A stretch of 64,000 bases of DNA, from assembly GCF_031181385.1 (NCBI RefSeq), contig NZ_JAPSKV010000001.1:186001-250000 (forward strand). Reading direction: 5' to 3'. Every line of letters begins with the position of its first letter. Position 1 is the first letter of the stretch. The notes under the pieces are model-generated. The model made no database searches. It was not told the DNA's origin and saw only the letters and a list, made by a program, of their open reading frames with translations. This DNA comes from Fredinandcohnia onubensis. GTDB taxonomy: Bacteria > Bacillota > Bacilli > Bacillales > Bacillaceae_L. The position numbers were made by a program, and so were the translations under genes. Of this stretch, positions 1 to 64,000 are shown in pieces.

Positions 1-1
1 C

Positions 2-3000
2 ACTTTTTACTTAGGAGCAACCGCGCCAAATGTGGGGGCGCAAACCACTAGTGGTCAAACACAGTCAGTCAATGATATGTACACAGTAAAAACAGGTGAT
101 ACGCTGTACTCGATTGCGACTCGTTTCAATGTATCGGTCGATTCGATCAAAAAAATCAATGGGCTTACATCGAATATGTTATTTGTCGGCCAACAACTAA
201 GACTACCGTTCTTTACATATACCGTAAGCTCAGGTGATACACTGTATAACATTGCAAAGCGATATAACACTACAGTGGACCAAATTCGCAGTGCAAACCA
301 ATTAAAATCAGACATGCTGATGGTTGGCCAAAAACTGAGAATTCCGCAACTACAGGCGGCAAGTACGACAACAGCACCGCCAGCGGAAGAGACAATACCA
401 GTAGAGGAAACTGTACCAACACCGGCACCAACGCCAGAAACATCGACTTATACGGTTATAGCGGGCGATACGTTGTATGGGATTTCTCTAAAATTTGGTA
501 CGACTGTTGATCAGTTGAAATCACTAAATAATTTGACGACAAACGTACTTAGCATTGGGCAGGTGTTGAAGGTTCCTGGGACGTCGAGCCAAGTGCAGCC
601 TGTGGAAACGGCTCCTGCACCGACTGAGCCCGTGCCTACACCGACTGCACCAGAACCTACGCCAACTGCACCAGAACCTGCGCCGACAAGCCCAATTCCA
701 GCTACGTCGTATACGGTTTCGGCGGGTGATACCTTATATAAAATTTCGCAACGGTTTGGCGTATCGGTTAGCGATATACAGGCTGCAAACAATTTAACTT
801 CAACAAATTTATCGATCAGCCAAGTGTTGACGATACCGGGAGCGACTTCACCCGAAGCACCGGTATCTCTACCAGAGGAACCAACAGTTGCACCAGAGGA
901 GCCCGCACTACCACCTGCCGACACAATAGCACCAATCATACCAACACTCGCGCCGATTCCATTGGTTTCAACAGCCAATCAGTCGAATCTAAACGTGGCT
1001 GGTACAACCGAGGCCAACGCGTTGGTAACGATCCGAATAACGGACGAGGTTAATGAGCCTAAAACCATTCAAGTCAAAGCGGATGCAAATGGAGCGTTTC
1101 AGACAGGAGTTGATCTGTCTGGCTTCCGGGATGGCTCGCTCACAATCACAGCAACAGCGACGGACGAAGCAGGAAATAAGAGCACGGAAGCAATCCAAAC
1201 CATTAAAAAAGATACAAAAATAGATGCACCAACTATCGTCAATACGCAAATCATCAACAGCCAATCCACGACCGCATATCCTGTACGAGGTACGGCTGAA
1301 CCTGCATCACGAGTACAGATTGTCTTTTTTGATGGAGTAACTGCACCGATTACCACGGAGGTTCTATCAAATGAAAAAGGAGAATTCAGTGCGTTAGTCA
1401 ACCTTGGTAAATTGCGTGACGGCCCAATTTCAATCACCACGAAAGCCGTGGATTCATTCGGTAATGAAAGTGGTATGACAAAACTTACAGTGAAAAAGGA
1501 TACGACAATTGATGCACCCGTTTTTCAGGTGCTTCCGAACATCACTGGTGAGAATGTTAACGGCTATACATTCACGGGAACAGCGGAGCCGAACTCAACC
1601 ATTACGATTCGTGCCACAGATGGTGTTAACCCAGCCGTGGATGCGACAATTAAAACTGGTGAGAATGGTGACTTCCGGACAAATCTAGATTTATCAGGTT
1701 TAAAAGACGGAGCAATCATATTTACTGCAACCGCCACTGATGAAGCCCAAAATAGTTCAAAACAGCAGCAAGTTACCGTAACAAAGGACACCTTCGTAGG
1801 TGAGCCTGTTCTTGATACAAGGCAATCGGTCACGACGGAAAATGCCAATAGCTATACGCTTATTGGGATGGCAGACCCAGGTTCCTCCGTACAAATTGTC
1901 TTATCTGACGGAGTAAATCCTGAGATGACAGTGGAGGCTGTTGCGAATGAAAGTGGTGAGTTTCGGACCAATATTGACCTACGCGCATTGAATGATGGAG
2001 AAATTTTTATCACTGCAAGTGCAATCGATGAACACGGAAATCGGAGCGATGTCGAGCAAGCCACCTTAATCAAGGAAACGACTCTTCCGCCACCAGTGAT
2101 CAGCAATACAGAGATGATTAATAGTAAAAATGCAACTAACTATCACATTTTTGGGGCGGCGCAGCCGGGGACAACCGTTGATATCACAGTGTCTGATGGG
2201 GTGAATCCTGATATTATCACATCGACAACCGCGAACGAAAACGGTGAGTACAATATCGCAGCAAATGTGAGTGCTTTGTTAGATACGAGCCTCACGATTT
2301 CGGCGTTTCAAACGAGTCCAGCGGGTATAACAAGTAATGTCAGCAATAGTACGGTTGAAAAAGATACGCAGGCGCCAACTGCGCCCATTTTTCACAACGA
2401 TCATTTCATCACCGCGGAAAATCAAGCGACCTACGAGTTGCTAGGGAAAGCTGAGGCAAATACGGACCTCCAAATTCGCATCTTTAACGAAAATGGCCAG
2501 GATAAAACGGTCACTGCAACTACAAATGAAAACGGGGAATACCGTGTGCCAGTTGACCTAACGGAATTTTCAGATGGGGATTTGTCGTTTGAACTGACCC
2601 AGGTGGACAAAGCAGGGAATGTGAGTCCTGCAGTAACGAAGACATTGATCAAGGATACAGTGGGGCCAAACGCGATTCAATTGGAAACTCCACTGCCGAT
2701 TTTCTCGGATAATGTGCTGGTGTATCCAATACGAGGTGTAGTGGAGCCACATGCCACAGTGGTCGTCGAAATTTCTGACGGCGTCAATGCGGTTACAAAA
2801 ACAATTGAAACGGACGGCGAGGGCAGATTTGAGGAAATCTTCGACCTAGGTACGCTCAGGGATGGCGAGCTTACAGCTACTTTCCGTGCGACCGATAACG
2901 CGGGTAACGTTGGTGAAGCTCAAACCTTTACCCTTGAAAAAGATACAGCAGCACCGACGGGTGTGGTGACGAATCAGCCTACCTATGTCAACAGCGGGAA

Positions 3001-5176
3001 CCAGACCAATTTTACAATTACGGGCTCTAGCGTTGAAGAAGGCGCAACCGTTGAGATGGTTGTGAGTGACGGCACGACAACGGTGAGGCAGACTGCTCAG
3101 GTCGTGAATGGGGCTTTCGGGGCCAGTTTTAACCTGTCAGGACTGAAGGATGGGACGCTGACCTTTGAAGCGCGACAAACTGACCGTGCTGGAAATAGAA
3201 GTATCGCAGAAGCGACTACCATTGTGAAGGATACAGTAGTTGAAAATGCGCTCGCAACGAAAAATGGCTTCCGTTATGAAAACTTGCAGTATATTTATAC
3301 CGTCATTGGAACAGCTGAAGCAAATGCAAAGGTGGAAGTTTCACTCTTTGATATCGATAAAAATGTGCTTGTAACGCGAATTGTGAAAGCGGACGAGAAT
3401 GGCTTTTATTCCGCAGATGTATTTGTCGACAATGCATCCAAGGTTGCTTCGGCATCTGTTACTCAAACTGATATCGCTGGAAATACGAGTGAGGTAACGA
3501 ATGTTTCGTTAAGCTCCTACACCGTCACGCAGGGTGATTCCTTGTATGCCGTGGCGAAGCGCTATAATACAACAGTCGATGCATTGATGTCCCTAAACAA
3601 TTTGACGAGTGACACGATTCAGCCGAACCAAACATTGCGCCTGCCGATCACGGCGAGTGAAGTTGTTAATCTTGGTTACATGTATTTTGGTAATACGAAG
3701 CAATATGTAAATACGGTCAATTCGACGGGGCATGCGGTAAACATTGTGTCGCCAAGTTATTTTGATATCAATACAGACGGAACGCTGAAGCTCACTTACC
3801 AGGTAGATCCTAATTTTATCGAGACAATGCACCGACAAGGAATTCGTGTAGTTCCATTTTTAAGTAATCATTGGAACCGTGATGTCGGTCGTGCGATGCT
3901 TGCAAACAAGGAATTGGCGGCGCAACAAATTGCCGATGCGATCGCGCGCTACAACTTGGATGGTGTCAATGTTGATATTGAAAATGTGACCGATGCTGAC
4001 CGCGCAAACTATACGGAATTTGTAAGGTTGCTACGTGAAAAAATACCGCCGACAAAGGAAGTCTCGGTTGCGGTTGCAGCGAATCCAAATGGCTGGGCAG
4101 CAGGCTGGCATGGGTCGTATGACTACACAAGTCTTGCGAAGTATGCGGATTATCTCATGATTATGGCGTACGATGAGAGCTATCAGGGAGGCGACCCTGG
4201 CTCGGTCGCGAGCTATTCGTGGGTTGAAAAATCAATCCAGTATGCGCTAGCGCAGGATGTTGCGCCAGATAAAGTTGTCCTTGGAATCGCGCATTTCGGA
4301 CGCTATTGGATTGACGGTCAAAGCTATGGTGGCTTTGGAATTTCGAACACGCAGGTTCAGACGATGATTGACCGCTATAATGGGACCGTTGTGTTTGACG
4401 AAGTGAGTAAAACGCCAAAAGCGATTGTCACGATTAAAGCAGGCGATCCCGTGACATATGTAAATGGGTCTGCGCTTTCTCCGGGAACCTATACGATATG
4501 GTTTGAAAATGAAGAGTCGATTCAAGCGAAGCTAGAGCTTGTCGGCAAATATAATATTCGCGGTGTCGGTAACTGGAGTCTCGGCCAAGAAAATAAAAAT
4601 GTCTGGAACAGCTACACGACGACACTGCCAAACACAGTTCCTGTTGTGTCGCCCGTGTATACGGGGACAGCCCAAAACTATAAAACGTACACCGTATCGG
4701 CAGGCGATACGCTCTGGGGAATCGCCAATCGAAACGATACGACAGTTAGTGAATTGCGGGAAGCAAATGGTTTAACAACGGATTCACTGTTTGTGGGCCA
4801 AGTCTTACGGATTCCGACGGACGAGGCTAGTGTGGTTACACCACCTGCTACGCCAGCGCCTGAAACTGGCACAACTGCACCGGTGTATACGATGAGTTAT
4901 ACAGTAGTAGCGGGCGATACGCTGTCGGCAATTGCTGTTAAAAATGGCACCACCGTGACCGCCATTAAAAATGCCAACAACCTAACATCGGACATGATCT
5001 ATGTCGGGCAAGTATTAAAAGTACCAACAAATGTTGTGACTCACACAGTAGCATCCGGCGAAACCTTGTACAGTATCGCCAAGCGATATAACACTACCGT
5101 TGCTAACATCAAAACAACCAACAATCTAACAAGCGATATACTCAGTATCGGACAAACGTTGAAGATACAGGTTTAG
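2..5176 (+). CDS. Giant LysM / Ig-like repeat / GH18 surface glycosidase (5' end cut by window)
   Basis: A secreted or wall-bound glycoside hydrolase of family 18, expected to bind and cut peptidoglycan or chitin-like glycans. The frame is open to the window edge. Residues before the first in-frame GTG (base 32) look like the end of a signal peptide, so the true start lies outside. Counting from that GTG: LysM repeats near 17, 63, 140 and 227, a Pro/Thr-rich linker, nine Ig-like repeats of about 95 residues (about 305-1160, each ending in a K-D-T-type motif), LysM at 1163, the GH18 domain at about 1210-1535, and LysM at 1553, 1623 and 1671. The GH18 signature DGVNVDIE is present with proton donor E1317. 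The catalytic domain resembles the spore cortex fragment-lytic GH18 group and is closely similar to that of the gene at 24945-26984. The domain order is unusual, since the enzyme sits between binding modules and a long stalk. Family call is sure; substrate is not. Confidence 0.9.
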   Translation, partial: TFYLGATAPNVGAQTTSGQTQSVNDMYTVKTGDTLYSIATRFNVSVDSIKKINGLTSNMLFVGQQLRLPFFTYTVSSGDTLYNIAKRYNTTVDQIRSANQLKSDMLMVGQKLRIPQLQAASTTTAPPAEETIPVEETVPTPAPTPETSTYTVIAGDTLYGISLKFGTTVDQLKSLNNLTTNVLSIGQVLKVPGTSSQVQPVETAPAPTEPVPTPTAPEPTPTAPEPAPTSPIPATSYTVSAGDTLYKISQRFGVSVSDIQAANNLTSTNLSISQVLTIPGATSPEAPVSLPEEPTVAPEEPALPPADTIAPIIPTLAPIPLVSTANQSNLNVAGTTEANALVTIRITDEVNEPKTIQVKADANGAFQTGVDLSGFRDGSLTITATATDEAGNKSTEAIQTIKKDTKIDAPTIVNTQIINSQSTTAYPVRGTAEPASRVQIVFFDGVTAPITTEVLSNEKGEFSALVNLGKLRDGPISITTKAVDSFGNESGMTKLTVKKDTTIDAPVFQVLPNITGENVNGYTFTGTAEPNSTITIRATDGVNPAVDATIKTGENGDFRTNLDLSGLKDGAIIFTATATDEAQNSSKQQQVTVTKDTFVGEPVLDTRQSVTTENANSYTLIGMADPGSSVQIVLSDGVNPEMTVEAVANESGEFRTNIDLRALNDGEIFITASAIDEHGNRSDVEQATLIKETTLPPPVISNTEMINSKNATNYHIFGAAQPGTTVDITVSDGVNPDIITSTTANENGEYNIAANVSALLDTSLTISAFQTSPAGITSNVSNSTVEKDTQAPTAPIFHNDHFITAENQATYELLGKAEANTDLQIRIFNENGQDKTVTATTNENGEYRVPVDLTEFSDGDLSFELTQVDKAGNVSPAVTKTLIKDTVGPNAIQLETPLPIFSDNVLVYPIRGVVEPHATVVVEISDGVNAVTKTIETDGEGRFEEIFDLGTLRDGELTATFRATDNAGNVGEAQTFTLEKDTAAPTGVVTNQPTYVNSGNQTNFTITGSSVEEGATVEMVVSDGTTTVRQTAQVVNGAFGASFNLSGLKDGTLTFEARQTDRAGNRSIAEATTIVKDTVVENALATKNGFRYENLQYIYTVIGTAEANAKVEVSLFDIDKNVLVTRIVKADENGFYSADVFVDNASKVASASVTQTDIAGNTSEVTNVSLSSYTVTQGDSLYAVAKRYNTTVDALMSLNNLTSDTIQPNQTLRLPITASEVVNLGYMYFGNTKQYVNTVNSTGHAVNIVSPSYFDINTDGTLKLTYQVDPNFIETMHRQGIRVVPFLSNHWNRDVGRAMLANKELAAQQIADAIARYNLDGVNVDIENVTDADRANYTEFVRLLREKIPPTKEVSVAVAANPNGWAAGWHGSYDYTSLAKYADYLMIMAYDESYQGGDPGSVASYSWVEKSIQYALAQDVAPDKVVLGIAHFGRYWIDGQSYGGFGISNTQVQTMIDRYNGTVVFDEVSKTPKAIVTIKAGDPVTYVNGSALSPGTYTIWFENEESIQAKLELVGKYNIRGVGNWSLGQENKNVWNSYTTTLPNTVPVVSPVYTGTAQNYKTYTVSAGDTLWGIANRNDTTVSELREANGLTTDSLFVGQVLRIPTDEASVVTPPATPAPETGTTAPVYTMSYTVVAGDTLSAIAVKNGTTVTAIKNANNLTSDMIYVGQVLKVPTNVVTHTVASGETLYSIAKRYNTTVANIKTTNNLTSDILSIGQTLKIQV

Positions 5177-5187
5177 GTTGTGGACCC

Positions 5188-5216
5188 GAATGCCTTTTGT
5201 GGGCGTTCGGGTTTTT
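5188..5216 (+). terminator. Probable terminator of the LysM/GH18 gene
   Basis: An inverted repeat (CCCGAATGCC ... GGCGTTCGGG, one G-T type pair) is followed by a short T run, just after the stop codon at 5176. Confidence 0.65.
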
Positions 5217-5240
5217 GGTGTGAGGGCGGTGAATATGGGC

Positions 5241-5438
5241 TAGTGGCAGTAAATTGGGATTAGTGGGAGTATTTCTGGGATAGTGGCAGTATTTTGAGAT
5301 TAGTGGCAGTAAATTTGTAATAGTGGCAGTATTCGGGCTTGTGACAGTGTTTTTGAAATGGTGACAGTAAATTTCAAATAGTGACAGTATTTCTGGGATA
5401 GTGATAGTATTTTGAGAACAGTGCCAGTAAATCGCCGT
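5241..5438. repeat. Ten-unit 20-bp tandem array, TAGTGGCAGTA family
   Basis: Ten consecutive units (one is 18 bases) share the core tagtg-n-cagta. After the core, units carry either AAAT or a T-rich run in the order A,T,T,A,T,T,A,T,T,A, so the array has a higher-order period of about 60 bases. Units 2 and 8, and units 3 and 9, are almost identical. There are no spacers, so this is not CRISPR-like. Confidence 0.85.
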
Positions 5439-5470
5439 TGCGTGTACCTCGCAAAATTTGAAGCGAAATG

Positions 5471-5570
5471 CTATCGTCCATAAACTCTATTTATCAGCCA
5501 TATTTTCCGATTATCAGCCAAAAATTTCATTTATTGGCCGTAATTTTTAATTATTAGCCGTAAATCTTCT
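5471..5570. repeat. Five-unit 20-bp tandem array, TTATCAGCC family
   Basis: Five consecutive 20-base units, the last four starting exactly at 5491, 5511, 5531 and 5551, with core tta-t-y-rgcc-r followed by an A/T-rich tail. Same period as the array just upstream, different core. Confidence 0.8.
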
Positions 5571-5661
5571 TTCGGACTTATTAGATTGTTTTTATTTTAA
5601 TTAAAACAATCATTAACTAGTGTCAAAATACCATCGTAATTACATCGCAGAAAGGATAAAA

Positions 5662-5718
5662 ATATTACCAATAGAGTGAATTTATCGCCAATAGGCCACA
5701 TCGCCCAATAAAATATCC
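5662..5718. repeat. Short degenerate 20-bp repeat, (T/A)TCGCCAATA family
   Basis: Three imperfect units with the core tcgcc-aata (first unit attaccaata), spaced 18-20 bases, directly upstream of the SEC-C gene. Weaker than the two preceding arrays. Confidence 0.45.
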
Positions 5719-5763
5719 AAAAAATGTGATATGATAGTGTCATAGGATATCAGAGAAGGGTGA

Positions 5764-6858
5764 ATGAATTTCATGAAGGTAGCGGGACGGAATGACCAAT
5801 GTACGTGCGGTAGTGGGAAAAAGTATAAAAGATGCTGTGGACGGTCTGCGGTAGTTTCCATTGATCAAGTCGTTGAGAATGAACTGAACGATGTCCAACA
5901 TGATATGTTCCAGTACGCCATTCATTTGTATGATGAGTTTTTTGATGATGTTCTGGATGAGTATGGTGATATTTTTGATGAGCTACCAGATGATGTGTAC
6001 GATTTATTTTCATTCTTTTCACGCGTTTGGATCATTAGTTCGATTCCGGCCGAGGGGAAAACGATTTTAGAAGAGTATGTCGATACGTACGGTCCAAAAT
6101 TTAGCCGTCCACGGACGCGGGACCTTTTACAGAGATGGAAGGCGGCAAGACCTTCTGCTTATACGGTAACTGAGGTTGATGAGCAGAGAACGTATATGAC
6201 GGTTCAGGATATTTTTACGGAAGATGAGCATCAGGTGCGAATTTATGAGACGGAAACAGATGTGGAAGCAGGCTATTTTGTGTTCGGAATGTTACTCCCT
6301 GCAGGTGCGAACTCAATCTTTTTCCCAACATTTCTTGAATTGCCAACTGAATTTGCGGGGGATATGCGTACTATGATTCGCGAACTTTTTAAACAAAGCG
6401 GCGAGACGAGTCCGGTTGAGTTTATGTCCAATGAATTTATCGATGTATTCATGGTTTTTATGTTTGGAAAGGCGAAAGTAAGTGCGGCTGATTACCAGTG
6501 GCAGACGCCAAAACAGCAAGAAGTCGCTGAGATGTTTCAGATTCGGATGAAAGAGTACGATTATGACGAGGAAATCGTTGGAATTGGGCTTTCACTATGG
6601 TATAAATACTGCAAGCGCAAAAATCCAAGAATCATCAAAACAGGTATTTACGAGGCAGCTTTGGTTTACATGCTTGAAATGATCTATCCGTACGAGGGTC
6701 TTTCTACGCACGAGGAGCTTGCCGAAGAATTTGGTGTGTCACCAAGTAGCATCTCGACAAAATTTAGGGAACTGGAAAAAGTCCTTCAGGAAGAACTAGA
6801 GAAATACGATGAAATAATCAATGGCCCTGATATAGATGATGAATTTTTGTTCGATTAA
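5764..6858 (+). CDS. SEC-C motif protein with C-terminal helix-turn-helix-like region
   Basis: A 364-residue soluble protein of unknown role. Residues 8-26 form a SEC-C zinc motif (C13, C15, C24, C25; the CxC-x8-CC arrangement known from the SecA tail). The middle is rich in acidic and aromatic residues. The last 60 residues (about 300-350) look like a helix-turn-helix: a Glu/Leu-rich helix, then GVSPSSIST, then a basic/acidic helix. The ATG at 5764 is preferred to the one at 5773 because AGAAGG lies 5 bases upstream of it. It stands alone between a repeat block and a terminator. The SEC-C motif usually mediates zinc-dependent protein or ribosome contacts; no enzyme function can be read from the sequence. 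Confidence 0.85.
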   Translation: MNFMKVAGRNDQCTCGSGKKYKRCCGRSAVVSIDQVVENELNDVQHDMFQYAIHLYDEFFDDVLDEYGDIFDELPDDVYDLFSFFSRVWIISSIPAEGKTILEEYVDTYGPKFSRPRTRDLLQRWKAARPSAYTVTEVDEQRTYMTVQDIFTEDEHQVRIYETETDVEAGYFVFGMLLPAGANSIFFPTFLELPTEFAGDMRTMIRELFKQSGETSPVEFMSNEFIDVFMVFMFGKAKVSAADYQWQTPKQQEVAEMFQIRMKEYDYDEEIVGIGLSLWYKYCKRKNPRIIKTGIYEAALVYMLEMIYPYEGLSTHEELAEEFGVSPSSISTKFRELEKVLQEELEKYDEIINGPDIDDEFLFD

Positions 6859-6871
6859 TGAAAACCAATGA

Positions 6872-6898
6872 CAATCCATTTGATGGGTTGTTTTTTTT
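6872..6898 (+). terminator. Rho-independent terminator after the SEC-C gene
   Basis: An 8-bp stem (CAATCCAT / ATGGGTTG, one G-T pair) with a 3-base loop is followed by eight T. Confidence 0.85.
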
Positions 6899-7159
6899 GT
6901 GGGTTAAAACTTTGTTAAGGTGAATTAAGGCAAAAGTGAATTTGTAAAATTTTCTAAAAAAGGGGATTGCTATTTTCATTATCCATATGTTAGCATACTT
7001 GTATACAAGTACTCATGTATTTAAAAATTCACATAAGTAAGCCACACTATATTTTTTTAACCACAATGAAAGGGCTTACTTAACAAAAAAGACCATTTTC
7101 TTGCAAAAAAGGATCATTAAAAGGATTCTGGGTGCCAGGAAACAAAAAGGGGGATATAT
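6899..7159. other. Promoter region of the sugar-acid operon
   Basis: AT-rich non-coding stretch between a terminator and the first gene of the operon. Apart from the 16-bp palindrome listed separately, no gene or further structure is evident. The strong RBS (AAAAAGGGGG) lies just before 7160. Confidence 0.6.
6996..7011. promoter_or_regulatory. Candidate GntR/FadR-type operator (16-bp perfect palindrome)
   Basis: TACTTGTATACAAGTA is a perfect palindrome containing TTGTATACAA, which fits the T-GT-N-AC-A pattern of GntR/FCD regulators. It sits about 150 bases ahead of the operon whose last gene (15787-16464) is such a regulator. A related TTGTCGACAA site lies at 16552-16561. Confidence 0.65.
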
Positions 7160-8164
7160 ATGTATATTGCTTTTGAGGATATGAAGCATGAAGTTAAACA
7201 AGCATTTTTACGAAATGGACTTAGCGAAGAGCAAGCAGAGCTTTGTTCACAGGTGCATACGGAAAACAGTAGAGATGGAATTGAATCTCATGGCTTGAAC
7301 CGTGTTCCTCGTTTTCTGAATTACGTTAAAAAAGGTTGGATCAATCTTGATGCTGAGCTTGAATTAGTGAACAGCTTCGGTGTTGTTGAACAATATGATG
7401 GACATCGTGGTATAGGTATTATCAATGCGAAAAAAGCTTCACAGCGAGCGATTGAATTAGCGAAAGAAAATGGTGTTGGAATTGTGGCTTTACGTAATAC
7501 AACACACTGGATGCGCGGTGGTACATATATTCTGGATATGATTAATGAAGGATTAATGGGAATTAGCTGGACAAATACAGAATCTTGTATGCCAGCATGG
7601 GGCTCTGCGAATCAAAATATCGGAAACAACCCAATCTGTATGGGTATCCCGAGAGAAGAAGGTCCATTCCTGCTAGATATGGCTGCAAGCCAATTTTCTT
7701 GGGGGAAAATCCAAGTAACACGCCTAGCTGAAAAACAGTTACCATTTGCAGGTGGATTTGATTCTGAAGGTAACGTAACAACAGACCCAGGTAAGGTAGA
7801 GGACTCTGGAAGAATTATGCCGATGGGTTACTGGAAAGGTTCAAGCTTTGCGATTTTACTAGATTTATTTGGATCTGTTCTTGCAAACGGTAACACAACA
7901 GCCATGATGGATGAGATTAATCAAGGAAGCTGTACAGGATGTTCGCAAATCTACATGGCATTTGATCCAAAGCGATTTATAACAGAGGAGCAAATGGAAT
8001 CAATTATCCAAGGCACTGTAGACCAACTAAAGAACAGCATACCAATACAAGAAGGTACGTCAGTACGTTATCCTGGTGAAGGTCAAGCAGCAGCTCGTGA
8101 AAGAAGTAAGACAGAAGGCATTCATGCAGATGATTCTGTTTGGGAAAAGGTTAAGAGTCTATAA
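7160..8164 (+). CDS. Malate/L-lactate dehydrogenase family oxidoreductase, 2,3-diketo-L-gulonate reductase-like (YiaK/DlgD type)
   Basis: A 334-residue NAD(P)H-dependent dehydrogenase of the type-2 malate/lactate family, which is unrelated to classical Rossmann LDH. E. coli YiaK (332 aa) reduces 2,3-diketo-L-gulonate. Family hallmarks are visible: ESHG near residue 38, the RNTTHW segment near 113, and the GNNP segment mid-protein. It opens an operon that also holds YiaMNO-type TRAP genes and a YiaL homologue, and that pairing supports the YiaK assignment over malate or ureidoglycolate dehydrogenase. Expected to act in the cytoplasm on an imported sugar acid. The exact substrate is inferred only. 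Confidence 0.85.
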   Translation: MYIAFEDMKHEVKQAFLRNGLSEEQAELCSQVHTENSRDGIESHGLNRVPRFLNYVKKGWINLDAELELVNSFGVVEQYDGHRGIGIINAKKASQRAIELAKENGVGIVALRNTTHWMRGGTYILDMINEGLMGISWTNTESCMPAWGSANQNIGNNPICMGIPREEGPFLLDMAASQFSWGKIQVTRLAEKQLPFAGGFDSEGNVTTDPGKVEDSGRIMPMGYWKGSSFAILLDLFGSVLANGNTTAMMDEINQGSCTGCSQIYMAFDPKRFITEEQMESIIQGTVDQLKNSIPIQEGTSVRYPGEGQAAARERSKTEGIHADDSVWEKVKSL

Positions 8165-8266
8165 GACTTTTACCTTTTTCAACTGACAGGCGGTATTGAA
8201 AATTCACATAATTGACAACGCTTGCGGTTGATTGGTGATGAAAATTGCGGAGGTGTAGTAGACAAC

Positions 8267-9235
8267 ATGACTGAAAGAAAAGTGATTATTACAGATTGTG
8301 ATCATGATAACTTCGATGCAGAGCAAACTGTATTTTCGAAGGCGGGTTATTCATTTGAATTGCTTCAGTGTAAGACGGAGGATGATGTGATTAACCAGTG
8401 CCAGGGTGCTGTAGCGTTCATTAACCAATATGCACCGATTACAGAAAAAGTTTTTGCTAGTTTACCAGATTTGAAGTTTGTCGTACGCTACGGAGTTGGT
8501 GTTGATAACGTTGACTTGAAAGCGGCAACAAAATATGGCGTGCAAGTTTGTAATGTGCCTGACTATGGAACAAATGAAGTGGCTGACCATGCATTAGCTT
8601 TAATGTTAGCGCTAACACGAAAAATTCCATTCATGAACCAGCTTGTTAAATCTGGAACATGGGATTATTCAAAAAGTATTCCGGTCTACCGCCACAGTGT
8701 TCAAACTGTTGGAATCATCGGCCTTGGTCGGATTGGTACAGCTTTTGCTCATAAGGTCCATGCACTTGGCTGTAAGGTGATTGTTAATGACATTAATGAA
8801 AAAGAAACATATCCAGACTTTGTCGGGTTTGTTTCACTTGAAGAATTGCTTACACAATCAGATGTGGTGTCTATCCACTGTGCCCTTGACACGTCAAGGA
8901 ATTTAATTAGTGAAAAAGAGCTTCAACTTATGAAGCCTTCTGCTTATATTGTCAATGTTTCCCGCGGCGGCATCATTGATGAGGATGCTTTAGATCGCGC
9001 CCTTGATGAAAAATGGATTGCTGGAGCGGCCATTGATGTGGCAAAGTCGGAGCCAATGAGCGCAGACGCCAAATTAATGAGACATGAAAACTTCCTGATT
9101 ACGCCACATATGGCTTGGTATTCAGAGGAAGCAGCAGTTGAGTTGAAACGCAAGGTTGCAGAGGAAACAGTCAGGTTTATAAATGGGGAGCAGGTTCATT
9201 ACCCTGTAAACCAATTAACAGTAGGTAGTAAGTAA
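8267..9235 (+). CDS. D-isomer specific 2-hydroxyacid dehydrogenase
   Basis: A 322-residue NAD-dependent dehydrogenase of the phosphoglycerate / hydroxypyruvate reductase family. The nucleotide-binding GLGRIG lies in the middle, the catalytic-site segments RYGVGVDN, SRGGIIDE and the C-terminal TPHMAW histidine are present, and length is normal. The frame is open from a TTG at 8222, but the ATG at 8267 has GGAGGTG upstream and is preferred. It probably interconverts a 2-keto and a 2-hydroxy acid produced in the pathway encoded by the operon (glyoxylate, hydroxypyruvate or a longer sugar acid). A second family member is encoded at 51069-52028. Confidence 0.88.
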   Translation: MTERKVIITDCDHDNFDAEQTVFSKAGYSFELLQCKTEDDVINQCQGAVAFINQYAPITEKVFASLPDLKFVVRYGVGVDNVDLKAATKYGVQVCNVPDYGTNEVADHALALMLALTRKIPFMNQLVKSGTWDYSKSIPVYRHSVQTVGIIGLGRIGTAFAHKVHALGCKVIVNDINEKETYPDFVGFVSLEELLTQSDVVSIHCALDTSRNLISEKELQLMKPSAYIVNVSRGGIIDEDALDRALDEKWIAGAAIDVAKSEPMSADAKLMRHENFLITPHMAWYSEEAAVELKRKVAEETVRFINGEQVHYPVNQLTVGSK

Positions 9236-9261
9236 ATTTAAATATATAGGAGTGAAGGAAA

Positions 9262-10302
9262 ATGAAAAAGGGGTTTAAATTATTTTCAATTCTTGCAGTA
9301 GCAATCCTAATGATGTCATTCTTGGCAGCGTGTGGAGGAGGCGGCTCTGAGTCAGCTTCCAATGGTGGAGATTCTGAAGGCAAAAAAGATACAAAGGTTT
9401 TAAAGCTAGGCTTTAACCAACCAGAAAATCATCCACAATTTCAAGCGATGGAAGAATTCAGTGAAAAGTTTTTCGAAGAAACAGATGGCGCTTATAAAAT
9501 TGAAATCTATCCAAACGAATTACTAGGCGCTCAGCGTGAAGTTCTTGAGTTAGTTCAATCTGGTACAGTTGCAATGTCTATCACACCGGGAAGTTTATTA
9601 GAAAACTTAAACCAAGATTTCGTTGTATTTAACTTACCGTATGTATTTGATTCTGTTGATCACCAACAGGCTGTTCTAAATAACCCAGATGTAACAAGTG
9701 AGTTATTCTCCTCATTAGAAGGGAATGGTTTAACAGTTCTTGGCGGGTTCCATGGCGGAGTGCGTAACGTATACAACAGTGAGCACCCAGTTAACACGCC
9801 TGAAGATTTAGCGGGTATGAAGGTTCGTGTTATGGAGTCTGATACAAATATTCAAATGATGGAACTTATGGGTGGCGTTGGTACACCAATGGGCCAAGGT
9901 GAAGTATATACAGCTATTCAATCTGGTGTTATCGAAGCTGGGGAAAACAACGAGTTAATCTATAACAACTTAAAGCATGTTGAAATTGCACCATATTATT
10001 CTTACACAAAACACTTAATGGTTCCTGACTACCTAATGATCAATGCAAATGTATTAAAAGAGATGTCTGAAGAACATCAAACACTATTAAAAGAAGGTCT
10101 AACTTCAGCATTTGACCGTGAATTTGAATTATTTGCAGAGTTCGTAGCAGAAGCAAAAGCAGCTGCAGAAGAGCAAGGTGCAGAGTTTAACGATGTTGAC
10201 ATCACAATCTTCCAAGATGCAGTAGCACCATTATTAGAAGAAAAATTAACAAATGATTTCCAAAAAGATTTATATGAAAAGGTACGCGAATTGGCTCAAT
10301 AA
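9262..10302 (+). CDS. dctP: TRAP transporter solute-binding lipoprotein (DctP family)
   Basis: A 346-residue extracytoplasmic binding protein. Residues 1-23 are a lipoprotein signal (lipobox LAAC, then a Gly/Ser-rich tether), so it is anchored to the outer face of the membrane. The body has the DctP fold hallmarks: the N-terminal LGFNQPENHP strand and the KVRVMES segment that normally contains the arginine binding the substrate carboxylate. It feeds the DctQ/DctM permease encoded next. A strong hairpin follows the gene (10312-10343). The context of sugar-acid enzymes points to a uronate- or gulonate-type ligand; this is inference. Confidence 0.93.
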   Translation: MKKGFKLFSILAVAILMMSFLAACGGGGSESASNGGDSEGKKDTKVLKLGFNQPENHPQFQAMEEFSEKFFEETDGAYKIEIYPNELLGAQREVLELVQSGTVAMSITPGSLLENLNQDFVVFNLPYVFDSVDHQQAVLNNPDVTSELFSSLEGNGLTVLGGFHGGVRNVYNSEHPVNTPEDLAGMKVRVMESDTNIQMMELMGGVGTPMGQGEVYTAIQSGVIEAGENNELIYNNLKHVEIAPYYSYTKHLMVPDYLMINANVLKEMSEEHQTLLKEGLTSAFDREFELFAEFVAEAKAAAEEQGAEFNDVDITIFQDAVAPLLEEKLTNDFQKDLYEKVRELAQ

Positions 10303-10311
10303 AGTGAAACT

Positions 10312-10343
10312 ACATGTAGGGGGCGCTTTATCCCTCTACATGT
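10312..10343 (+). promoter_or_regulatory. Intercistronic hairpin after the binding-protein gene
   Basis: ACATGTAG at 10312-10319 pairs perfectly with CTACATGT at 10336-10343, with additional G-C pairs inside. No T run follows, so it looks like an mRNA stabiliser or processing/attenuation element. It would favour dctP over the downstream membrane genes. Confidence 0.7.
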
Positions 10344-10485
10344 TAGATGAGCCCACATGATGTGCGTTCTTAGTCTTTGTTCTTCTTAATGGGCAGTCGC
10401 TCCCCCTTACTCCTTGCCTTCATTTGAGGTCTTTGATTATGGGGGATAATGCCTATTTATGCGGGATAAATAATGGAGTGATTAT

Positions 10486-10977
10486 ATGAAACTCATCAAA
10501 AGTATTTTAGACAAAATATTAAGCGTAATCTGCATTATTTTGTTCGCGGCCATGGTAGTACTCGTTACTTGGCAAGTTATTACTCGGTTCATTTTTAACG
10601 ACCCGAGTGCTTTTTCAGAAGAGCTTGCGAAGTACTGCTTTGTGTGGCTCGGACTGTTTGGCGCAGCATTTTTGTTTGGAGAAAATGGTCATATGGCGAT
10701 GGACTTTATCAAGGATAAGTTTCCAAGACCACTTAGACTGGGTGTTGAAGTATTCATTCAGCTTGTCATCATCGCATTTGCTGCGATTGTTCTCGTCAAA
10801 GGTGGAGGCAATGCCGCTGAACTAGCATGGAATCAAGTTAACCCAAGTCTTAAGCTTCCGATGGGCTATTTATATTTGGGGATTCCAATAAGTGGTGCCT
10901 TTATCATTTTCTATGCTATTAATTGCATCTATTTAATTTTAGCGAAAAAGCAAACTTTAGAAGAGCAGCAGCAATAA
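10486..10977 (+). CDS. dctQ: TRAP transporter small membrane subunit (DctQ family)
   Basis: A 163-residue protein with four predicted membrane helices (about residues 13-35, 48-66, 85-107 and 127-148) and the DctQ signature around ITRFIFNDPSAFSEELAKY, which precedes helix 2. It is the small subunit that pairs with DctM. It follows dctP after a 183-base gap holding a hairpin, and precedes dctM by 26 bases. Confidence 0.9.
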   Translation: MKLIKSILDKILSVICIILFAAMVVLVTWQVITRFIFNDPSAFSEELAKYCFVWLGLFGAAFLFGENGHMAMDFIKDKFPRPLRLGVEVFIQLVIIAFAAIVLVKGGGNAAELAWNQVNPSLKLPMGYLYLGIPISGAFIIFYAINCIYLILAKKQTLEEQQQ

Positions 10978-11003
10978 CTTCTTTTGTAGGAAGGAGATCG
11001 AAT

Positions 11004-12308
11004 ATGGATCCGGTCGTTATTCAAGCGGCGCTGATAATGTTGATAGGTCTAGTTATCCTATTACTTATCGGTGCACCTATTAGTATCGCAGTTGGGATTC
11101 CTTCCGTATTGGCAATGTTTTTAATTGTTGATTTTGATAACGGAATGCTAACATCTGCACAACGTCTTTTTACAGGAATTAATTCCTTCCCACTACTTGC
11201 TATCCCCTTCTTCGTCCTTGCTGGGGTGATCATGAATAATGGAGGAATTGCAACAAGATTAGTAAACTGTGCCAAGGTTCTAAGTGGTCGTATGCCTGGA
11301 TCTCTTGCACAGACAAACGTATTAGCTAACGCTATGTTTGGTTCGATTAGTGGATCTGCTGTTGCGGCTGTTGCAGCGGTTGGTACATCTTTAACACCAG
11401 AAATGGAAAAGGATGGATATAAGCGTGAGTTTTCAGCGGCGGTAAACGTTGCATCTGCTCCATCTGGAATGCTTATTCCCCCAAGTAATACATTAATCGT
11501 ATTCTCCTTAGTCAGTGGAGGTACGTCCATTGCAGCCTTGTTCATGGGAGGATATATCCCTGGTATTTTATGGGCACTTTCTTGTATGGTTGTTGCATTT
11601 TTCATAGCAAAAAAACATGGATACCGAAGCTCTGAGCGAGTTTCTTTAAGTGTAGCACTTAAGACTATTCTTGATGCAATCCCAAGCTTGTTACTGATTG
11701 TTATTGTAATCGGAGGGATTATCGGAGGGATTTTTACAGCTACTGAAGGGGCAGCGATTGCGGTTGTGTATTCTCTGTTATTATCATTCATTTATCGAGC
11801 AATTAAAATCAAAGACCTACCAAGAATTATTTTAGAATCAACGAGAACAACAGCTATGGTTACTTTGTTGATCGGTGTGTCATCGATTATGTCATGGGTT
11901 ATGGCTTTTACTAACATTCCAGGTCTAATTGCCGATACTCTACTAGGTATAACTGATAGTCCAATTATGATTCTATTAATCATGAATATTGTGTTATTAA
12001 TTGTTGGGACGTTTATGGACCCAACTCCTGCAGTCCTTATTTTTACACCAATCTTTCTACCGATTGTAATGGACTTTGGAATGGATCCTGTACATTTCGG
12101 AATCATGATCGTTATGAACCTATGTATCGGAACCATTACACCGCCAGTCGGAAACGTTTTATTCGTTGGAGCGAAGGTCGCCAATCTGAAAATTGAAAAT
12201 GTGATTAAACCTTTACTACCTTTCTTTGGAGTATTGATCATAGCCTTATTGCTTGTCACATATATTCCACAACTTTCACTCTGGCTTCCAAGTTTGTTCG
12301 GCTTGTAA
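11004..12308 (+). CDS. dctM: TRAP transporter large membrane subunit (DctM family)
   Basis: A 434-residue permease with about twelve membrane helices. It couples sodium entry to uptake of the ligand delivered by DctP. The glycine-rich FGSISGSAVAAVAAVG motif and the conserved SAPSGMLIPPSN and GTFMDPTPAVLIFTP loops are typical of DctM. An upstream start in the same frame exists (10923), but it lies inside dctQ. The ATG at 11004 has AGGAAGGAG just before it and is the real start. Confidence 0.93.
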   Translation: MDPVVIQAALIMLIGLVILLLIGAPISIAVGIPSVLAMFLIVDFDNGMLTSAQRLFTGINSFPLLAIPFFVLAGVIMNNGGIATRLVNCAKVLSGRMPGSLAQTNVLANAMFGSISGSAVAAVAAVGTSLTPEMEKDGYKREFSAAVNVASAPSGMLIPPSNTLIVFSLVSGGTSIAALFMGGYIPGILWALSCMVVAFFIAKKHGYRSSERVSLSVALKTILDAIPSLLLIVIVIGGIIGGIFTATEGAAIAVVYSLLLSFIYRAIKIKDLPRIILESTRTTAMVTLLIGVSSIMSWVMAFTNIPGLIADTLLGITDSPIMILLIMNIVLLIVGTFMDPTPAVLIFTPIFLPIVMDFGMDPVHFGIMIVMNLCIGTITPPVGNVLFVGAKVANLKIENVIKPLLPFFGVLIIALLLVTYIPQLSLWLPSLFGL

Positions 12309-12382
12309 ATCTATGAAACTTTTATCTATATGATATAAACAAAGATTCATCTAAGTTAAGACTCAAAAAAGGAGTGCTAGAA

Positions 12383-13387
12383 TTGAAGGCAATCGTGTAT
12401 GAAGGACCTCAAACAGTAAGCGTCCAGGAAAGTGCAATGCCTGCATTAAAGGAAGGCTGGGCTTTAATTAAGGCCTCTCACGCAGGCATTTGCGGTACAG
12501 ATTTAATCATATATGGCGGCACGCACCCGCGTGCTGCTGCTCCTCTTATTCCAGGACATGAATTTTCCGGCACGATTGTAAGTGGTCATCCGACCCTACA
12601 GCCGGGAACCCCAGTAACAGTGAATCCATTACTAAGCTGTGGTGCATGTCCACCATGTCAATCAGGTCAAGCCCATGTATGTGAAACTTTACAATTAGTT
12701 GGTATCGACTGCGACGGAGGAATGGGCGAATATGTCCAAGCCCCGATCGATAAAATCATTTCGCTACCTGAAGGTGTTTCCCTAAAGCTTGGTGCCCTAA
12801 TGGAGCCAATTGCAGTAGGTGTCCATGCTGTAAGACAGGCTGGATTTGTACCAGGAGATGAAGCCCTCGTTTACGGAGCTGGAACAATAGGTCTATGTGT
12901 GGCTCTCTCATTAAAAAACTTAGGTGCGCGTAGAGTTGTGATCGTTGAAACAAATCCTGACCGTATTAAAAAGGCGGAGGAACTTGGTTTTACAGCGATT
13001 CATTCTCTCACTCAAGATGTGAAGGAAGTTGTATCAGCGGAAACAAACGGCAGTGGCTTTGATTTTGTTTTTGATTGTGCTGGTCACCCAGCAGTAGCAG
13101 CTCAAGTGACTGAAGTTGTAAAAGTAAGAGGCACAGTTGTAATTGTTGCTTCCTATAAAAATCCTGCGGCCCTTCAATTGCAGCAAGGGATGTTTAAAGA
13201 GCTTTCGATTCGATTTGTTCGCGTCTATACACATAAGGATTTTAAAATTGCCGCTGAATTAGTAGCAAAAGAACCAAACTTTGAAAAAATCATTACACAT
13301 GTCCTCCCACCTGAAGAAGCACAAAAGGGATTTGAGCTGTTAACAACTCCTTCTGATGCTGTCAAGGTCATGTATTCTTTCGGATGA
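12383..13387 (+). CDS. Zinc-dependent alcohol/polyol dehydrogenase (MDR family)
   Basis: A 334-residue medium-chain dehydrogenase, expected to oxidise a secondary alcohol of a sugar acid or polyol with NAD(P). Catalytic zinc ligands C37, H59 and E60 and the structural zinc cysteines C86, C89, C92 and C100 are all present, followed by a Rossmann GAGTIG motif. A TTG at 12383 is chosen as start because GGAG at 12371-12374 is well placed for it; the earlier GTG at 12374 overlaps that RBS. It is one of three related dehydrogenases in the window (also 16609 and 47549). Its exact substrate is not readable. Confidence 0.87.
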   Translation: MKAIVYEGPQTVSVQESAMPALKEGWALIKASHAGICGTDLIIYGGTHPRAAAPLIPGHEFSGTIVSGHPTLQPGTPVTVNPLLSCGACPPCQSGQAHVCETLQLVGIDCDGGMGEYVQAPIDKIISLPEGVSLKLGALMEPIAVGVHAVRQAGFVPGDEALVYGAGTIGLCVALSLKNLGARRVVIVETNPDRIKKAEELGFTAIHSLTQDVKEVVSAETNGSGFDFVFDCAGHPAVAAQVTEVVKVRGTVVIVASYKNPAALQLQQGMFKELSIRFVRVYTHKDFKIAAELVAKEPNFEKIITHVLPPEEAQKGFELLTTPSDAVKVMYSFG

Positions 13388-13397
13388 GGTGAGGAAA

Positions 13398-14153
13398 ATG
13401 AATAAATTATTTGATTTAACCGGAAAAGTAGCTGTTGTCACAGGTGGTACGCGTGGTCTTGGGAAAGATATTGCCATCGGGCTAGCAAGTGCAGGGGCAG
13501 ATGTTGTCGTTGTGGCACGTACTATAAAAGAAGACGCACTTGAAGAAATCCGTAGCCAAGGTGTGAAGGCAGTAGGAATCTCATACGATCTTGGTGATGT
13601 TGATGGGCTTGACGGTTTAGTTGAGCAAATTATCGGGGGAATTGGCAAAATTGATATTTTAGTCAATAATGCAGGAGTTCAACGAAGACATCCTTCCGTG
13701 GAATTTCCTAAAGAAGATTGGGATCTCGTTATGGATGTCAACGCAAATGCTGTCTTTTTCCTTTGTCAAAAGGTTGGCAAACATATGATTGAACAAGGTA
13801 AAGGTAAGATTATAAATCTAGCATCAATGCTTTCGTACTTTGGTGGCTTCACGGTACCAGCCTATGCAGCAAGTAAAGGCGCGGTCATGCAATTTTCAAA
13901 AGCATTGGCAAATGAGTGGGCAAAGCATCGTGTGAATGTCAACTGTATCGCACCAGGCTATATGGCAACTGAAATGAATTCAGCGTTAATTGCGGACGAA
14001 ACACGCAATAAGGAAATCTTAGCTCGAATTCCAGCAGGACGTTGGGGTACCGGTGAAGATTTACAAGGAGCCGCTATTTTCTTAGCCTCAGATGCTTCCG
14101 ACTATCTGCATGGATTTACAATAGCAGTCGACGGAGGCTACCTAGGCAGATAA
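13398..14153 (+). CDS. kduD: 2-dehydro-3-deoxy-D-gluconate 5-dehydrogenase (KduD-like SDR)
   Basis: A 251-residue short-chain dehydrogenase. The TGGTRGLG cofactor motif (about residue 16), NNAGVQRR, the serine in ASMLSY, YAASK, and the tail PAGRWG...SDYLHGFTIAVDGG follow KduD closely. KduD interconverts 2,5-diketo-3-deoxygluconate and 2-keto-3-deoxygluconate in uronate breakdown. The start at 13398 is set by GAGGTGAGG upstream, although the frame extends into the previous gene. It lies 10 bases after the alcohol dehydrogenase gene. No KDG kinase or aldolase gene is visible here, so later steps must be encoded elsewhere. Confidence 0.87.
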   Translation: MNKLFDLTGKVAVVTGGTRGLGKDIAIGLASAGADVVVVARTIKEDALEEIRSQGVKAVGISYDLGDVDGLDGLVEQIIGGIGKIDILVNNAGVQRRHPSVEFPKEDWDLVMDVNANAVFFLCQKVGKHMIEQGKGKIINLASMLSYFGGFTVPAYAASKGAVMQFSKALANEWAKHRVNVNCIAPGYMATEMNSALIADETRNKEILARIPAGRWGTGEDLQGAAIFLASDASDYLHGFTIAVDGGYLGR

Positions 14154-14182
14154 TGGGACAAGGGACCTGTCCCTCTGACCCA
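14154..14182. repeat. GGGACAGG-type palindromic repeat
   Basis: The unit TGGGACAAGGGACCTGTCCC plus CTCTGACCCA forms a palindrome in the 48-base gap between kduD and the next gene. It is a short copy of the dispersed family seen at about fifteen loci in this window. Confidence 0.75.
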
Positions 14183-14201
14183 ATAGGGAGGTTAAACTGA
14201 T

Positions 14202-15194
14202 ATGGGATTAGAAAAAGTTCGTTGGGGCATTATTGGTTGCGGAGATGTCACTGAAGTGAAAAGTGGGCCTGCGTTTCAAAAGATCGAGAACTCGGAACTA
14301 GTTGCCGTTATGCGTAGAACGGGTGCGCTTGCGAAGGATTATGCAGAACGCCATAAAGTACCCAAATGGTATGACGATGCGGTTGAACTAATAAATGACC
14401 CTGAGGTTGATGCTGTCTATATCGCTACACCACCTGCCTCACACAAGGAATATGCGATTATGGTTGCACAAGCAGGCAAACCTGTGTATGTAGAGAAACC
14501 AATGGCATTAAATAGTGCGGAATGCGAGGAAATGATCACAGTATGCAAGGAAACGGGAGTACCATTATATGTTTCCTTTTACCGTCGAGCGATGCCAAGA
14601 TTCTTAAAAATCAAGGAACTAATTGAATCGAATGCAATTGGTGAGGTTCGTTTTGTGAAGACGACTCAATATCAGAAGGTAGCTGAAGATGTTTTAGATA
14701 AGGACAATCTACCATGGCGTGTTCAACCGGAACTAGCGGGTGGAGGATTGTTTTTTGATTTAGCGAGCCATACCATTGATTTATTAGACTTTTTACTAGG
14801 TCCGATTGCAGATGTACAGGGCTTCGCGTCAAATCAAGCTGGACATTACCCAGCAGAAGATATTGTAACGGGCACTTATTTGTTTGAATCAGGCGTCCAT
14901 GGAACAGGTAGCTGGTGTTTTTCCGCCTTTAAAAATGTAGATATGAATGAAATCATTGGAAGTAAAGGAAAAATTTCTTTTTCTACCTTTAGCAATGATC
15001 CAATTACCCTAACCACTTCTGAAGGTAGCCAGGAATGGAGCTTCGAACAACCAAAGCATGTTCATCAGCCGTTAATTGAAACCATCGTTGCGGAACTAAC
15101 AGGTGTAGATGCAAATTGCTCATGCACGGGTGAAACAGCGTTAAGGACAAGTAAAGTCATGGAAGAATTGGTGAAGAATCATTACAAAGATTAA
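14202..15194 (+). CDS. Gfo/Idh/MocA family oxidoreductase
   Basis: A 330-residue NAD(P)-dependent sugar or inositol-type oxidoreductase. The N-terminal Rossmann motif GIIGCGDV (residues 9-16) and the EKP motif near residue 97 (conserved lysine) identify the family. The C-terminal part is the usual beta-sheet substrate domain. It is co-directional with kduD and yiaL-like genes, and a GGGAC palindrome sits in the gap before it. Probably acts on a cyclic or keto form of the operon's substrate. A second family member is at 18722-19693. Confidence 0.87.
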   Translation: MGLEKVRWGIIGCGDVTEVKSGPAFQKIENSELVAVMRRTGALAKDYAERHKVPKWYDDAVELINDPEVDAVYIATPPASHKEYAIMVAQAGKPVYVEKPMALNSAECEEMITVCKETGVPLYVSFYRRAMPRFLKIKELIESNAIGEVRFVKTTQYQKVAEDVLDKDNLPWRVQPELAGGGLFFDLASHTIDLLDFLLGPIADVQGFASNQAGHYPAEDIVTGTYLFESGVHGTGSWCFSAFKNVDMNEIIGSKGKISFSTFSNDPITLTTSEGSQEWSFEQPKHVHQPLIETIVAELTGVDANCSCTGETALRTSKVMEELVKNHYKD

Positions 15195-15221
15195 GGGCGA
15201 TTTCGTATTGGAGGAATCATT

Positions 15222-15677
15222 GTGATTATTGATAAATTAGCAAATGCTTATTTGTATGAAGATGTGCGACCACGTTTGAAAATGGCACTCGATTATTTAC
15301 GCGAAACGGACCTTACGGAACTTTCTGTTGGGGAATACGAAATTGATGGCGATAGGATTATTATCCAAATTCATGAATATGAAACAAAAGGAATCGAAGA
15401 AGCGCGTTTTGAATGTCATTCTCGCTATGCGGATGTGCAGTACATCATTCGTGGTGAAGAAAAAATGGGATATACAAATATTGAGAATACAAGAGTAGTA
15501 GAGGAGTTGAAGGAAAGAGATCTTTACTTCTTGGAGACTACAGCAGAGGACTGCGTTCTTGTGAAGGAAGGCATGTTCGCTCTTTTTACACCAGAGGATG
15601 CTCATATGCCAGGGATGTACACAAGCACACCGATGCCAGTAAAAAAGGCTGTTGTTAAAGTGCTTTGGAATGATTGA
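15222..15677 (+). CDS. YhcH/YjgK/YiaL family protein
   Basis: A 151-residue cupin-like beta-barrel protein of the family that includes E. coli YiaL and the EbgC beta subunit. These proteins are proposed to act on sugar acids or as anomerase/epimerase helpers, often beside TRAP transporters. Conserved segments are HEYETK near residue 47, ARFECHSRYADVQYIIRGEE, and the C-terminal PEDAHMPGM with likely metal-binding histidine. The start is GTG, with GGAGG 8 bases before it. Its presence with YiaK- and YiaMNO-type genes makes the cluster a rearranged yia-like operon. Confidence 0.87.
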   Translation: MIIDKLANAYLYEDVRPRLKMALDYLRETDLTELSVGEYEIDGDRIIIQIHEYETKGIEEARFECHSRYADVQYIIRGEEKMGYTNIENTRVVEELKERDLYFLETTAEDCVLVKEGMFALFTPEDAHMPGMYTSTPMPVKKAVVKVLWND

Positions 15678-15705
15678 TAGAACCTATTGGTAATAATAAA
15701 TGGGC

Positions 15706-15719
15706 TGAAAGCGCTTTAA
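15706..15719. promoter_or_regulatory. Candidate CcpA cre site upstream of gntR
   Basis: TGAAAGCGCTTTAA matches the cre consensus TGWAANCGNTNWCA at all but one defined position. It lies about 70 bases before the GntR gene, suggesting carbon catabolite control of the regulator. Confidence 0.5.
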
Positions 15720-15786
15720 ACTCCTCTTGCGAAAGGATATTCTTTTTATTATCCTAAGGATAGAAGATTGAAAGGTGGGGGGATAT

Positions 15787-16464
15787 TTGGAGCCTGTTAC
15801 GGATTTACCCGGTGCTTCATTGGGAGAAAAAATAGCATACGAGCTTCGCTTAGAAATTATTAACGGTACGATTAAAAATGGTGAGACGTTATCGGAAAAT
15901 CAAATAGCTTCTAAATTTGGAACAAGTCGATCGCCAGTAAGAGAGGCATTAAAAATCTTGCAACACGAAGGTTTAATTCGACTTGAAAGAATGGGCGCTG
16001 TTGTACAAGGTCTAACCCCTAAAGGGATGAGTGAGTTATATGATGTACGGATTCTCATTGAAAACTTTGCCATTAATAAACTTTTAGCAGATGATTGTGA
16101 AACAACGGTTCAAAAGCTTTCTGTCATCATTGATAAAATGGAAATGGCAGCAAAGCACGGAAACTATATGGAGTTTGCCTATTATGACTTACAATTCCAT
16201 GAGACCATTATAGTGGATACGGGTCATGAAAGAATTTTACATTTGTGGAATAGTATTTGCCAAATTATTTATGCGGCAATGCTTGTTGCAACAGAAAAAA
16301 GGTTTTCTTCGAATGCCCATGAAATTGAACCTTTATTGAAACAGCACCGATCTATCGTGCAATACCTAAGTTCTAAGGACAGCCAACAAATCAATAAAAT
16401 ATTAAATGAGCACTTCGAAGATATGATTGATAGTGTTGGAAAAAGTATTTCAAAAGGACAGTAA
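15787..16464 (+). CDS. GntR family transcriptional regulator, FCD (FadR) subfamily
   Basis: A 225-residue one-component regulator. The winged helix-turn-helix spans about residues 10-75 (ENQIASKFGTSRSPVREALK). The all-helical FCD ligand domain follows (about 85-215), with the Asp/His pattern that binds metal and organic acids. A TTG at 15787 is chosen because the purine-rich AAAGGTGGGG lies at a suitable distance; a GTG at 15775 is the alternative. It closes the sugar-acid operon and most likely represses it through the palindrome at 6996-7011 and the related site at 16552-16561. A terminator follows. Confidence 0.87.
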   Translation: MEPVTDLPGASLGEKIAYELRLEIINGTIKNGETLSENQIASKFGTSRSPVREALKILQHEGLIRLERMGAVVQGLTPKGMSELYDVRILIENFAINKLLADDCETTVQKLSVIIDKMEMAAKHGNYMEFAYYDLQFHETIIVDTGHERILHLWNSICQIIYAAMLVATEKRFSSNAHEIEPLLKQHRSIVQYLSSKDSQQINKILNEHFEDMIDSVGKSISKGQ

Positions 16465-16541
16465 GTATCTGAATACAGGAATGGCTGCGGAAAGATTCTC
16501 GATGACTTTCAGTGCGGTAAAACCTGTAAAGATACTTTTTT
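16463..16541 (+). terminator. Terminator after gntR
   Basis: AAGTATCT at 16463-16470 pairs with AGATACTT at 16530-16537. An inner ACAGG/CCTGT pair and a further hairpin lie within, and a T run follows. It separates the operon from the next dehydrogenase gene. Confidence 0.6.
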
Positions 16542-16551
16542 AAATCATAAG

Positions 16552-16561
16552 TTGTCGACAA
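16552..16561. promoter_or_regulatory. Candidate second GntR operator
   Basis: TTGTCGACAA is a perfect 10-bp palindrome with the same TTGT..ACAA half-sites as 6999-7008, followed at once by another half-site (gtatacaa). It lies 47 bases upstream of the dehydrogenase gene at 16609. Confidence 0.5.
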
Positions 16562-16608
16562 GTATACAAAGATGTAACGTAATGCTGACTTAATAAGGAG
16601 GATGAGTT

Positions 16609-17628
16609 ATGAAAGCAATTATGATAAATAAACCCTTTGAAGTGGAAATCAAGGAAGTACCAAAGCCAGAGATTACTGATAGTAAAGACGTTATAATTAA
16701 GGTCATAGCTGGTGGGATTTGCGGTTCGGATGTTGGGATCTACAATGGTTCAAACTCGCTTGCGACATATCCACGATTAATCGGCCATGAATTTGGTGGG
16801 ATTGTGGAATCTGTTGGCAACGGGGTAACGAAGGTTAAAGTGGGCGACTTAGTCGCTGTTGATAATGTCAATAGCTGCGGAACTTGTTATGCATGCCGTA
16901 CAGGCCATCACAACGTTTGTTCCACTGTTGAAGTAACAGGTGTACATCGCGACGGTGGCTTTGCTGAGTATGTAAAAACTACCGAAGAAAATGCCTATAA
17001 GGTAAACAAAGATACTACAAACCCACTTTATGTATCTCTAGTAGAACCATACTCAATTGGCGTTGAGGTGAATGAACGTGGCCGCATCACAAAAGGCGAC
17101 AAGGTGTTAGTTATGGGTTCAGGTCCAATCGGGGTTGCTGTAATGCAAGTGGCTAAATCACGCGGGGCAGAAGTGATCATGACGGATCTTGTGAACAACC
17201 GTTTGCAGCGTGCAACAGATATGGGGGCAGACCGAGTGGTAAATGTTCTTGAGGAGAGCCTAGCTGAAGCGATTAAGGAGTTTACGGATGGAGAGGGAAT
17301 ACCAGTGATTGTCGACTCCGTTTGTTCACCGAGAAGTTTAGAAGAGGCGTTGGAATTAGTTTCTCCTGTAGGTCGAATTGTCGCATTAGGAACTGGCAAC
17401 AAACCATCAGAAATTCCACAAGTCGCTTTTACAAAAAAAGGTGTCGATGTAGTAGGATCACGTCTAAACAATTATCGCTTCCCACATGTCATTGAATTAC
17501 TAGAATCAGGTGGCATTACTCCTGAGAAAATGCATACACATACCTTCGAATTTACTGATATCAAAGCAGCTTTGGAAGAAGTCATTAACAATAAGGATGA
17601 GGTTTGCAAGGTTGTATTGACTTTTTAA
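16609..17628 (+). CDS. Zinc-dependent dehydrogenase, L-gulonate/L-galactonate 5-dehydrogenase-like
   Basis: A 339-residue medium-chain dehydrogenase with catalytic zinc ligands C38, H60 and E61 and structural cysteines C90, C93, C96 and C104. The Rossmann motif is GSGPIG. Overall it resembles the RspB / L-galactonate oxidoreductase group, which oxidises L-gulonate or L-galactonate to a keto-uronate. Gene position fits this: it lies next to a KduD/YiaK-type operon and behind a candidate operator shared with it. It has its own promoter region and a strong RBS (AAGGAGGATGAG). Substrate specificity is an inference. Confidence 0.82.
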   Translation: MKAIMINKPFEVEIKEVPKPEITDSKDVIIKVIAGGICGSDVGIYNGSNSLATYPRLIGHEFGGIVESVGNGVTKVKVGDLVAVDNVNSCGTCYACRTGHHNVCSTVEVTGVHRDGGFAEYVKTTEENAYKVNKDTTNPLYVSLVEPYSIGVEVNERGRITKGDKVLVMGSGPIGVAVMQVAKSRGAEVIMTDLVNNRLQRATDMGADRVVNVLEESLAEAIKEFTDGEGIPVIVDSVCSPRSLEEALELVSPVGRIVALGTGNKPSEIPQVAFTKKGVDVVGSRLNNYRFPHVIELLESGGITPEKMHTHTFEFTDIKAALEEVINNKDEVCKVVLTF

Positions 17629-17763
17629 TGTAGTCGCGAGTAGTTTGAAAGAACTAGTTTATAGCGAGATACCCTGCCTTTAGCACTATTTATACAGAAA
17701 ATAAAGGAATTTGTCGATTTTTGTGTAATTTGTAGAATGAAGCTACTAAATGGAGGGTTTGGT

Positions 17764-18132
17764 ATGAGGAGTTTTGTCAAAGTTTTGGGAATCGTACTTG
17801 TGTTGTTAATGCTTGTACTACCTGGAAAGACTGCATTTGCCCATGGGGATGGGAATGATTGTGGATGTGGCGACTATTTGCAAGGAACAGAGCGTAACAA
17901 GGCAGTAGCGAGCATATTGAAGTCAAATGCGTTTAAAGTGGTCAAAGCAGAGAAAAAGAATGAGGGATACAAGTTTGCCGGGGCTAATAAGGTTATGGCA
18001 ATAAAAATGACTAACTCTGGGGAAGTTTACACAATGGTCGCTGTTCCGTTTGTTCACGAAAATGGCGAAGTGTTATTATCAGTTTTTACGGATGGAGTTC
18101 ATATGGGTGACGGACCTCCCCCAGTACAATAA
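17764..18132 (+). CDS. Small secreted protein of unknown function
   Basis: A 122-residue exported protein. Residues 1-26 are a signal peptide ending AFA, and the mature part starts HGDGNDCGCGDY, with two cysteines two residues apart. The body is a short alpha/beta segment (GTERNKAVASIL, then a Lys-rich stretch, then two hydrophobic strands). The ATG at 17764 has GGAGGG 6 bases upstream; an earlier ATG at 17737 has no RBS. It stands alone with its own promoter-like sequence and a good terminator. I do not recognise the family. Confidence 0.75.
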   Translation: MRSFVKVLGIVLVLLMLVLPGKTAFAHGDGNDCGCGDYLQGTERNKAVASILKSNAFKVVKAEKKNEGYKFAGANKVMAIKMTNSGEVYTMVAVPFVHENGEVLLSVFTDGVHMGDGPPPVQ

Positions 18133-18144
18133 GTAAAGTTTTGG

Positions 18145-18171
18145 CCCCTGACAAATCGTTAGGGGTTTTTT
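18145..18171 (+). terminator. Rho-independent terminator
   Basis: CCCCTGAC pairs with GTTAGGGG (one G-T pair) around a 5-base loop, followed by six T. It ends the small secreted protein gene. Confidence 0.88.
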
Positions 18172-18196
18172 GTTGAAATTTTGTCACGATTTTCCT

Positions 18197-18224
18197 TTGC
18201 AAAATTTGCTGAATAGTGTAAAAT
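18197..18224 (+). promoter_or_regulatory. Sigma-A-like promoter of a 42-residue ORF
   Basis: TTGCAA at 18197-18202, a 16-base spacer, then TAAAAT at 18219-18224, about 40 bases ahead of the small ORF at 18265. Confidence 0.45.
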
Positions 18225-18264
18225 GGATTTTAATTGGAAAACGAGAAAATGGTAGGTAAAAAGT

Positions 18265-18393
18265 ATGAGTTCTGAACAACTTTTAAAAATAATGGTAGAC
18301 ATTCAGAAAAAAGTAGAAGAAACAGCTTCTATCACAACTGAAGAGGTTATGCAGGACCTAATTGGTAAATTAAGAGATTGCCATTCTGTATAA
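18265..18393 (+). CDS. Small protein, 42 residues, unknown function
   Basis: A short ORF that looks like a complete transcription unit: promoter-like sequence upstream, an AGGT-type RBS about 7 bases before the ATG, and a terminator 25 bases after the stop. The product starts MSSEQLLKIMVDIQKKVEE and is charged and helical, without a membrane segment, with one cysteine near the end (RDCHSV). It is too short for a confident family call. It could be a small regulatory protein. Confidence 0.6.
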   Translation: MSSEQLLKIMVDIQKKVEETASITTEEVMQDLIGKLRDCHSV

Positions 18394-18417
18394 TTTCATA
18401 GATATTAGCTGGATGAA

Positions 18418-18443
18418 GTCAGAGGGTGAACTCTGGCTTTTTT
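18418..18443 (+). terminator. Rho-independent terminator after the 42-residue ORF
   Basis: GTCAGAG pairs with CTCTGGC (one G-T pair) and is followed by six T. Confidence 0.82.
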
Positions 18444-18596
18444 GTGTTTACATCAAATACAGCCCTTTCACAATCTCCTAAAATATGAGAATATAGATTT
18501 GTTGAGTATCTGACTTTATTCAGTAGAATTCCACTTCTTCTATTAGTGAAATAATGGCAAAAGACTTTACAATTTAGAAAGGTATACAACCATTGG

Positions 18597-18700
18597 CTGA
18601 ATAAAGTTAAGCCTCCGGCGGATGCAACGATTTTTCAGTGGAAGTTCTTCGAGCAAACTCGAAAAAAATCGGGCGCAAATACGCCAAGGCGCATTTGATT
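18597..18700 (+). repeat. 104-bp dispersed structured element, copy 1
   Basis: Aligned without gaps to 36995-37098 with seven mismatches in 104 bases. Nested hairpins are conserved: CGATTTTT pairs with AAAAATCG, TTCGAG with CTCGAA inside it, and CGCC with GGCG flanked by CAAAT/ATTTG at the right end. It ends 21 bases before the ATG of the Gfo/Idh gene. A short ORF inside it (18622) is not convincing as a gene. Confidence 0.85.
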
Positions 18701-18721
18701 CAATAATTAGGAGGAACTCAG

Positions 18722-19693
18722 ATGACAAAGGTTCGTTTTGGTGTTTTATCAACCGCAAAAATTGCGAGAAATACATTGATTCCAGCGATGGAGCGTGCAC
18801 ATAATGCAGAGGTTGTGGCTGTTGCGAGTGAAAGCGGGAAGGCAAAAGACTTTGCTGCTGAACTTGGCATTTCCAAGCATTATGAATCATACACAGAACT
18901 ATTGAATGACCCTGAAATTGATGCGGTGTACATTCCGCTTCCAAATCAACTACATAAACAATGGGCGATCGAAGCAGCGAAGCACGGCAAACATGTGCTT
19001 TGTGAAAAGCCGGCTGCATTGACCTCACAAGATGTGGAAGAAATGGCGGCAGCTTTTAAAGAAAACAATGTCATTTTCATGGAAGCGTTCATGTATCAGT
19101 TCCATCCGCAGCATAACAGTGTAAAGGAAATGATCGCAGCAGGCGAAATTGGTGATGTGAAGCTAATTCGCTCGACTTTCTCCTTTCTCCATGACTTGAA
19201 TTCTGGCAGCATCAAGATGCAAAAGGATCTTGGCGGCGGAGTGTTATATGATGTGGGTTGCTACTGCATTCATGCTAGTCGCTTGATTACGGGGGAAGAG
19301 CCGGTTGAAGTTAAGGCTAATGCTAACATTCACCCTACTCATAACGTCGACATTACGGCAGCGGGCACTCTGAAGTTTGAAAGTGGAGTGATTGCGAACT
19401 TTGATGTTAGCTTTGAGCAACCATTTAAGGCGCAGTATGAAGTGGTCGGCACGAAAGGTTCGATTGTAGCGAAGCATGCATTCCGTCCTGACAATGAAGG
19501 TGGAAACGGTGTGCTTGTGGTGAACGGTGAAGGTGGCCAGCGTGAAGAAACAGTGCAAGGTGACCAGTACAAGCTTCAGGTGGAACATTTTGCAGAAAGT
19601 GTTCTTTCTAATAAGCAGCCAATGTACAGCGTTGATGAAACGTTGAAAAATATGCGTGTAATCGAGCAGGCACTTGCTTCAGCTCGCAACTAA
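18722..19693 (+). CDS. Gfo/Idh/MocA family oxidoreductase
   Basis: A 323-residue NAD(P)-dependent dehydrogenase resembling the D-xylose / dihydrodiol dehydrogenase branch. The Rossmann segment is near residues 5-12 (FGVLSTAKIA, lacking the usual GxGxxG spacing as in that branch). The CEKP motif lies near 94-97, and the substrate-domain LGGGVLYDVGCY segment is present. RBS AGGAGG is 7 bases upstream. It is monocistronic, preceded by the 104-bp structured element and followed by a strong terminator. Likely acts on a free sugar; not linked by position to the operon ending at 17628. Confidence 0.85.
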   Translation: MTKVRFGVLSTAKIARNTLIPAMERAHNAEVVAVASESGKAKDFAAELGISKHYESYTELLNDPEIDAVYIPLPNQLHKQWAIEAAKHGKHVLCEKPAALTSQDVEEMAAAFKENNVIFMEAFMYQFHPQHNSVKEMIAAGEIGDVKLIRSTFSFLHDLNSGSIKMQKDLGGGVLYDVGCYCIHASRLITGEEPVEVKANANIHPTHNVDITAAGTLKFESGVIANFDVSFEQPFKAQYEVVGTKGSIVAKHAFRPDNEGGNGVLVVNGEGGQREETVQGDQYKLQVEHFAESVLSNKQPMYSVDETLKNMRVIEQALASARN

Positions 19694-19695
19694 AA

Positions 19696-19720
19696 GTCAG
19701 CCCCCGGGGCTGGCTTTTTT
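19696..19720 (+). terminator. Rho-independent terminator
   Basis: GTCAGCCCC pairs with GGGGCTGGC and is followed by six T, directly after the Gfo/Idh gene. Confidence 0.88.
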
Positions 19721-19847
19721 GGTTTCTTCCTCTTTTTGTTTTTAGCCTATCTACCCTCACTCGAAACTATCAAAATTTTTCTATCAAACATGTATATCTA
19801 GCAAAAATCCGGCAATACTAGATTACTAGTGATGGAACGTAATAGAA

Positions 19848-19876
19848 GGAACCAAGAGAACCGTCCCCATGGTTCC
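19848..19876. repeat. GAGAACCGTCCC-type palindromic repeat
   Basis: Half copy of the second palindromic family (GGAACCAAGAGAACCGTCCC followed by CATGGTTCC), also seen at 57781, 59296 and 63205. Confidence 0.7.
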
Positions 19877-19896
19877 CCAATAATGGAGGGATTTAA

Positions 19897-19989
19897 ATGT
19901 TGAAGGTGAATGTGGAGTTACCTGAGGTGTTACCGGCGAATAAGGAAGATTTTATGAAATTGTTGCTAGATTTAGTAGTGAAAAAGTAA
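19897..19989 (+). CDS. Possible 30-residue small protein
   Basis: A short ORF with a very strong RBS (GGAGGG, 6 bases before ATG). The product is amphipathic: it begins MLKVNVELPEVLPANKEDF and ends LLDLVVKK. No known family is recognised. It could be a genuine microprotein or the surviving N-terminus of a longer decayed gene. Evidence is RBS quality only. Confidence 0.35.
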   Translation: MLKVNVELPEVLPANKEDFMKLLLDLVVKK

Positions 19990-20061
19990 TGGGAATTATG
20001 ATGTGGTGTATTGTTGAGAAGTAGAAAAACTTATATACTAATAGAAGAAAACGTATATCAG

Positions 20062-20138
20062 AATAGGGCAAACTCTCCGAAAGGATTGGACGCAAAGCTT
20101 AGGGTCTACCGTACACTGTACCACGATCGCCTGGTGAG
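20062..20138 (+). ncRNA. Cyclic di-GMP-I (GEMM) riboswitch
   Basis: The conserved blocks of the GEMM-I aptamer are present in order: AGGGCAAAC, a GAAA tetraloop, GGACGCAAAGC, then AGGGTCTACCG and a second stem (ACCACGATCGCCTGGT) with receptor loop. It lies upstream of a chemoreceptor gene, a classic GEMM target. The following segment (20149-20193) contains a weak stem and a T-rich run that could act as the switchable terminator, so c-di-GMP probably controls read-through into the chemoreceptor. Confidence 0.88.
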
Positions 20139-20144
20139 CCAATA

Positions 20145-20231
20145 ATGTACGCATGTTGGGCCATTCTTTTAGTGATTGGTCTTATTTTTTTGCCTGATTT
20201 TCTACTAATCAACGAGGAAGAGGTACCATAG
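20145..20231 (+). CDS. Possible 28-residue hydrophobic leader peptide
   Basis: A short ORF between the riboswitch and the chemoreceptor gene. It has a GGTGA motif 7 bases upstream, a hydrophobic core (WAILLVIGLIFL) and an acidic tail (INEEEVP). Its stop codon abuts the ATG of the next gene, and its last codons contain that gene's RBS. Such an arrangement would allow translational coupling. The hydrophobic residues could simply reflect the T-rich terminator, so it may not be translated. Confidence 0.3.
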   Translation: MYACWAILLVIGLIFLPDFLLINEEEVP

Positions 20232-21908
20232 ATGAAAAGTATTCGAACGAGGTTATTTGCTAGTTTTTTTGCCATTATCATCCTTTGTATAGGCTTAGCG
20301 ACCTATAATTACATAGCTGTGTCCAATATGAATCAGAAGACGGATGATGTTGTGTCTGAGGAGCTCTCCGTTTTACTAGAATATGATAGTTTGAAATACA
20401 ATATTGCCCAGAGTATTGCTCTTGCGAGGGCGTATGTGCTTTACGGGGATATTTCCTATAAAAATGAATATGATGTTTATTCGGTAGAATTTGATTTAGC
20501 GGAACGAAAATTAAGTGCGATGAAGATAACAGAGGTTGAAGAGCTTTTACGGGAAACCAAAAATTGGCGTGAATTGATGAAGGAAAAAGTTTTCGCCCCT
20601 TATGATAGCGGCAATACCGAGCTTGCGATGCATAATTTACAGACGTATATTCAGCCGAAATCAAATGCGTTGATGGAACAAGTTAAAAAGCTTTCGGATG
20701 ATCGCGAAAGACAGATTGTTTCAACCGGAGCGGACGTTGTGAAATTTGGTCAATCAGTGAACTTCGTAGGCCTTGTAGTGGCAGCAGCTGCGCTTATTTT
20801 AGGAACAGTGATTTCAATTTATACCTCCGTAGTGATTGCTCGACCTGTGAAAAGTGTTGCAAGTCGTATGAAGGCGATTTCCGATGGCAATCTTCAATCA
20901 GAACCAATTAAAACGAAGCTCAAAGATGAAGTTGGCCAGCTTGTTTTGGCGGTCAATGAGATGAATGAAAATTTAAAAGGCATGGTTAAGAAAATGGTGG
21001 GCGTTTCCGACAATGTCACGGGTCAAAGTGAAGAATTGACCCAGTATGCGGATGAGGTTATGGCAGGCAGTCAGCAGATTGCGGTTACAATGGAGGAGCT
21101 TTCACGCGGTGCAGAGGACCAGGCGACGTCTGCTACCACATTGATTGAAAAAATGTCTACGTTCTCGGACGAAATCATGCAGGTTGCGGTGAAGGGCGAT
21201 AGCATCAAGGAACAATCACAAGGCATGCTTGCTATGACAAACGACGGAAGTTCGTATATGGAAACCTCTATTCAACAAATGACTAGCATCCATGAAAAAA
21301 TGAAACAGTCACACGCCCTGGTTGTTGGTCTGGATCATAAAACAAATGAGATTACGAAGCTTGTCAAAGTGATTCAGGAGATTGCGGGGCAAACGAATCT
21401 TTTAGCATTAAACGCAGCAATCGAGGCAGCTCGCGCAGGTGAACATGGAAGAGGATTTGCGGTTGTCGCCGACGAGGTTCGAAAGCTGGCTGAACAGGTT
21501 GGCAAGTCGGTCGCAGAGATCACGGAAATTGTAAAAGGCATCCAAACGGAATCAAAGCAGGTCGTTCAATCATTAGATGACGGCTATCAGTCCGTTGAAG
21601 AAGGTACCAACCAAATTCAAACGACCGGTAAAACCTTCAATGAGTTGAAACGGACGATTGAAGAAATCGGTTCACAAATCGAGGCAATGTCAAGCTCGCT
21701 ATACGGGGTACTTGACGATACAAAAGAAATTAGCGGAGCCATCGAAGGAATCGCGAGTGTCGCAGAAGAATCAGCTGCAGGCGTTGAACAAGTATCCGCA
21801 ACCGCCCAGCAATCCAGCAGCTCCATGGAAGAAGTCACCAAAAGCGCCAAACAACTCGAAGAAAACGCAGGCGAACTAAACGAACTCATCCAAGCCTGGG
21901 ACAAATAG
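20232..21908 (+). CDS. Methyl-accepting chemotaxis protein
   Basis: A 558-residue transmembrane chemoreceptor. Membrane helices lie at about residues 7-29 and 175-200, bounding an external four-helix sensor of about 145 residues. A HAMP domain (about 200-253) follows, then the long cytoplasmic coiled-coil signalling domain. The kinase-contacting tip ([20 protein letters not shown]) lies near residue 383. Start chosen by GAGGAAGAGG just upstream. It couples an unknown ligand to CheA/CheW, and expression is probably tuned by the c-di-GMP riboswitch upstream. The last 14 residues end in QAWDK, without a CheR-binding pentapeptide. Confidence 0.95.
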
Positions 21909-21931
21909 TGGGGCACAGCGTTCCCATGGGA

Positions 21932-21960
21932 TGGGACACAGGGACAGGTCCCTTGTCCCA
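21932..21960. repeat. GGGACAGG-type palindromic repeat
   Basis: TGGGACACAGGGACAGGTCC followed by CTTGTCCCA. It lies just after the chemoreceptor gene, where it may double as a transcription end structure. Confidence 0.75.
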
Positions 21961-22029
21961 GCTGGCTCATGGCCTCTTCGACGAGTGCCATGGTATATTA
22001 TAGATAAAAAAAGGAAGAGGGGAACTCCC

Positions 22030-22145
22030 GTGGTGCTGAATATCGGAGACATTCTTTTTCAACTATTTTCTCTTTAGTTCCAATATGTTTTATGCTGGTA
22101 CTCGTTTATTTTGTACGTTTTTCAAAGCGGGTAAAACGAAAGTAA
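22030..22145 (+). pseudogene. Frameshifted small membrane protein gene (DUF4083-like)
   Basis: Strong RBS (AGGAAGAGGGG) before a GTG. The first frame reads MVLNIGDILFQLFSL and stops at 22075-22077. Two bases over, the frame continues with FSLVPICFMLVLVYFVRFSKRVKRK to a stop at 22143. Joined, they give a single-helix membrane protein of about 38 residues with a basic tail, like the small DUF4083 proteins of Bacillus. A one-base indel in the TTTTCTCTTTAG stretch explains the break. It may be a true pseudogene or a sequencing error. Confidence 0.5.
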
Positions 22146-22196
22146 ACTCATCTATTAAAAATAATCTTCTTAGCTTTTCTAAGGAAAAAGTATCTT

Positions 22197-23858
22197 TTAC
22201 TCATTTCTAAATGGACAATCAATAGGTAGGCAAACTTCAACTGTTGTGCCTTTATTTATTTGACTAGAAATGTTCATAATACCGCCGTGTTGTTCAATGA
22301 TCCTAAAACAAACCATTAAACCTAATCCAGTACCATTTTCTTTTGTAGTATAAAAGGGTTCTCCTAGTTTGTGAATTCTCTCCTCTTCTATCCCCATTCC
22401 TTGATCAATAATTTGAATACTTATCATTTTGTTATTGATTTGCTTAGCCTTGATAATAATTTTTCCACCATTTGGCATAGCTTCAATCGCATTTTTGATA
22501 AGATTAATAAAAACTTGTTTTAACTGATTTTGCTCACAATTGATGGACGGTATATTTAAATCATATTCTGAAATAAGTTGTATACCTTTTAATGTAGCCT
22601 GAGTTTCAAGAATTGACGTGATATTATTTAGTATAAGTTTTATATTTTGCGCTTCATACTTTATGACTTGTGGCTTTGAAAGAATTAGAAATTCACCCAC
22701 GATCAGGTTAATTCGATCTATTTCCGATAACAAAATATCTGCATGATGTTTATCAATATCTGACATAAGTAATTGCACAAATCCTTTAAGAGTTGTTAAT
22801 GGATTTCGAATCTCATGAGCCACTCCAGCTGCTAATAGACCTAAAGCTGCCAGCTTATCGGACCTTCTTAACCTTTCCTCTGCTAATATAGACTCAGTGA
22901 TGTCCTTTGTAATTTGATAGATTCCAATACATTGATTGTCAATAATGATAGGTATCATTTTTAACTCAATTACTCTGTTACTACCATCTTTATGAATCAT
23001 CGATAGGGTAGATTCTTTCCATTCTCCTAGGCTAACACGCTTAAAATGCTCCCTGTATAAATCTAGGTCTTCTGGGGCGATAATAGAATCCCACTCCTTT
23101 TGTTGGAGCTCTGTAATCGTATAACCAAGTATATTCTCTGCAGCTGAATTTGCCTCGATTAATTTCCTGTCTAAATCAAATGTAAAGATAGGGTCAGAAT
23201 TATGCACAAATAATGACTCAAAACGTTGTTCGCTTTCCTTCAGACGTTTTTCTAATAGTTTACGATTCTGTTCCTGGCTTTGTGTAAGTAATTCTTCTAC
23301 TTTTTTACGTTGATCGATATCTATATCAATTCCGTTTATCTTTATAAGATTTCCGTCCAAGTCAAAAATAGGGGTAATACGTTTTTGAATCCACTTTAAT
23401 TGACCATTTGGTAGTAGGATTCGGTACTCTGCGATGCATTCTTCTCCTTTTCTCAACTCTTGCTCTAATTCGTTTACAATCTTCATATCCTCCGGGATAA
23501 CGACTTCTTTCCAGAACATAATGTTTTCTTTAAATTCAGTAGGTGAATACCCATAGACATCACTAATTTTTGATGAAACCATCAATCTGTCAGTATGGAA
23601 ATCATATGAGTAAATTGCAGCATCTACACTGTTGAAAAGATCATTTAATTCCTTATCTTTTTTCTGTGCTTCCTTAGCGTAATATTTAGCTTTATCATAC
23701 TGTAACCCAGTCAACCATACGGGATAAACCATTATTGCAGAAATTATGTATTCGAATACAGGTACGTACCCCAATTCAACATAATCAAAAGTTTTAAAAG
23801 CTGCGGTTACAACAACATAAATCAACATCATAATTATTCTACCTGTATATTTCATCAT
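22197..23858 (-). CDS. Membrane PAS-domain sensor histidine kinase (sporulation-kinase type)
   Basis: A 553-residue kinase. Two N-terminal membrane helices (about residues 7-22 and 35-52) are followed by two PAS domains with PAC extensions (about 70-185 and 210-330), then a HisKA domain with the phosphoacceptor in VAHEIRNPLTTLKG. The HATPase domain has N-box NLIKNAIEAMPNGG, DQGMGIEEE and GTGLGL. Layout and H-box resemble Bacillus KinA/KinE-type kinases that feed Spo0F. No response-regulator gene is adjacent, which fits an orphan phosphorelay kinase. The frame opens at 23879, but AGAAGGAG directly precedes ATGATG, so the start is placed at 23858. Confidence 0.92.
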   Translation of the reverse strand: MMKYTGRIIMMLIYVVVTAAFKTFDYVELGYVPVFEYIISAIMVYPVWLTGLQYDKAKYYAKEAQKKDKELNDLFNSVDAAIYSYDFHTDRLMVSSKISDVYGYSPTEFKENIMFWKEVVIPEDMKIVNELEQELRKGEECIAEYRILLPNGQLKWIQKRITPIFDLDGNLIKINGIDIDIDQRKKVEELLTQSQEQNRKLLEKRLKESEQRFESLFVHNSDPIFTFDLDRKLIEANSAAENILGYTITELQQKEWDSIIAPEDLDLYREHFKRVSLGEWKESTLSMIHKDGSNRVIELKMIPIIIDNQCIGIYQITKDITESILAEERLRRSDKLAALGLLAAGVAHEIRNPLTTLKGFVQLLMSDIDKHHADILLSEIDRINLIVGEFLILSKPQVIKYEAQNIKLILNNITSILETQATLKGIQLISEYDLNIPSINCEQNQLKQVFINLIKNAIEAMPNGGKIIIKAKQINNKMISIQIIDQGMGIEEERIHKLGEPFYTTKENGTGLGLMVCFRIIEQHGGIMNISSQINKGTTVEVCLPIDCPFRNE

Positions 23859-24329
23859 TAAACTCCTTCTAAAAACCATTACAATAAATATCGAATTCTG
23901 AACGGTAAAAGTTAATTACGAACTGATTTTATCAGGAATCACTCATAAAAAATAGGAATTTTGTCATATTTAAACCCACTACGCTTGTTTTAAGTATGGA
24001 ATCACGCCCATGTTTTTATAAATAAGATGCTTATTGTGAATGAGGTTAAGCAATAATCTTCCTTTATCGGGCCTTTTCTTTAATAAGAGGGCTTCTTATT
24101 GGAATGCCCCATCAATTAGTTCATGTTAGTGTAAAAGAATAGATTATGAAGATTTATTTAGGGTGCTTTAACTCAACAAATCCAATATATATAAAAATGC
24201 TCAGGCATTACGCGCCATGAGCATTTTCTAATTCAAGTATTATGTGTTAATTCAAATGTTAAGTTAATTTTATCAACAATTGTATATTTTGTACTTCACG
24301 ACAGAACCCGTTAACTGGGTGGGCATCCT
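23859..24329. other. Intergenic region between kinase and secreted-protein genes
   Basis: About 470 bases without a credible gene. The right part holds the hairpin at 24194-24227. The left part should hold the promoter of the minus-strand kinase. A stretch near 24040-24110 has several short inverted A/T-G repeats around gggcc/gggctt and may be decayed sequence; nothing specific is recognisable in it. Confidence 0.5.
24194..24227 (-). terminator. Terminator of the 151-residue secreted protein gene
   Basis: AAAATGCTCA and TGAGCATTTT form a perfect 10-bp stem with a 14-base loop. On the minus strand it is followed by a T-rich run. It lies about 100 bases after the stop at 24330. Confidence 0.75.
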
Positions 24330-24785
24330 TCACTCTTTTACACTTACTTTTACATTGCGGAACATGAATTTGGTTTTTTCCTGTTTGTTTGTGAGCACCA
24401 TCGCGTCGATTTGGGAGGTGGTTTCCTGTAGCTCGACCTCAAGCTGGATTGTCCGCCACGGGTCATGCAAGCCAATCACAGGGGAAACCGTCTCAGCTAA
24501 AAAAGTTCCTCGCGCATCAGTCTCATCCACAAGTAAGTAAACGGCGGCCTCGCCCTTCACCTGCACCTCAAACACAATCGTTTCTCCACCTTTTACCCCT
24601 CTAGGCGAAAAAACAAACCCTTCGTTTTCCTCAGTGCCATTCGTTTTTACCTCAAATGTACCATCCTCGACCTGTACGACCGTTGCGCTCACACCAAAAA
24701 ACGGTGACTTCTTCTCCGCAGCAGAAGCAGGCGAAACCGCAAGAAACAATAATGCTATACAAAGTAATAATTTGAATTTCATCAT
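24330..24785 (-). CDS. Small secreted protein, probable beta-sandwich
   Basis: A 151-residue exported protein. Residues 1-22 are a signal peptide ending ASA. The mature part alternates short strands (ATVVQVEDGTFEVKT, GGETIVFEVQVKG, RTIQLEVELQE, FRNVKVSV), as in carbohydrate-binding or DOMON-like beta-sandwich modules. There are no cysteines outside the signal peptide. RBS AAAGGAGGT lies just ahead of ATGATG. It is the only gene between two terminators. No family can be named with confidence; binding to wall or matrix material is a guess. Confidence 0.75.
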   Translation of the reverse strand: MMKFKLLLCIALLFLAVSPASAAEKKSPFFGVSATVVQVEDGTFEVKTNGTEENEGFVFSPRGVKGGETIVFEVQVKGEAAVYLLVDETDARGTFLAETVSPVIGLHDPWRTIQLEVELQETTSQIDAMVLTNKQEKTKFMFRNVKVSVKE

Positions 24786-24854
24786 AAGGACCTCCTTTAG
24801 AACAATGAGCCTGTCACATTAGTATGTGGAAAAAGGAGGAAAACATGTAAGACA

Positions 24855-24884
24855 TAAAAAAACAACCGGCATCAAAACCGGTTG
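24855..24884 (-). terminator. Terminator of the second GH18/LysM gene
   Basis: CAACCGG and CCGGTTG form a 7-bp stem. On the minus strand it is followed by seven T. The same stem sequence recurs at 28791-28813. Confidence 0.8.
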
Positions 24885-24915
24885 CTTACCAAACTTCTAA
24901 ATTCCAAGATGGGGG

Positions 24916-24942
24916 TGGGACAAGGGCCTGTCCCTGTGTTCC
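24916..24942. repeat. GGGACAGG-type palindromic repeat
   Basis: Partial unit TGGGACAAGGGCCTGTCCC followed by TGTGTTCC, located between the terminator and the stop codon of the GH18/LysM gene. Confidence 0.65.
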
Positions 24943-24944
24943 GT

Positions 24945-26984
24945 TTATTTAGCTATAGAGTTTAGTTTTGTTATGGTTTGTGGACCTGCAATTCCGTCGG
25001 CTTTAAGTTTGTATTTTTTCTGGAATGCGATTACTGCAGATTTTGTAGTCGTGTCAAATTTTGAGTTAGGTGTTTTTTTGTAATATCCTAATTTCTTTAA
25101 CTTTGTCTGCAGGTCCTTTACTGAAGATCCGGTTGAACTTAATTTTAAAGTAGGTGGAGGCTTTGGAACTGCTTTTACTGCTGGTTTAACCGTTACCTGC
25201 GATAATAACATCCAACCAGTTGTCCCCTTATGTTGTACTTTTACCCATTTTGTCTTCTTTTTATCCGTATATTCTTGAATGACCTTAACCTCGTCCTTTG
25301 TAGATACATATTTAATGATCTTGTTTGAAGCGGAAGCCCCATTACGAATTGCCGTTTTGGTAGCCTTTGGTATCAGGAGCTTTCCAACGTAACCTGATTT
25401 TGGGGCGGGTGCAACGCTTTTAGGTGGAGTTACAGGTGCAACTACTTTTGGAACAGGTTTGGCTATTGGGATAATTTTTTTAGGTGTAATCGGAACAGGT
25501 TCAACAATTGTTTTGGGTAAATCAGTAGGTGTGCTTTGGGTTGGTGGAGGAACAACGTACAGAACTTGACCAACAAAGATCGTGTCTGATGTTAAATAAT
25601 TGTACTGCTTTACTTGATCTACTGTTAAACCGAATGTAGATGCAATTTTCCATAGCGAATCACCGGACTGCACAGTATAAGTTGGATACGTAACAGTTGG
25701 TACACTAGGAGTAATCGGCTGGGAAGGTGTTAAAACACTTTGATGAGTAGTCATCCACAGCTTATAGTCGTTCCAGATAACGGGATTCTCCTGTCCTAGA
25801 CTCCAGCTACCAGTCCCTTTTAAATTATATTTGTGTACTAAATCAATTTTAGCTTTGATCGAATCACTGTTTTCGTACCAAATAGTATACGTACCGGCAC
25901 CTAATGTTTTTCCTCCAATTGTTATTGTAGGATCGCTAGGATCAATGATTATAGTTGCCTTTGGGGACTTTGTCCTTTCATCATAAACAACGCTACCTCC
26001 ATATTTTGCTAACATTTCATCCACTCTTGTATTCGAAATTCCATCGCCGCCTGTTGTCGCCCCAGCTTTCCAATACCTTCCGTAAAAAGGAATACCGAGA
26101 ACGATTTGATGAGTTGGAACCCCTTGGTTAAGGGCATATTGAATGGAGCGCTCCACCCACGGATAGCTTGCGACTGGCCCCTCTGGACCACCTGTATAGC
26201 TTTCATCATAAGCCATAATCATAAGATAATTCGAGTGTTTCGCTAATTCCCTATAATCGTAGGAACCATGCCATCCCTTTGTCCATCCATTCGGATTGGC
26301 TGCAACTGCTACTGAAACCTCTTTATCCTTTGGTAGCTTTTCCCGGAGCAACCGAACCAATTCTGTGTAATTTTGCCGATCAATGTCTGTTACATTTTCA
26401 ATATCAACCTGAACACCATCCAGGTTGTTTTTAATGATAAAATTGGCTATTTGGGTAGACAATAATTCCTTATTTTGGAGAGCAGAACGGCCAAGATTAC
26501 GGTCCCAATGATTACTTAAAAAGGGAACAACCTTAATTCCGCGCTTATGCATTTCGGTTACAAATGTTGGGTCAAATTGAGTAGTGATCTTCAATGAGCC
26601 ATCAGCGTTTAAATCAAAATAGCTAGGTGCAACCAGATTCATATTTCCCTTCGTTCGATCGATTTGAGAAATATAGGATTTTGTATTACCGAAATAAAGA
26701 TAAGTCATATTAAAGTTTGCTTCATGAGCTTCTGCTTTTTCTCCAGCGGAAAAAGTACCAAGCATCATAGTTCCTGCCATTACAATGATTGTAGATTTTT
26801 TAAGAGAAGGAAGCTTTTGCTTAACATAATCAATCGCGGCAGATCGTAAATTACGCTTCTCCTCCTTAGGTTTCAGTATGAGCTCCGACGATAATTCCTC
26901 CATAAAGGGTTGTAAATGGAGAATAACGGTATATTCTCCATTCTCCTCTACCAGCTCGTGGCGAAGAAAATAATTATGATTCAT
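24945..26984 (-). CDS. GH18 / LysM / SH3b / peptidoglycan-binding wall hydrolase
   Basis: A 679-residue protein of the glycoside hydrolase 18 group that includes spore cortex fragment-lytic enzymes. An N-terminal cytoplasmic-looking region (1-60) is followed by a membrane segment (64-80, KKSTIIVMAGTMMLGTF), the GH18 domain (about 92-410) with DGVQVDIE and proton donor E196, a LysM repeat (about 436-480), a Pro-rich linker, an SH3b-like domain (about 535-600), and a C-terminal peptidoglycan-binding domain (about 618-677). Its catalytic domain closely matches that of the giant protein at 2-5176. The binding modules differ, which suggests duplication and domain swapping. Start set by GAGGTGAT upstream. 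It is divergent from the protease gene. Confidence 0.92.
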   Translation of the reverse strand: MNHNYFLRHELVEENGEYTVILHLQPFMEELSSELILKPKEEKRNLRSAAIDYVKQKLPSLKKSTIIVMAGTMMLGTFSAGEKAEAHEANFNMTYLYFGNTKSYISQIDRTKGNMNLVAPSYFDLNADGSLKITTQFDPTFVTEMHKRGIKVVPFLSNHWDRNLGRSALQNKELLSTQIANFIIKNNLDGVQVDIENVTDIDRQNYTELVRLLREKLPKDKEVSVAVAANPNGWTKGWHGSYDYRELAKHSNYLMIMAYDESYTGGPEGPVASYPWVERSIQYALNQGVPTHQIVLGIPFYGRYWKAGATTGGDGISNTRVDEMLAKYGGSVVYDERTKSPKATIIIDPSDPTITIGGKTLGAGTYTIWYENSDSIKAKIDLVHKYNLKGTGSWSLGQENPVIWNDYKLWMTTHQSVLTPSQPITPSVPTVTYPTYTVQSGDSLWKIASTFGLTVDQVKQYNYLTSDTIFVGQVLYVVPPPTQSTPTDLPKTIVEPVPITPKKIIPIAKPVPKVVAPVTPPKSVAPAPKSGYVGKLLIPKATKTAIRNGASASNKIIKYVSTKDEVKVIQEYTDKKKTKWVKVQHKGTTGWMLLSQVTVKPAVKAVPKPPPTLKLSSTGSSVKDLQTKLKKLGYYKKTPNSKFDTTTKSAVIAFQKKYKLKADGIAGPQTITKLNSIAK

Positions 26985-27153
26985 CTCAAATCACCTCAAT
27001 TTTTAGTATGTAGTTTAGTGGGAAAAAACATGTAATTTTCAAGGTTTTCTATCCTTTTTCGCCCTTAAAATACCAGTATATTTTTATAAAAAAATAAATT
27101 ATATTTATCTCACTCAGTTACAAAAAAGTTTATCTGAATGTGGGGGAATCATA

Positions 27154-28689
27154 TTGAAAAAGTTTTTATCAATGATGGTTGTCATTTCTCTATTGGCTCC
27201 ATTTGTACCAAAGGCAAATGCGGAAGTACCAAATGAAAAGGTAATAATAATTTTTAAAGATGAAATAGATAAAAAGCTAGTGGACAAGGTGAACGGTGAA
27301 ATTGAACAGATAGCAGAAAATCTACCTGTAGTAACCGGGGAGATTCCTGTTACTGCAATCCCACAATTAGAAAAAGATAAGGATGTTCTAGCAGTAGAAC
27401 CCGATCAAATTGTAAAAGTAAGTGGGCAAATTCAGGATTGGGGAATTGAGAACGTAAATGCGTCAAAAGCATGGCAAGCAACATACACTGGTTCAGGAAC
27501 AAAAATTGCGGTTCTAGATACGGGAATTTCCCAACATGAAGATTTAGTTGTAGCCGGTGGCATTTCTTTCACCTCGTATACAACATCCTATTCGGACGAT
27601 AATGGACATGGGACACATGTTGCCGGTATTATCGGGGCAAAAAATAACCAAATAGGGACAGTTGGTGTTGCATCCGAAGCTAGCGTTTATGCTGTTAAGG
27701 TTCTGGGTGCTAATGGTTCTGGATATTTATCGGATATTATAGCGGGCATAGACTGGGCAATAACAAATGACATGGATATTATCAATCTTAGCTTAGGTAC
27801 AACAGGTGACTCATTGGCATTAAGACAAGCGGTGGACCGTGCATATAGCAAAGATATTTTAGTTGTTGCCTCAGCAGGAAATAGCGGTAAATTCGATGGT
27901 GGTGGGGATACTGTTCAATACCCTGCTAGATACGATTCCACAATTGCTGTTTCCGCAATCGATATTGAACATCATAGAGGTACGTTTTCATCCACCGGGA
28001 ATACTGTGGAAATTGCGGCTCCTGGGGTAAGCATTTTAAGTACGTATTTGAATAACAAATATGTGAAAATGGATGGAACATCGATGGCAGCGCCATATGT
28101 AACTGGAATCCTAGCGTTGTGGAAACAAGCATACCCAAATTTATCAAATAGAGAACTAAGAGAAAAGCTCCAAAACACAGCAAAGGACCTTGGAGTAACT
28201 GGACGGGATACATTTTTTGGATATGGTTTGGCTCAAGCACCGATAGAACCTATTAAGGCAATACCAGTTGTAACGAAGCCAACAACAACGGTTCCTGTTA
28301 AACAAGTAAAACCAATGCCGGTGGTGAAAATAGCGCCAATAAAACCAATTGTAAAACCTGCTCCAAAACCAATCGCTAAGAAAAAAATGGCCTCTACCAT
28401 TACAACTGCAAAAACGGTGTATAACGTAGGGAATACAATTTGGCCAACTGTAAAGGTTATCGATTCTAATACGAGGAAGCCACTGTCAGGAGCAACTGTA
28501 AAGCTCACGATTATCCCTCCCAAAGGGAAAGCAACAACCATTACAGTAAAATCAAATACAAAAGGAATAGCTCCATTCAAATATGTAACAACTAAAAAAT
28601 CTTTAAAAGGGAACTATAAATTATCCACATCAATTAGCGTGTCGAACTATGATACTAGTTACGGAACGAAATCAATTCGACTTAAATAA
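27154..28689 (+). CDS. Secreted subtilisin-like serine protease (S8 family)
   Basis: A 511-residue preproprotease. Signal peptide 1-23 (ends NANA or ANA), then an I9-type propeptide (about 25-88, IIFKDEID...EPDQIVKV). The catalytic domain has Asp in AVLDTGIS, His in NGHGTHVAGI and Ser in GTSMAAPYV, all intact. After residue 360 comes a Lys/Pro-rich linker and a C-terminal Ig-like module of about 100 residues (TAKTVYNVGNTIWPTVKV...). The start is TTG with a GGGGG-type RBS. It is released from the cell or wall-attached and followed by its own terminator. Confidence 0.95.
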   Translation: MKKFLSMMVVISLLAPFVPKANAEVPNEKVIIIFKDEIDKKLVDKVNGEIEQIAENLPVVTGEIPVTAIPQLEKDKDVLAVEPDQIVKVSGQIQDWGIENVNASKAWQATYTGSGTKIAVLDTGISQHEDLVVAGGISFTSYTTSYSDDNGHGTHVAGIIGAKNNQIGTVGVASEASVYAVKVLGANGSGYLSDIIAGIDWAITNDMDIINLSLGTTGDSLALRQAVDRAYSKDILVVASAGNSGKFDGGGDTVQYPARYDSTIAVSAIDIEHHRGTFSSTGNTVEIAAPGVSILSTYLNNKYVKMDGTSMAAPYVTGILALWKQAYPNLSNRELREKLQNTAKDLGVTGRDTFFGYGLAQAPIEPIKAIPVVTKPTTTVPVKQVKPMPVVKIAPIKPIVKPAPKPIAKKKMASTITTAKTVYNVGNTIWPTVKVIDSNTRKPLSGATVKLTIIPPKGKATTITVKSNTKGIAPFKYVTTKKSLKGNYKLSTSISVSNYDTSYGTKSIRLK

Positions 28690-28697
28690 AGCGGAGA

Positions 28698-28740
28698 GAC
28701 AGGATTGTCATCCCAACTGGGATAGCGGTCCTGTCTTCTT
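28698..28740 (+). terminator. Terminator after the protease gene
   Basis: GACAGGA pairs with TCCTGTC, with an inner ATCCCA/TGGGAT hairpin, followed by TTCTTT. Confidence 0.75.
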
Positions 28741-28784
28741 TGTATACATAATTTTTTAAAAAGATTACTAAGGTTACTCCAAAT

Positions 28785-28813
28785 AAAAAACAACCGGTAT
28801 AGATAACCGGTTG
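28785..28813 (-). terminator. Terminator of the LCP gene
   Basis: CAACCGG and CCGGTTG form a stem followed on the minus strand by a T run. Almost identical to the terminator at 24855-24884. Confidence 0.75.
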
Positions 28814-28834
28814 CTAGTTTTAAAGCCAAGATGG

Positions 28835-28863
28835 TGGAACAATGGACCTGTCCCCGTGACCCA
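28835..28863. repeat. GGGACAGG-type palindromic repeat
   Basis: Diverged unit TGGAACAATGGACCTGTCCC followed by CGTGACCCA, at the 3' end of the LCP gene. Confidence 0.6.
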
Positions 28864-28864
28864 T

Positions 28865-29797
28865 CTATTCAATTTCTAAGTGTTTTTTCAAGCGGGATGA
28901 GACGGCTTGGCGTTCTTCTTCGGAGACGATCCAGTACCATGCGTCTAGGGTTTTGCCGACACCATCGATGCTGAATTGCTCGATGTTATGACGAGCACCC
29001 TTGTAATTTGCCTGAATGGTTTTCATTTCGTCAAAGGAGATATCAGTTGTGACGTTATTGCCAAGTGCTCCGAGAATGTCATCAAATTTTGTGACTGAAG
29101 AGAAACTTGCCCCTTTGTCAATAATCCCTTGGATAACCTGCTTTTGGCGATCCTGTCGACCGAAGTCACCGCGAGGATCGTCGTATCTCATTCGTGCATA
29201 TTTAAGAGCTTCTTCCCCGTTAAGAGTTTGAGTTCCTTCAGAGAATGATGCACCCTCATATGAGAACGCAAATGTGCTGTTCACTTGCACCCCACCAAGC
29301 GCATCAACGATTTGCTGTAATCCTTCCATGTTTACCTTCACATAGTAATCAATCGGTACATCTAGGAAATTCTCGACGGAATCAATCGTCATATCGACGC
29401 CACCAAATGCGTACGCATGATTGATTTTATCTTGAGTTCCTCTGCCAACAATCTCAACGCGTGTATCACGCGGAATGCTCAACATCTGCATGGAATTCGT
29501 ATTTGGATTCACAGTCACCATAATTAACGTATCAGTACGACCCTTATCACCCGAGCGTTCATCAACACCCATGAGCAGAATGGAAATCGGATCCTTTTTA
29601 CTAATATCGATTTGTTTTGTTCGTTTATCTGAAGGATCACGGTCCTCATGCATTTTTCCAACCGTACTCGCGACAGATTGGTATAAATAAACGGCGTATC
29701 CACCAATTGCTAATAATAAAACAAGAAAAATCGTTCCAATAACTTTTGGCCATTTCCGTTTCGTTTTCTGTTTCGAATGGCGGTCAACACGACTCAT
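28865..29797 (-). CDS. LCP (LytR-CpsA-Psr) family wall polymer ligase
   Basis: A 310-residue membrane protein. LCP enzymes transfer wall teichoic acid or other glycopolymers from undecaprenyl phosphate to peptidoglycan on the outer face of the membrane. A short basic cytoplasmic N-terminus is followed by one membrane helix (about 19-40) and the LCP domain, with RTDTLIMVTVNP and SIPRDTRVEI (arginines that bind the lipid phosphate). The DPRGDFGRQDRQKQVI segment is also present. The open frame extends to 29962, but the ATG at 29797 has AAAGGTG upstream and gives a normal LCP N-terminus. It is monocistronic. Confidence 0.93.
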   Translation of the reverse strand: MSRVDRHSKQKTKRKWPKVIGTIFLVLLLAIGGYAVYLYQSVASTVGKMHEDRDPSDKRTKQIDISKKDPISILLMGVDERSGDKGRTDTLIMVTVNPNTNSMQMLSIPRDTRVEIVGRGTQDKINHAYAFGGVDMTIDSVENFLDVPIDYYVKVNMEGLQQIVDALGGVQVNSTFAFSYEGASFSEGTQTLNGEEALKYARMRYDDPRGDFGRQDRQKQVIQGIIDKGASFSSVTKFDDILGALGNNVTTDISFDEMKTIQANYKGARHNIEQFSIDGVGKTLDAWYWIVSEEERQAVSSRLKKHLEIE

Positions 29798-30184
29798 TTC
29801 AATCAACACCTTTTTTAGATTAGGATAATCAAAAACTGCACAATATATTAGACGTTTTATAAGCAGAAAAGGTTTCAGTTTTGGGACAAATATTGTCTGT
29901 ACGGATCGAAATTTAGCGAAGAGTGCAAATTTATAAGCAAAAATGATAGATTTGAACGTCATCGATCAGATCTACGGGAGAATCCTAATATCTATTGAAA
30001 TTCCACTAAGGTACAAAATTTTCTAAATTTATTTTACATTTACCCAGTGTTGTGGTATTTTATAAAATAATTAGTCATATATTAGGATTAATTAAAGGAG
30101 GTGTCTACAAAACGAAGGAATGCTGCTAGTTGATGAAGTGATTCAAGGGGTTTTTGGAAGAAAAATTGTTAAAGGGGGAAGAAC
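29798..30184. other. Divergent promoter region between LCP gene and amino-sugar operon
   Basis: About 390 bases. The left half is the leader of the LCP gene, and the right half should hold the promoter of the symporter gene. A 14-bp AT palindrome is listed separately. An AAAGGAGGTG near 30097 precedes only short ORFs (10 and 22 codons) that I do not consider genes. Confidence 0.5.
30056..30069. promoter_or_regulatory. Candidate ROK-family operator
   Basis: TATTTTATAAAATA is a perfect 14-bp palindrome 116 bases upstream of the symporter gene. ROK regulators of the NagC/Mlc type bind AT-rich TTATTT..AAATAA-like sites, and a ROK regulator gene ends this locus (37155). Confidence 0.4.
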
Positions 30185-31699
30185 ATGAGTGGTCTAGATT
30201 GGGGAGTCATTATAGCATTTTTCTTACTTATGGTTGTCATTGGTTTTTGGTCTTTTAATAAAGTACAGGGGTCGAAAGATTTCTTCGTTGCCGGCGGAAA
30301 GCTTCCTTGGTGGTTAGGCGGTATTTCTCACCATGTCGGAGGATATAGTGGTGCAGTGTTTGTGGCATACGCAGGTTTAGCTTACACGCATGGATTTAGT
30401 TTGTATGTTTGGTGGGCGATACCTATTGTTGTATCGGTTATTTTAGGCGCTTATATAATGGCCCCAAGGTGGTCGAAGTTACGAACAAAGCTTGATATCG
30501 AATCACCAACGGAATATTTAGCGATGCGTTACAATGTGCCAACCCAACAATTAGTTGCTTGGAGTGGTGTACTTGTAAAGTTATTCGATGTTGGTGCCAA
30601 ATGGGCAGCGATTGGGCTTTTACTTAATGTGTTTACTGGAATCCCAATTGTTTATGGAATTCTATTATCTGGAATTGTTTCGTTAATTTATATTACTGTT
30701 GGTGGTATTTGGGCAGATTTATGGACAGATTTTGCACAGTTTATTGTTCAAATCATTGCAGGAATTGTCATGTTCGTTGTTGTTTTAAGTCAAATGGGTG
30801 GATGGGGATCCATAACTGGTATTTGGGATAAACTCCCACCTGCAAATAGTCAACCGTTCAATGAACCGTATACGCTAGGCTATGTATTAGTGTTCGTATT
30901 CATCGTATTCTTCAGTTATAACGGAGGAACTTGGAACCTAGCTGCACGTTACATTGCTTCTCCTTCAGGGCGGGAAGCCAAGAAATCAGCTCTTTTTTCA
31001 GGAATCCTATACCTTGTGTGGCCGTTGATATTATTTTTCCCAATGTGGGCAGCACCACTTATTTTACCGAATCTAGAAGATCCTACACAATCATACGCAC
31101 TACTCACCCAGGAACTATTACCAGCAGGATTAATTGGTCTTGTGCTGGCTTCCCTATTTGCCGCAACTATGTCGATGACTTCCTCAGATGCAAATACGAT
31201 TTCAGCTGTTATTACAAGGGATATCCTCCCTGTCATGTCAGGTAAATTTAAAGGACTTGATCAAAGGACATCTTTAAAAATTGCAAGAATTGTTACGTTT
31301 ACGTTCACTTTCTTAACACTGATTGTTGGGATTTTCTCAGATAATTTCGGAGGAGTGTTAGGGCTATTAATTTCTTGGTTTGCGGCTTTGGTCGGGCCTG
31401 TTTCAATTCCAATGCTTTTAGGATTACTACCTGCTTTTAAGCACAGTGATTCAAAAGCTGCAATCTCTTCCATTATTGCAGGATTTGCCATGTTTGCCAT
31501 AACAAAATATGGGGTGGACTGGGCATTATATGTTGAACTTGGGGCTCCAATCTTTACTTCAGGATTAATATTTATTGGTCTCGGTTTATTAAATAAAAAT
31601 AAACCAGTTAAGCCTGAGATTGAAGATATGTTATCGGCAATAAGTAAATCTGATGAAGAGTTAGCGAAGGATACAAAGAATATTACACCATCTCTATAA
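30185..31699 (+). CDS. Sodium:solute symporter (SSS family)
   Basis: A 504-residue integral membrane protein with about thirteen helices, which brings in a solute with sodium. The SSS hallmarks are present: the early GGKLPWWLGGISHHVGGYSG segment and the FAATMSMTSSDANTISAV segment that forms the sodium site. As first gene of an operon with NagA, NagB and an epimerase, it probably imports an amino sugar such as N-acetylglucosamine, N-acetylmannosamine or a related N-acyl sugar. RBS is AAAGGGGG. The substrate is inferred from context. Confidence 0.9.
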   Translation: MSGLDWGVIIAFFLLMVVIGFWSFNKVQGSKDFFVAGGKLPWWLGGISHHVGGYSGAVFVAYAGLAYTHGFSLYVWWAIPIVVSVILGAYIMAPRWSKLRTKLDIESPTEYLAMRYNVPTQQLVAWSGVLVKLFDVGAKWAAIGLLLNVFTGIPIVYGILLSGIVSLIYITVGGIWADLWTDFAQFIVQIIAGIVMFVVVLSQMGGWGSITGIWDKLPPANSQPFNEPYTLGYVLVFVFIVFFSYNGGTWNLAARYIASPSGREAKKSALFSGILYLVWPLILFFPMWAAPLILPNLEDPTQSYALLTQELLPAGLIGLVLASLFAATMSMTSSDANTISAVITRDILPVMSGKFKGLDQRTSLKIARIVTFTFTFLTLIVGIFSDNFGGVLGLLISWFAALVGPVSIPMLLGLLPAFKHSDSKAAISSIIAGFAMFAITKYGVDWALYVELGAPIFTSGLIFIGLGLLNKNKPVKPEIEDMLSAISKSDEELAKDTKNITPSL

Positions 31700-31717
31700 G
31701 AAGCAAGGAGATTCGTC

Positions 31718-32944
31718 ATGGATACTCAACAACTTGTTAGTTTTTATAAAAAGGAAATTGAAGAAAACTTTTGGCCTTTTTGGGAAAAGGCATTTGATGA
31801 TGAAGCAGGTGGCGTTTTTACCTGCTTCTCTAATGATGGAAGTACATTAATAAGTAAGGATAAATACACGTGGTCACAGGGGCGTTTTCTCTGGTTATGT
31901 TCCGAGCTTTATCGGTTAGCAGAACAAGGAAAAGTTAGTTTAAACACACAACGCTTAAAAGAAATGGCAGATAAGACGTATCATTTCTTAATAAACAATA
32001 CAGTTATGGAGAATCAGCACGTTTTATATGCAGTAACTCATGATGGAAAGCCAATCAAGGGTCAGGAAGATATTAGTGTGTTTGCAGATTGCTTTTTTGT
32101 TATTGGTGTTACTAAATATGCAGATGTATTTGCTGATGAGACGGCATTTGAACAAGCCTATCAAGTCTATGAATCGATTCATCAGCGAATTGAGCAAGGT
32201 CATTTTAGAACAGAACCCTATCCGATTCCAGTTGGCTATTCATCTCATTCCATACAGATGATTATGCTTAACGTTGCCCAAGAAGTGGAAGAAACAGCTG
32301 GAAAATTTTCCAAACCAGTTGTGAAAAAGGCAAAACAAATAAGCGAGAGAATCCTACAAGAATTCATTTTTGAGGATGGAAGAATAGTAGAGTTGAGACC
32401 AAAGGATTCGAGCAATGAAGACACTTTACTTGCGAATCACGTAAACCCTGGGCACGCTTTAGAATCAGTTTGGTTCCATATTCATAGCCTCCATGAATGG
32501 GATAAAGAGGAACAGCATAAAAACATACAAATTTTAGCAAACGTAACACGGCAGGCGATTCACCTAGGTTGGGATGATGAACATGGAGGATTACTTCGGT
32601 TTGTAGATAAAAATCGAGCAGAACCAGCGGGAAGGCTAATAAACGACCCATATGAAAAATTAATTCTCGATACGTGGGATACAAAGCTTTGGTGGCCACA
32701 TTCAGAGGCGCTTTATACATTGCTAATGCTTTACAAGCATACGAAAGAAGAATTCTTTTTACGCTGGTATAAAACGTTTTTTGAATATAGTTTTTCAACC
32801 TTTCCTAATCCAGACAAGGAAATAGGAGAATGGATTCAAATTCGGGATAGACAGGGTGAGCCGTTACAAAAAATAGTCGCGTTGCCAGTTAAGGACCCCT
32901 TCCATATTCTCCGAAATTTTATTCTGATTTTGAAGTTGCTTTGA
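31718..32944 (+). CDS. AGE family epimerase/isomerase (N-acylglucosamine 2-epimerase-like)
   Basis: A 408-residue alpha6/alpha6-barrel enzyme. The family interconverts N-acetylglucosamine and N-acetylmannosamine, or isomerises other hexoses, through a pair of conserved histidines. Family segments visible are TWSQGRFLWLCSELY near residue 53, NPGHALESVWF (about 243) and TKLWWPHSEALY (about 325), the last two bearing the likely catalytic histidines. It follows the symporter by 18 bases. In this operon it would convert the imported sugar before NagA/NagB act. Confidence 0.88.
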   Translation: MDTQQLVSFYKKEIEENFWPFWEKAFDDEAGGVFTCFSNDGSTLISKDKYTWSQGRFLWLCSELYRLAEQGKVSLNTQRLKEMADKTYHFLINNTVMENQHVLYAVTHDGKPIKGQEDISVFADCFFVIGVTKYADVFADETAFEQAYQVYESIHQRIEQGHFRTEPYPIPVGYSSHSIQMIMLNVAQEVEETAGKFSKPVVKKAKQISERILQEFIFEDGRIVELRPKDSSNEDTLLANHVNPGHALESVWFHIHSLHEWDKEEQHKNIQILANVTRQAIHLGWDDEHGGLLRFVDKNRAEPAGRLINDPYEKLILDTWDTKLWWPHSEALYTLLMLYKHTKEEFFLRWYKTFFEYSFSTFPNPDKEIGEWIQIRDRQGEPLQKIVALPVKDPFHILRNFILILKLL

Positions 32945-32959
32945 AAAGGGGAATGAATC

Positions 32960-34213
32960 ATGACTTTGCTTCTTGGAACGTATGAGATTGATATGACACC
33001 GCGGCTACCAATTCAGTTGGCGGGATTTGCACATCGAGAAGGGAAGGCTATGGAGGTTCATTCTCCACTTTTTCTAAAAACCTTTTATTTTGAACAAAAT
33101 GGAAAGACTTTTTTACTCTTCATTGGAGATGTCATTTGGTGGGATGACCAACTTGTGGATAAATGGAGAAAAAGAGTAGCAGATAAGTGTTCCGTAAAGC
33201 TAGATTCCATTTGTTTTCATGCCACACATAACCATTCTGGTCCGCAAACAAGTGATGCTTTTACGAGTCTCTTAGGTATAAGAGATCAGAGTTTTATAGA
33301 GTCATTGGAAGATATCATACTGAAAAGTGTTAAATGCGCCATCACCAACAAAGAACCAGTGACGATTGTGAAAAGGAAAACTTCAAGTGATATTGGTGTT
33401 TACCGTCGATTACAGTACGAAAACAAAATGGTGATGAGCCCGAATCCGAGTGTTCCAATCGACAAAGAGGTAACCATCATCACGTTTGAAAATAGAAAAC
33501 AAGATATGAAGGCAATGTTGATTCACCACGCCTGTCATCCAACAACAACAGATGCAAATGTGGTCTCATCGGAATATACAGGAGTTTGTTGTGCGAGATT
33601 AAAAGAGACCTATCAACACACAGTGATTGGCTTTTTGCAGGGATGCTGTGGCGATGTGAGGCCAGCTTTAATAAAAGATCATGCGTTTTTTAGGGGTAGC
33701 CAACAAGACATGGAGGCAATTGGGAACCAATTAGCGGAGGAGATAATAGCTGGGATGAACAAAAGTGATGCTGAAATGATACATTCTGATAGATTGCAAG
33801 CTTATTCCTCCCGGGTTTCCTTACTTTTTCAAAAAGAGTATACCGTCAATGAAGACATGGAACCCGAAGTTATTCGTATATGGAAACAACATATCGAAAA
33901 GAATTGGCAAGATAAAAATAAAACACGACTAGAAATACAATATCTAGAAATAAGCAGTAGGCTCCGTTTTATCTTTTTTAACGGTGAAATGGTTCAGCAC
34001 TACAGTCAATATGTAAAAAAGATTGATTCAGGGGTTCTTGCCCTTGGATACAGTAATGGAATGATTGGATATATTCCAAGTCAAACTCAGCTAATGGAAG
34101 GTGGCTATGAGGCGGAGGAGTTTATTTACTACTTTGGCTTACCGGCCCCTTTTCACATAGAAACGGAAAAAATAATCCAGAACGCAATCGATAATATACT
34201 AGAAGGTGAATGA
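32960..34213 (+). CDS. Neutral ceramidase N-terminal domain-like protein lacking the usual nucleophile
   Basis: A 417-residue protein that matches the zinc-amidase fold of neutral/alkaline non-lysosomal ceramidases. Zinc-ligand motifs are present: ATHNHSGP (H90, H92) and ACHPTT (H193). The segment that carries the nucleophilic serine in ceramidases (GD-V/L-S-PN) reads GDVRPA here, with R234 at the serine position. It has no signal peptide, unlike secreted ceramidases. Placed between an epimerase and nagB/nagA, it more likely acts on an N-acyl sugar or a related amide than on ceramide. Whether it is an active hydrolase cannot be told. Confidence 0.8.
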   Translation: MTLLLGTYEIDMTPRLPIQLAGFAHREGKAMEVHSPLFLKTFYFEQNGKTFLLFIGDVIWWDDQLVDKWRKRVADKCSVKLDSICFHATHNHSGPQTSDAFTSLLGIRDQSFIESLEDIILKSVKCAITNKEPVTIVKRKTSSDIGVYRRLQYENKMVMSPNPSVPIDKEVTIITFENRKQDMKAMLIHHACHPTTTDANVVSSEYTGVCCARLKETYQHTVIGFLQGCCGDVRPALIKDHAFFRGSQQDMEAIGNQLAEEIIAGMNKSDAEMIHSDRLQAYSSRVSLLFQKEYTVNEDMEPEVIRIWKQHIEKNWQDKNKTRLEIQYLEISSRLRFIFFNGEMVQHYSQYVKKIDSGVLALGYSNGMIGYIPSQTQLMEGGYEAEEFIYYFGLPAPFHIETEKIIQNAIDNILEGE

Positions 34214-34989
34214 AAGTGAATATAAAAAGAAACGGAAAGAAGGATCAATTAACATATTACGTTTTTGCAACGCGTAATGAAATGGGAGAATATGCGGCTC
34301 GCGATGTGGCGAACAATCTAGTAAAGTTACAGCAAAATCAAAAAGAGATACGTATGGTTTTTGCTGCAGCTCCTTCACAGAATGAGTTTTTACAATATTT
34401 AATAGGTGACGACAGAATTAATTGGAATCAGATTATCGCTTTTCATATGGATGAGTATGTGGGACTTGATAAGGAAGCGCCACAGCTGTTTCAAAACTTT
34501 TTAAAAGAAAGATTGTTTACGAAAGTTCCATTCAAAGAGGTTCATTTACTTGATAGTTCAAATGAAAATGAAGTAGAACGGTACTCTCAGCTTCTTCAAA
34601 AGCGGCCAATTGATATCGTTTGTCTAGGAATTGGTGAAAATGGTCACATTGCATTTAATGACCCACCTGTTGCGGATTTTGAGGATAAAAAGGTCATCAA
34701 AAAGGTTGAGCTTGATATTATTTGTAGGCAACAGCAGGTCAATGATGGCTGCTTTTCCCAGATAGGAGAGGTTCCTCTTTTTGCTTTAACGTTAACAATT
34801 CCTACTTTACTTTCTGCGAAATACATGTACTGTATGGTTCCAGGCAGTACGAAACGGCAGGCAGTCTATCAAACCTTAAATGGGCCAATTAGTACAGAGT
34901 GTCCGGCATCGATTTTGAGAACACATGAGAATGCATATCTTTATGTGGATCAAGATTCATTTGGGGATGAACAACAAGATGGCGAATGA
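34210..34989 (+). CDS. nagB: Glucosamine-6-phosphate deaminase/isomerase
   Basis: A 259-residue cytoplasmic enzyme converting glucosamine-6-P to fructose-6-P and ammonia. The HMDEYVGL loop (active-site Asp) and the GIGENGHIAFNDPP segment (catalytic His) are present. The residue at the position of E. coli D141 is Asn, which I believe is also found in some Firmicute NagBs. The ATG overlaps the previous stop (ATGA), with AAGGTGA as RBS. The gene overlaps nagA by 11 bases, so the two are translated together. Confidence 0.88.
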   Translation: MKVNIKRNGKKDQLTYYVFATRNEMGEYAARDVANNLVKLQQNQKEIRMVFAAAPSQNEFLQYLIGDDRINWNQIIAFHMDEYVGLDKEAPQLFQNFLKERLFTKVPFKEVHLLDSSNENEVERYSQLLQKRPIDIVCLGIGENGHIAFNDPPVADFEDKKVIKKVELDIICRQQQVNDGCFSQIGEVPLFALTLTIPTLLSAKYMYCMVPGSTKRQAVYQTLNGPISTECPASILRTHENAYLYVDQDSFGDEQQDGE

Positions 34990-36151
34990 AAAACTTGTCA
35001 TTGAAGGCATTCATTATAAAGAGGATTGCGGTGTCCGTATTGAGATTAGAGATGGAATAATTGAATCGATTGAACCGGCAGAAGTTGAAAACGAGACTTA
35101 TCTTGCTCCGGGATTTGTTGACTTGCAGGTTAATGGATATATGGGGATTGATTTTAATTCACTTGCTACGAAGGAATCGGATATTGAACGCGTTTGCTAT
35201 AGTTTGCTCGAGCAGGGTGTAACGTCCTTTTATCCAACTGTTATTACAAATTCGTATGAAAGCTTAGTAAAACTAGTTTGTGTGATTTCAAATGCCATTT
35301 CAACGAACGAACTTGTTAAGAAAATGATACCGGGCATTCATTTAGAGGGTCCATTTTTATCTATGGAAGATGGTCCAAGAGGTGCTCATCATCTTGACCA
35401 TATTAGGCAACCAGATTGGGAGTTTTTTAAGAGATTAAATGAATCTGTGAATGGGTTGATTAAAATTGTTACGCTATCACCGGAGTGGGAACATGCTAAT
35501 GAGTTTATAAAATTAGCTTCCGATTCTGAAGTGTTAATCTCAATTGGGCATACAAATGCGACGACAGAGCAGATTCAAAAGGCAGTAAAAGCAGGCGCAA
35601 AGATGTCAACTCATTTGGGTAATGGTGCCCATGTCAAGCTGCCACGACATCCGAACTATTTGTGGGATCAGCTAGCGGAGGACGATTTAGCTGCAACTGT
35701 AATTGCGGACGGATTTCATTTGCCACCTTCAGTATTGAAGGTAATAGAGAAGGTCAAAAATGAGAAATTGCTCATCATCAGCGATAGTGTTGCATTAGCA
35801 GGTCTTCCTGCTGGTGATTACATAGCTTCTGTGGGTGGTGAGGTTACATTAACAGAGGAAGGGCGGCTTCATTTAAAAGGAGAACCACGATTACTGGCTG
35901 GCTCAGCCCAAAGTATCCTCTGGGGTGTAAATCGGATTGTTCAAATGGGTATCACGGACTTACCGACAGCCATTGATAAAGCTTCGGTTTTACCTTCAAC
36001 CATTATGAAACTGGATCAGGCAAGAGGACTTCAAGTAGGCGCTCCTGCAGATTTCATTTTATATGAAAAGCATAATGAATGGATGGAAGTGGTCGAAACG
36101 ATAAAGGCTGGAGACGTTTTATATAAGAAGACAACAGTGAAGAAGGGGTGA
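34979..36151 (+). CDS. nagA: N-acetylglucosamine-6-phosphate deacetylase
   Basis: A 390-residue amidohydrolase that removes acetate from GlcNAc-6-P in the cytoplasm. Motifs are PGFVDLQVNGYMG (start of the barrel), HLEGPF (metal-binding Glu), SIGHT (metal His), HLGNGA and the ISDSVALAGLP segment (catalytic Asp). The frame is open from 34925, but that lies inside nagB. The ATG at 34979 gives the standard N-terminus, overlapping nagB by 11 bases. Confidence 0.9.
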   Translation: MANEKLVIEGIHYKEDCGVRIEIRDGIIESIEPAEVENETYLAPGFVDLQVNGYMGIDFNSLATKESDIERVCYSLLEQGVTSFYPTVITNSYESLVKLVCVISNAISTNELVKKMIPGIHLEGPFLSMEDGPRGAHHLDHIRQPDWEFFKRLNESVNGLIKIVTLSPEWEHANEFIKLASDSEVLISIGHTNATTEQIQKAVKAGAKMSTHLGNGAHVKLPRHPNYLWDQLAEDDLAATVIADGFHLPPSVLKVIEKVKNEKLLIISDSVALAGLPAGDYIASVGGEVTLTEEGRLHLKGEPRLLAGSAQSILWGVNRIVQMGITDLPTAIDKASVLPSTIMKLDQARGLQVGAPADFILYEKHNEWMEVVETIKAGDVLYKKTTVKKG

Positions 36152-36156
36152 ACGGA

Positions 36157-36909
36157 ATGAAGTATGCACTTGAATACTATGAAAAAGTAAAAGTTTATAT
36201 GGATAAGGTAATCGAGACAGAATCGGAGGATATCATGAAGGCTGCCGAGGTGGTGGCTCATCACATTAAAGAAGATAAAATTGTCTATGCTTACGGGCCA
36301 GGGGGGCATTCCAATCTAGCATCCCAGGAATTATTCTTTCGTGCGGGTGGACTCATGCATGTAAGTGCGATTTTAGATGAAGGGACATTATTAAGTGGAG
36401 GAGCGCTACGTTCCATGGCAATCGAGCGAACACCAGGCTATGGAAAGATTGTGTTACAAGATTACGGTTTGCAATCTGGGGATCTATTAATCATTATCAA
36501 TGCCTATGGAATTAATGCTGCAACAATCGATGCTGCTCTAGAGGCTAAACGATTAGGTGTAAAAACAATAGGTGTATCATCGAAGCAGCATGCCCTAGAT
36601 ACGCCTGAGGGACATCCAGCAAGACACCCCTCAAAACGAAATCTCCATGATGTCGTTGACCTTGTGATTGACTCAAAAGTCGATGTCGGCGACGCCGTCA
36701 TTGAAATTGATAATCTGGAGCAAAAGGTAGGCGCGGTTTCGACCTTCGTGAACGCATTTATTTTAAATTCCATTGCAATGGAAGCAACTGCTAAGCTAGT
36801 AGAACAAGGCATTCAACCGCCAATTTGGAAAAGTGGCAATGCGACTGGTGGGGATGAATGGAATAATCAGTTTATTTCACGTTTTAAGCATAAAATTAGG
36901 AAACTATAA
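36157..36909 (+). CDS. SIS domain protein (UPF0309-like)
   Basis: A 250-residue sugar isomerase-fold protein. SIS domains bind phosphosugars. The loop YAYGPGGHSNLASQE near residue 45 and IIINAYGINAATIDAALEAKRLG near 115 are typical. It probably handles a sugar phosphate in amino-sugar catabolism, alone or as a regulator. The ATG at 36157 is preferred (AAGGGG 8 bases upstream) over the GTG at 36148 that overlaps the nagA stop. It is the last gene of the operon before a structured repeat and the ROK gene. Confidence 0.85.
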   Translation: MKYALEYYEKVKVYMDKVIETESEDIMKAAEVVAHHIKEDKIVYAYGPGGHSNLASQELFFRAGGLMHVSAILDEGTLLSGGALRSMAIERTPGYGKIVLQDYGLQSGDLLIIINAYGINAATIDAALEAKRLGVKTIGVSSKQHALDTPEGHPARHPSKRNLHDVVDLVIDSKVDVGDAVIEIDNLEQKVGAVSTFVNAFILNSIAMEATAKLVEQGIQPPIWKSGNATGGDEWNNQFISRFKHKIRKL

Positions 36910-36994
36910 CTTTATTCAGCAGATGTCCTTATTTCTAAAAGTGGGGGATGAATGTAAAAAGAGTAAACAATTTCAGTCGGGGTTCAAACACGGA

Positions 36995-37098
36995 CTGAAT
37001 AAAGTTAAGCCTCCGGCGGATGCCACGATTTTTCAGCGGAAATTTTTCGAGCAGGCTCGAAAAAAATCGGGCGCAAACACGCCAAGGCGCATTTGATT
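36995..37098 (+). repeat. 104-bp dispersed structured element, copy 2
   Basis: Ungapped match to 18597-18700 with seven differences. Nested inverted repeats (CGATTTTT/AAAAATCG, TTCGAG/CTCGAA, CGCC/GGCG) are kept, and two of the differences fall in the apical loop. It ends 56 bases before the ROK start codon, and the ROK frame runs backwards into it. Confidence 0.85.
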
Positions 37099-37154
37099 GC
37101 ATCACTTGGTATAATAGCGGTAAGTTATTGGACGAAAGAGATGAGGATAGTGAA

Positions 37155-38276
37155 ATGAGAACAAGAGGCCCAGGGGTTCTACGTGAACAAAATCAGAAAA
37201 AGGTTTTATCACTTTTACGGAAATATCGGCAGACCTCAAGAAAAGACTTGGCGAAAGCCATGGGAGTTAGCAAAAATACGATTTCCTTAATTGTCGATCA
37301 ATACGTAAAGGATGGAATCATCAAGGAAGTAGGAATCAAAGATTTAAAAGGGGCTGGCCGGCCAAAGATTGTTATTGAATTAAATCAGAACGCCTTTAAG
37401 GCGATTGGTATCGCCATTCACCATAATGGTATTAAGTATACAGTTACAGACTTTTTCTTAGATCCCATTGCAAGCGGTTTTTTGGAAGTAGAGGGAAAAG
37501 ATAAGGAAAAGGTGATTCGGCAAGTTCAAGAAATAGTGGGAACCCTGGTGCTTGAACACCCAGAAGTAGTAGGTGTCGGAATTGGAATCCCAGGAATCGT
37601 GAATGCGGATGAGGGAATTGTGTATCATTCTACAAATCTCGGATGGAAAAATTTCAAGATTTATGAAGAGTTAAAAGACAAGATCGCAGTCCCGATTATC
37701 TTACAAAATAATGTAAACATGGCTTCTTTATGCTCAGCTGGAATGGGAGATGAGCCGGGTTCAAAAAGCTCCTTTTATATCCGAATTGGAGATGGAATCG
37801 GAGGTGCCTTTACGTCTGATGGTCATATCTGGAATGGGGATAGCTGGACATTGGGGGAAATTGGCCATATTTCTGTTGATGCAAATGGACCATTATGCGG
37901 GTGCGGCCAACGTGGATGCTTAGAGAAAATGATAAGCAGGAAAGCATTTCAAGAGTGGATGGGCCACATGGAAGCTACCGATATGTGGGGTTCTGTTGAG
38001 GAAAAGGAAAGAATGATTGAGGCTCAACTTAAGAAATACGGAATGTATTTAGGGAATTCACTCATTAATATTATTCATTTACTGAACCCAGGTAGGATTA
38101 TCATCGATAGTCCATACAATCAAAATGAAGCATTCCAACATTCTCTCATGGCGTATCTCGAACAAAACGCACTCAAAATACCATTCTCCAAAACACAAAT
38201 ACATTTCAACGAAGAGCCATTTTCCCAGTCCTTGGGAGCTGCAACCGCAGTTGTAGTGGATTTTGAAAGAGACTAA
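37155..38276 (+). CDS. ROK family transcriptional regulator (NagC/XylR type)
   Basis: A 373-residue repressor. The N-terminal helix-turn-helix (about residues 10-65, RKDLAKAMGVSKNTISLIV) is joined to a sugar-kinase-like ROK domain with the zinc motif CGCGQRGCLE and GIGIPGIV. As in other ROK regulators, the DxGxT phosphate motif is degraded, so it should sense rather than phosphorylate a sugar. Start at 37155 is set by a GATGAGGAT-type RBS; the open frame from 37020 is only the repeat. It probably controls the amino-sugar operon just upstream. Confidence 0.9.
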   Translation: MRTRGPGVLREQNQKKVLSLLRKYRQTSRKDLAKAMGVSKNTISLIVDQYVKDGIIKEVGIKDLKGAGRPKIVIELNQNAFKAIGIAIHHNGIKYTVTDFFLDPIASGFLEVEGKDKEKVIRQVQEIVGTLVLEHPEVVGVGIGIPGIVNADEGIVYHSTNLGWKNFKIYEELKDKIAVPIILQNNVNMASLCSAGMGDEPGSKSSFYIRIGDGIGGAFTSDGHIWNGDSWTLGEIGHISVDANGPLCGCGQRGCLEKMISRKAFQEWMGHMEATDMWGSVEEKERMIEAQLKKYGMYLGNSLINIIHLLNPGRIIIDSPYNQNEAFQHSLMAYLEQNALKIPFSKTQIHFNEEPFSQSLGAATAVVVDFERD

Positions 38277-38282
38277 TTTTGG

Positions 38283-38301
38283 GCAGGGGAGAGTCCCCTG
38301 C
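38283..38301. terminator. Short G-C hairpin after the ROK gene
   Basis: GCAGGGGA and TCCCCTGC form a perfect 8-bp stem around a 3-base loop, 6 bases after the stop. No T run follows, so termination is uncertain. Confidence 0.4.
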
Positions 38302-38307
38302 TCTACG

Positions 38308-38330
38308 TGGGACGGAGGTCCCTTGTCCCA
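38308..38330. repeat. GGGACAGG-type palindromic repeat (short copy)
   Basis: TGGGACGGAGGTCCCTTGTC followed by CCA, between the ROK gene and a minus-strand gene pair. Confidence 0.6.
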
Positions 38331-38356
38331 TTAACCCACAAGGGTATTGAAGCATA

Positions 38357-38533
38357 CTATTCTTCTTTTGTTCGTTCTTCCATCTCCTCACGGGTCATTC
38401 CATAAGGTGCTCCACCTGGTGTATAACCGGCTATAAATGCAAATGTTTCGTCATAATCCTCAAATTCATTCAGTCCATGTGCAATTTCTTCTTTTTTCTC
38501 TTCATAGTTCCTTTTTTCTTTTTCCTTCCTCAA
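38357..38533 (-). CDS. C-terminal half of a split small protein, 58 residues
   Basis: Overlaps the preceding ORF by 32 bases in another frame. A TTG with GAGGA 8 bases upstream could start it. The product is highly charged, then carries DYDETFAFIAGYTPGGAPYG followed by MTREEMEE. I recall the FIAGYT-GGxPYG motif at the C-terminus of longer single-chain Bacillus proteins. The most economical reading is one ancestral gene, with the ORF at 38502-38765, broken by a +1 shift in the A-rich stretch near 38505-38522. Independent translation is also possible. Function unknown. Confidence 0.5.
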   Translation of the reverse strand: MRKEKEKRNYEEKKEEIAHGLNEFEDYDETFAFIAGYTPGGAPYGMTREEMEERTKEE

Positions 38534-38765
38534 TCAAATCCTCAATACGTTTCCTGTCTTGACTACTTATTGGAACTCCGTTCCTTTTTAGCTCCATCAT
38601 GGAGTTTATTAGGTTGAGTCCAAATGTCTTCGAATAGCCTTTAATAATGTCATCGCCCTCATAGTGGGCCACCCACTCTTTTCCTTTCTCAATTCGTACT
38701 TCCTTAGCTAATCCCCAAAATTGTTTTTTATGACTCTTTTTACCCTTCTTCTTCCCCTGTCCCAT
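38502..38765 (-). CDS. N-terminal half of a split small protein, 87 residues
   Basis: A very basic 87-residue product (starts MGQGKKKGKKSHKKQFW) with the segment EWVAHYEGDDIIKGYSK and a short helix-rich part. It ends in EEGKRKKEL, just where the A-rich tract begins. The next ORF in another frame continues the protein. No function can be assigned. It is on the opposite strand to its neighbours and flanked by palindromic repeats. Confidence 0.55.
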   Translation of the reverse strand: MGQGKKKGKKSHKKQFWGLAKEVRIEKGKEWVAHYEGDDIIKGYSKTFGLNLINSMMELKRNGVPISSQDRKRIEDLIEEGKRKKEL

Positions 38766-38862
38766 AGTAGCTCTCCGTCCGATATTATTATATTGATATA
38801 GTAATTAACATTCACTTTTGCCAGTACCTGTTACATTGTCTATAATAATCTATATCATAATT

Positions 38863-38931
38863 TGGACACGGGGACAGGTCCCTAGTCCCAGGAAAAAAAT
38901 GGCGGGACGCGGGACCTGTCCCTCTGTCCCA
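38863..38931. repeat. GGGACAGG-type palindromic repeat, two-unit composite
   Basis: Two palindromes (38863-38890 and 38904-38931) separated by ggaaaaaaatggc. This two-unit layout with an A-rich bridge recurs at 39878, 40953, 42290 and 53383 and seems to be the full-length element. Confidence 0.8.
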
Positions 38932-38945
38932 TAGGGGGTTGTTGG

Positions 38946-39878
38946 ATGAGTGCGGATGTTGTTGTAGTGGGCAGTTTGAATGTGGATATGGTGGTGAATG
39001 TGAAGGAGCGACCTGAATGGGGCGAAACGGTGCTCGGACATGGTTTTTTTACGGGAAACGGTGGAAAAGGTGGCAACCAAGCGTATGCTGCCGCGAAGCT
39101 TGGGGCGTCGGTTGCGATGCTTGGCTGTGTCGGAGACGATCTTTTCGGTGAGCAGCTTTTAAACGGATTGAATGAAGTCGGTACGGACACTTCGTATATT
39201 GAAAAAGTTCGCGGCGTTTCATCTGGCGTAGCGGTGATTAGTGTAAATGCCAAAGGGGATAATAGTATCGTTGTTTCGCCAGGCGCAAATGACCATGTGA
39301 CACCGGAATATGTGAGGCAACACGAACAGGTCATCCGTAAGGCAAAGCTTGTGATGATACAGCTGGAGATTCCTTTGGAAGCGGTCATCGAAGTTGCGAA
39401 TATCGCGCATGCACATAATGTCCCGGTTATGCTCGACCCTGCGCCTGCACGAAAGCTGCCAGATGAGTTATTAAAAAAAGTGACCTACATAGTTCCGAAT
39501 GAGAGCGAATTAGGGATTGTGGCCGATACGAAAATCAAGGATGAGGAATCCGCTAAAAAAGCTAGCACTTGGCTTTTAAATAAAGGTGTCGGGACTGTTT
39601 TTGCTAAACTTGGTGGAAAAGGCGTTGTTGTGTCGAGAGAAGAAAATGTGTTTTCTGTTGACCCGCACACTGTGACGGCAGTTGATACAACAGCAGCGGG
39701 TGATGCATTTGCAGGCGCACTGGCCACAGCACTCGCAAGCGGAAAAAACCTGCAGGAGGCAACCGAATTTGCAAATGCCGTTGGTGCTCTAACCGTCACA
39801 AAAAAAGGCGCCCAAGCCTCAATGCCAACACTTGAAGAAACAAAAAAATTATTGGGAACAGGTGACCTGCACCAGTAG
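38946..39878 (+). CDS. rbsK: Ribokinase
   Basis: A 310-residue PfkB-family sugar kinase that phosphorylates ribose at O5. Motifs are the N-terminal GSLNVDMV, GGKGGNQAYAAAKLG (substrate loop) and the C-terminal DTTAAGDAFAGAL, with the catalytic Asp. The usual DTxGAGD reads DTTAAGD here. RBS AGGGGG lies 8 bases before the ATG. With the nucleoside hydrolase gene next to it, it would salvage ribose freed from nucleosides. Confidence 0.9.
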   Translation: MSADVVVVGSLNVDMVVNVKERPEWGETVLGHGFFTGNGGKGGNQAYAAAKLGASVAMLGCVGDDLFGEQLLNGLNEVGTDTSYIEKVRGVSSGVAVISVNAKGDNSIVVSPGANDHVTPEYVRQHEQVIRKAKLVMIQLEIPLEAVIEVANIAHAHNVPVMLDPAPARKLPDELLKKVTYIVPNESELGIVADTKIKDEESAKKASTWLLNKGVGTVFAKLGGKGVVVSREENVFSVDPHTVTAVDTTAAGDAFAGALATALASGKNLQEATEFANAVGALTVTKKGAQASMPTLEETKKLLGTGDLHQ

Positions 39879-39930
39879 TGGGTCAAGGGCCTCGTCCCAA
39901 GCAAAAAAATGGTGGGACACGGGACCTGCC
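39878..39930. repeat. GGGACAGG-type palindromic repeat, composite copy
   Basis: Degenerate first unit (GTGGGTCAAGGGCCTCGTCC), then the A-rich bridge, then a truncated second unit (GGTGGGACACGGGACCTGCC). It fills the gap between ribokinase and nucleoside hydrolase genes. Confidence 0.7.
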
Positions 39931-39943
39931 AAGGAGGTAAACG

Positions 39944-40867
39944 ATGAAGAAGGTTATTTTTGATGTGGATACAGGAATTGATGATGCGATGGCGATTGCG
40001 TATGCGGTGAATTCGCCGGAGCTTGATATTATGGGGTTAACGACATGCTACGGAAATGTGGCAGTTGATGAGGCGACCCGAAACACGTTGGCTGTTTTAG
40101 AGAAGCTTGGAAAAAGGATCCCGGTATTTGCGGGTGTGGAAAAGCCCCTAAATCGTCAACCGCGTGAAGGCTATGCGAAACATGTGCACGGAGAAGATGG
40201 ACTAGGGAATGTATTGGATTTTGAACCTCAAACATCAGCGGAATCAGAGTCTGCGGTCGATTTTATCATCGAGCAAGTAAAAAAGCTTCCTCATGAGGTA
40301 ACTATTATTGCCGTGGGACCGTTGACAAACCTTGCCCTAGCGGTTCAAAAGGCGCCGGAGATTGTCGAACTTGTAAATGACGTAGTGATTATGGGTGGAG
40401 CAGTTTTTGTACCTGGAAACGTGACACCACATGCGGAAGCGAATATTATTACTGATCCCGAGGCTGCAAAACTCGTGTTTTCATCTGGATTACCGATTAC
40501 CTTAGTCGGCCTAGACGTGACGATGCAGACCTTGTTGCCAAGAGAAAATGTGGATGCATGGCGGAAATCTGGATCCGAAGTCGGGGAGTTTTTTGCTGAT
40601 ATGGTTAGCTTTTATCATGATTTTTATGAATCCGCTAATCCCGGTATTGGCGGTTGCGGTCTCCATGACCCATTGGCAGTCGCTGTGGCAATCGACCCGA
40701 GTTTAGTGAAAACAAAGTACATAGGAGTTGGCGTCATTACTGAAGGACAAGAAGACGGTAAAACGGTGCCGGTTGCAGAAGAAGAATCTAAAATCAATGT
40801 CTGTACAGAGGTCGACGCACCAAGGTTCTTGGAACATTTCATAAAGAGAATGCCAGCTGGCCACTAA
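39944..40867 (+). CDS. Nucleoside hydrolase (inosine/uridine-preferring family)
   Basis: A 307-residue enzyme that cuts N-ribosidic bonds to give base and ribose. The calcium-binding N-terminal motif DVDTGIDDA (family DxDxxxDD) is intact, as are the GPLTNLALAV and HDPLAVA segments (the latter with catalytic His/Asp). RBS AAGGAGG. It lies 65 bases after the ribokinase gene, and together they degrade nucleosides. A hairpin follows the stop. Confidence 0.92.
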   Translation: MKKVIFDVDTGIDDAMAIAYAVNSPELDIMGLTTCYGNVAVDEATRNTLAVLEKLGKRIPVFAGVEKPLNRQPREGYAKHVHGEDGLGNVLDFEPQTSAESESAVDFIIEQVKKLPHEVTIIAVGPLTNLALAVQKAPEIVELVNDVVIMGGAVFVPGNVTPHAEANIITDPEAAKLVFSSGLPITLVGLDVTMQTLLPRENVDAWRKSGSEVGEFFADMVSFYHDFYESANPGIGGCGLHDPLAVAVAIDPSLVKTKYIGVGVITEGQEDGKTVPVAEEESKINVCTEVDAPRFLEHFIKRMPAGH

Positions 40868-40880
40868 AAAAATTTTCGAA

Positions 40881-40910
40881 GCCCATGCTATTAAAACTAG
40901 TAGCATGGGC
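40881..40910. terminator. Hairpin after the nucleoside hydrolase gene
   Basis: GCCCATGCTA and TAGCATGGGC form a perfect 10-bp stem with a 10-base loop. Only a weak T-rich tail follows on the plus strand. Confidence 0.6.
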
Positions 40911-40952
40911 TCTGTTGTTGTAATATTGTAATAATAAACGGGAAATGGGTTT

Positions 40953-41022
40953 TGGGACACGGGGACAGGTCCCTTGTCCCAGGAAAAAAATGGTGGGACG
41001 CGGGATCTGTCCCTCTGACCCA
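40953..41022. repeat. GGGACAGG-type palindromic repeat, best full-length composite
   Basis: Unit one TGGGACACGGGGACAGGTCC plus CTTGTCCCA, bridge ggaaaaaaatgg, and unit two TGGGACGCGGGATCTGTCCC plus TCTGACCCA. It extends the M20 reading frame 40 codons upstream of its real start. Confidence 0.85.
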
Positions 41023-41071
41023 GGAAAGGCAAAAGACCCTGGTCCCACGTATAAAGGTGGCATGGATTGTA

Positions 41072-42220
41072 ATGGAACAGCAGGTTGTGGCGTATTTGAA
41101 AGAGAAAGAGTCTGAGATGGTGGAGGTTCTGAAGGGATTAGTCGAGATAGAATCTCCATCTCATGATAAAGAAGCGGTGGACCAAGTTGGTGAACAGGTT
41201 CAGCGGCTTTATAAAAAGTATGTGGGTGGCTCAATCCAGAAGTTTGATAATGAGCATTTTGGGGATCATTTCCGCTGTGAATTCGGTGAGGGAGATGAGC
41301 AAATTCTGATTTTGGCTCATATGGATACGGTTTGGCCAAAGGGCACACTTGAGGAAATCCCATTCCGGATTGACGGAGACAAGCTCTATGGACCAGGCTC
41401 ATTTGATATGAAGGGTGGCATTGTGCAAGGATTGTTTGCAGTAAATGCCCTTAAAACACTGAATGTGCCTTTGAAAACCAAGGTTGTCATATTGTTTACG
41501 TCGGATGAGGAAATCGGCAGTGAGTCCTCACGCGACTTAATCGAAGAAGAAGCGAAAAAGAGCAAATATGTGCTTGTTCTAGAATCCGCGGCAGCCTCAA
41601 CCCAAGGTAAACTCAAAACGTCTCGAAAGGGCGTAGGCATGTTTACCATTAAAGTACAGGGACGCGCAGCACACTCTGGCATAGAGCCTGAAAAAGGAAT
41701 TAGCGCAATCGAGGAGTTGGCACGCCAAACTATTTATTTACATGACTTAACGGACTTCGAAAAAGGAACAACGCTCAATGTTGGGCTTGTAAAAGGTGGA
41801 AGTGCTTCAAACGTAGTCGCTGCAGAAGCAGAAGCAGAATTGGACTTACGTGTGAAAAATAACGCAGAATTTGAACGCGTCATTCCACTAATTCAAGGCC
41901 TAACGCCAACCAAAGAAGGTTTAACGGTCGAGGTTACGGGTGGAATCAACCGTCCAGTTATGGAAAAAACGCCGGAAATTAATAAAATGTTCGAAACAGC
42001 AAAAGATATAGCGAAAGAATATCTTGGCTTTGAACTAGAGGATCAAGCAAGTGGCGGTGGTAGCGACGGCAGCTTTGCATCACAATTTGCCCCAACCTTA
42101 GATGGTCTAGGGCCAGTTGGTGACGGTGCACATGCATCTAACGAGCACCTACTTATCTCGCAAATGCCAGTAAGGAGTGCACTAGTCGCCCTACTCATCA
42201 CAAAACTAGCAAACGAATAA
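41072..42220 (+). CDS. M20 family metallopeptidase (glutamate carboxypeptidase-like)
   Basis: A 382-residue dizinc hydrolase. Motifs are ILAHMDTVWP (first zinc His and catalytic Asp), GPGSFDMKGG (bridging Asp), TSDEEIGS (catalytic Glu and metal Glu) and GAAHSG-like RAAHSGIEPEKG in the dimerisation domain. It resembles CPG2-type carboxypeptidases that remove C-terminal glutamate from folates or peptides. ATG at 41072 with AAAGGTGG upstream is the real start; the apparent longer frame is only the repeat. Cytoplasmic: no signal peptide. Confidence 0.9.
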   Translation: MEQQVVAYLKEKESEMVEVLKGLVEIESPSHDKEAVDQVGEQVQRLYKKYVGGSIQKFDNEHFGDHFRCEFGEGDEQILILAHMDTVWPKGTLEEIPFRIDGDKLYGPGSFDMKGGIVQGLFAVNALKTLNVPLKTKVVILFTSDEEIGSESSRDLIEEEAKKSKYVLVLESAAASTQGKLKTSRKGVGMFTIKVQGRAAHSGIEPEKGISAIEELARQTIYLHDLTDFEKGTTLNVGLVKGGSASNVVAAEAEAELDLRVKNNAEFERVIPLIQGLTPTKEGLTVEVTGGINRPVMEKTPEINKMFETAKDIAKEYLGFELEDQASGGGSDGSFASQFAPTLDGLGPVGDGAHASNEHLLISQMPVRSALVALLITKLANE

Positions 42221-42361
42221 GCGGGACACGGGGGCAGGACCTGTGTTCAAGCGGAAATTGGCGGACATAGATCCGCATCTACTGTCCCAGTGTGGGACAT
42301 AGGGACAGGTCCACTGTCCCAGGAAAAAATTGGTGGGGCGAGGGACCTGTCCCTCCGTCCC
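42221..42361. repeat. GGGACAGG-type palindromic repeats, three units
   Basis: A degraded first unit (42221-42289, with a GCGGA/TCCGC hairpin) is followed by a normal two-unit composite (42290-42361). It runs into the leader of purU. Confidence 0.75.
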
Positions 42362-42379
42362 AGATGTGAGGTTATGGAT

Positions 42380-43267
42380 ATGTTTTTTAATAGGGAAGAG
42401 TTTCAGAGTAAGAATGAGAATCGTGGAAGGTTGTTGGTGAGTTGTCCTGACCAACCAGGAATTGTGATGGCTATCTCTCAATTTTTATATTCGTTTGATG
42501 CCAATATTATTGAATCGAGTCAGTATTCGACCCACCATGAAGAGGGTACATTTTACCTTCGAATCGAGTTTGACTGCCCATCTTTAACAGAGAAAAAGCC
42601 TGAGATGGAGTCTGCATTTTTAGAGGTTGCCGAAAAATTTTCAATGGTGTGGAAGTTGATTGACGTCCAAAATGTGAAAAGAACGGCTATCTTTGTATCA
42701 AAGCAGCTTCACTGTTTGCATGAGCTTTTATGGGAATGGCAGAGCGGGGACTTGATGACAGACATTGCGCTCGTCGTGAGTAATCATGAGGATGCGAGAC
42801 CTGTTGTTGAGAATCTTGGCATTCCGTTCATTTACATACCGGCGAACAAGGACATCCGTAAACAGGTGGAAGAGCAGCAACTGCAAATTTTAAAAGAGTA
42901 TGATATTGATTTAATCGTTTTAGCTCGTTACATGCAGGTGTTAACACCTGACTTTGTGGCGGAATATCCGAACCAAATCATTAATATCCATCACTCATTC
43001 TTACCAGCGTTTGTTGGGGCTAGACCGTATGAACGCGCCTATACGCGTGGTGTAAAATTAATCGGTGCAACCTCTCATTATGTAACAAACGACTTGGATG
43101 AAGGACCGATTATTGAACAGGATATTGCTCGTGTTGACCACCGTGACGATGTAGCAAGACTGAAAAAAATCGGACAAAGTGTAGAACGAAGCGTGCTCGC
43201 ACGTGGGGTAAAATGGCATCTGGAAGACCGAATTATTGTGGATAATAATAAGACAATTGTATTTTAA
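42380..43267 (+). CDS. purU: Formyltetrahydrofolate deformylase
   Basis: A 295-residue enzyme that hydrolyses 10-formyl-THF to THF and formate, balancing one-carbon pools and supplying formate for PurT. N-terminal ACT domain (about 10-85, SCPDQPGIVMAISQFL) and C-terminal formyltransferase domain with INIHHSFLPAF (catalytic Asn/His) and DEGPIIEQ (catalytic Asp). ATG at 42380 has GAGG 8 bases upstream; the ATG at 42374 is too close. Followed by a terminator. Confidence 0.93.
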   Translation: MFFNREEFQSKNENRGRLLVSCPDQPGIVMAISQFLYSFDANIIESSQYSTHHEEGTFYLRIEFDCPSLTEKKPEMESAFLEVAEKFSMVWKLIDVQNVKRTAIFVSKQLHCLHELLWEWQSGDLMTDIALVVSNHEDARPVVENLGIPFIYIPANKDIRKQVEEQQLQILKEYDIDLIVLARYMQVLTPDFVAEYPNQIINIHHSFLPAFVGARPYERAYTRGVKLIGATSHYVTNDLDEGPIIEQDIARVDHRDDVARLKKIGQSVERSVLARGVKWHLEDRIIVDNNKTIVF

Positions 43268-43289
43268 CTATAAAAAATGTGTTTTTATT

Positions 43290-43323
43290 GAGAAGTGTTC
43301 GATCACGATCGCTTCTCTTTTTT
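43290..43323 (+). terminator. Terminator after purU
   Basis: GAGAAG and CTTCTC enclose an inner CGATC/GATCG hairpin and are followed by six T. Confidence 0.82.
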
Positions 43324-43484
43324 GATAGCCTTACAAAAAATTTACTTTTAACTATAGCAGAAACGGAATTAAAATTATCTATAATAGATTCGAGCAACCC
43401 AAAAATAATACTAGTAAACAACGTAATATTTTAATAAAATAATAAATACATTAAAATGCTTGTGCATAAGAAGGGGGCAAATAT

Positions 43485-44351
43485 ATGAGTGAGTTAAATG
43501 TTAATACGAATCCTGGCTTTTTTACAAGAATAAATGCTGCGATGACAAAGCTTAGAGATTCAGAAAAGAAAATTGTCGATTTTATTGAGAAAAACCAAGA
43601 TGAAATTATTCATTTGTCAATAACTGAGGTGGCAGAAAGAAGTGAAACAAGTGAATCTTCTGTCGTACGCTTATGTAAGCGCCTTGGTTATAAGGGTTTC
43701 CAAGATTTAAAAATTCACTTGGCAAGGGAATTAATCTCTCCTGAAAAGCAGATACATGAAGTGATTGAAAAAGGAGATGATGTTGAAAAAATTAAAAAGA
43801 AGGTTTTTCAATCAAACATTCAGGCACTTTATGATTCAATGGAGGTTTGTAGTGATGAAGAGATTCAAAAAGCAGTGAATGCAATCTCGAAAGCTCGCTT
43901 GATAGAATTCTATGGTAACGGTGGGTCAGGAACTGTGGCATTGGATGCCCATCATAAACTATTAAAATTAGGGATTAAATCTTTCGCTTATAATGATTCT
44001 GTTTTACAGGCAATGTCTGCAAGTGTTCTTACGGAAAATGACGTTGTTATTGGTATTTCTCATACTGGTTCAAATACAGATGTTTTAGCAGCGATGAAAC
44101 TAGCGAAAGAAGCAGGCGCAACTCTCATTTGTATTACGAATGCATCTAAATCACCAATCACAAATATCTCAGATATTGTTTTACAAACGGCTTCTAAGGA
44201 AACGCTTTTTCGAACAGACGCAATATCTTCAAGGATTGCACAATTAACAATTATCGATATCCTAGTAGCGGCAGTTGCAAACCATAAATATGAATTTACC
44301 TATAACAATCTTCAAAAAACGCGAAGATCGACTATTGATAAAAAGCTATAA
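43485..44351 (+). CDS. RpiR family transcriptional regulator (HTH + SIS)
   Basis: A 288-residue regulator. The N-terminal HTH_6 domain (about 1-77) has the EVAERSETSESSVVRLCKRLGYKGF segment (shown here in parts). The SIS phosphosugar-binding domain follows (about 125-260) with FYGNGGSG and GISHTGSNTDV. It should sense a sugar phosphate made by the kinase at 49563. Own promoter region and strong RBS (GAAGGGGG). It precedes the TRAP/aldolase cluster, and two copies of a 17-bp motif in that cluster (44405, 47485) are its likely targets. Confidence 0.9.
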   Translation: MSELNVNTNPGFFTRINAAMTKLRDSEKKIVDFIEKNQDEIIHLSITEVAERSETSESSVVRLCKRLGYKGFQDLKIHLARELISPEKQIHEVIEKGDDVEKIKKKVFQSNIQALYDSMEVCSDEEIQKAVNAISKARLIEFYGNGGSGTVALDAHHKLLKLGIKSFAYNDSVLQAMSASVLTENDVVIGISHTGSNTDVLAAMKLAKEAGATLICITNASKSPITNISDIVLQTASKETLFRTDAISSRIAQLTIIDILVAAVANHKYEFTYNNLQKTRRSTIDKKL

Positions 44352-44404
44352 ACAGCTCAAAAAACCAATTGTGAAAATAATGTTCATTTTTTTTAAAAAT
44401 AACT

Positions 44405-44421
44405 TGAAGGAAATTACCACC
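44405..44421. promoter_or_regulatory. Candidate RpiR operator, copy 1
   Basis: TGAAGGAAATTACCACC overlaps a possible -35 (TTGAAG at 44404). It matches 47485-47501 at 15 of 17 positions, and the inner GGAAATTACC is nearly palindromic. Confidence 0.6.
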
Positions 44422-44495
44422 ATGTGATATCATTGAGTCACAAGTTAAATATTCTGAAAATTCAACGGTGCTTAATTTCTTTTTTTATTCAGATA

Positions 44496-44509
44496 AGTAA
44501 GCGTTATCA
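44496..44509. promoter_or_regulatory. Candidate CcpA cre site
   Basis: AGTAAGCGTTATCA matches TGWAANCGNTNWCA with one mismatch (first base). It lies 30 bases before dctP of the RpiR cluster, a position suitable for repression. Confidence 0.6.
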
Positions 44510-44538
44510 AAACAAAAGGGGTTTAAGGGGGAAAAGAA

Positions 44539-45573
44539 ATGAAGAAGATACTCACACTATTTTTAATGGCATTATTGTCAGTAGCTTTGGTAGCATGTGG
44601 TAGCTCTGCAAGTGGTGGAGAGGAAAATGGGGCAGAAAAAAAGGTAACTTTTACACTAGCTACTCCGGATCCAGATGAGGCATCTGTAACTCTAGCTGCA
44701 AAAGAATTTGCGAAGGTAGTTTCAGAGAAAAGTAATGGTTCAATTGAAATTAAGGTTCATGCAAATGGAACATTATATGGTGGGGATCCTTCTGCTGCAG
44801 TTAAGCAACTAGGAGCAGGAAGCTTGGATATGCTCGTGCTCTCAACTTCTCTTTATGCGAACTTTGAACCTAAATTTAGCGCTATTAGTATTCCGTATTT
44901 ATTTGATGATAAAGACCAATTTGTATCTTTCTTAAATGGGGATCTTGGTACTGAACTATTAGGTTCAGTATCTGAGTTAGGCATTCACGGACTAGGATAT
45001 TGGACACGTGACTTCAGACAAATCACAAACTCTAAAAATCCAATTACAAAACCAGAAGATTTAAAAGGGCTTAAGCTACGCGTACCTAACAATCCATTAT
45101 GGGTTGAGTTTTTTAAAGGGGCAGGTACAGTAACAACTCCAATGGATTTTAGTGAAGTATATAACGCGTTACAATTAAAAACAATCGATGGACAGGAAAA
45201 TCCACTTGGTGTTATCACTTCAGCAAAAATGTATGAAGTACAAGAATACTTAACAATTTCTAACCACATGGCTGATGGCTGGGTAGTAGGAATTAACCAA
45301 GGAAAATTTGATTCTTTAACAGATGAGCAACAAAAGATCTTAACTGAAGCTTCAAAGGAAATTCAAGGTTGGGCTTTAGATTATGATAATAAAGAAGCTG
45401 AAACAGCAATTGAGTTCCTTGAAGGTGAAGGAGTAAAGGTTAATGAGCTAACAAGTGAGCAGCAACAGCTATTCGTTGAAATTTCAAAGAAAGCGTATCC
45501 AACATTTAAAGAACTTGTAAAAGACGATGAATTCTTTACAAAAGTACTAGAGTTTGTCGGGAAAAGTGAGTAA
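44539..45573 (+). CDS. dctP: TRAP transporter solute-binding lipoprotein (DctP family)
   Basis: A 344-residue lipoprotein binding protein. Signal and lipobox VALVACGS lie at about 14-21. Family signatures are LATPDPDEASVTL at the mature N-terminus, KLRVPNN (about 179, ligand-binding Arg) and the DGQENPLGVITSAKMYEVQEYL segment. It delivers the substrate to the DctQ/M pair encoded next. Sequence differs clearly from the other DctP at 9262, so a different ligand is likely. A hairpin follows (45589-45613). Confidence 0.92.
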   Translation: MKKILTLFLMALLSVALVACGSSASGGEENGAEKKVTFTLATPDPDEASVTLAAKEFAKVVSEKSNGSIEIKVHANGTLYGGDPSAAVKQLGAGSLDMLVLSTSLYANFEPKFSAISIPYLFDDKDQFVSFLNGDLGTELLGSVSELGIHGLGYWTRDFRQITNSKNPITKPEDLKGLKLRVPNNPLWVEFFKGAGTVTTPMDFSEVYNALQLKTIDGQENPLGVITSAKMYEVQEYLTISNHMADGWVVGINQGKFDSLTDEQQKILTEASKEIQGWALDYDNKEAETAIEFLEGEGVKVNELTSEQQQLFVEISKKAYPTFKELVKDDEFFTKVLEFVGKSE

Positions 45574-45588
45574 ATTTAGGTGAGTTTG

Positions 45589-45613
45589 CGGTCCCTAAAT
45601 CGATAAGGGACCG
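45589..45613 (+). promoter_or_regulatory. Intercistronic hairpin after the binding-protein gene
   Basis: CGGTCCCT and AGGGACCG form a perfect 8-bp stem with a 9-base loop, without a strong T run. It sits at the same place as the hairpins at 10312 and 60405. Confidence 0.75.
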
Positions 45614-45641
45614 TATTTAACATCAAGTGAGGGAGAGAGCT

Positions 45642-46154
45642 ATGGTAAAGGATGGTAATAAAAAAGTTAATCCTGTATTTCGGGCCATCAATAGCATAAC
45701 TGATACATTGGCCTCCTTGACGGCTGCGGGCATATTTGTAGTAGTAATCTGGCAAGTCATTGGTAGATTAATAGGGCAACCAGCACCGTGGACTGAGGAA
45801 TTAACAAGATTTATGTTTATATGGTTGATTTATCTGGGAATTGGAATCGGGTTTCGTAAAGTCGAATCTGCAAGGGTTACATTACTAATAAACTATTTTC
45901 CTAAATTTTTGCAAAAGGGATCAGTATGGATCTATAGTATTGCTTCAATTGGATTCTTTTTATTTATGGTTGTTTTAGGTATCGAATTAATGTCACAGCA
46001 AATTAACACCAATGAAACTAGTTCTGTATTGTTATTACCAATGTGGATTATAGGACTTTGTGTTCCATTTTCAGGTTTGATTGGGATTATCAATACCATC
46101 CAATCACTCATATATGACCGTGCGCTTATTGAAGAAGAGGAGGTGGAGAATTAA
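45642..46154 (+). CDS. dctQ: TRAP transporter small membrane subunit (DctQ family)
   Basis: A 170-residue protein with four membrane helices and the DctQ signature VIGRLIGQPAPWTEELTRFM. ATG at 45642 has GAGGGAGAG upstream; an upstream GTG at 45627 lacks a RBS. Its stop overlaps the dctM start (TAATG), so translation is coupled. Confidence 0.9.
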   Translation: MVKDGNKKVNPVFRAINSITDTLASLTAAGIFVVVIWQVIGRLIGQPAPWTEELTRFMFIWLIYLGIGIGFRKVESARVTLLINYFPKFLQKGSVWIYSIASIGFFLFMVVLGIELMSQQINTNETSSVLLLPMWIIGLCVPFSGLIGIINTIQSLIYDRALIEEEEVEN

Positions 46155-47431
46155 TGTCAATTTTTTTACTTGTATTATTCTTCATCTTAATGTTTATCGG
46201 TATACCTATTGCTACCTCACTTGGTATTTCAGTAGTTGCGAGTGTGCTTATTTTTACAGATGTTCCAATTAGTATCGTTATTCAATCAATGTATAGCTCG
46301 ATGAATAGCTTTATCATGGTTGCCGTTCCACTCTTTATCTTGGCAGGAATTATCATGGATGAAGGTGGAGTTGCAGAAAAAATCTTTGACTTTGCAAAGA
46401 GTCTTGTTGGTTGGATGACTGGTGGACTAGGGCACGTAAATGTTCTAGCAAGCTTAATTTTTGCTGGTATGGCTGGTTCTTCTGTCGCGGATATTGCTAG
46501 TACTGGTCGTATTACAATAAATGCGATGACCAAAAACAAATATCCTTTAGAATACGCAGCAGCATTAACGTTAATAACATCTATGCTAGCAACAATCGTT
46601 CCACCAAGTATATTAATGGTAGTTGCCGCATCAACAGCAGGTGTTTCAATAGGAGCAGCCTTGGTTGGAGGGCTAGTACCAGGTTTAATTATTGCTTTTA
46701 TTTTTATGGGGTACAACCATTATTATAGTAAAAAGCATAATTTTGGGGTCCATCAAAAATTTGAATGGAAGGTACTTGGAAGAGAATTCATACGTGCTTT
46801 TCCGGCATTGTTAGCGCCAGTAATATTACTTGCTGGTATCTTAAGTGGAATATTCACACCGACAGAGGCAGCTGCTATTGCGGTGTTATATACATTATTT
46901 GTAGCGTTATTTGTTTATAAAGGATTATCATTTAAAAAATTACCTAATATCTTTTTTAGAACAGCAAACCTAACAGGTACTATTCTTTTTATCGCAGTAA
47001 CTGCTAAGGCAGCAAGTTGGGTGTTTGAATATGATGGTCTTCCTACAAAGGTAGCAACCTTCATTAGTGGTATAAGTGATAGTAAGATTGTAATTATGTT
47101 GTTGTTATTTGTATTTCTAATTATTGTTGGAATGTTTATGGATGCAACAGCCGCAATATTTATCCTTGTGCCAATTTTAATGCCAACGATCCATTCAGTC
47201 GGTATCGATCCTGTATTTTTTGTGATTTATTTAGTTGTACTACTTTCAGTTGGATTAGTTACACCACCGATTGGAGTATGCCTATACGCCACCTCTAATA
47301 TTACAGGGATGAAGATAGAAACCTTAAGTAAAGCAACCTTACCATGGTTAGTTGTAACTTTTGCTGCATTACTGTTGTTTATTTTTGTACCTCAGTTAAT
47401 TACAGTGCCGATTAGTTGGTTTGATTTATAA
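46154..47431 (+). CDS. dctM: TRAP transporter large membrane subunit (DctM family)
   Basis: A 425-residue sodium-coupled permease with about twelve helices. Conserved loops are GMAGSSVADIASTG, IVPPSILMVV, LAGILSGIFTPTEAAAIA and GMFMDATAAIFILVPIL. Its ATG overlaps the dctQ stop. It is followed by a strong terminator, so the transporter forms its own transcription unit separate from the enzyme genes. Confidence 0.93.
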   Translation: MSIFLLVLFFILMFIGIPIATSLGISVVASVLIFTDVPISIVIQSMYSSMNSFIMVAVPLFILAGIIMDEGGVAEKIFDFAKSLVGWMTGGLGHVNVLASLIFAGMAGSSVADIASTGRITINAMTKNKYPLEYAAALTLITSMLATIVPPSILMVVAASTAGVSIGAALVGGLVPGLIIAFIFMGYNHYYSKKHNFGVHQKFEWKVLGREFIRAFPALLAPVILLAGILSGIFTPTEAAAIAVLYTLFVALFVYKGLSFKKLPNIFFRTANLTGTILFIAVTAKAASWVFEYDGLPTKVATFISGISDSKIVIMLLLFVFLIIVGMFMDATAAIFILVPILMPTIHSVGIDPVFFVIYLVVLLSVGLVTPPIGVCLYATSNITGMKIETLSKATLPWLVVTFAALLLFIFVPQLITVPISWFDL

Positions 47432-47443
47432 TAACTAGTTTGA

Positions 47444-47474
47444 AATTAAGGAGAAAATATTCTCCTTAATTTTT
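47444..47474 (+). terminator. Terminator after the TRAP operon
   Basis: AATTAAGGAGAA and TTCTCCTTAATT form a perfect 12-bp stem with a 4-base loop, followed by a short T run. Confidence 0.82.
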
Positions 47475-47484
47475 ATAAAAAATA

Positions 47485-47501
47485 TGAAGGAAATCTCCAC
47501 C
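47485..47501. promoter_or_regulatory. Candidate RpiR operator, copy 2
   Basis: TGAAGGAAATCTCCACC, differing from the motif at 44405 at two positions. It lies 64 bases before the dehydrogenase ATG, just upstream of a TATACTATATAC box that may be the -10. Confidence 0.6.
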
Positions 47502-47548
47502 AAATGTTGTATACTATATACTAAGACGAAATGGGAGTGTGGTTTGAG

Positions 47549-48586
47549 ATGAAAGCAGCAGTTTTTCATGGACCAAACAAATTACAATTAGAGGAAGTAC
47601 AAAAACCACAAATAAACGAGCATGAAATTCTTTTAAGGGTTAATGCAAGTGCGGTTTGTGGAACAGACGTAAGAATCTTTGAAGGAAAGAAAACAAAGGG
47701 AGTACGTACTCCTTCCATTATTGGTCATGAGCTTGTAGGAACAATTGAAGAAGTTGGATCCACGGTGAAAGATTTCTTCACTGGTGACCGAGTTGGTGTA
47801 ATGCCTGTTATCCCTTGTCGTAAATGCTACTATTGCCAAAATGGCAGAGAAAATGTATGTGCAAACCGTACTGCTATCGGGTATGAGTATGACGGAGGTT
47901 TTGCTGAATATGTACGAATCCCAAGTGCTGCAGTAGAAGCTGGAAACATCGTTAAGATTCCTGATCATATTTCATTTGAGCAAGCGGTAGTAACTGAACC
48001 TTTAGCGTGCTGTATCAATGGCCAACGAAAAGCCAATGTGAAAATGGGTGATGTTGTCGTTGTTGTTGGAGGAGGCCCAATTGGACTTATGCATGTGCAA
48101 TTAGCAAAAATTGCAGGTGCGAAATCAGTTATACTAAGCGAACCAATTGAACACCGTCGTGAAAAAGCTATTAAAGCCGGTGCAGATTTTGCAGTTAATC
48201 CAAATGAAGAATCTCTAGAGGACCTTGTATTAAATCTAACAGACGGCCTTGGTGCGGATGTTGTTCTCATGGCAATTGGAGTACCTTTCTTAGTAAAATC
48301 CTGCGCAAACCTTCTGAAAAAAGGCGGAACTTTGAATTTGTTTGCTGGATTTACAAAAGGAGTTTTATCTGAAATTGATCCTAACATCATTCACTATAAT
48401 GAAATTACAGTCAATGGAACCTCTGCATTAACACGTGCAGATTATCATAAATCCTTAGCATTGATTGCCACAGGTAAAATTAATACGGAAGTACTAACGA
48501 CAACTGGTTATACATTAGATACCATCGAACAGGCTATTTTAGATGTTAGAAATGGCAATGGAATGAAATCGGTTATTACGTTATAA
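47549..48586 (+). CDS. Zinc-dependent alcohol/polyol dehydrogenase (sorbitol/threonine dehydrogenase-like)
   Basis: A 345-residue MDR dehydrogenase with catalytic ligands C37, H60 and E61, structural cysteines C90, C93, C96 and C104, and GGGPIG as cofactor motif. It should oxidise a polyol or sugar-acid hydroxyl with NAD. The start is the ATG at 47549 with GGGAGTG upstream; the ATG at 47531 is out of RBS range. First enzyme gene of the RpiR cluster, behind its own promoter and candidate operator. Confidence 0.87.
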   Translation: MKAAVFHGPNKLQLEEVQKPQINEHEILLRVNASAVCGTDVRIFEGKKTKGVRTPSIIGHELVGTIEEVGSTVKDFFTGDRVGVMPVIPCRKCYYCQNGRENVCANRTAIGYEYDGGFAEYVRIPSAAVEAGNIVKIPDHISFEQAVVTEPLACCINGQRKANVKMGDVVVVVGGGPIGLMHVQLAKIAGAKSVILSEPIEHRREKAIKAGADFAVNPNEESLEDLVLNLTDGLGADVVLMAIGVPFLVKSCANLLKKGGTLNLFAGFTKGVLSEIDPNIIHYNEITVNGTSALTRADYHKSLALIATGKINTEVLTTTGYTLDTIEQAILDVRNGNGMKSVITL

Positions 48587-48716
48587 GATTCGTAATCTGC
48601 CAAGTTAGCATAGTTTAAATGAAGAAAGTAGTTAAGGATCTTGAAAAGTGTGTGTGTGATTCCCTTTAAGGTAACTATAAAATAACAAATATTAAAAAAC
48701 TAAGGAGTGTTTTATT

Positions 48717-49541
48717 ATGGCATTATTAGGTAAAGAGGTTCGGATGAGTAGATTATTAAATCAAGAGACTGGAAAACTATTAGCTGTTGCAGTTGATCAA
48801 GCGATGGCAAGAGGTATTTTCGATGAATTAATGCCAATCAATCGTAAGGTTAGTGAAATTGTTGCAGGTGGCCCAGATGCAATGACAATGCATAAAGGGA
48901 TTGCGGATATGAGCTATCGTCCACACGTTGGAAAAACAGGTCTTATCTTAAAACTCTCTACTTTTTCACCATGGCAGCCAAATTATGATGCTTGGGTTAC
49001 AGAAGTGGATGAAGCTGTTCGTTTAGGAGCAGATGCTGTTTCAATGGGTTGTATTGTTGGAGGAGATGATCAACCTGAACAACTTCGTAACCTAGGAATC
49101 GTTTCAGGTCAGGCTGCTGCCCTTGGAGTTCCAATGATTGCGCATATCTATCCAAGAGGAAACCAAATACCTGATCACGAAAAGAATGATTGGAAGCATG
49201 TTGCATATGCGGTGCGTGCAGGTGCTGAATTAGGTGTTGATATTGTAAAAACAAAGTATACAGGTAATCCTGATACATTCAGAAAAGTAGTTGAATCAAC
49301 ACCTGGTAAAGTTGTAGTTGCGGGTGGAGACAATGGAAATAACATTGAAGACTATTTCCAAATGGTATACGATGTAATTGATGCTGGAGGTACTGGTATT
49401 ACATTCGGTCGAATCGTTTGGAATAACCCAAATCCGACAGCAGTTGTAAAAGCGTTTAAAAACATTATCCATCATGGTGGAACTGTAAAAGAAACAGTAG
49501 AATTGTATAATGAGTTAATTAATCAACCAGCAAACGTATAA
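48717..49541 (+). CDS. DeoC/LacD (LsrF/Fba-I) family class I aldolase-like protein
   Basis: A 274-residue TIM-barrel protein. The segment GVDIVKTKYTG contains the lysine expected to form the Schiff base, and VVVAGGDNG and ITFGRIVWNN close the phosphate site, as in LsrF and archaeal-type class I FBP aldolases. The usual AFDHG near the N-terminus reads AVDQA, so the substrate is likely unlike FBP. RBS AAGGAG 10 bases upstream. Position between a dehydrogenase and an FGGY kinase suggests it cleaves the phosphorylated ketose made by the cluster. Confidence 0.85.
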   Translation: MALLGKEVRMSRLLNQETGKLLAVAVDQAMARGIFDELMPINRKVSEIVAGGPDAMTMHKGIADMSYRPHVGKTGLILKLSTFSPWQPNYDAWVTEVDEAVRLGADAVSMGCIVGGDDQPEQLRNLGIVSGQAAALGVPMIAHIYPRGNQIPDHEKNDWKHVAYAVRAGAELGVDIVKTKYTGNPDTFRKVVESTPGKVVVAGGDNGNNIEDYFQMVYDVIDAGGTGITFGRIVWNNPNPTAVVKAFKNIIHHGGTVKETVELYNELINQPANV

Positions 49542-49562
49542 TACAAATAGGTGTGATAGATT

Positions 49563-51068
49563 ATGTCTCACGTTATTGGGATTGACATCGGAACAAGTGG
49601 TATTAAAGTAGGCGCAATGAATCAAGAAGGAGTATTGGGGTACCTTGAGTACCAACCATACTCCCTTCTTTATCCTAAAAAGACTTGGATAGAAATTGAC
49701 CTTGAAGATATTTGGGATAAAACCAAATCATTGCTATTAAAAGTATGTAATGAAGTAGAGAAAGGTGGAAGCGTTGATGCAATCTCGCTATCTACCTTTT
49801 GCAATTCATCAGTGTTTTTAAATAAAGATGGCAAGCCTCTATATCAGGGAATTATATACCTAGACCAGAGGAGTAAAGAAGAATCTGATTGGATTAAAAA
49901 TGTAGTCGGTGTGGACAACTTGGACAGAATCACGAAAAATCGACTAGAGCCAGGGATGTATACAGTGACAACTCACCTTTGGTTTAAAAATCACTTTCCT
50001 AAGGACTATGAAAAAACGTATAAATGGGGAAATTTATCCACTTTTATTTTGCATAAGCTAACAGGGGAATTTGTGATGGACTGGACTCAAAGTTCGTATT
50101 CAGGAATTTACGATGTCGTGAACTATGAGTGGTCAAAGGAGATTTATGAAAAAGTAGGGGTCGATGAGAAGAAACTGCCTAAAGTAGTAGATCCAAAATC
50201 TGTAGTTGGAAATGTAAAAATACCTGAATTGTCTTCGAAAAAAATACCTGTTATTTCGGGTGCTGCAGATACTGCGTGCTCAACTGTTGCTTTACGCATT
50301 AAACCCAATGAAATGTTTGAATCTGTTGGTACATCAAATGTCCTAACGGTATGTACAGATCTACCTGAAAAATTGGATAAGCGATTCCTAAATCGGTGTC
50401 ATGTCAACAAACACCAATGGCTTTCTCACGGAGCTATGTCTTTTCCTGGGGCATCAATTCAGTGGTTCTATGACAATTTCCTAAAAACAGAAGGGCATAC
50501 AAAGGAAATATATGGAGAATTGTATAATCAATCCTCTATAGGATCCAATGGCGTATATTTCCTGCCGTATATGCAAGGTGAAAGATCGCCAATATGGGAT
50601 CCAAATGCAAGAGGTGTTTTTGTAGGAATTCATTTGAACACATCCAAAGCAGATATGTTCCGTGCTATTTTAGAGGGCTGTGCCTTTGGTTTAAAGCAGA
50701 TTTATGAAATTATTGAAACAAATTATAACCTCCAGTTTGATCGATTTCAATCAATTGGTGGTGGTTCAAAGAACAAGGAATGGGCACAAATTAAAGCCAA
50801 TGTCTTAAATAAGAACATTGAGATTAAGGATATATCTGAAACTGGTGTGTTAGGAGCCTGTTTACTTGCAGGAACAGCTATTGGTTATTTTCCATCCTTA
50901 GAAGAAGCAGCACAAGTAATAGATAACAAAACGATCAATGTTGTAGAACCGAAGACAAGTGAGGTTGCCCAATACGAAGACTTATATGAAGTGTTTTGTG
51001 AGCTATATCCGTCATTAAAGCAATTCTTTGTGAGTAGTGTGGCACAGAGGTTGGAGAAGGGTGAATAG
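49563..51068 (+). CDS. FGGY family carbohydrate kinase
   Basis: A 501-residue sugar kinase. GIDIGTSGIKVGAM (ATP phosphate loop), the internal SGAADTACS (catalytic Asp region) and SIGGGSKNKEWAQIKANVL (adenosine loop) are clear. The family includes xylulo-, glucono- and AI-2 kinases. It is 21 bases after the aldolase gene and its stop abuts the next ATG. Likely phosphorylates the keto product of the dehydrogenase at 47549. The FGGY plus LsrF-type pairing also occurs in AI-2 (lsr) systems, but no other lsr gene is present. Confidence 0.9.
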   Translation: MSHVIGIDIGTSGIKVGAMNQEGVLGYLEYQPYSLLYPKKTWIEIDLEDIWDKTKSLLLKVCNEVEKGGSVDAISLSTFCNSSVFLNKDGKPLYQGIIYLDQRSKEESDWIKNVVGVDNLDRITKNRLEPGMYTVTTHLWFKNHFPKDYEKTYKWGNLSTFILHKLTGEFVMDWTQSSYSGIYDVVNYEWSKEIYEKVGVDEKKLPKVVDPKSVVGNVKIPELSSKKIPVISGAADTACSTVALRIKPNEMFESVGTSNVLTVCTDLPEKLDKRFLNRCHVNKHQWLSHGAMSFPGASIQWFYDNFLKTEGHTKEIYGELYNQSSIGSNGVYFLPYMQGERSPIWDPNARGVFVGIHLNTSKADMFRAILEGCAFGLKQIYEIIETNYNLQFDRFQSIGGGSKNKEWAQIKANVLNKNIEIKDISETGVLGACLLAGTAIGYFPSLEEAAQVIDNKTINVVEPKTSEVAQYEDLYEVFCELYPSLKQFFVSSVAQRLEKGE

Positions 51069-52028
51069 ATGAAAAAGACGGTTTATATTACGAGGAAGAT
51101 GCCAAAGGAGATTTATGAAAAACTTGCAATGCATTTTGACGTAAAAATGTGGCATGAGGAGACAATACCTGTACCGCGTGAGGTTTTGTTAAAGGAAGTT
51201 GAAAATGTGGATGGTCTCTATTGTCTATTAACAGACACAATTGATAAAGAGGTTTTTGATCATGCTCCCAATTTAAAGGTTGTTAGCAATTTAGCTGTTG
51301 GCTACAACAATATTGATGTTAAAGAAGCAACAAGTCGTAGAATTATTGTTACAAATACTCCTGGTGTATTAACAGAAACAACGGCCGATTTAACATTTGC
51401 TCTGTTAATGGCGACGGCAAGACGGGTTATTGAGGCATCAGATTTCTTGCGTAGCGGTGAGTGGGGGGCTTGGTCACCTATGGAACTGACGGGCCAAGAT
51501 ATTTATGGGGCTACAATTGGAATTATAGGAATGGGTCGGATAGGAGAGGCTCTAGTTAAGAGGGCGAAGGGCTTCAATATGGAAGTCATTTATTATAATC
51601 GGTCACGTAAACTAGAAACAGAAAAAAACTTAGGAATTAAATACGTAGATTTACACACCCTGTTAAAAAAATCTGATTTTGTATGTCTTCTACTTCCTTA
51701 TAGTCCAGAGGTTCATCATTTAATTGGAGAAGAGGAGCTTTCTCTCATGAAGAATGAAGCAATTTTAATCAATAGTGCTAGAGGTGGTATTGTTGATGAG
51801 ACTGCTTTATATCATGCCCTTAAGAACAATCAAATATGGGCTGCGGGATTGGATGTATTTGAAGAGGAACCTGTGCCTCTTGATCATCCTTTACTTACTT
51901 TACCTAATGTAGTAACTCTACCACATATTGGTAGTGCAAGTGTGAAAACGAGAACAAACATGGCGCATCTGGTAGCAGATAATATAATTAATGTACTTCA
52001 AGGTAGAGAACCCCTATCAAAAGTTTAA
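51069..52028 (+). CDS. D-isomer 2-hydroxyacid dehydrogenase (glyoxylate/hydroxypyruvate reductase-like)
   Basis: A 319-residue NAD(P)-dependent reductase. GIIGMGRIGEALVKRAKGF (cofactor), NLAVGYNN (substrate Arg region), NSARGGIVDE and PHIGSAS (catalytic His) match glyoxylate/hydroxypyruvate reductases. ATG begins directly after the kinase stop (TAGATG), so translation is coupled. It would remove a two- or three-carbon keto acid released by the aldolase. Last gene of the RpiR cluster. Confidence 0.9.
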   Translation: MKKTVYITRKMPKEIYEKLAMHFDVKMWHEETIPVPREVLLKEVENVDGLYCLLTDTIDKEVFDHAPNLKVVSNLAVGYNNIDVKEATSRRIIVTNTPGVLTETTADLTFALLMATARRVIEASDFLRSGEWGAWSPMELTGQDIYGATIGIIGMGRIGEALVKRAKGFNMEVIYYNRSRKLETEKNLGIKYVDLHTLLKKSDFVCLLLPYSPEVHHLIGEEELSLMKNEAILINSARGGIVDETALYHALKNNQIWAAGLDVFEEEPVPLDHPLLTLPNVVTLPHIGSASVKTRTNMAHLVADNIINVLQGREPLSKV

Positions 52029-52388
52029 AAGGTAGACTGAAATGATTGACGAACACCACTGTCGCATTTAGTAGTTTATTCTACAAAATTGACGAATATT
52101 AGTTGCAAGGGGATGCCACGATTTATTAAAGGAAATTTTTCGAGCAGTAAGATCAAAGACTAAATACGCCACTTCCTGTGGCAATGTCTTTATGACCCAC
52201 TTCCTGTGGGCCTAAAAATCGGGCGCAAATACGCCAAGGTGTGTTTGATTAGGAAGGGTATCACGTGTGTGGTGCCCTTTTTAACGTTATTATATAGATT
52301 TTTGTCGAAATTTGTGATTCGACACTAGGTAAGAGTGCAAATTTAGGTTATATTATATATAGAATATTTTTTGCATGGAGGACTAACA
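52029..52388. other. Intergenic region with remodelled 104-bp element and prs leader
   Basis: About 360 bases. The middle is copy 3 of the structured element. To its right, a TTGTGATTCG...TATATTATATATAGAAT stretch (about 52310-52365) is a plausible promoter for prs. No gene is seen. Confidence 0.5.
52111..52250 (+). repeat. 104-bp structured element, copy 3 with inserted hairpins
   Basis: Matches copies 1 and 2 from ggatgccacgatt through ttcgagca, and again from aaaatcgggcgcaaatacgccaagg to the right end. The apical loop is replaced by about 60 bases holding two hairpins with the same core, GCCACTTCCTGTGGC and CCCACTTCCTGTGGG. The left 20 bases of the element are missing. The outer stem is kept. 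Confidence 0.75.
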
Positions 52389-53339
52389 GTGGCTTACCAA
52401 TTGAATCAGTGTTTTAAAATGTTTACTTTAAATTCGAATCCTAAACTGGCAGAGGAAATGGCATCGTTATTAGGGTGCGAATTAGGAAAGTGTTCGGTTA
52501 CACGTTTTAGCGATGGAGAAATCCAAATAAATATAGAAGAAAGTGTTCGAGGTAGCGAGGTCTATTTAGTACAGTCAACTTCACAGCCTGCAAATGAACA
52601 TATTATGGAATTATTAATTATGATTGATGCGTTAAAACGCGCTTCTGCAAAAAACATCAATCTTGTCATCCCATACTATGGTTACGCGAGACAGGACCGC
52701 AAAGCGCGCTCACGCGAACCTATCACTGCTAAGCTTGTTGCAAATCTACTGGAAAAAGCGGGAGCAACGAGGGTTGTAACCATGGACCTGCACGCACCAC
52801 AAATCCAAGGATTTTTCGATATTCCTGTTGATCAATTACTTGGCGTACCCCTTCTAGCGAAATATTTTGCTGAAAAAGGGCTCGAAGATGTTGTCATCGT
52901 TGCGCCTGACCAAGGTGGAGTTGTTCGAGCAAGAAAATTAGCGAGCCAACTAAATGTACCAATTGCATTTATCGACAAGCGTCGTCCGAAGCCAAATGTA
53001 GCACAGATTATGAACATCGTTGGTAACATTGAAGGTAAAAATGCGATCATCATTGACGACCTGATTGATACAGCTGGAACCATAACCCTAGCCGCGAAAG
53101 CATTAAAGGAAATGGGAGCAAAAGGTGTATACGCATGTTGTACGCACCCAGTCCTATCCGGTCCAGCGATTGAAAGAATTGAATCTTCACCAATACAAGA
53201 ACTGGTAATCACAAACACAATCCAATTACCAGAAGAAAAACAAATTGACAAAATCACAACAATCTCAGTTGCACCATTACTAGTGAATGCAATTGACCGC
53301 ATCCACAACGAAAGAGCTGTTAGTCCTTTATTCGAATAA
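52389..53339 (+). CDS. prs: Ribose-phosphate pyrophosphokinase (PRPP synthetase)
   Basis: A 316-residue class I PRPP synthetase (ribose-5-P + ATP to PRPP + AMP). Motifs are [33 protein letters not shown] (ATP loop), [18 protein letters not shown] and the PRPP loop [11 protein letters not shown]. The start is GTG at 52389 with GGAGG 8 bases upstream; the ATG at 52371 lies before the RBS. It is not in the glmU-prs arrangement typical of Bacillus, so it may be a second copy. It supplies PRPP for Xpt encoded nearby. Confidence 0.92.
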
Positions 53340-53351
53340 AAGTACGTAGCA

Positions 53352-53383
53352 GGGCTGTTCCATATTTTGGAACGGCCCTTTTT
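53352..53383 (+). terminator. Terminator after prs
   Basis: GGGCTGTTCC pairs with GGAACGGCCC (one G-T pair) around a 7-base loop, followed by five T. Confidence 0.88.
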
Positions 53384-53443
53384 GGGACATGTTCATTGTC
53401 CCTGGGAATATATGGTGGGACGAGGGACCTGTTCCCGTGTCCC
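53383..53443. repeat. GGGACAGG-type palindromic repeat, two units
   Basis: TGGGACATGTTCATTGTCCC, bridge tgggaatatatgg, then TGGGACGAGGGACCTGTTCCC plus GTGTCCCA (slightly diverged). It extends the frame of the next gene upstream. Confidence 0.7.
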
Positions 53444-53461
53444 AAGAAAGGATACATTTAC

Positions 53462-54598
53462 ATGACATTTTTAGAGAAAATCAAGCCACACCTACTTTCA
53501 GATGATATCTTGATACAAAGAACAGTCTTGCATGCGCTACATGAATACCCAAATGTTCCAGAAGAGTGGACTGTCGAGCTGCTGAAGGAAGCATTCAGAA
53601 ATGAAGCGAAGCAAATTGACATATTAATGTATCTCGATAAACAAAAAATCAATGAAGAAGCGCTGCCAATTTTAATCGACAATATTCCAAATATGAATCA
53701 GAATGATCGCCACCTGGCGTTGGGGTTATTAAATAATATTGATGCTTCGCTTGCTTTAAAGTATAAAAAACAACTTGAAAAATATATTCCGAAACAAGTT
53801 TGGGAAATTTATGAGGTTATCGAGCATGGAGAGGAAGAAGACGTTTATTCCATGTACGGCGAGGTTTTGAATAAGATTGATCGATCCCTTTCCCCTGATT
53901 ATGACTATTACCCAATCGCGAAAAAGCTATCTGAGTGTATTGTAGAAAAGGGTTGGATAGATGAGGAAGATATTGGTACCGTTCTTGCAGATGAAGCCAA
54001 CGAAGAGTGGTTTTCTGAAAATGGGATTATGAATGTCTATATGGCTGGATTACTAAAACTAGAAAAACACATCCCACTTTTTGCAAGTTTCTTAACAAGG
54101 GATGATGATGCCTTATTGGAGGAAGTTAATGCAGGATTAGTCCTATTTGGCTCAGATCAAGTAGTAAAAGCGGTTGCTCCTTATGTTAGAAAGCCAGAGT
54201 CTGTTATATATGCAGCCTCCATTTTAGGGAATATCAAAACGGATCTTGCGCTTCAGGAATTAAAAAAGGCCTATCATGAAACCGATGAATTGGATATACA
54301 AGAGCCCATCATTGAGGCTCTTAGTTTCCATTTTTCAAAAGAGGCCCTTCCTGAAATGAACGCCCATATGGAGTACGAATATGATTTTTCTTTAGTGGAA
54401 ATTGAACACGTAGCATACAGCTTTTACACGATCCTTGGAGAGAAGCACCCTGACCTACTTGTGTGGAAGAAAAATGAAATGGCAAAAGAGGGGCCCGCGA
54501 TTCAATTAGCTCCAGTTATTAACGAAAATAAAGTTGGCAGAAACGATCCATGCCCATGCGGTAGCGGTAAAAAATATAAAAAATGCTGTGGAAAATAA
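53462..54598 (+). CDS. HEAT-like helical repeat protein with C-terminal SEC-C motif
   Basis: A 378-residue soluble protein. Most of it is built from helix pairs resembling HEAT-type repeats (for example [18 protein letters not shown] and [23 protein letters not shown]), a scaffold for protein contacts. The last 20 residues are a SEC-C zinc motif ([19 protein letters not shown]). ATG at 53462 follows AAGAAAGGA; the longer frame is repeat-derived. It differs from the SEC-C protein at 5764, which has the motif at the N-terminus. Role unknown. Confidence 0.85.
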
Positions 54599-54604
54599 AC
54601 AAAG

Positions 54605-54642
54605 ACGGCCGAATCCTGTTTGGGGATTCGCCGTTTTTTTTT
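54605..54642 (+). terminator. Terminator after the SEC-C/HEAT gene
   Basis: ACGGCCGAATCC pairs with GGATTCGCCGT (one unpaired C) and is followed by nine T. Confidence 0.88.
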
Positions 54643-54657
54643 GTGGACCAAGGGGAG

Positions 54658-54727
54658 TGGGTCAGAGGGACAGGTCCTCGTCCCTATGGAAAAAGTGGTG
54701 GGGAAAGGGACCTGTCCCCGTGTCCCA
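54658..54727. repeat. GGGACAGG-type palindromic repeat, two units
   Basis: GGGTCAGAGGGACAGGTCCT plus CGTCCC, bridge tatggaaaaagtgg, then GGGGAAAGGGACCTGTCCCC plus GTGTCCCA. It lies between the terminator and the membrane-protein gene. Confidence 0.75.
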
Positions 54728-54796
54728 CCAACGTCAGGAGAATGTTCTGGTCTCTCAGCGAATAAAGTAGTAAAAAATATAGGGGGGATTCATGAA

Positions 54797-55462
54797 ATGT
54801 CACGTCAAAGGATTGGTGGAGTTTGTGCGATTGTGTCTGCGTTGGTTCTTGTTCTTGTGATGGTTTTAACACAGGCAGTTGCAATGAAAAACGTTGAGGG
54901 AAAAGATGTATATGAGCAAACGGTTCACTCGCTTGCAACATATCCAGTTCTAAACTGGGCATTATTGTTACTTGGGGCATTCGCTATCATTCTATTATTC
55001 TGGACGGTCGAAGCGATCGACTTGCGCCTCCGCACAGGCTATCCGGAAATGAGTTCAAATGTCTCAAGGTTCGCATACTTCCATTTGTTTTCCTACACAT
55101 TTTACATGCTCCTGCCCGCCGCGGCCCTCCATGATCTCGCAAATGAAGACAAAAACATTCAAGAAGCCCTCGCGACTATCCATCCAATGATCGAACTTGG
55201 CCTCGTCATATCCGTATTATCCAGTATCTGTTTAAGCATATGGCTCGTTCAAGTAGGAACCCTCATTTTCAAAACGAAGTTGTTTTCGAAGGCATTGGGT
55301 GTGTTCACTATAATGATTAGTCTAATCGTCCTCTTTGGAGGAGCATACGAAGCATTATACGGCAGAGGATTGGCACTAGGTATCGTCCTTAGCATGCTCA
55401 CTTTCGTTGGTGCTTTCGTAATATGGAAAATTTGGATGGGGATTGAGTTATTGAGGAGATAA
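54797..55462 (+). CDS. Integral membrane protein of unknown function
   Basis: A 221-residue protein with about six predicted membrane helices (about 7-28, 52-72, 88-110, 127-150, 163-182 and 187-210). There is a long loop after helix 1 (KNVEGKDVYEQTVHSL), and the C-terminus is basic. There is no recognisable transporter or enzyme motif. ATG at 54797 follows AGGGGGG; the apparent frame from 54620 runs through the repeat and is not real. Monocistronic, convergent with pbuX. Confidence 0.75.
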   Translation: MSRQRIGGVCAIVSALVLVLVMVLTQAVAMKNVEGKDVYEQTVHSLATYPVLNWALLLLGAFAIILLFWTVEAIDLRLRTGYPEMSSNVSRFAYFHLFSYTFYMLLPAAALHDLANEDKNIQEALATIHPMIELGLVISVLSSICLSIWLVQVGTLIFKTKLFSKALGVFTIMISLIVLFGGAYEALYGRGLALGIVLSMLTFVGAFVIWKIWMGIELLRR

Positions 55463-55505
55463 AAGATGCTTCATCTGTTAAAGCCGTTTGTGCAACTTGA
55501 AAATA

Positions 55506-55541
55506 AAAAAAGGAAAGCTAGTATTGTTGGCTTTCCTTTTC
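55506..55541. terminator. Bidirectional terminator between membrane-protein gene and pbuX
   Basis: AAGGAAAGC and GCTTTCCTT form a perfect stem with an 11-base loop, flanked by A and T runs so that it works on both strands. Confidence 0.8.
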
Positions 55542-55546
55542 GGTCA

Positions 55547-55567
55547 GAGGGACAGGCTGCCTAGGCC
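55547..55567. repeat. Remnant of a GGGACAGG-type repeat
   Basis: Only gagggacaggctgcc remains. It is followed by a C/G-rich run with repeated ccag/cagc words up to about 55610. Confidence 0.4.
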
Positions 55568-55610
55568 AGCCCAGGTCAGCCCGATGTTCCAGTCCAGCAC
55601 AATGTCCTGC

Positions 55611-56914
55611 CTACGATGCTTTTTGGCCTTCTAGGACCTGGACTGTTTGTTTCGCCGGCTTTTTCATGAAGATAAGGTTCATAACGATGGCTGTTAGGCT
55701 TCCGATGACGATTCCGTTGCTTGTTAGGATTTGGACGCCTTCAGGTAGATTTGCGAATAGGGTAGGGACGGTTGTGATACCAAGGCCCATACCGATTGAA
55801 CATGCCATAATTAATAGATTTTCTTGTGATGAAAAATCAACTTTGCTTAGCATTTTGATCCCTGCTGAGATTACCATTCCAAACATCGCAAGCATCGCAC
55901 CGCCGAGAACTGGTGTTGGGATGACGGTTGTGAATGCACTGACCTTTGGAATGAATCCAAGGATGATTAAAAATGAGCCAGCTGCGTAGATCACGGTGTT
56001 CTTTTTTACGCCTGAAAGTTGGATAAGTCCAACGTTCTGTGAGTATGTTGTATATGGAAATGCGTTGAAAATCCCACCTAAAATGGTCGCAATTCCTTCT
56101 GCACGGTAGCCGTTCGACAACTCTTTTTCCGTTAACTTTTTACCCGTGATATCACCAAGTGCGAAGTATACGCCTGATGCTTCAACAAGTCCCACGACTA
56201 ACACGAGAATCATCGTGATGATTGCAGATGGCTCAAATGTTGGCATACCAAAGTAAAACGGTTCTGGCATGTGCAACCAATTCGCATCCGTTACCGCTGA
56301 AAAATCAACTCGACCCAAGAAGTAAGATACGATTGTTCCAATAATTAACCCAAGTAAAATGGCGATTTGACGCATAAACCCTTTAGCAAAACGATACAAC
56401 ACTAAGATAAAAATGAGCGTTCCAAATGATAGTGCAAGATTTTGAAGCGAACCGAAATCTGCGCTTCCAACCCCGCCTGCCATGTCGTTCATCGCAACCG
56501 GAATAAGAGTGATTCCGATGATGGTAACAACTGATCCTGTTACAACTGGAGGAAAATATTTGATCAACTTACCAAAAATCGTTGAAACCAGAACGAGGAA
56601 CACTCCGCCAACTAAAATTGAACCGTAAATAGCGGATATACCGTATTCTCCTCCGATTGCAATCATCGGTCCGACCGCTGTAAACGTACAGCCGAGCATA
56701 ACGGGTAGCCCGATTCCAAAGTATTTATTTTTCCATACTTGTAACAGGGTTGCAATTCCACACATTAAAAGGTCGATTGCAACGAGGTACGTGAGTTGCT
56801 CACCAGTTAACCCGATGGCGCCTCCAACAATAAGTGGCACAACCACGGCACCTGCATACATCGCAAGTACATGCTGAATTCCGAGAGATGCGGTTTTAAA
56901 TAAGTTCCCCTTCA

Positions 56915-56915
<1 letters not shown>
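55611..56915 (-). CDS. pbuX: Xanthine permease (NCS2 family)
   Basis: A 434-residue nucleobase:cation symporter with about fourteen helices. NCS2 signatures include MLGCTFTAVGPMIAIGGEYG in the first half, VGLVEASGVYFALGDITGKK, and GGIFNAFPYTTYSQNVGLIQLSGV. Downstream of xpt and under the same guanine riboswitch, as in B. subtilis. Its start overlaps the xpt stop by one base. Confidence 0.93.
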
Positions 56916-57587
<672 letters not shown>

Positions 57588-57630
57588 CAACGAAGGAAAG
57601 TGGAATAAGCATAAATGCATTCCCATTGCT

Positions 57631-57702
57631 CACTCATAGTCAGCGAATTTACGGTACGCTGGTAGAAACTTACGGGCCATATCCCCGTGATTATATGAGT
57701 GA
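57631..57702 (-). ncRNA. Guanine riboswitch (purine aptamer)
   Basis: On the minus strand the order is ACTCATATAATC, GGATATGGCCC, GTTTCTACC, ACCGTAAATTCGCTGACTAT, GAGTGAG, with conserved P1 and loop sequences. The residue before the final UAU is C (GACTAT), which specifies guanine rather than adenine. Followed by a terminator and xpt-pbuX, giving repression when guanine is plentiful. Confidence 0.95.
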
Positions 57703-57730
57703 ATGCCGATATTCAAAATGGTATGTACCT

Positions 57731-57759
57731 ATTCTATTACGAGAGTCGAAATTTGTAAA
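57731..57759 (-). promoter_or_regulatory. Sigma-A promoter of xpt-pbuX
   Basis: Reading the minus strand: TTTACA (57759-57754), 17-base spacer, TAGAAT (57736-57731), about 30 bases ahead of the aptamer. Confidence 0.6.
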
Positions 57760-57780
57760 TGGTGGGAGTTGGAAAAAGAG

Positions 57781-57839
57781 GGGACCATGGGGACGGTTCT
57801 CCTGGTCCATAAAACCAAGAGAACCGTCCCTGTGGTTCC
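57781..57839. repeat. GGGGACGGTTCTC / GAGAACCGTCCC palindromic repeat
   Basis: GGGGACGGTTCTC and GAGAACCGTCCC face each other across ctggtccataaaaccaa; the outer ggaccat/tggttcc arms also pair. It nearly repeats at 63205-63260 and 59296-59351. Confidence 0.82.
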
Positions 57840-57851
57840 TCCGGGAAAAAG

Positions 57852-58020
57852 TCTCCGAGAGATGTTCTCACAGACATTTCGGGATTGAGTCAGTTAAGAA
57901 ATGTCTCTGAGCCACCCTCTCGTGGACAAAACTATGAAAATAGTATCGTAAAATGTCTCTGAGGAGGTGTCTCACAGACAATAACAGGCTTATAAGCAAA
58001 CGAAATGTTTTTGAGCCCCA
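57852..58020. repeat. AAATGTCTCTGAG / TCTCACAGACATTT motif cluster
   Basis: Four loci about 45-50 bases apart: TGTTCTCACAGACATTTC (57856), AAATGTCTCTGAGCCACCC (57899), AAATGTCTCTGAGGAGGTGT plus CTCACAGACA (57953) and AAATGTTTTTGAGCCCC (58003). The first is the inverted form and the third contains both orientations. Confidence 0.6.
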
Positions 58021-58200
58021 GCATGAATGACCCTAGTTTTGTAGACTCCTAATCCAGACCAAATCAAAAAAAAATTTACTTTTGTAGTGTAGTAAACAAA
58101 AACTTTCAATCCACGGACAAGCATGAAGCCTACCAAATCCCACATTTTCCTCCACTCTACTTTTACTATTTTAATATATAAAACCCCTAATATCCATTCT

Positions 58201-58243
58201 AGATTCTATAGAATATAGTATTGACAGATTCTATAGAATATAG
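58201..58243. promoter_or_regulatory. Twin operator: two 18-bp direct repeats with 12-bp palindromes
   Basis: AGATTCTATAGAATATAG occurs at 58201-58218 and again at 58226-58243. Each contains the perfect palindrome ATTCTATAGAAT. One lies upstream of the -35 and the other fills the spacer. It is the likely target of the GntR regulator at 62496. Confidence 0.75.
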
Positions 58244-58249
58244 AATAAT
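58221..58249 (+). promoter_or_regulatory. Sigma-A promoter of the TTT operon
   Basis: Consensus TTGACA (58221-58226), 17-base spacer, AATAAT (58244-58249). The spacer is occupied by the second operator palindrome. Confidence 0.8.
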
Positions 58250-58303
58250 TGGTGACAAATTAGAGTATTGAGAAAATTTAAAAACAGAAGGGATTTGACT
58301 AAC

Positions 58304-59293
58304 ATGATTGAAATTTTGATGAGTAAGGGTGCGAAGCAAATAGTTGAGGTATGTGCAAAAGTGCAGAAAGATGAGAACGTTGTCATTATTGCTGAGCCAA
58401 AGACAATTAACATTGCAAAAAGTGTGGCAACAGCAGTATCGGCGGTTGGAGCAGAGCCTTCAATTATCACGATTATTCCTCGTAAGGCTGATAGCACGGA
58501 GCCACCGAAGACTGTGGCTGCAGCTATGAAGGAAAGCGATGTATTCATCAGTGCGGTGTTTACCTCGATCACTCATACGCAAGCGGTTGTTGATGCGTGC
58601 AAGAACGGTTCTAGAGGAATCATGCTTACTCAATATGATGAGAACATGCTAATCAACAGCGGTGTTCACGCAGATTTCCCAAGTGTGGCACCGATTTGTA
58701 AGGCAGTAGCAAATGTTCTTGAGGATGCTAAAGATATTCACTTAACAACAATTCACGGTACAGATCTTCGTTTAACAGCAGTTGGTCGAAAAAGTAATGC
58801 AATGACTTGTATGGTTGAACCTGGTCAATTTGCTCCGGTTCCAACAGTCGAAGCGAATGTATCTCCAATTGAGCATACAGCATCAGGAACAATTGTGGCT
58901 GATGCGAGTATCCCATACCTTGGAATAGGTGTTTTAAAGGAAAACGTGGTTTGTAAGGTTGAAAATGGCTTCATTACAGAAATCACTGGAGGACATGAGG
59001 CAAAAATTTTACGTGAGGACCTGGCTGCGAAAAATGATCCGAACGTATATAACGTTGCAGAAATCGGTGTTGGCCTAAACCCTGAATGTAAATTTAACGG
59101 GTTCATGCTTGAAGATGAGGGTGTTTTCGGATCTGTACATATCGGAATCGGTTCAAGTATTACTCTTGGTGGAACAATCAAAGCCTCTTGTCATTATGAC
59201 TTAATCCAAACTGGCGTAACTTTGGTTGTTGATGGCGTAACTGTGATTAAGGACGGAGACGTAGTTTTAGAATACGAAAAAGCAATGGCATAG
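58304..59293 (+). CDS. M29 aminopeptidase / 2,5-dihydroxypyridine dioxygenase (NicX)-related protein
   Basis: A 329-residue protein of the family that includes thermophilic M29 aminopeptidases and NicX, an iron dioxygenase of nicotinate degradation. Typical segments are the N-terminal KGAKQIVEVCAKVQKDENVVI, HTASGTIVADASIPYLG mid-protein, and the C-terminal NVAEIGVGLNP plus HIGIGSS. ATG at 58304 follows GAAGGG; a TTG at 58268 is less likely. First gene of the operon with TctCBA. The sequence cannot decide between amide/peptide hydrolysis and ring-opening. The partner M20 gene at 63266 favours amide chemistry; nicotinate companions (NicD, NicF) are absent here. Confidence 0.75.
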   Translation: MIEILMSKGAKQIVEVCAKVQKDENVVIIAEPKTINIAKSVATAVSAVGAEPSIITIIPRKADSTEPPKTVAAAMKESDVFISAVFTSITHTQAVVDACKNGSRGIMLTQYDENMLINSGVHADFPSVAPICKAVANVLEDAKDIHLTTIHGTDLRLTAVGRKSNAMTCMVEPGQFAPVPTVEANVSPIEHTASGTIVADASIPYLGIGVLKENVVCKVENGFITEITGGHEAKILREDLAAKNDPNVYNVAEIGVGLNPECKFNGFMLEDEGVFGSVHIGIGSSITLGGTIKASCHYDLIQTGVTLVVDGVTVIKDGDVVLEYEKAMA

Positions 59294-59295
59294 TA

Positions 59296-59351
59296 CCAAG
59301 GGGACGGTTCTCCTTGTCCGTAAAACCAAGAGAACCGTCCCTGCGATTCTG
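59296..59351. repeat. GGGGACGGTTCTC / GAGAACCGTCCC palindromic repeat
   Basis: Same layout as 57781-57839 with ccttgtccgtaaaaccaa as bridge. It lies inside the operon, between the M29-like gene and tctC, and extends the tctC frame upstream. Confidence 0.8.
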
Positions 59352-59418
59352 GGGAGAACGAAAACGACAACTCCCCCCTGAACCACCAGACAAACTAAAT
59401 AAAAATTGGAGGGTCATT

Positions 59419-60399
59419 ATGAAAAAAATACTTTTGTTTGCAGTAATCTGTTTTACTCTCATTTTAGCCGCTTGTTCTGGTTCAAATTCAACGAGCTCAA
59501 AAGATTCAAAATCAAAAGATGCGTACCCAAGTGAAACATTAAATGTTATTATTCCGTTTGGTCCTGGTGGGGGTACTGACCTTCACATTCGAAAAATCAT
59601 TGAAATTGTTCAGAAAAATGATTGGTATAACGGTGACATCAAAATTGAAAACCGTGAAGGTGGAAGTGGTGCAGTTGGTTGGGGATTTGTAAACAGCAAA
59701 AAAGGTGACCCATATGTGCTTACTGCAACAAGTGCGAGCCTTTTTACAACTCCATTGGTTTCTGACCTTGGATTTACGTATGAATCTTTTACACCTGTAG
59801 CACTAATGGGTGCAGATGATTTATTCCTTTTAGTCAAAGAAGAATCTGATATTAAAACGCTTGATGATTTCATCGCAGCAGCAAAATCGAAAAAGCTAAA
59901 AATTGGTGGGGTTGGTCAAGTAAGTGATGAAATGATTATTCCAAACATGTTCGCAGAAGCGGCTGGTTTTGAATTTGATTATGTGCCATTCCAAGGAGCG
60001 GGTGAGCTTACAAGTGCCCTTTTATCAGATAGCTTAGATGCCATCGTTGGAAACCCTACAAGAGCACTTGGTCAAATTGAAGGTGGATTAATGAGACCTC
60101 TCGCATTCTCAGGGGTTGAGCGTTTCCCAGCATTAGAGGATGTAGCTACTTTTACTGAGCTTGGCTATGAGGTGAATCTTTCCCAGCCTCGTGGTGTATT
60201 ACTAGCTGGCGAAGTTGATGAAAGTGTTCAACAATACTGGATTGATACCATCAAGAAAGTATATGAGACAGACGAATGGAAACAGTTTGTTGAAGAAAAT
60301 GGACTATCCGATCGCTACCTAGAAGGCGATGAGTTCAAAGCATTACTTGATGAAACAAGTGAGAAATATTCAACATCAATCGAAAAATACAATAAATAA
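59419..60399 (+). CDS. tctC: Tripartite tricarboxylate transporter binding lipoprotein (TctC family)
   Basis: A 326-residue lipoprotein (signal and lipobox LILAACSG, about residues 12-19). TctC-fold hallmarks are IIPFGPGGGTDLH near the N-terminus, NREGGSGAVGWGFV and GVGQVSDEMIIPNMFAEAAGFEF. These proteins bind carboxylates for TctA/B; ligand unknown. ATG at 59419 has GGAGGG upstream. Followed by a 13-bp hairpin before tctB. Confidence 0.92.
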   Translation: MKKILLFAVICFTLILAACSGSNSTSSKDSKSKDAYPSETLNVIIPFGPGGGTDLHIRKIIEIVQKNDWYNGDIKIENREGGSGAVGWGFVNSKKGDPYVLTATSASLFTTPLVSDLGFTYESFTPVALMGADDLFLLVKEESDIKTLDDFIAAAKSKKLKIGGVGQVSDEMIIPNMFAEAAGFEFDYVPFQGAGELTSALLSDSLDAIVGNPTRALGQIEGGLMRPLAFSGVERFPALEDVATFTELGYEVNLSQPRGVLLAGEVDESVQQYWIDTIKKVYETDEWKQFVEENGLSDRYLEGDEFKALLDETSEKYSTSIEKYNK

Positions 60400-60404
60400 T
60401 AGGT

Positions 60405-60447
60405 GAAGGGAATGGAGGTGTGAATCTTTCTAATCTCCATTCCCTTC
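60405..60447 (+). promoter_or_regulatory. Intercistronic hairpin after the binding-protein gene
   Basis: GAAGGGAATGGAG pairs perfectly with CTCCATTCCCTTC (13 bp, 17-base loop). A mixed C/T tail follows. Strongest of the three hairpins placed after transporter binding-protein genes. Confidence 0.82.
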
Positions 60448-60480
60448 CTTTCTAAAATTTTAAGAGAAAGGAAAAGGAGC

Positions 60481-60924
60481 ATGGGTAAAAATATTTTTTC
60501 CTTACTTATTGTTGTTTTTGCAGGTGTCTATTTATTTTCATCCCTTCAATTTCCGTTTATGAAAGACAGTCGACCTGGCGCCGGCTTCTTGCCAATTTTG
60601 ATAGCGGTAGGATTATTGGTGCTATCCCTTATTGATTTAATTAAATCCTTCAAAGAAAACAAAGATTCCAAGATGGATAGAACGTTTTTAAAAGATTTTG
60701 CCATGATTGTGGCATCAATCGCTATTTATATTCTTTTATTTATTTTTCTTGGCGCGCTAATCGGAACGATTGTTTTCACATTTATTGTGTTAACGTTGAT
60801 CAACAAACGAAAAAATCTGCAAAATGCCTTGATTTCCATAATAGGTCCAGCGGTCATTTATGTATTTTTTGAGTACTTGCTTGACACGAACCTACCATTA
60901 GGAATACTAGAAGGTATCATTTAA
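60481..60924 (+). CDS. tctB: Tripartite tricarboxylate transporter small subunit (TctB family)
   Basis: A 147-residue membrane protein with four helices (about 5-22, 36-54, 73-95 and 97-140, the last region containing two segments). The PGAGFLPILIAVGLLVLSL segment is typical of TctB. RBS AAGGAG 2-4 bases from the ATG spacing minimum. Partner of TctA encoded 25 bases downstream. Confidence 0.87.
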   Translation: MGKNIFSLLIVVFAGVYLFSSLQFPFMKDSRPGAGFLPILIAVGLLVLSLIDLIKSFKENKDSKMDRTFLKDFAMIVASIAIYILLFIFLGALIGTIVFTFIVLTLINKRKNLQNALISIIGPAVIYVFFEYLLDTNLPLGILEGII

Positions 60925-60949
60925 CCGCACTCAAAAGGAGGGAATAAAC

Positions 60950-62476
60950 ATGGAGTTTTTAGAAAATGTCATGATGGGGATTGAAGTTGCATTCACCCCT
61001 ACAAATATTCTGTTCGTGTTTTTGGGTGCATTAATTGGTATGATCGTTGGAATTATTCCCGGTTTTGGTGCATCCGCAGGATTAGCTATATTATTACCAG
61101 TAACACTTTCACTTGAGCCAACAACTGCAATTATCATGCTTGCAGGCATATACTACGGCTCACAATATGGAGGAGCAGTAACATCCATTCTCATTAATAC
61201 GCCTGGAGATTCGGCTGCTGTGGTTACAACATTTGAAGGCTATAAAATGACAATGAAGGGGCAGGCCGGAAAGGCGATGATTTATCAGGCCATCGCGTCG
61301 TTCGTCGGAGGAGCGATAGGGGTATTTTTAATTTACACATTTATCCCTTTCTTTACTGGAGTCGCAATGAAATTTGGACCTCCTGAATATTTTATGCTGA
61401 TGCTCATGGGTCTTTTAACTCTCGTTTGGATGACAGATGAAAGCCGGACAAAAGGAATGATCTCTGCGTTAATTGGACTTGCTGTTGCTACCGTAGGGGT
61501 TGACGTAATTTCGGGGATGCCGCGCTTCACATTTAATTCGCCATTTCTAATCAACGGAATTAACTTTATTCCGGTAGCGATTGGGCTATTCGGAGTTGGA
61601 GAGCTACTTCATCGGATTTATGAAGGCGGGCATAAGGATGTCGACGTCGACAGCAGCAATATGGACCTTTCGATCAAAAATAAAAAGAACTGGCCAACTT
61701 GGTTAGAGGTTTGGGCTGATAAATTTGCGTATATCAGAGGTTCAGTCATTGGATTTCTAACAGGGGTCTTACCAGGAGCTGGCGCTACAATTGCTTCCTT
61801 TTTCTCCTATTCGGTTGAGAAAAAAGTATCCAAAACGCCTGAAAAATTTGGAACTGGACATAGTAAGGGATTAGTTGCACCGGAAGCAGCAAACAATGCA
61901 GCAACCGCTGGGGCAATGGTGCCGTTGTTAACATTAGGTATTCCAGGGTCTGCCTCAACGGCTATTTTATTAGGTGCATTTTTAATGTATGGACTACAAC
62001 CAGGACCATTGCTTATGACGCAAAATCCTGAATTCTCCTGGGGAATTATTACAAGTATGCACCTCGGAAATATGATATTATTAATAATAAATATCATTTC
62101 TATTCCATTATTTCTATATATTGTAAAAATGCCATATCGATATTTGGTGCCGATTATTATTACCCTTTGTATTATCGGAACATTCTGTCTAAACTCAAGC
62201 TTCATTGATGTCTGGCTTTTATTGATTTTCGGTCTTGTTGGATTTTTCATGAAGCTGTACGGGTATTCACCAGCAGCACTCGTGTTGGCATTGGTGCTTG
62301 GACCGTTAGCAGAGAACACTTTGAGACAATCATTAATCATGTCTGAATCAGGATTAGGGATTTTCTTAAGTCGCCCAATTTCATTAGGATTCTTGATTTT
62401 AATATTAATCATTATTGTTTATCCATATATCTCCAAACTATTTAATCGAAACAAAAATATTTCAAAACAAGCATAA
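60950..62476 (+). CDS. tctA: Tripartite tricarboxylate transporter large permease (TctA family)
   Basis: A 508-residue permease with about eleven to twelve helices. Conserved motifs are GALIGMIVGIIPGFGASAGLAILLP, YYGSQYGGAVTSILINTPGD and its second-half counterpart GVLPGAGATIASFFSYSVEKK with GIPGSASTAILLGAF, as expected of the duplicated TctA fold. RBS AAAGGAGGG. Imports the carboxylate delivered by TctC. Confidence 0.93.
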   Translation: MEFLENVMMGIEVAFTPTNILFVFLGALIGMIVGIIPGFGASAGLAILLPVTLSLEPTTAIIMLAGIYYGSQYGGAVTSILINTPGDSAAVVTTFEGYKMTMKGQAGKAMIYQAIASFVGGAIGVFLIYTFIPFFTGVAMKFGPPEYFMLMLMGLLTLVWMTDESRTKGMISALIGLAVATVGVDVISGMPRFTFNSPFLINGINFIPVAIGLFGVGELLHRIYEGGHKDVDVDSSNMDLSIKNKKNWPTWLEVWADKFAYIRGSVIGFLTGVLPGAGATIASFFSYSVEKKVSKTPEKFGTGHSKGLVAPEAANNAATAGAMVPLLTLGIPGSASTAILLGAFLMYGLQPGPLLMTQNPEFSWGIITSMHLGNMILLIINIISIPLFLYIVKMPYRYLVPIIITLCIIGTFCLNSSFIDVWLLLIFGLVGFFMKLYGYSPAALVLALVLGPLAENTLRQSLIMSESGLGIFLSRPISLGFLILILIIIVYPYISKLFNRNKNISKQA

Positions 62477-62495
62477 ATGATCTCGGAGGAATGAT

Positions 62496-63152
62496 ATGAA
62501 ACTTCCAGGCCTCGAGTCTGTTGAAAGACAGCCGCTAAATGTAATCGTATATGAAAAATTAAAGACATCCATTGTAAATGGTGACATTGAACCAGGGACA
62601 AGAATTACCGAAGCGACGGTGAGTAAGCAGTTAAATGTAAGCAGTACGCCGGTTCGTGAGGCATTTCGAAAATTGTCTGCAGAAGGATTAATTACGATTG
62701 TTCCTTGGAAGGGTGCAATTGTACAGGAGTTCTCCTCGAAGCAAATACTCGATGTTTACCAATGTAGAACGAGCTTAGAAGAGCTAGCAGTCGAACTTGC
62801 AATCCCAAGAATAGATGCAGAAGGGATTAAGCAGTTAAAGGAATGTGTAGAAAAATCCATAACTTGCGAGTCGCATACAGAATACGTGGAACTAAACACA
62901 AAATTGCACGATTTGATTTATGAATACGCAGACAACCCAACACTTATGAATCTATACAATCAGATCAAAGATGTCGTGATTCATAATCGGATTGTCACTT
63001 CGTATAGCGAAGAGCGGAAACGACAAATCATTCAAGAACACGAAGCAATCATTAAATACATCGAGCAAAAAGATATCGACAACGCTAAACATGCTGTCCG
63101 CACCCACATTCTTAAAGGGTACGACCACATCAAAACCCGATTTGAAAAATAA
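62496..63152 (+). CDS. GntR family transcriptional regulator, FCD subfamily
   Basis: A 218-residue regulator. The winged HTH (about 14-75) has TEATVSKQLNVSSTPVREAFRKL; FCD-type helices follow (about 85-210). RBS CGGAGG. Last gene of the TTT operon and probably its autoregulator, acting through the twin palindromes at the operon promoter. Confidence 0.88.
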   Translation: MKLPGLESVERQPLNVIVYEKLKTSIVNGDIEPGTRITEATVSKQLNVSSTPVREAFRKLSAEGLITIVPWKGAIVQEFSSKQILDVYQCRTSLEELAVELAIPRIDAEGIKQLKECVEKSITCESHTEYVELNTKLHDLIYEYADNPTLMNLYNQIKDVVIHNRIVTSYSEERKRQIIQEHEAIIKYIEQKDIDNAKHAVRTHILKGYDHIKTRFEK

Positions 63153-63156
63153 AATT

Positions 63157-63186
63157 TGGGACAGGGGGGACAGATCCCTTGTCCCA
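63157..63186. repeat. GGGACAGG-type palindromic repeat, also a likely terminator
   Basis: TGGGACAGGGGGGACAGATC followed by CCTTGTCCCA forms a hairpin. It is followed by gc and seven T, so it may end the GntR transcript. Confidence 0.7.
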
Positions 63187-63204
63187 GCTTTTTTTGCTGA
63201 AGGT

Positions 63205-63260
63205 ACCATGGGGACGGTTCTCCTGGTCCATAAAACCAAGAGAACCGTCCCTGTGGTTCT
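63205..63260. repeat. GGGGACGGTTCTC / GAGAACCGTCCC palindromic repeat
   Basis: Identical in the palindrome core and bridge to 57781-57839 over about 50 bases, located between the GntR gene and the convergent M20 gene. Confidence 0.82.
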
Positions 63261-63265
63261 TATGA

Positions 63266-64000
63266 TCAATTATCGTAATTCTCCACAAAGTCCTTCAACA
63301 CATGTACAGAATGTACGCAGTCATTTAGAGAAGTCCACTCAGCAGGGTTGTGGCTGATGCCGTCTTTGCTCTGGGCAAAAATCATCGCTACTGGCAGGAC
63401 GTGTCCAACAATCATCGCGTCGTGGCCGGCACCGCTTGGTAAATAGACTGGCTCAATTCCTTGAGCGACAACAGATTTTTCAAGCTTTTTCTGCATGTCT
63501 TCGCTGATTGGAACGGGTGCTTCGCGGAAAGTTTCTTCATATTGAAGTTCAATTCCGTGGGCCTCGGAAATTGTTTGTGCTTTTTCAATCACCATATCTA
63601 TAAGTCGGTCTCGTGTTTCCTTTTTGATATCACGAATGTCAACTGTCAGGCGAACTTCACCCGGTATAACGTTTGCGCCGTTTGGAAGCACATCGACTTT
63701 ACCAACGGTTGCGACCGCTGATGAACTTACCTGCCCAGGTAGAGATTGGACCTCATGAATGAACTGGCTCGCTGCAACCAACGCATCCTTACGGTCATTC
63801 ATTGGCGTGTTACCTGCATGTCCGGCAAGTCCGGAAAACGTCATTCGTAACCAGCATGGCCCAGCGATTCCAGTCACAATTCCAACTGGCACCCCAGCCT
63901 TCTCTAATCTTTTTCCTTGCTCAATATGTAACTCTACGAACGCCTCAAGTTTGGTCAGATCTCTTTTGGAATTAAAATATCCGTCTACCGGAAGTCCAAT
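63266..64000 (-). CDS. M20 family amidohydrolase (N-carbamoyl-L-amino acid hydrolase / allantoate amidohydrolase-like), cut by window end
   Basis: The C-terminal 244 residues are visible and the frame is open to the window edge. ELHIEQG (metal-binding Glu/His) sits near the visible N-terminus, followed by GLAGHAGNTPMNDRKDAL (dimerisation-domain substrate loop) and a C-terminal SGAGHDAMI (metal His) plus FAQSKDGISHNPAEW segment. This pattern is that of HyuC, AmaB and AllC enzymes that hydrolyse carbamoyl or ureido groups. Convergent with the TTT operon, so the two may share a nitrogenous substrate pathway. Confidence 0.87.
   Translation of the reverse strand: MGLPVDGYFNSKRDLTKLEAFVELHIEQGKRLEKAGVPVGIVTGIAGPCWLRMTFSGLAGHAGNTPMNDRKDALVAASQFIHEVQSLPGQVSSSAVATVGKVDVLPNGANVIPGEVRLTVDIRDIKKETRDRLIDMVIEKAQTISEAHGIELQYEETFREAPVPISEDMQKKLEKSVVAQGIEPVYLPSGAGHDAMIVGHVLPVAMIFAQSKDGISHNPAEWTSLNDCVHSVHVLKDFVENYDN

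Follow-up and report, generated by a model that had tools for sequence, protein, structure and literature searches.

A candidate sugar-acid pathway with a distinct class I aldolase, encoded beside an RpiR-family regulator in Fredinandcohnia onubensis and other Bacillales

What would a bacterium import, oxidise, phosphorylate, cleave and reduce with a TRAP transporter, a zinc-dependent dehydrogenase (ZnDH), an FGGY kinase, a class I aldolase and a D-2-hydroxyacid dehydrogenase (D2HDH) encoded side by side? The question is raised by a cluster in the window analysed here, a 64,000-nucleotide stretch of Fredinandcohnia onubensis DNA. The coordinates that an earlier, sequence-only reading had assigned to it (44539..52028) proved exact: all seven genes are intact and follow each other uninterrupted on the + strand, with intergenic gaps, in order from dctP to the D2HDH gene, of 53, -1, 99, 130, 21 and 0 bp. 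The features of the region are:

43485..44351, + strand, RpiR-family regulator (HTH_6 and SIS; PF01418 87 bits, PF01380 73 bits), adjoining the operon upstream, outside 44539..52028
44405..44421, + strand, 17-bp operator-like motif TGAAGGAAATTACCACC 5' of dctP, 0 mismatches
44539..45573, + strand, DctP, TRAP solute-binding lipoprotein (PF03480, 278 bits)
45627..46154, + strand, DctQ, TRAP small permease (PF04290, 92 bits)
46154..47431, + strand, DctM, TRAP large permease (PF06808, 381 bits)
47485..47501, + strand, second operator-like copy TGAAGGAAATCTCCACC 5' of ZnDH, 0 mismatches
47531..48586, + strand, ZnDH, Zn-dependent MDR dehydrogenase of polyol/sugar-acid type (PF08240 and PF00107); its true start may lie 18 bp downstream of the 47531 start (MKAAVF)
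48717..49541, + strand, DhnA-type (DeoC/LacD-family) class I aldolase (PF01791, 121 bits)
49563..51068, + strand, FGGY carbohydrate kinase, XylB/GntK-like (PF00370 and PF02782)
51069..52028, + strand, D2HDH, glyoxylate/hydroxypyruvate reductase type (NF009714, 422 bits against a cut-off of 455)
52249..52284, + strand, terminator-like hairpin 3' of the operon (16-pair stem, T-rich tail)
52389..53339, + strand, second PRPP synthase, intact, with a GTG start preceded by GGAGG

A search of genome neighbourhoods, which the earlier reading had proposed as a check, found the full set (RpiR regulator, transporter, ZnDH, aldolase, FGGY kinase and D2HDH) in 19/19 assessable Bacillales loci, the window included. 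The view of a self-contained set for import, oxidation, phosphorylation, cleavage and reduction under an RpiR regulator is thereby upheld, since it is conserved as a unit, and its recurrence argues that it is more than a chance association. A 20th Bacillales locus, L007, stands outside the 19: it lies on a 3.5-kb contig, where ZnDH and the aldolase were the only genes identified. Wider searches around two other Bacillota gave 1/17 and 5/22, and two further loci, L064 and L065; distant aldolases are found at L018-L020, L022, L023, L058 and L059. The same enzyme types together with a TRAP transporter also occur in another phylum, on an IS-flanked Rhizobium plasmid segment (X9), the only one with the set among five regions examined from 30 listed of 241 matching records in a plasmid collection, through which Alphaproteobacteria were covered. 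The gene set is probably portable between bacteria, and its substrate is likely a sugar acid.

Evidence on the imported compound comes from the transporters. The DctP, DctQ and DctM profiles all match together, as in a DctP-type TRAP transporter. The best solved relative of DctP is 7bbr, which is bound to 2-keto-3-deoxy-D-gluconate and is hence a sugar-acid binder, and the carboxylate-binding residues of the family (two Arg, an Asn, an aromatic and an acidic residue), named in 4P47 numbering, align in DctP through 4p47 (PMC11668362). From these sequence relationships we infer that the DctP ligand is a sugar acid or aldonate. Among the 19 Bacillales loci, 15 have a TRAP transporter and four have an MFS transporter instead. 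The other three MFS proteins share 70-91% identity with that of L005, whose best solved relative is the D-galactonate transporter. The L005 protein retains Y44, D46, R47, Y79, E133 and N393 of that transporter, while Q164 is not kept (roles of these residues as given in PMC6532931). Both the DctP likenesses and that of the L005 MFS speak for sugar-acid import.

The aldolase scores over the cut-off of the DeoC/LacD (DhnA-type) class I family profile and aligns with MJ0400 (E=5.7e-55) so that D27, Y145 and K178 fall on D33, Y153 and K184; the latter are the catalytic residues of MJ0400, with K184 as the Schiff-base Lys, and D27, Y145 and K178 presumably have the same roles. The sequence AVDQA (residues 25-29), previously described as an altered active-site motif, does carry a substitution, Gln in place of His, that occurs only in Bacillales among the aligned rows; the catalytic Asp27 is kept and the centre is not changed. 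The GG and GR residues of the phosphate loop are invariant in the alignment. In a tree, the aldolase clade stands apart from the LsrF, ADTH-synthase and FBA rows, and the protein fails the archaeal-type class I FBP aldolase model NF040816 (160.9 against a cut-off of 430). This distinct clade is predicted to yield DHAP and an oxo-acid.

Two other assignments of the aldolase have to be weighed. The sequence-only reading called it LsrF-type and was reminded by the FGGY kinase beside it of AI-2 processing, or processing of an AI-2-like compound; indeed, the lsr operon also has an FGGY kinase and a DhnA-type aldolase, from the same superfamilies. The cluster proteins nevertheless fail both Lsr membership models, the aldolase with 123.4 bits against 297 (NF006081, LsrF) and the kinase with 122.2 against 528 (NF008187, AI-2 kinase), and the LsrF-type label has to be withdrawn as far as membership goes. 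In Fredinandcohnia G006, a genome that also carries this cluster, a separate lsr operon has LsrK (745 bits), LsrF (417, L061) and LsrB (457) over the cut-offs and LsrA (559) under 586, its LsrF and LsrK serving as positive control for the two models. The lsr operon has an ABC importer, which the cluster does not use, and to our knowledge AI-2 processing involves no Zn dehydrogenase, D2HDH or TRAP transporter, which would be left without a place. Given how far the curated cut-offs are missed and the separate lsr operon in a sister genome, we reject AI-2 processing as scarcely credible.

Automatic annotation, for its part, would make the aldolase an ADTH (2-amino-3,7-dideoxy-hept-6-ulosonate) synthase of an aromatic/antibiotic pathway. 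The protein does exceed the cut-off of the subfamily model NF005556 (251.9 against 241) and the Rhizobium copy is so annotated, but the equivalog TIGR01949 is failed (215.8 against 299.45), a Streptomyces copy that has a 3-dehydroquinate synthase II gene as its neighbour lies outside the cluster clade, and the neighbours of the window's aldolase are import and catabolic genes. On the missed TIGR01949 cut-off and the gene context, this assignment is also rejected, as very improbable.

As to the remaining enzymes, ZnDH has both the catalytic and the structural zinc motifs and reaches the cut-off of none of the 25 NCBIfam models among the matches listed, and the FGGY kinase reaches 318 bits with the XylB model, under its cut-off of 380. 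Whereas the self-contained logic read earlier from the gene order stands for the set, the sequence of oxidation before phosphorylation is not fixed by that order.

We favour, with confidence just short of even, an inducible pathway in which a sugar acid (an aldonate, probably C6 and possibly C5) is broken down to DHAP and an oxo-acid; each reaction is predicted, as are the chain length and the substrate. The TRAP transporter, or a DgoT-like MFS symporter in some relatives, would bring in the aldonate anion. ZnDH would turn the hydroxyl adjoining the terminal CH2OH into a ketone, and the FGGY kinase would put phosphate on the terminal hydroxyl, a step that may precede or follow the oxidation. 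Through a Lys178 Schiff base, the aldolase would then split the (omega-1)-keto-omega-phospho-acid into DHAP and an oxo-acid. A hexonate would give tartronate semialdehyde (tautomer hydroxypyruvate), which D2HDH would reduce to D-glycerate; a pentonate would give glyoxylate, which D2HDH would reduce to glycolate. In the C6 version, D-glycerate would enter glycolysis via glycerate kinase.

Cleavage to DHAP is supported by the invariant GG and GR residues and by the Bacillota locus L053, where a PdxA-like dehydrogenase lies between the aldolase and FGGY genes, in the usual place of ZnDH; the PdxA-like family oxidises the carbon next to CH2-OP. For the reduction step speaks the D2HDH in each of the 19 Bacillales loci, which, being of a different subfamily in L005, L006, L012 and Rhizobium X9, seems to have been recruited repeatedly. 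Against the proposal, the operons of the seven other Bacillota loci contain no gene identified as a D2HDH, and the scheme has no role for the PRPP synthase or for the DhaK-like gene found 5' of dctP in L052, as it has no need of DhaK. At L053, a SerA-like D2HDH lies ~3.6 kb downstream, beyond opposite-strand genes.

The chain length turns on the D2HDH and on what follows it. The protein has the catalytic Arg, Glu and His motifs and a cofactor motif of the NADPH type. Its best curated model is the glyoxylate reductase NF009714, for which it lies under the cut-off, as it does for GhrB (324 against 492); its best solved relative, 2dbq, is likewise a glyoxylate reductase, which fits C5 better. A C5 aldonate would pass through 4-keto-5-phosphopentonate to DHAP and glyoxylate, and the pathway would stop at glycolate. 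Such a version requires no isomerase, in agreement with none over cut-off, but glycolate would have to be re-oxidised to escape being a dead end, and a glycerate kinase found 3' of the cluster in 3/19 loci (L004, L005 and L012) would have no use; we consider it unlikely. That kinase (TIGR00045, 467 bits against a cut-off of 168, in L004; PF02595 matches at the position after the cluster in L005 and L012) is an extra copy, each of the three genomes having two, and in L005 an exact operator copy precedes the PRPP synthase-glycerate kinase pair. It points to glycerate as the end product, although its presence in just 3/19 clusters counts against C6. So do the extra copies, away from the cluster, in two other cluster genomes, G196 and G802. 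Presence anywhere in the genome (21/21 cluster genomes against 180/199 of the order) is uninformative, since most genomes of the order have the enzyme, and was dropped as evidence. The 21 genomes are 17 Bacillales cluster genomes and four other Bacillota, near-copies G004 and G006 being left out.

Hydroxypyruvate isomerase and tartronate semialdehyde reductase, considered as the missing step, were rejected: the former is over cut-off in 0/21 of these genomes, the window's included, and the latter in 5/21, the window's not among them. The C6 version would therefore need D2HDH to act on tartronate semialdehyde, which is not known D2HDH chemistry, or spontaneous tautomerisation. Direct release of hydroxypyruvate, reduced by D2HDH to D-glycerate, would account for D2HDH and glycerate kinase without either enzyme being over cut-off in the window's genome. 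It could arise from 2-keto-6-phosphohexonate, with glyceraldehyde 3-phosphate, or from a branched 2-C-hydroxymethyl acid cut at its tertiary alcohol, with DHAP (or hydroxyacetone phosphate). The former is disfavoured because, in the family members known to us, the phosphate adjoins the Schiff-base ketone of the substrate, and the branched form is hypothetical; we regard this route as distinctly improbable.

How would the favoured sugar-acid pathway be induced? The RpiR protein, present in 19/19 assessable Bacillales loci, is probably a local repressor and probably answers to a phosphosugar. The operator-like motif is new in this analysis, having been overlooked before. TGAAGGAAATTACCACC is common to the RpiR-DctP intergenic regions of the loci; in the window it overlaps a -35-like TTGAAG (from 44404), followed by an 18-nt spacer and an extended -10 TATCAT ending at 44433, a promoter-like match of a kind no commoner in real sequence than in shuffles. 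The copy TGAAGGAAATCTCCACC before ZnDH implies a second regulated promoter, and with at most one mismatch this ZnDH-side motif is present in 11/15 TRAP loci. In two loci the D2HDH gene comes with an operator of its own, exact in L006 and with one mismatch in L005. In a genome-wide scan of 19 genomes, 30/30 exact copies lie within the cluster. A wider regulon was rejected: outside the cluster there are 21 one-mismatch matches, one left out as identical in sequence to an examined one, and 20/20 examined fall inside an open frame, though some frames may be chance as they were called by length only. RpiR would contact the TGAAGGAAATTACCACC operator and hold down both promoters until a phosphorylated intermediate forms. 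A PRPP synthase follows the cluster in 11/19 loci, one of them (L005) with an operator; none was seen at that of the window. The links to glycerate kinase and PRPP synthase, the transporter swapping and the occurrence in another phylum had likewise escaped the earlier reading.

Its statement that no described pathway has exactly this set agrees with our search, which found no match in open-licence papers; as far as searched, these are known enzyme families in an undescribed combination. In the myo-inositol IolC/IolJ (2-deoxy-5-keto-gluconate 6-phosphate aldolase) step, as in our proposal, a 5-keto sugar acid is end-phosphorylated and then cleaved by an aldolase, giving DHAP and malonate semialdehyde. 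The kinase is of another family than the cluster's FGGY, and we know of no TRAP, RpiR or D2HDH in this step. Its aldolases are IolJ or DUF2090, unlike that of the cluster (PMC9007349). The galactarate/glucarate pathway resembles the C6 proposal at its end (tartronate semialdehyde to D-glycerate to 2-phosphoglycerate) but differs in the pyruvate from its cleavage and in its aldarate substrates. Its reductase is of the beta-hydroxyacid type. A three-carbon oxo-acid is there reduced to D-glycerate and then phosphorylated (PMC12076931). A likeness to the tetronate pathways appears in the PdxA-like and OtnC-like genes of the variant loci L053 and L051. These pathways (DUF1537 kinase, PdxA2, OtnC) end-phosphorylate an acid sugar, oxidise it beside the phosphate and degrade it to DHAP; the cluster instead has an FGGY kinase and a class I aldolase, and DUF1537 has no match among ten window proteins scanned. 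The yiaKLMNOPQRS system shares sugar-acid TRAP import, here of 2,3-diketo-L-gulonate, followed by an FGGY kinase (LyxK) acting on the keto-acid. It has a decarboxylase and epimerases where the cluster has an aldolase, and the cluster's DctM scores 267 against 800 for the YiaN model.

Going further, and with more reserve, we suggest an undescribed, horizontally mobile sugar-acid pathway with a new aldolase specificity, by which an (omega-1)-keto-omega-phosphoaldonate or a branched 2-C-hydroxymethyl acid, the latter among the products of cellulose in alkali, would give triose phosphate and tartronate semialdehyde/hydroxypyruvate, under an RpiR operator with exact copies nowhere else in the genome. 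The operator offers a sequence tag by which new genomes can be screened for pathway members, and the gene set is small enough for in vitro rebuilding. If true, the proposal would assign a function to a clade of aldolases that score over the cut-off of an ADTH-synthase-named model and are so annotated in the Rhizobium record. It would also add a sugar-acid route in which no carbon is lost as CO2 and which does without the dehydration step of Entner-Doudoroff-type routes.

The seven genes that the sequence-only reading had placed at 44539..52028 were recovered exactly there by gene calls and Pfam profiles, all intact and all on the forward strand. They are flanked by the following features:

43485-44351, RpiR regulator, preceding the seven-gene set
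52249-52284, terminator-like hairpin, ahead of the second PRPP synthase
52389-53339, second PRPP synthase, intact, downstream of the hairpin

From the RpiR gene through the last gene the intergenic gaps are 187, 53, -1, 99, 130, 21 and 0 bp. The genome's other PRPP synthase copy is located elsewhere, adjoining a GlmU-like gene (named by eye), and the copy beside the cluster is 85% and 83% identical to two Neobacillus cluster copies versus 73% to that other copy. The source of the window is a Fredinandcohnia-like genome, and two F. onubensis genomes carry an aldolase 100% identical to the window's.

Wherever the close aldolase is present, it is accompanied by its cluster neighbours. Searching genome neighbourhoods for the same set, as the sequence-only reading had proposed, returned RpiR, the Zn-dependent dehydrogenase (ZnDH), aldolase, FGGY kinase, D-2-hydroxyacid dehydrogenase (D2HDH) and a transporter in 19 of 19 Bacillales loci (the window, L002-L006, L008-L013 and L044-L050), a count that includes two near-copies of the window (L002 and L003), takes L010 and L043, which are the same contig, once, and excludes the 3.5-kb contig L007. 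The transporter is of the TRAP type in 15 loci and an MFS protein in four (L005, L006, L009 and L011), and the D2HDH belongs to the window's subfamily in 16 and to another in three (L005, L006 and L012). Downstream of the cluster lies a PRPP synthase in 11/19 loci and a glycerate kinase in 3/19 (L004, L005 and L012). The RpiR gene of Halobacillus andaensis (L010, 4909-5777) appears as two overlapping frames, which points to a regulator that is broken or to an error in sequencing. Aldolase searches gave 12 loci in the genome contig collection, and matches in 11 of 60 relatives (E<=0.001), 11 of 396 genomes of the order (E<=1e-60) and 10 of 398 genomes of the phylum (E<=1e-45), the last three counts including the window's own genome; from these numbers the set is sparse.

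The Bacillales clusters also share an operator-like motif: TGAAGGAAATTACCACC or near variants are common to the 19 upstream regions compared, and AATTACCACC was found in 17 of them. Searching the 19 cluster genomes for TGAAGRAAATNWCCACC with at most one mismatch yielded 59 matches, of which 29 carry one mismatch and 30 are exact. The exact copies all fall within the cluster (those of the near-copies G004 and G006 placed by coordinate conversion), as do eight of the one-mismatch sites; 21 lie outside, and the 20 of these examined are all within an open frame. Since a reversed control pattern gave 30 matches in the same genomes, the matches outside the cluster are at background level. Because the motif comes from the dctP-side regions (and, for the four MFS loci, from those before ZnDH), these sites are circular as evidence. 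The ZnDH-side sites of the 15 TRAP loci were not used, though the window's was in view; nine are exact, two have one mismatch, two have two, and two loci have none within two mismatches. Also independent of the derivation are sites before the D2HDH gene in L006 (exact) and L005 (one mismatch), and an exact one in L005 upstream of the adjoining PRPP synthase and glycerate kinase genes. The window has two exact sites, before dctP and before ZnDH, and none within three mismatches before its PRPP synthase. The copy before dctP overlaps a promoter-like site (TTGAAG, spacer 18, TATCAT), which would fit a repressor site, a weak argument because shuffled versions of this region yield promoter-like sites at least as often. 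In Bacillus sp. USDA818B3_A (L006, 12804-13540), a one-mismatch operator lies 209 bp 5' of a NUDIX hydrolase-like gene adjoining the cluster, named by eye from sequence and with no NCBIfam match at 1e-30.

Seven further Bacillota loci (L051-L057) carry an aldolase 46-53% identical together with an FGGY gene, L058 and L059 (32-35%) being left out of the count. ZnDH adjoins this pair in six of the seven; in L053 the place between aldolase and FGGY is taken instead by a PdxA-like gene (TIGR00557, 305 bits, cut-off 290). The DctP proteins of L052 and L055 are 65% identical to the window's, and the MFS protein of L054 shares 60% identity with its N. cucumis counterpart. No D2HDH was identified within the operons of these seven loci, so reduction seems to be an extra step joined onto the core of the pathway; in L053 a SerA-like gene lies at some distance downstream. 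Immediately 5' of dctP in L052 (4315-5313) and L055 (13560-14558) is a DhaK-like gene (family match for L052 only), with no DhaL recognised by eye beside it. L051 (2626-9981) holds two parallel sets side by side, each of ZnDH, FGGY and aldolase, one class I and one class II, the latter OtnC/FucA-like and below cut-offs. The same catabolic set occurs on a plasmid from polluted mud:

NZ_CP071314.1, 48543-67355, catabolic set of the Rhizobium sp. X9 plasmid, typed mobilizable

Here TRAP, D2HDH, aldolase, ZnDH, FGGY and FCD regulator genes are flanked by IS5 and IS21. Compared with the window, its DctP shows 54% identity and its ZnDH 52%, whereas its D2HDH comes nearest to the replacement type seen in N. 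cucumis (40%). The plasmid search matched 241 records, and among the 30 listed X9 alone exceeded 40% identity; in two other plasmid regions, genes annotated FBP aldolase are surrounded by ABC transporter and sugar-enzyme genes.

The best solved relatives of DctP are, in order, 7bbr, whose protein we take to be CxaP, 4p47, 4pdh and 4nq8. A survey of homologues of another binding protein (PMC11668362) describes 7BBR with 2-keto-3-deoxy-D-gluconate bound, a site formed by Arg152, Arg173, Asn213 (4P47 numbering) and an aromatic residue at 196, and an acid at 76 lining it in all homologues but one; all the residues named there have aligned equivalents in the window's DctP. CxaP ligands, according to PMC12076931, are xylonate, fuconate, galactonate and gluconate. 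The L005 MFS protein has the D-galactonate transporter as its top model (244 bits, below the cut-off of 395) and DgoT as its best solved relative, retaining Y44, D46, R47, Y79, E133 and N393, not Q164, in an alignment read by eye (residue roles from PMC6532931).

Transporters of two carboxylate-type kinds occur together with a dehydrogenase, a kinase for sugars and an aldolase of the DHAP type, a combination that suggests a pathway in which an aldonate would be imported and its derivative split into DHAP and an oxo-acid. The PdxA-like replacement in L053 fits this scheme because the family oxidises the carbon adjoining CH2-OP. Chain length turns on the oxo-acid. Glycerate kinase in three clusters, whose genomes each have two copies, and once behind an operator, points to a fragment ending as D-glycerate and a C6 substrate. 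Against this count hydroxypyruvate isomerase, over cut-off in 0/21 genomes searched, and tartronate semialdehyde reductase, in only 5/21, so the D2HDH would need to accept tartronate semialdehyde or await its tautomer. If the oxo-acid were glyoxylate, from a C5 substrate, the D2HDH model would match better (glyoxylate reductase, 33 bits under cut-off), but the glycerate kinase would be left without use; a hypothetical branched acid releasing hydroxypyruvate directly would resolve both difficulties.

A maximum-likelihood tree was built from 33 aldolases. One of its branches (support 90/85; found in 86% of bootstrap trees) has the 25 cluster rows on one side, separate from the LsrF, ADTH-synthase and FBA rows. 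Because several outgroup branches are long, the points at which these attach are uncertain. Asp27, Tyr145 and Lys178 align with the catalytic Asp33, Tyr153 and Lys184 of MJ0400. The Gln of AVDQA (residues 25-29) is present in 10/10 Bacillales rows of one alignment and 3/3 of a second, where the other eight rows have His. The genome G006 (Fredinandcohnia), which carries the cluster, also has an lsr (AI-2) operon on contig 23, with LsrK, LsrF and LsrB over cut-off and LsrA just below.

A described pathway with this gene set was not found in the open-licence literature searched, a limited coverage that leaves this weak as evidence. Every protein family involved is already known; within that coverage, the novelty lies in how the genes are combined, in the clade to which the aldolase belongs and in the operator.
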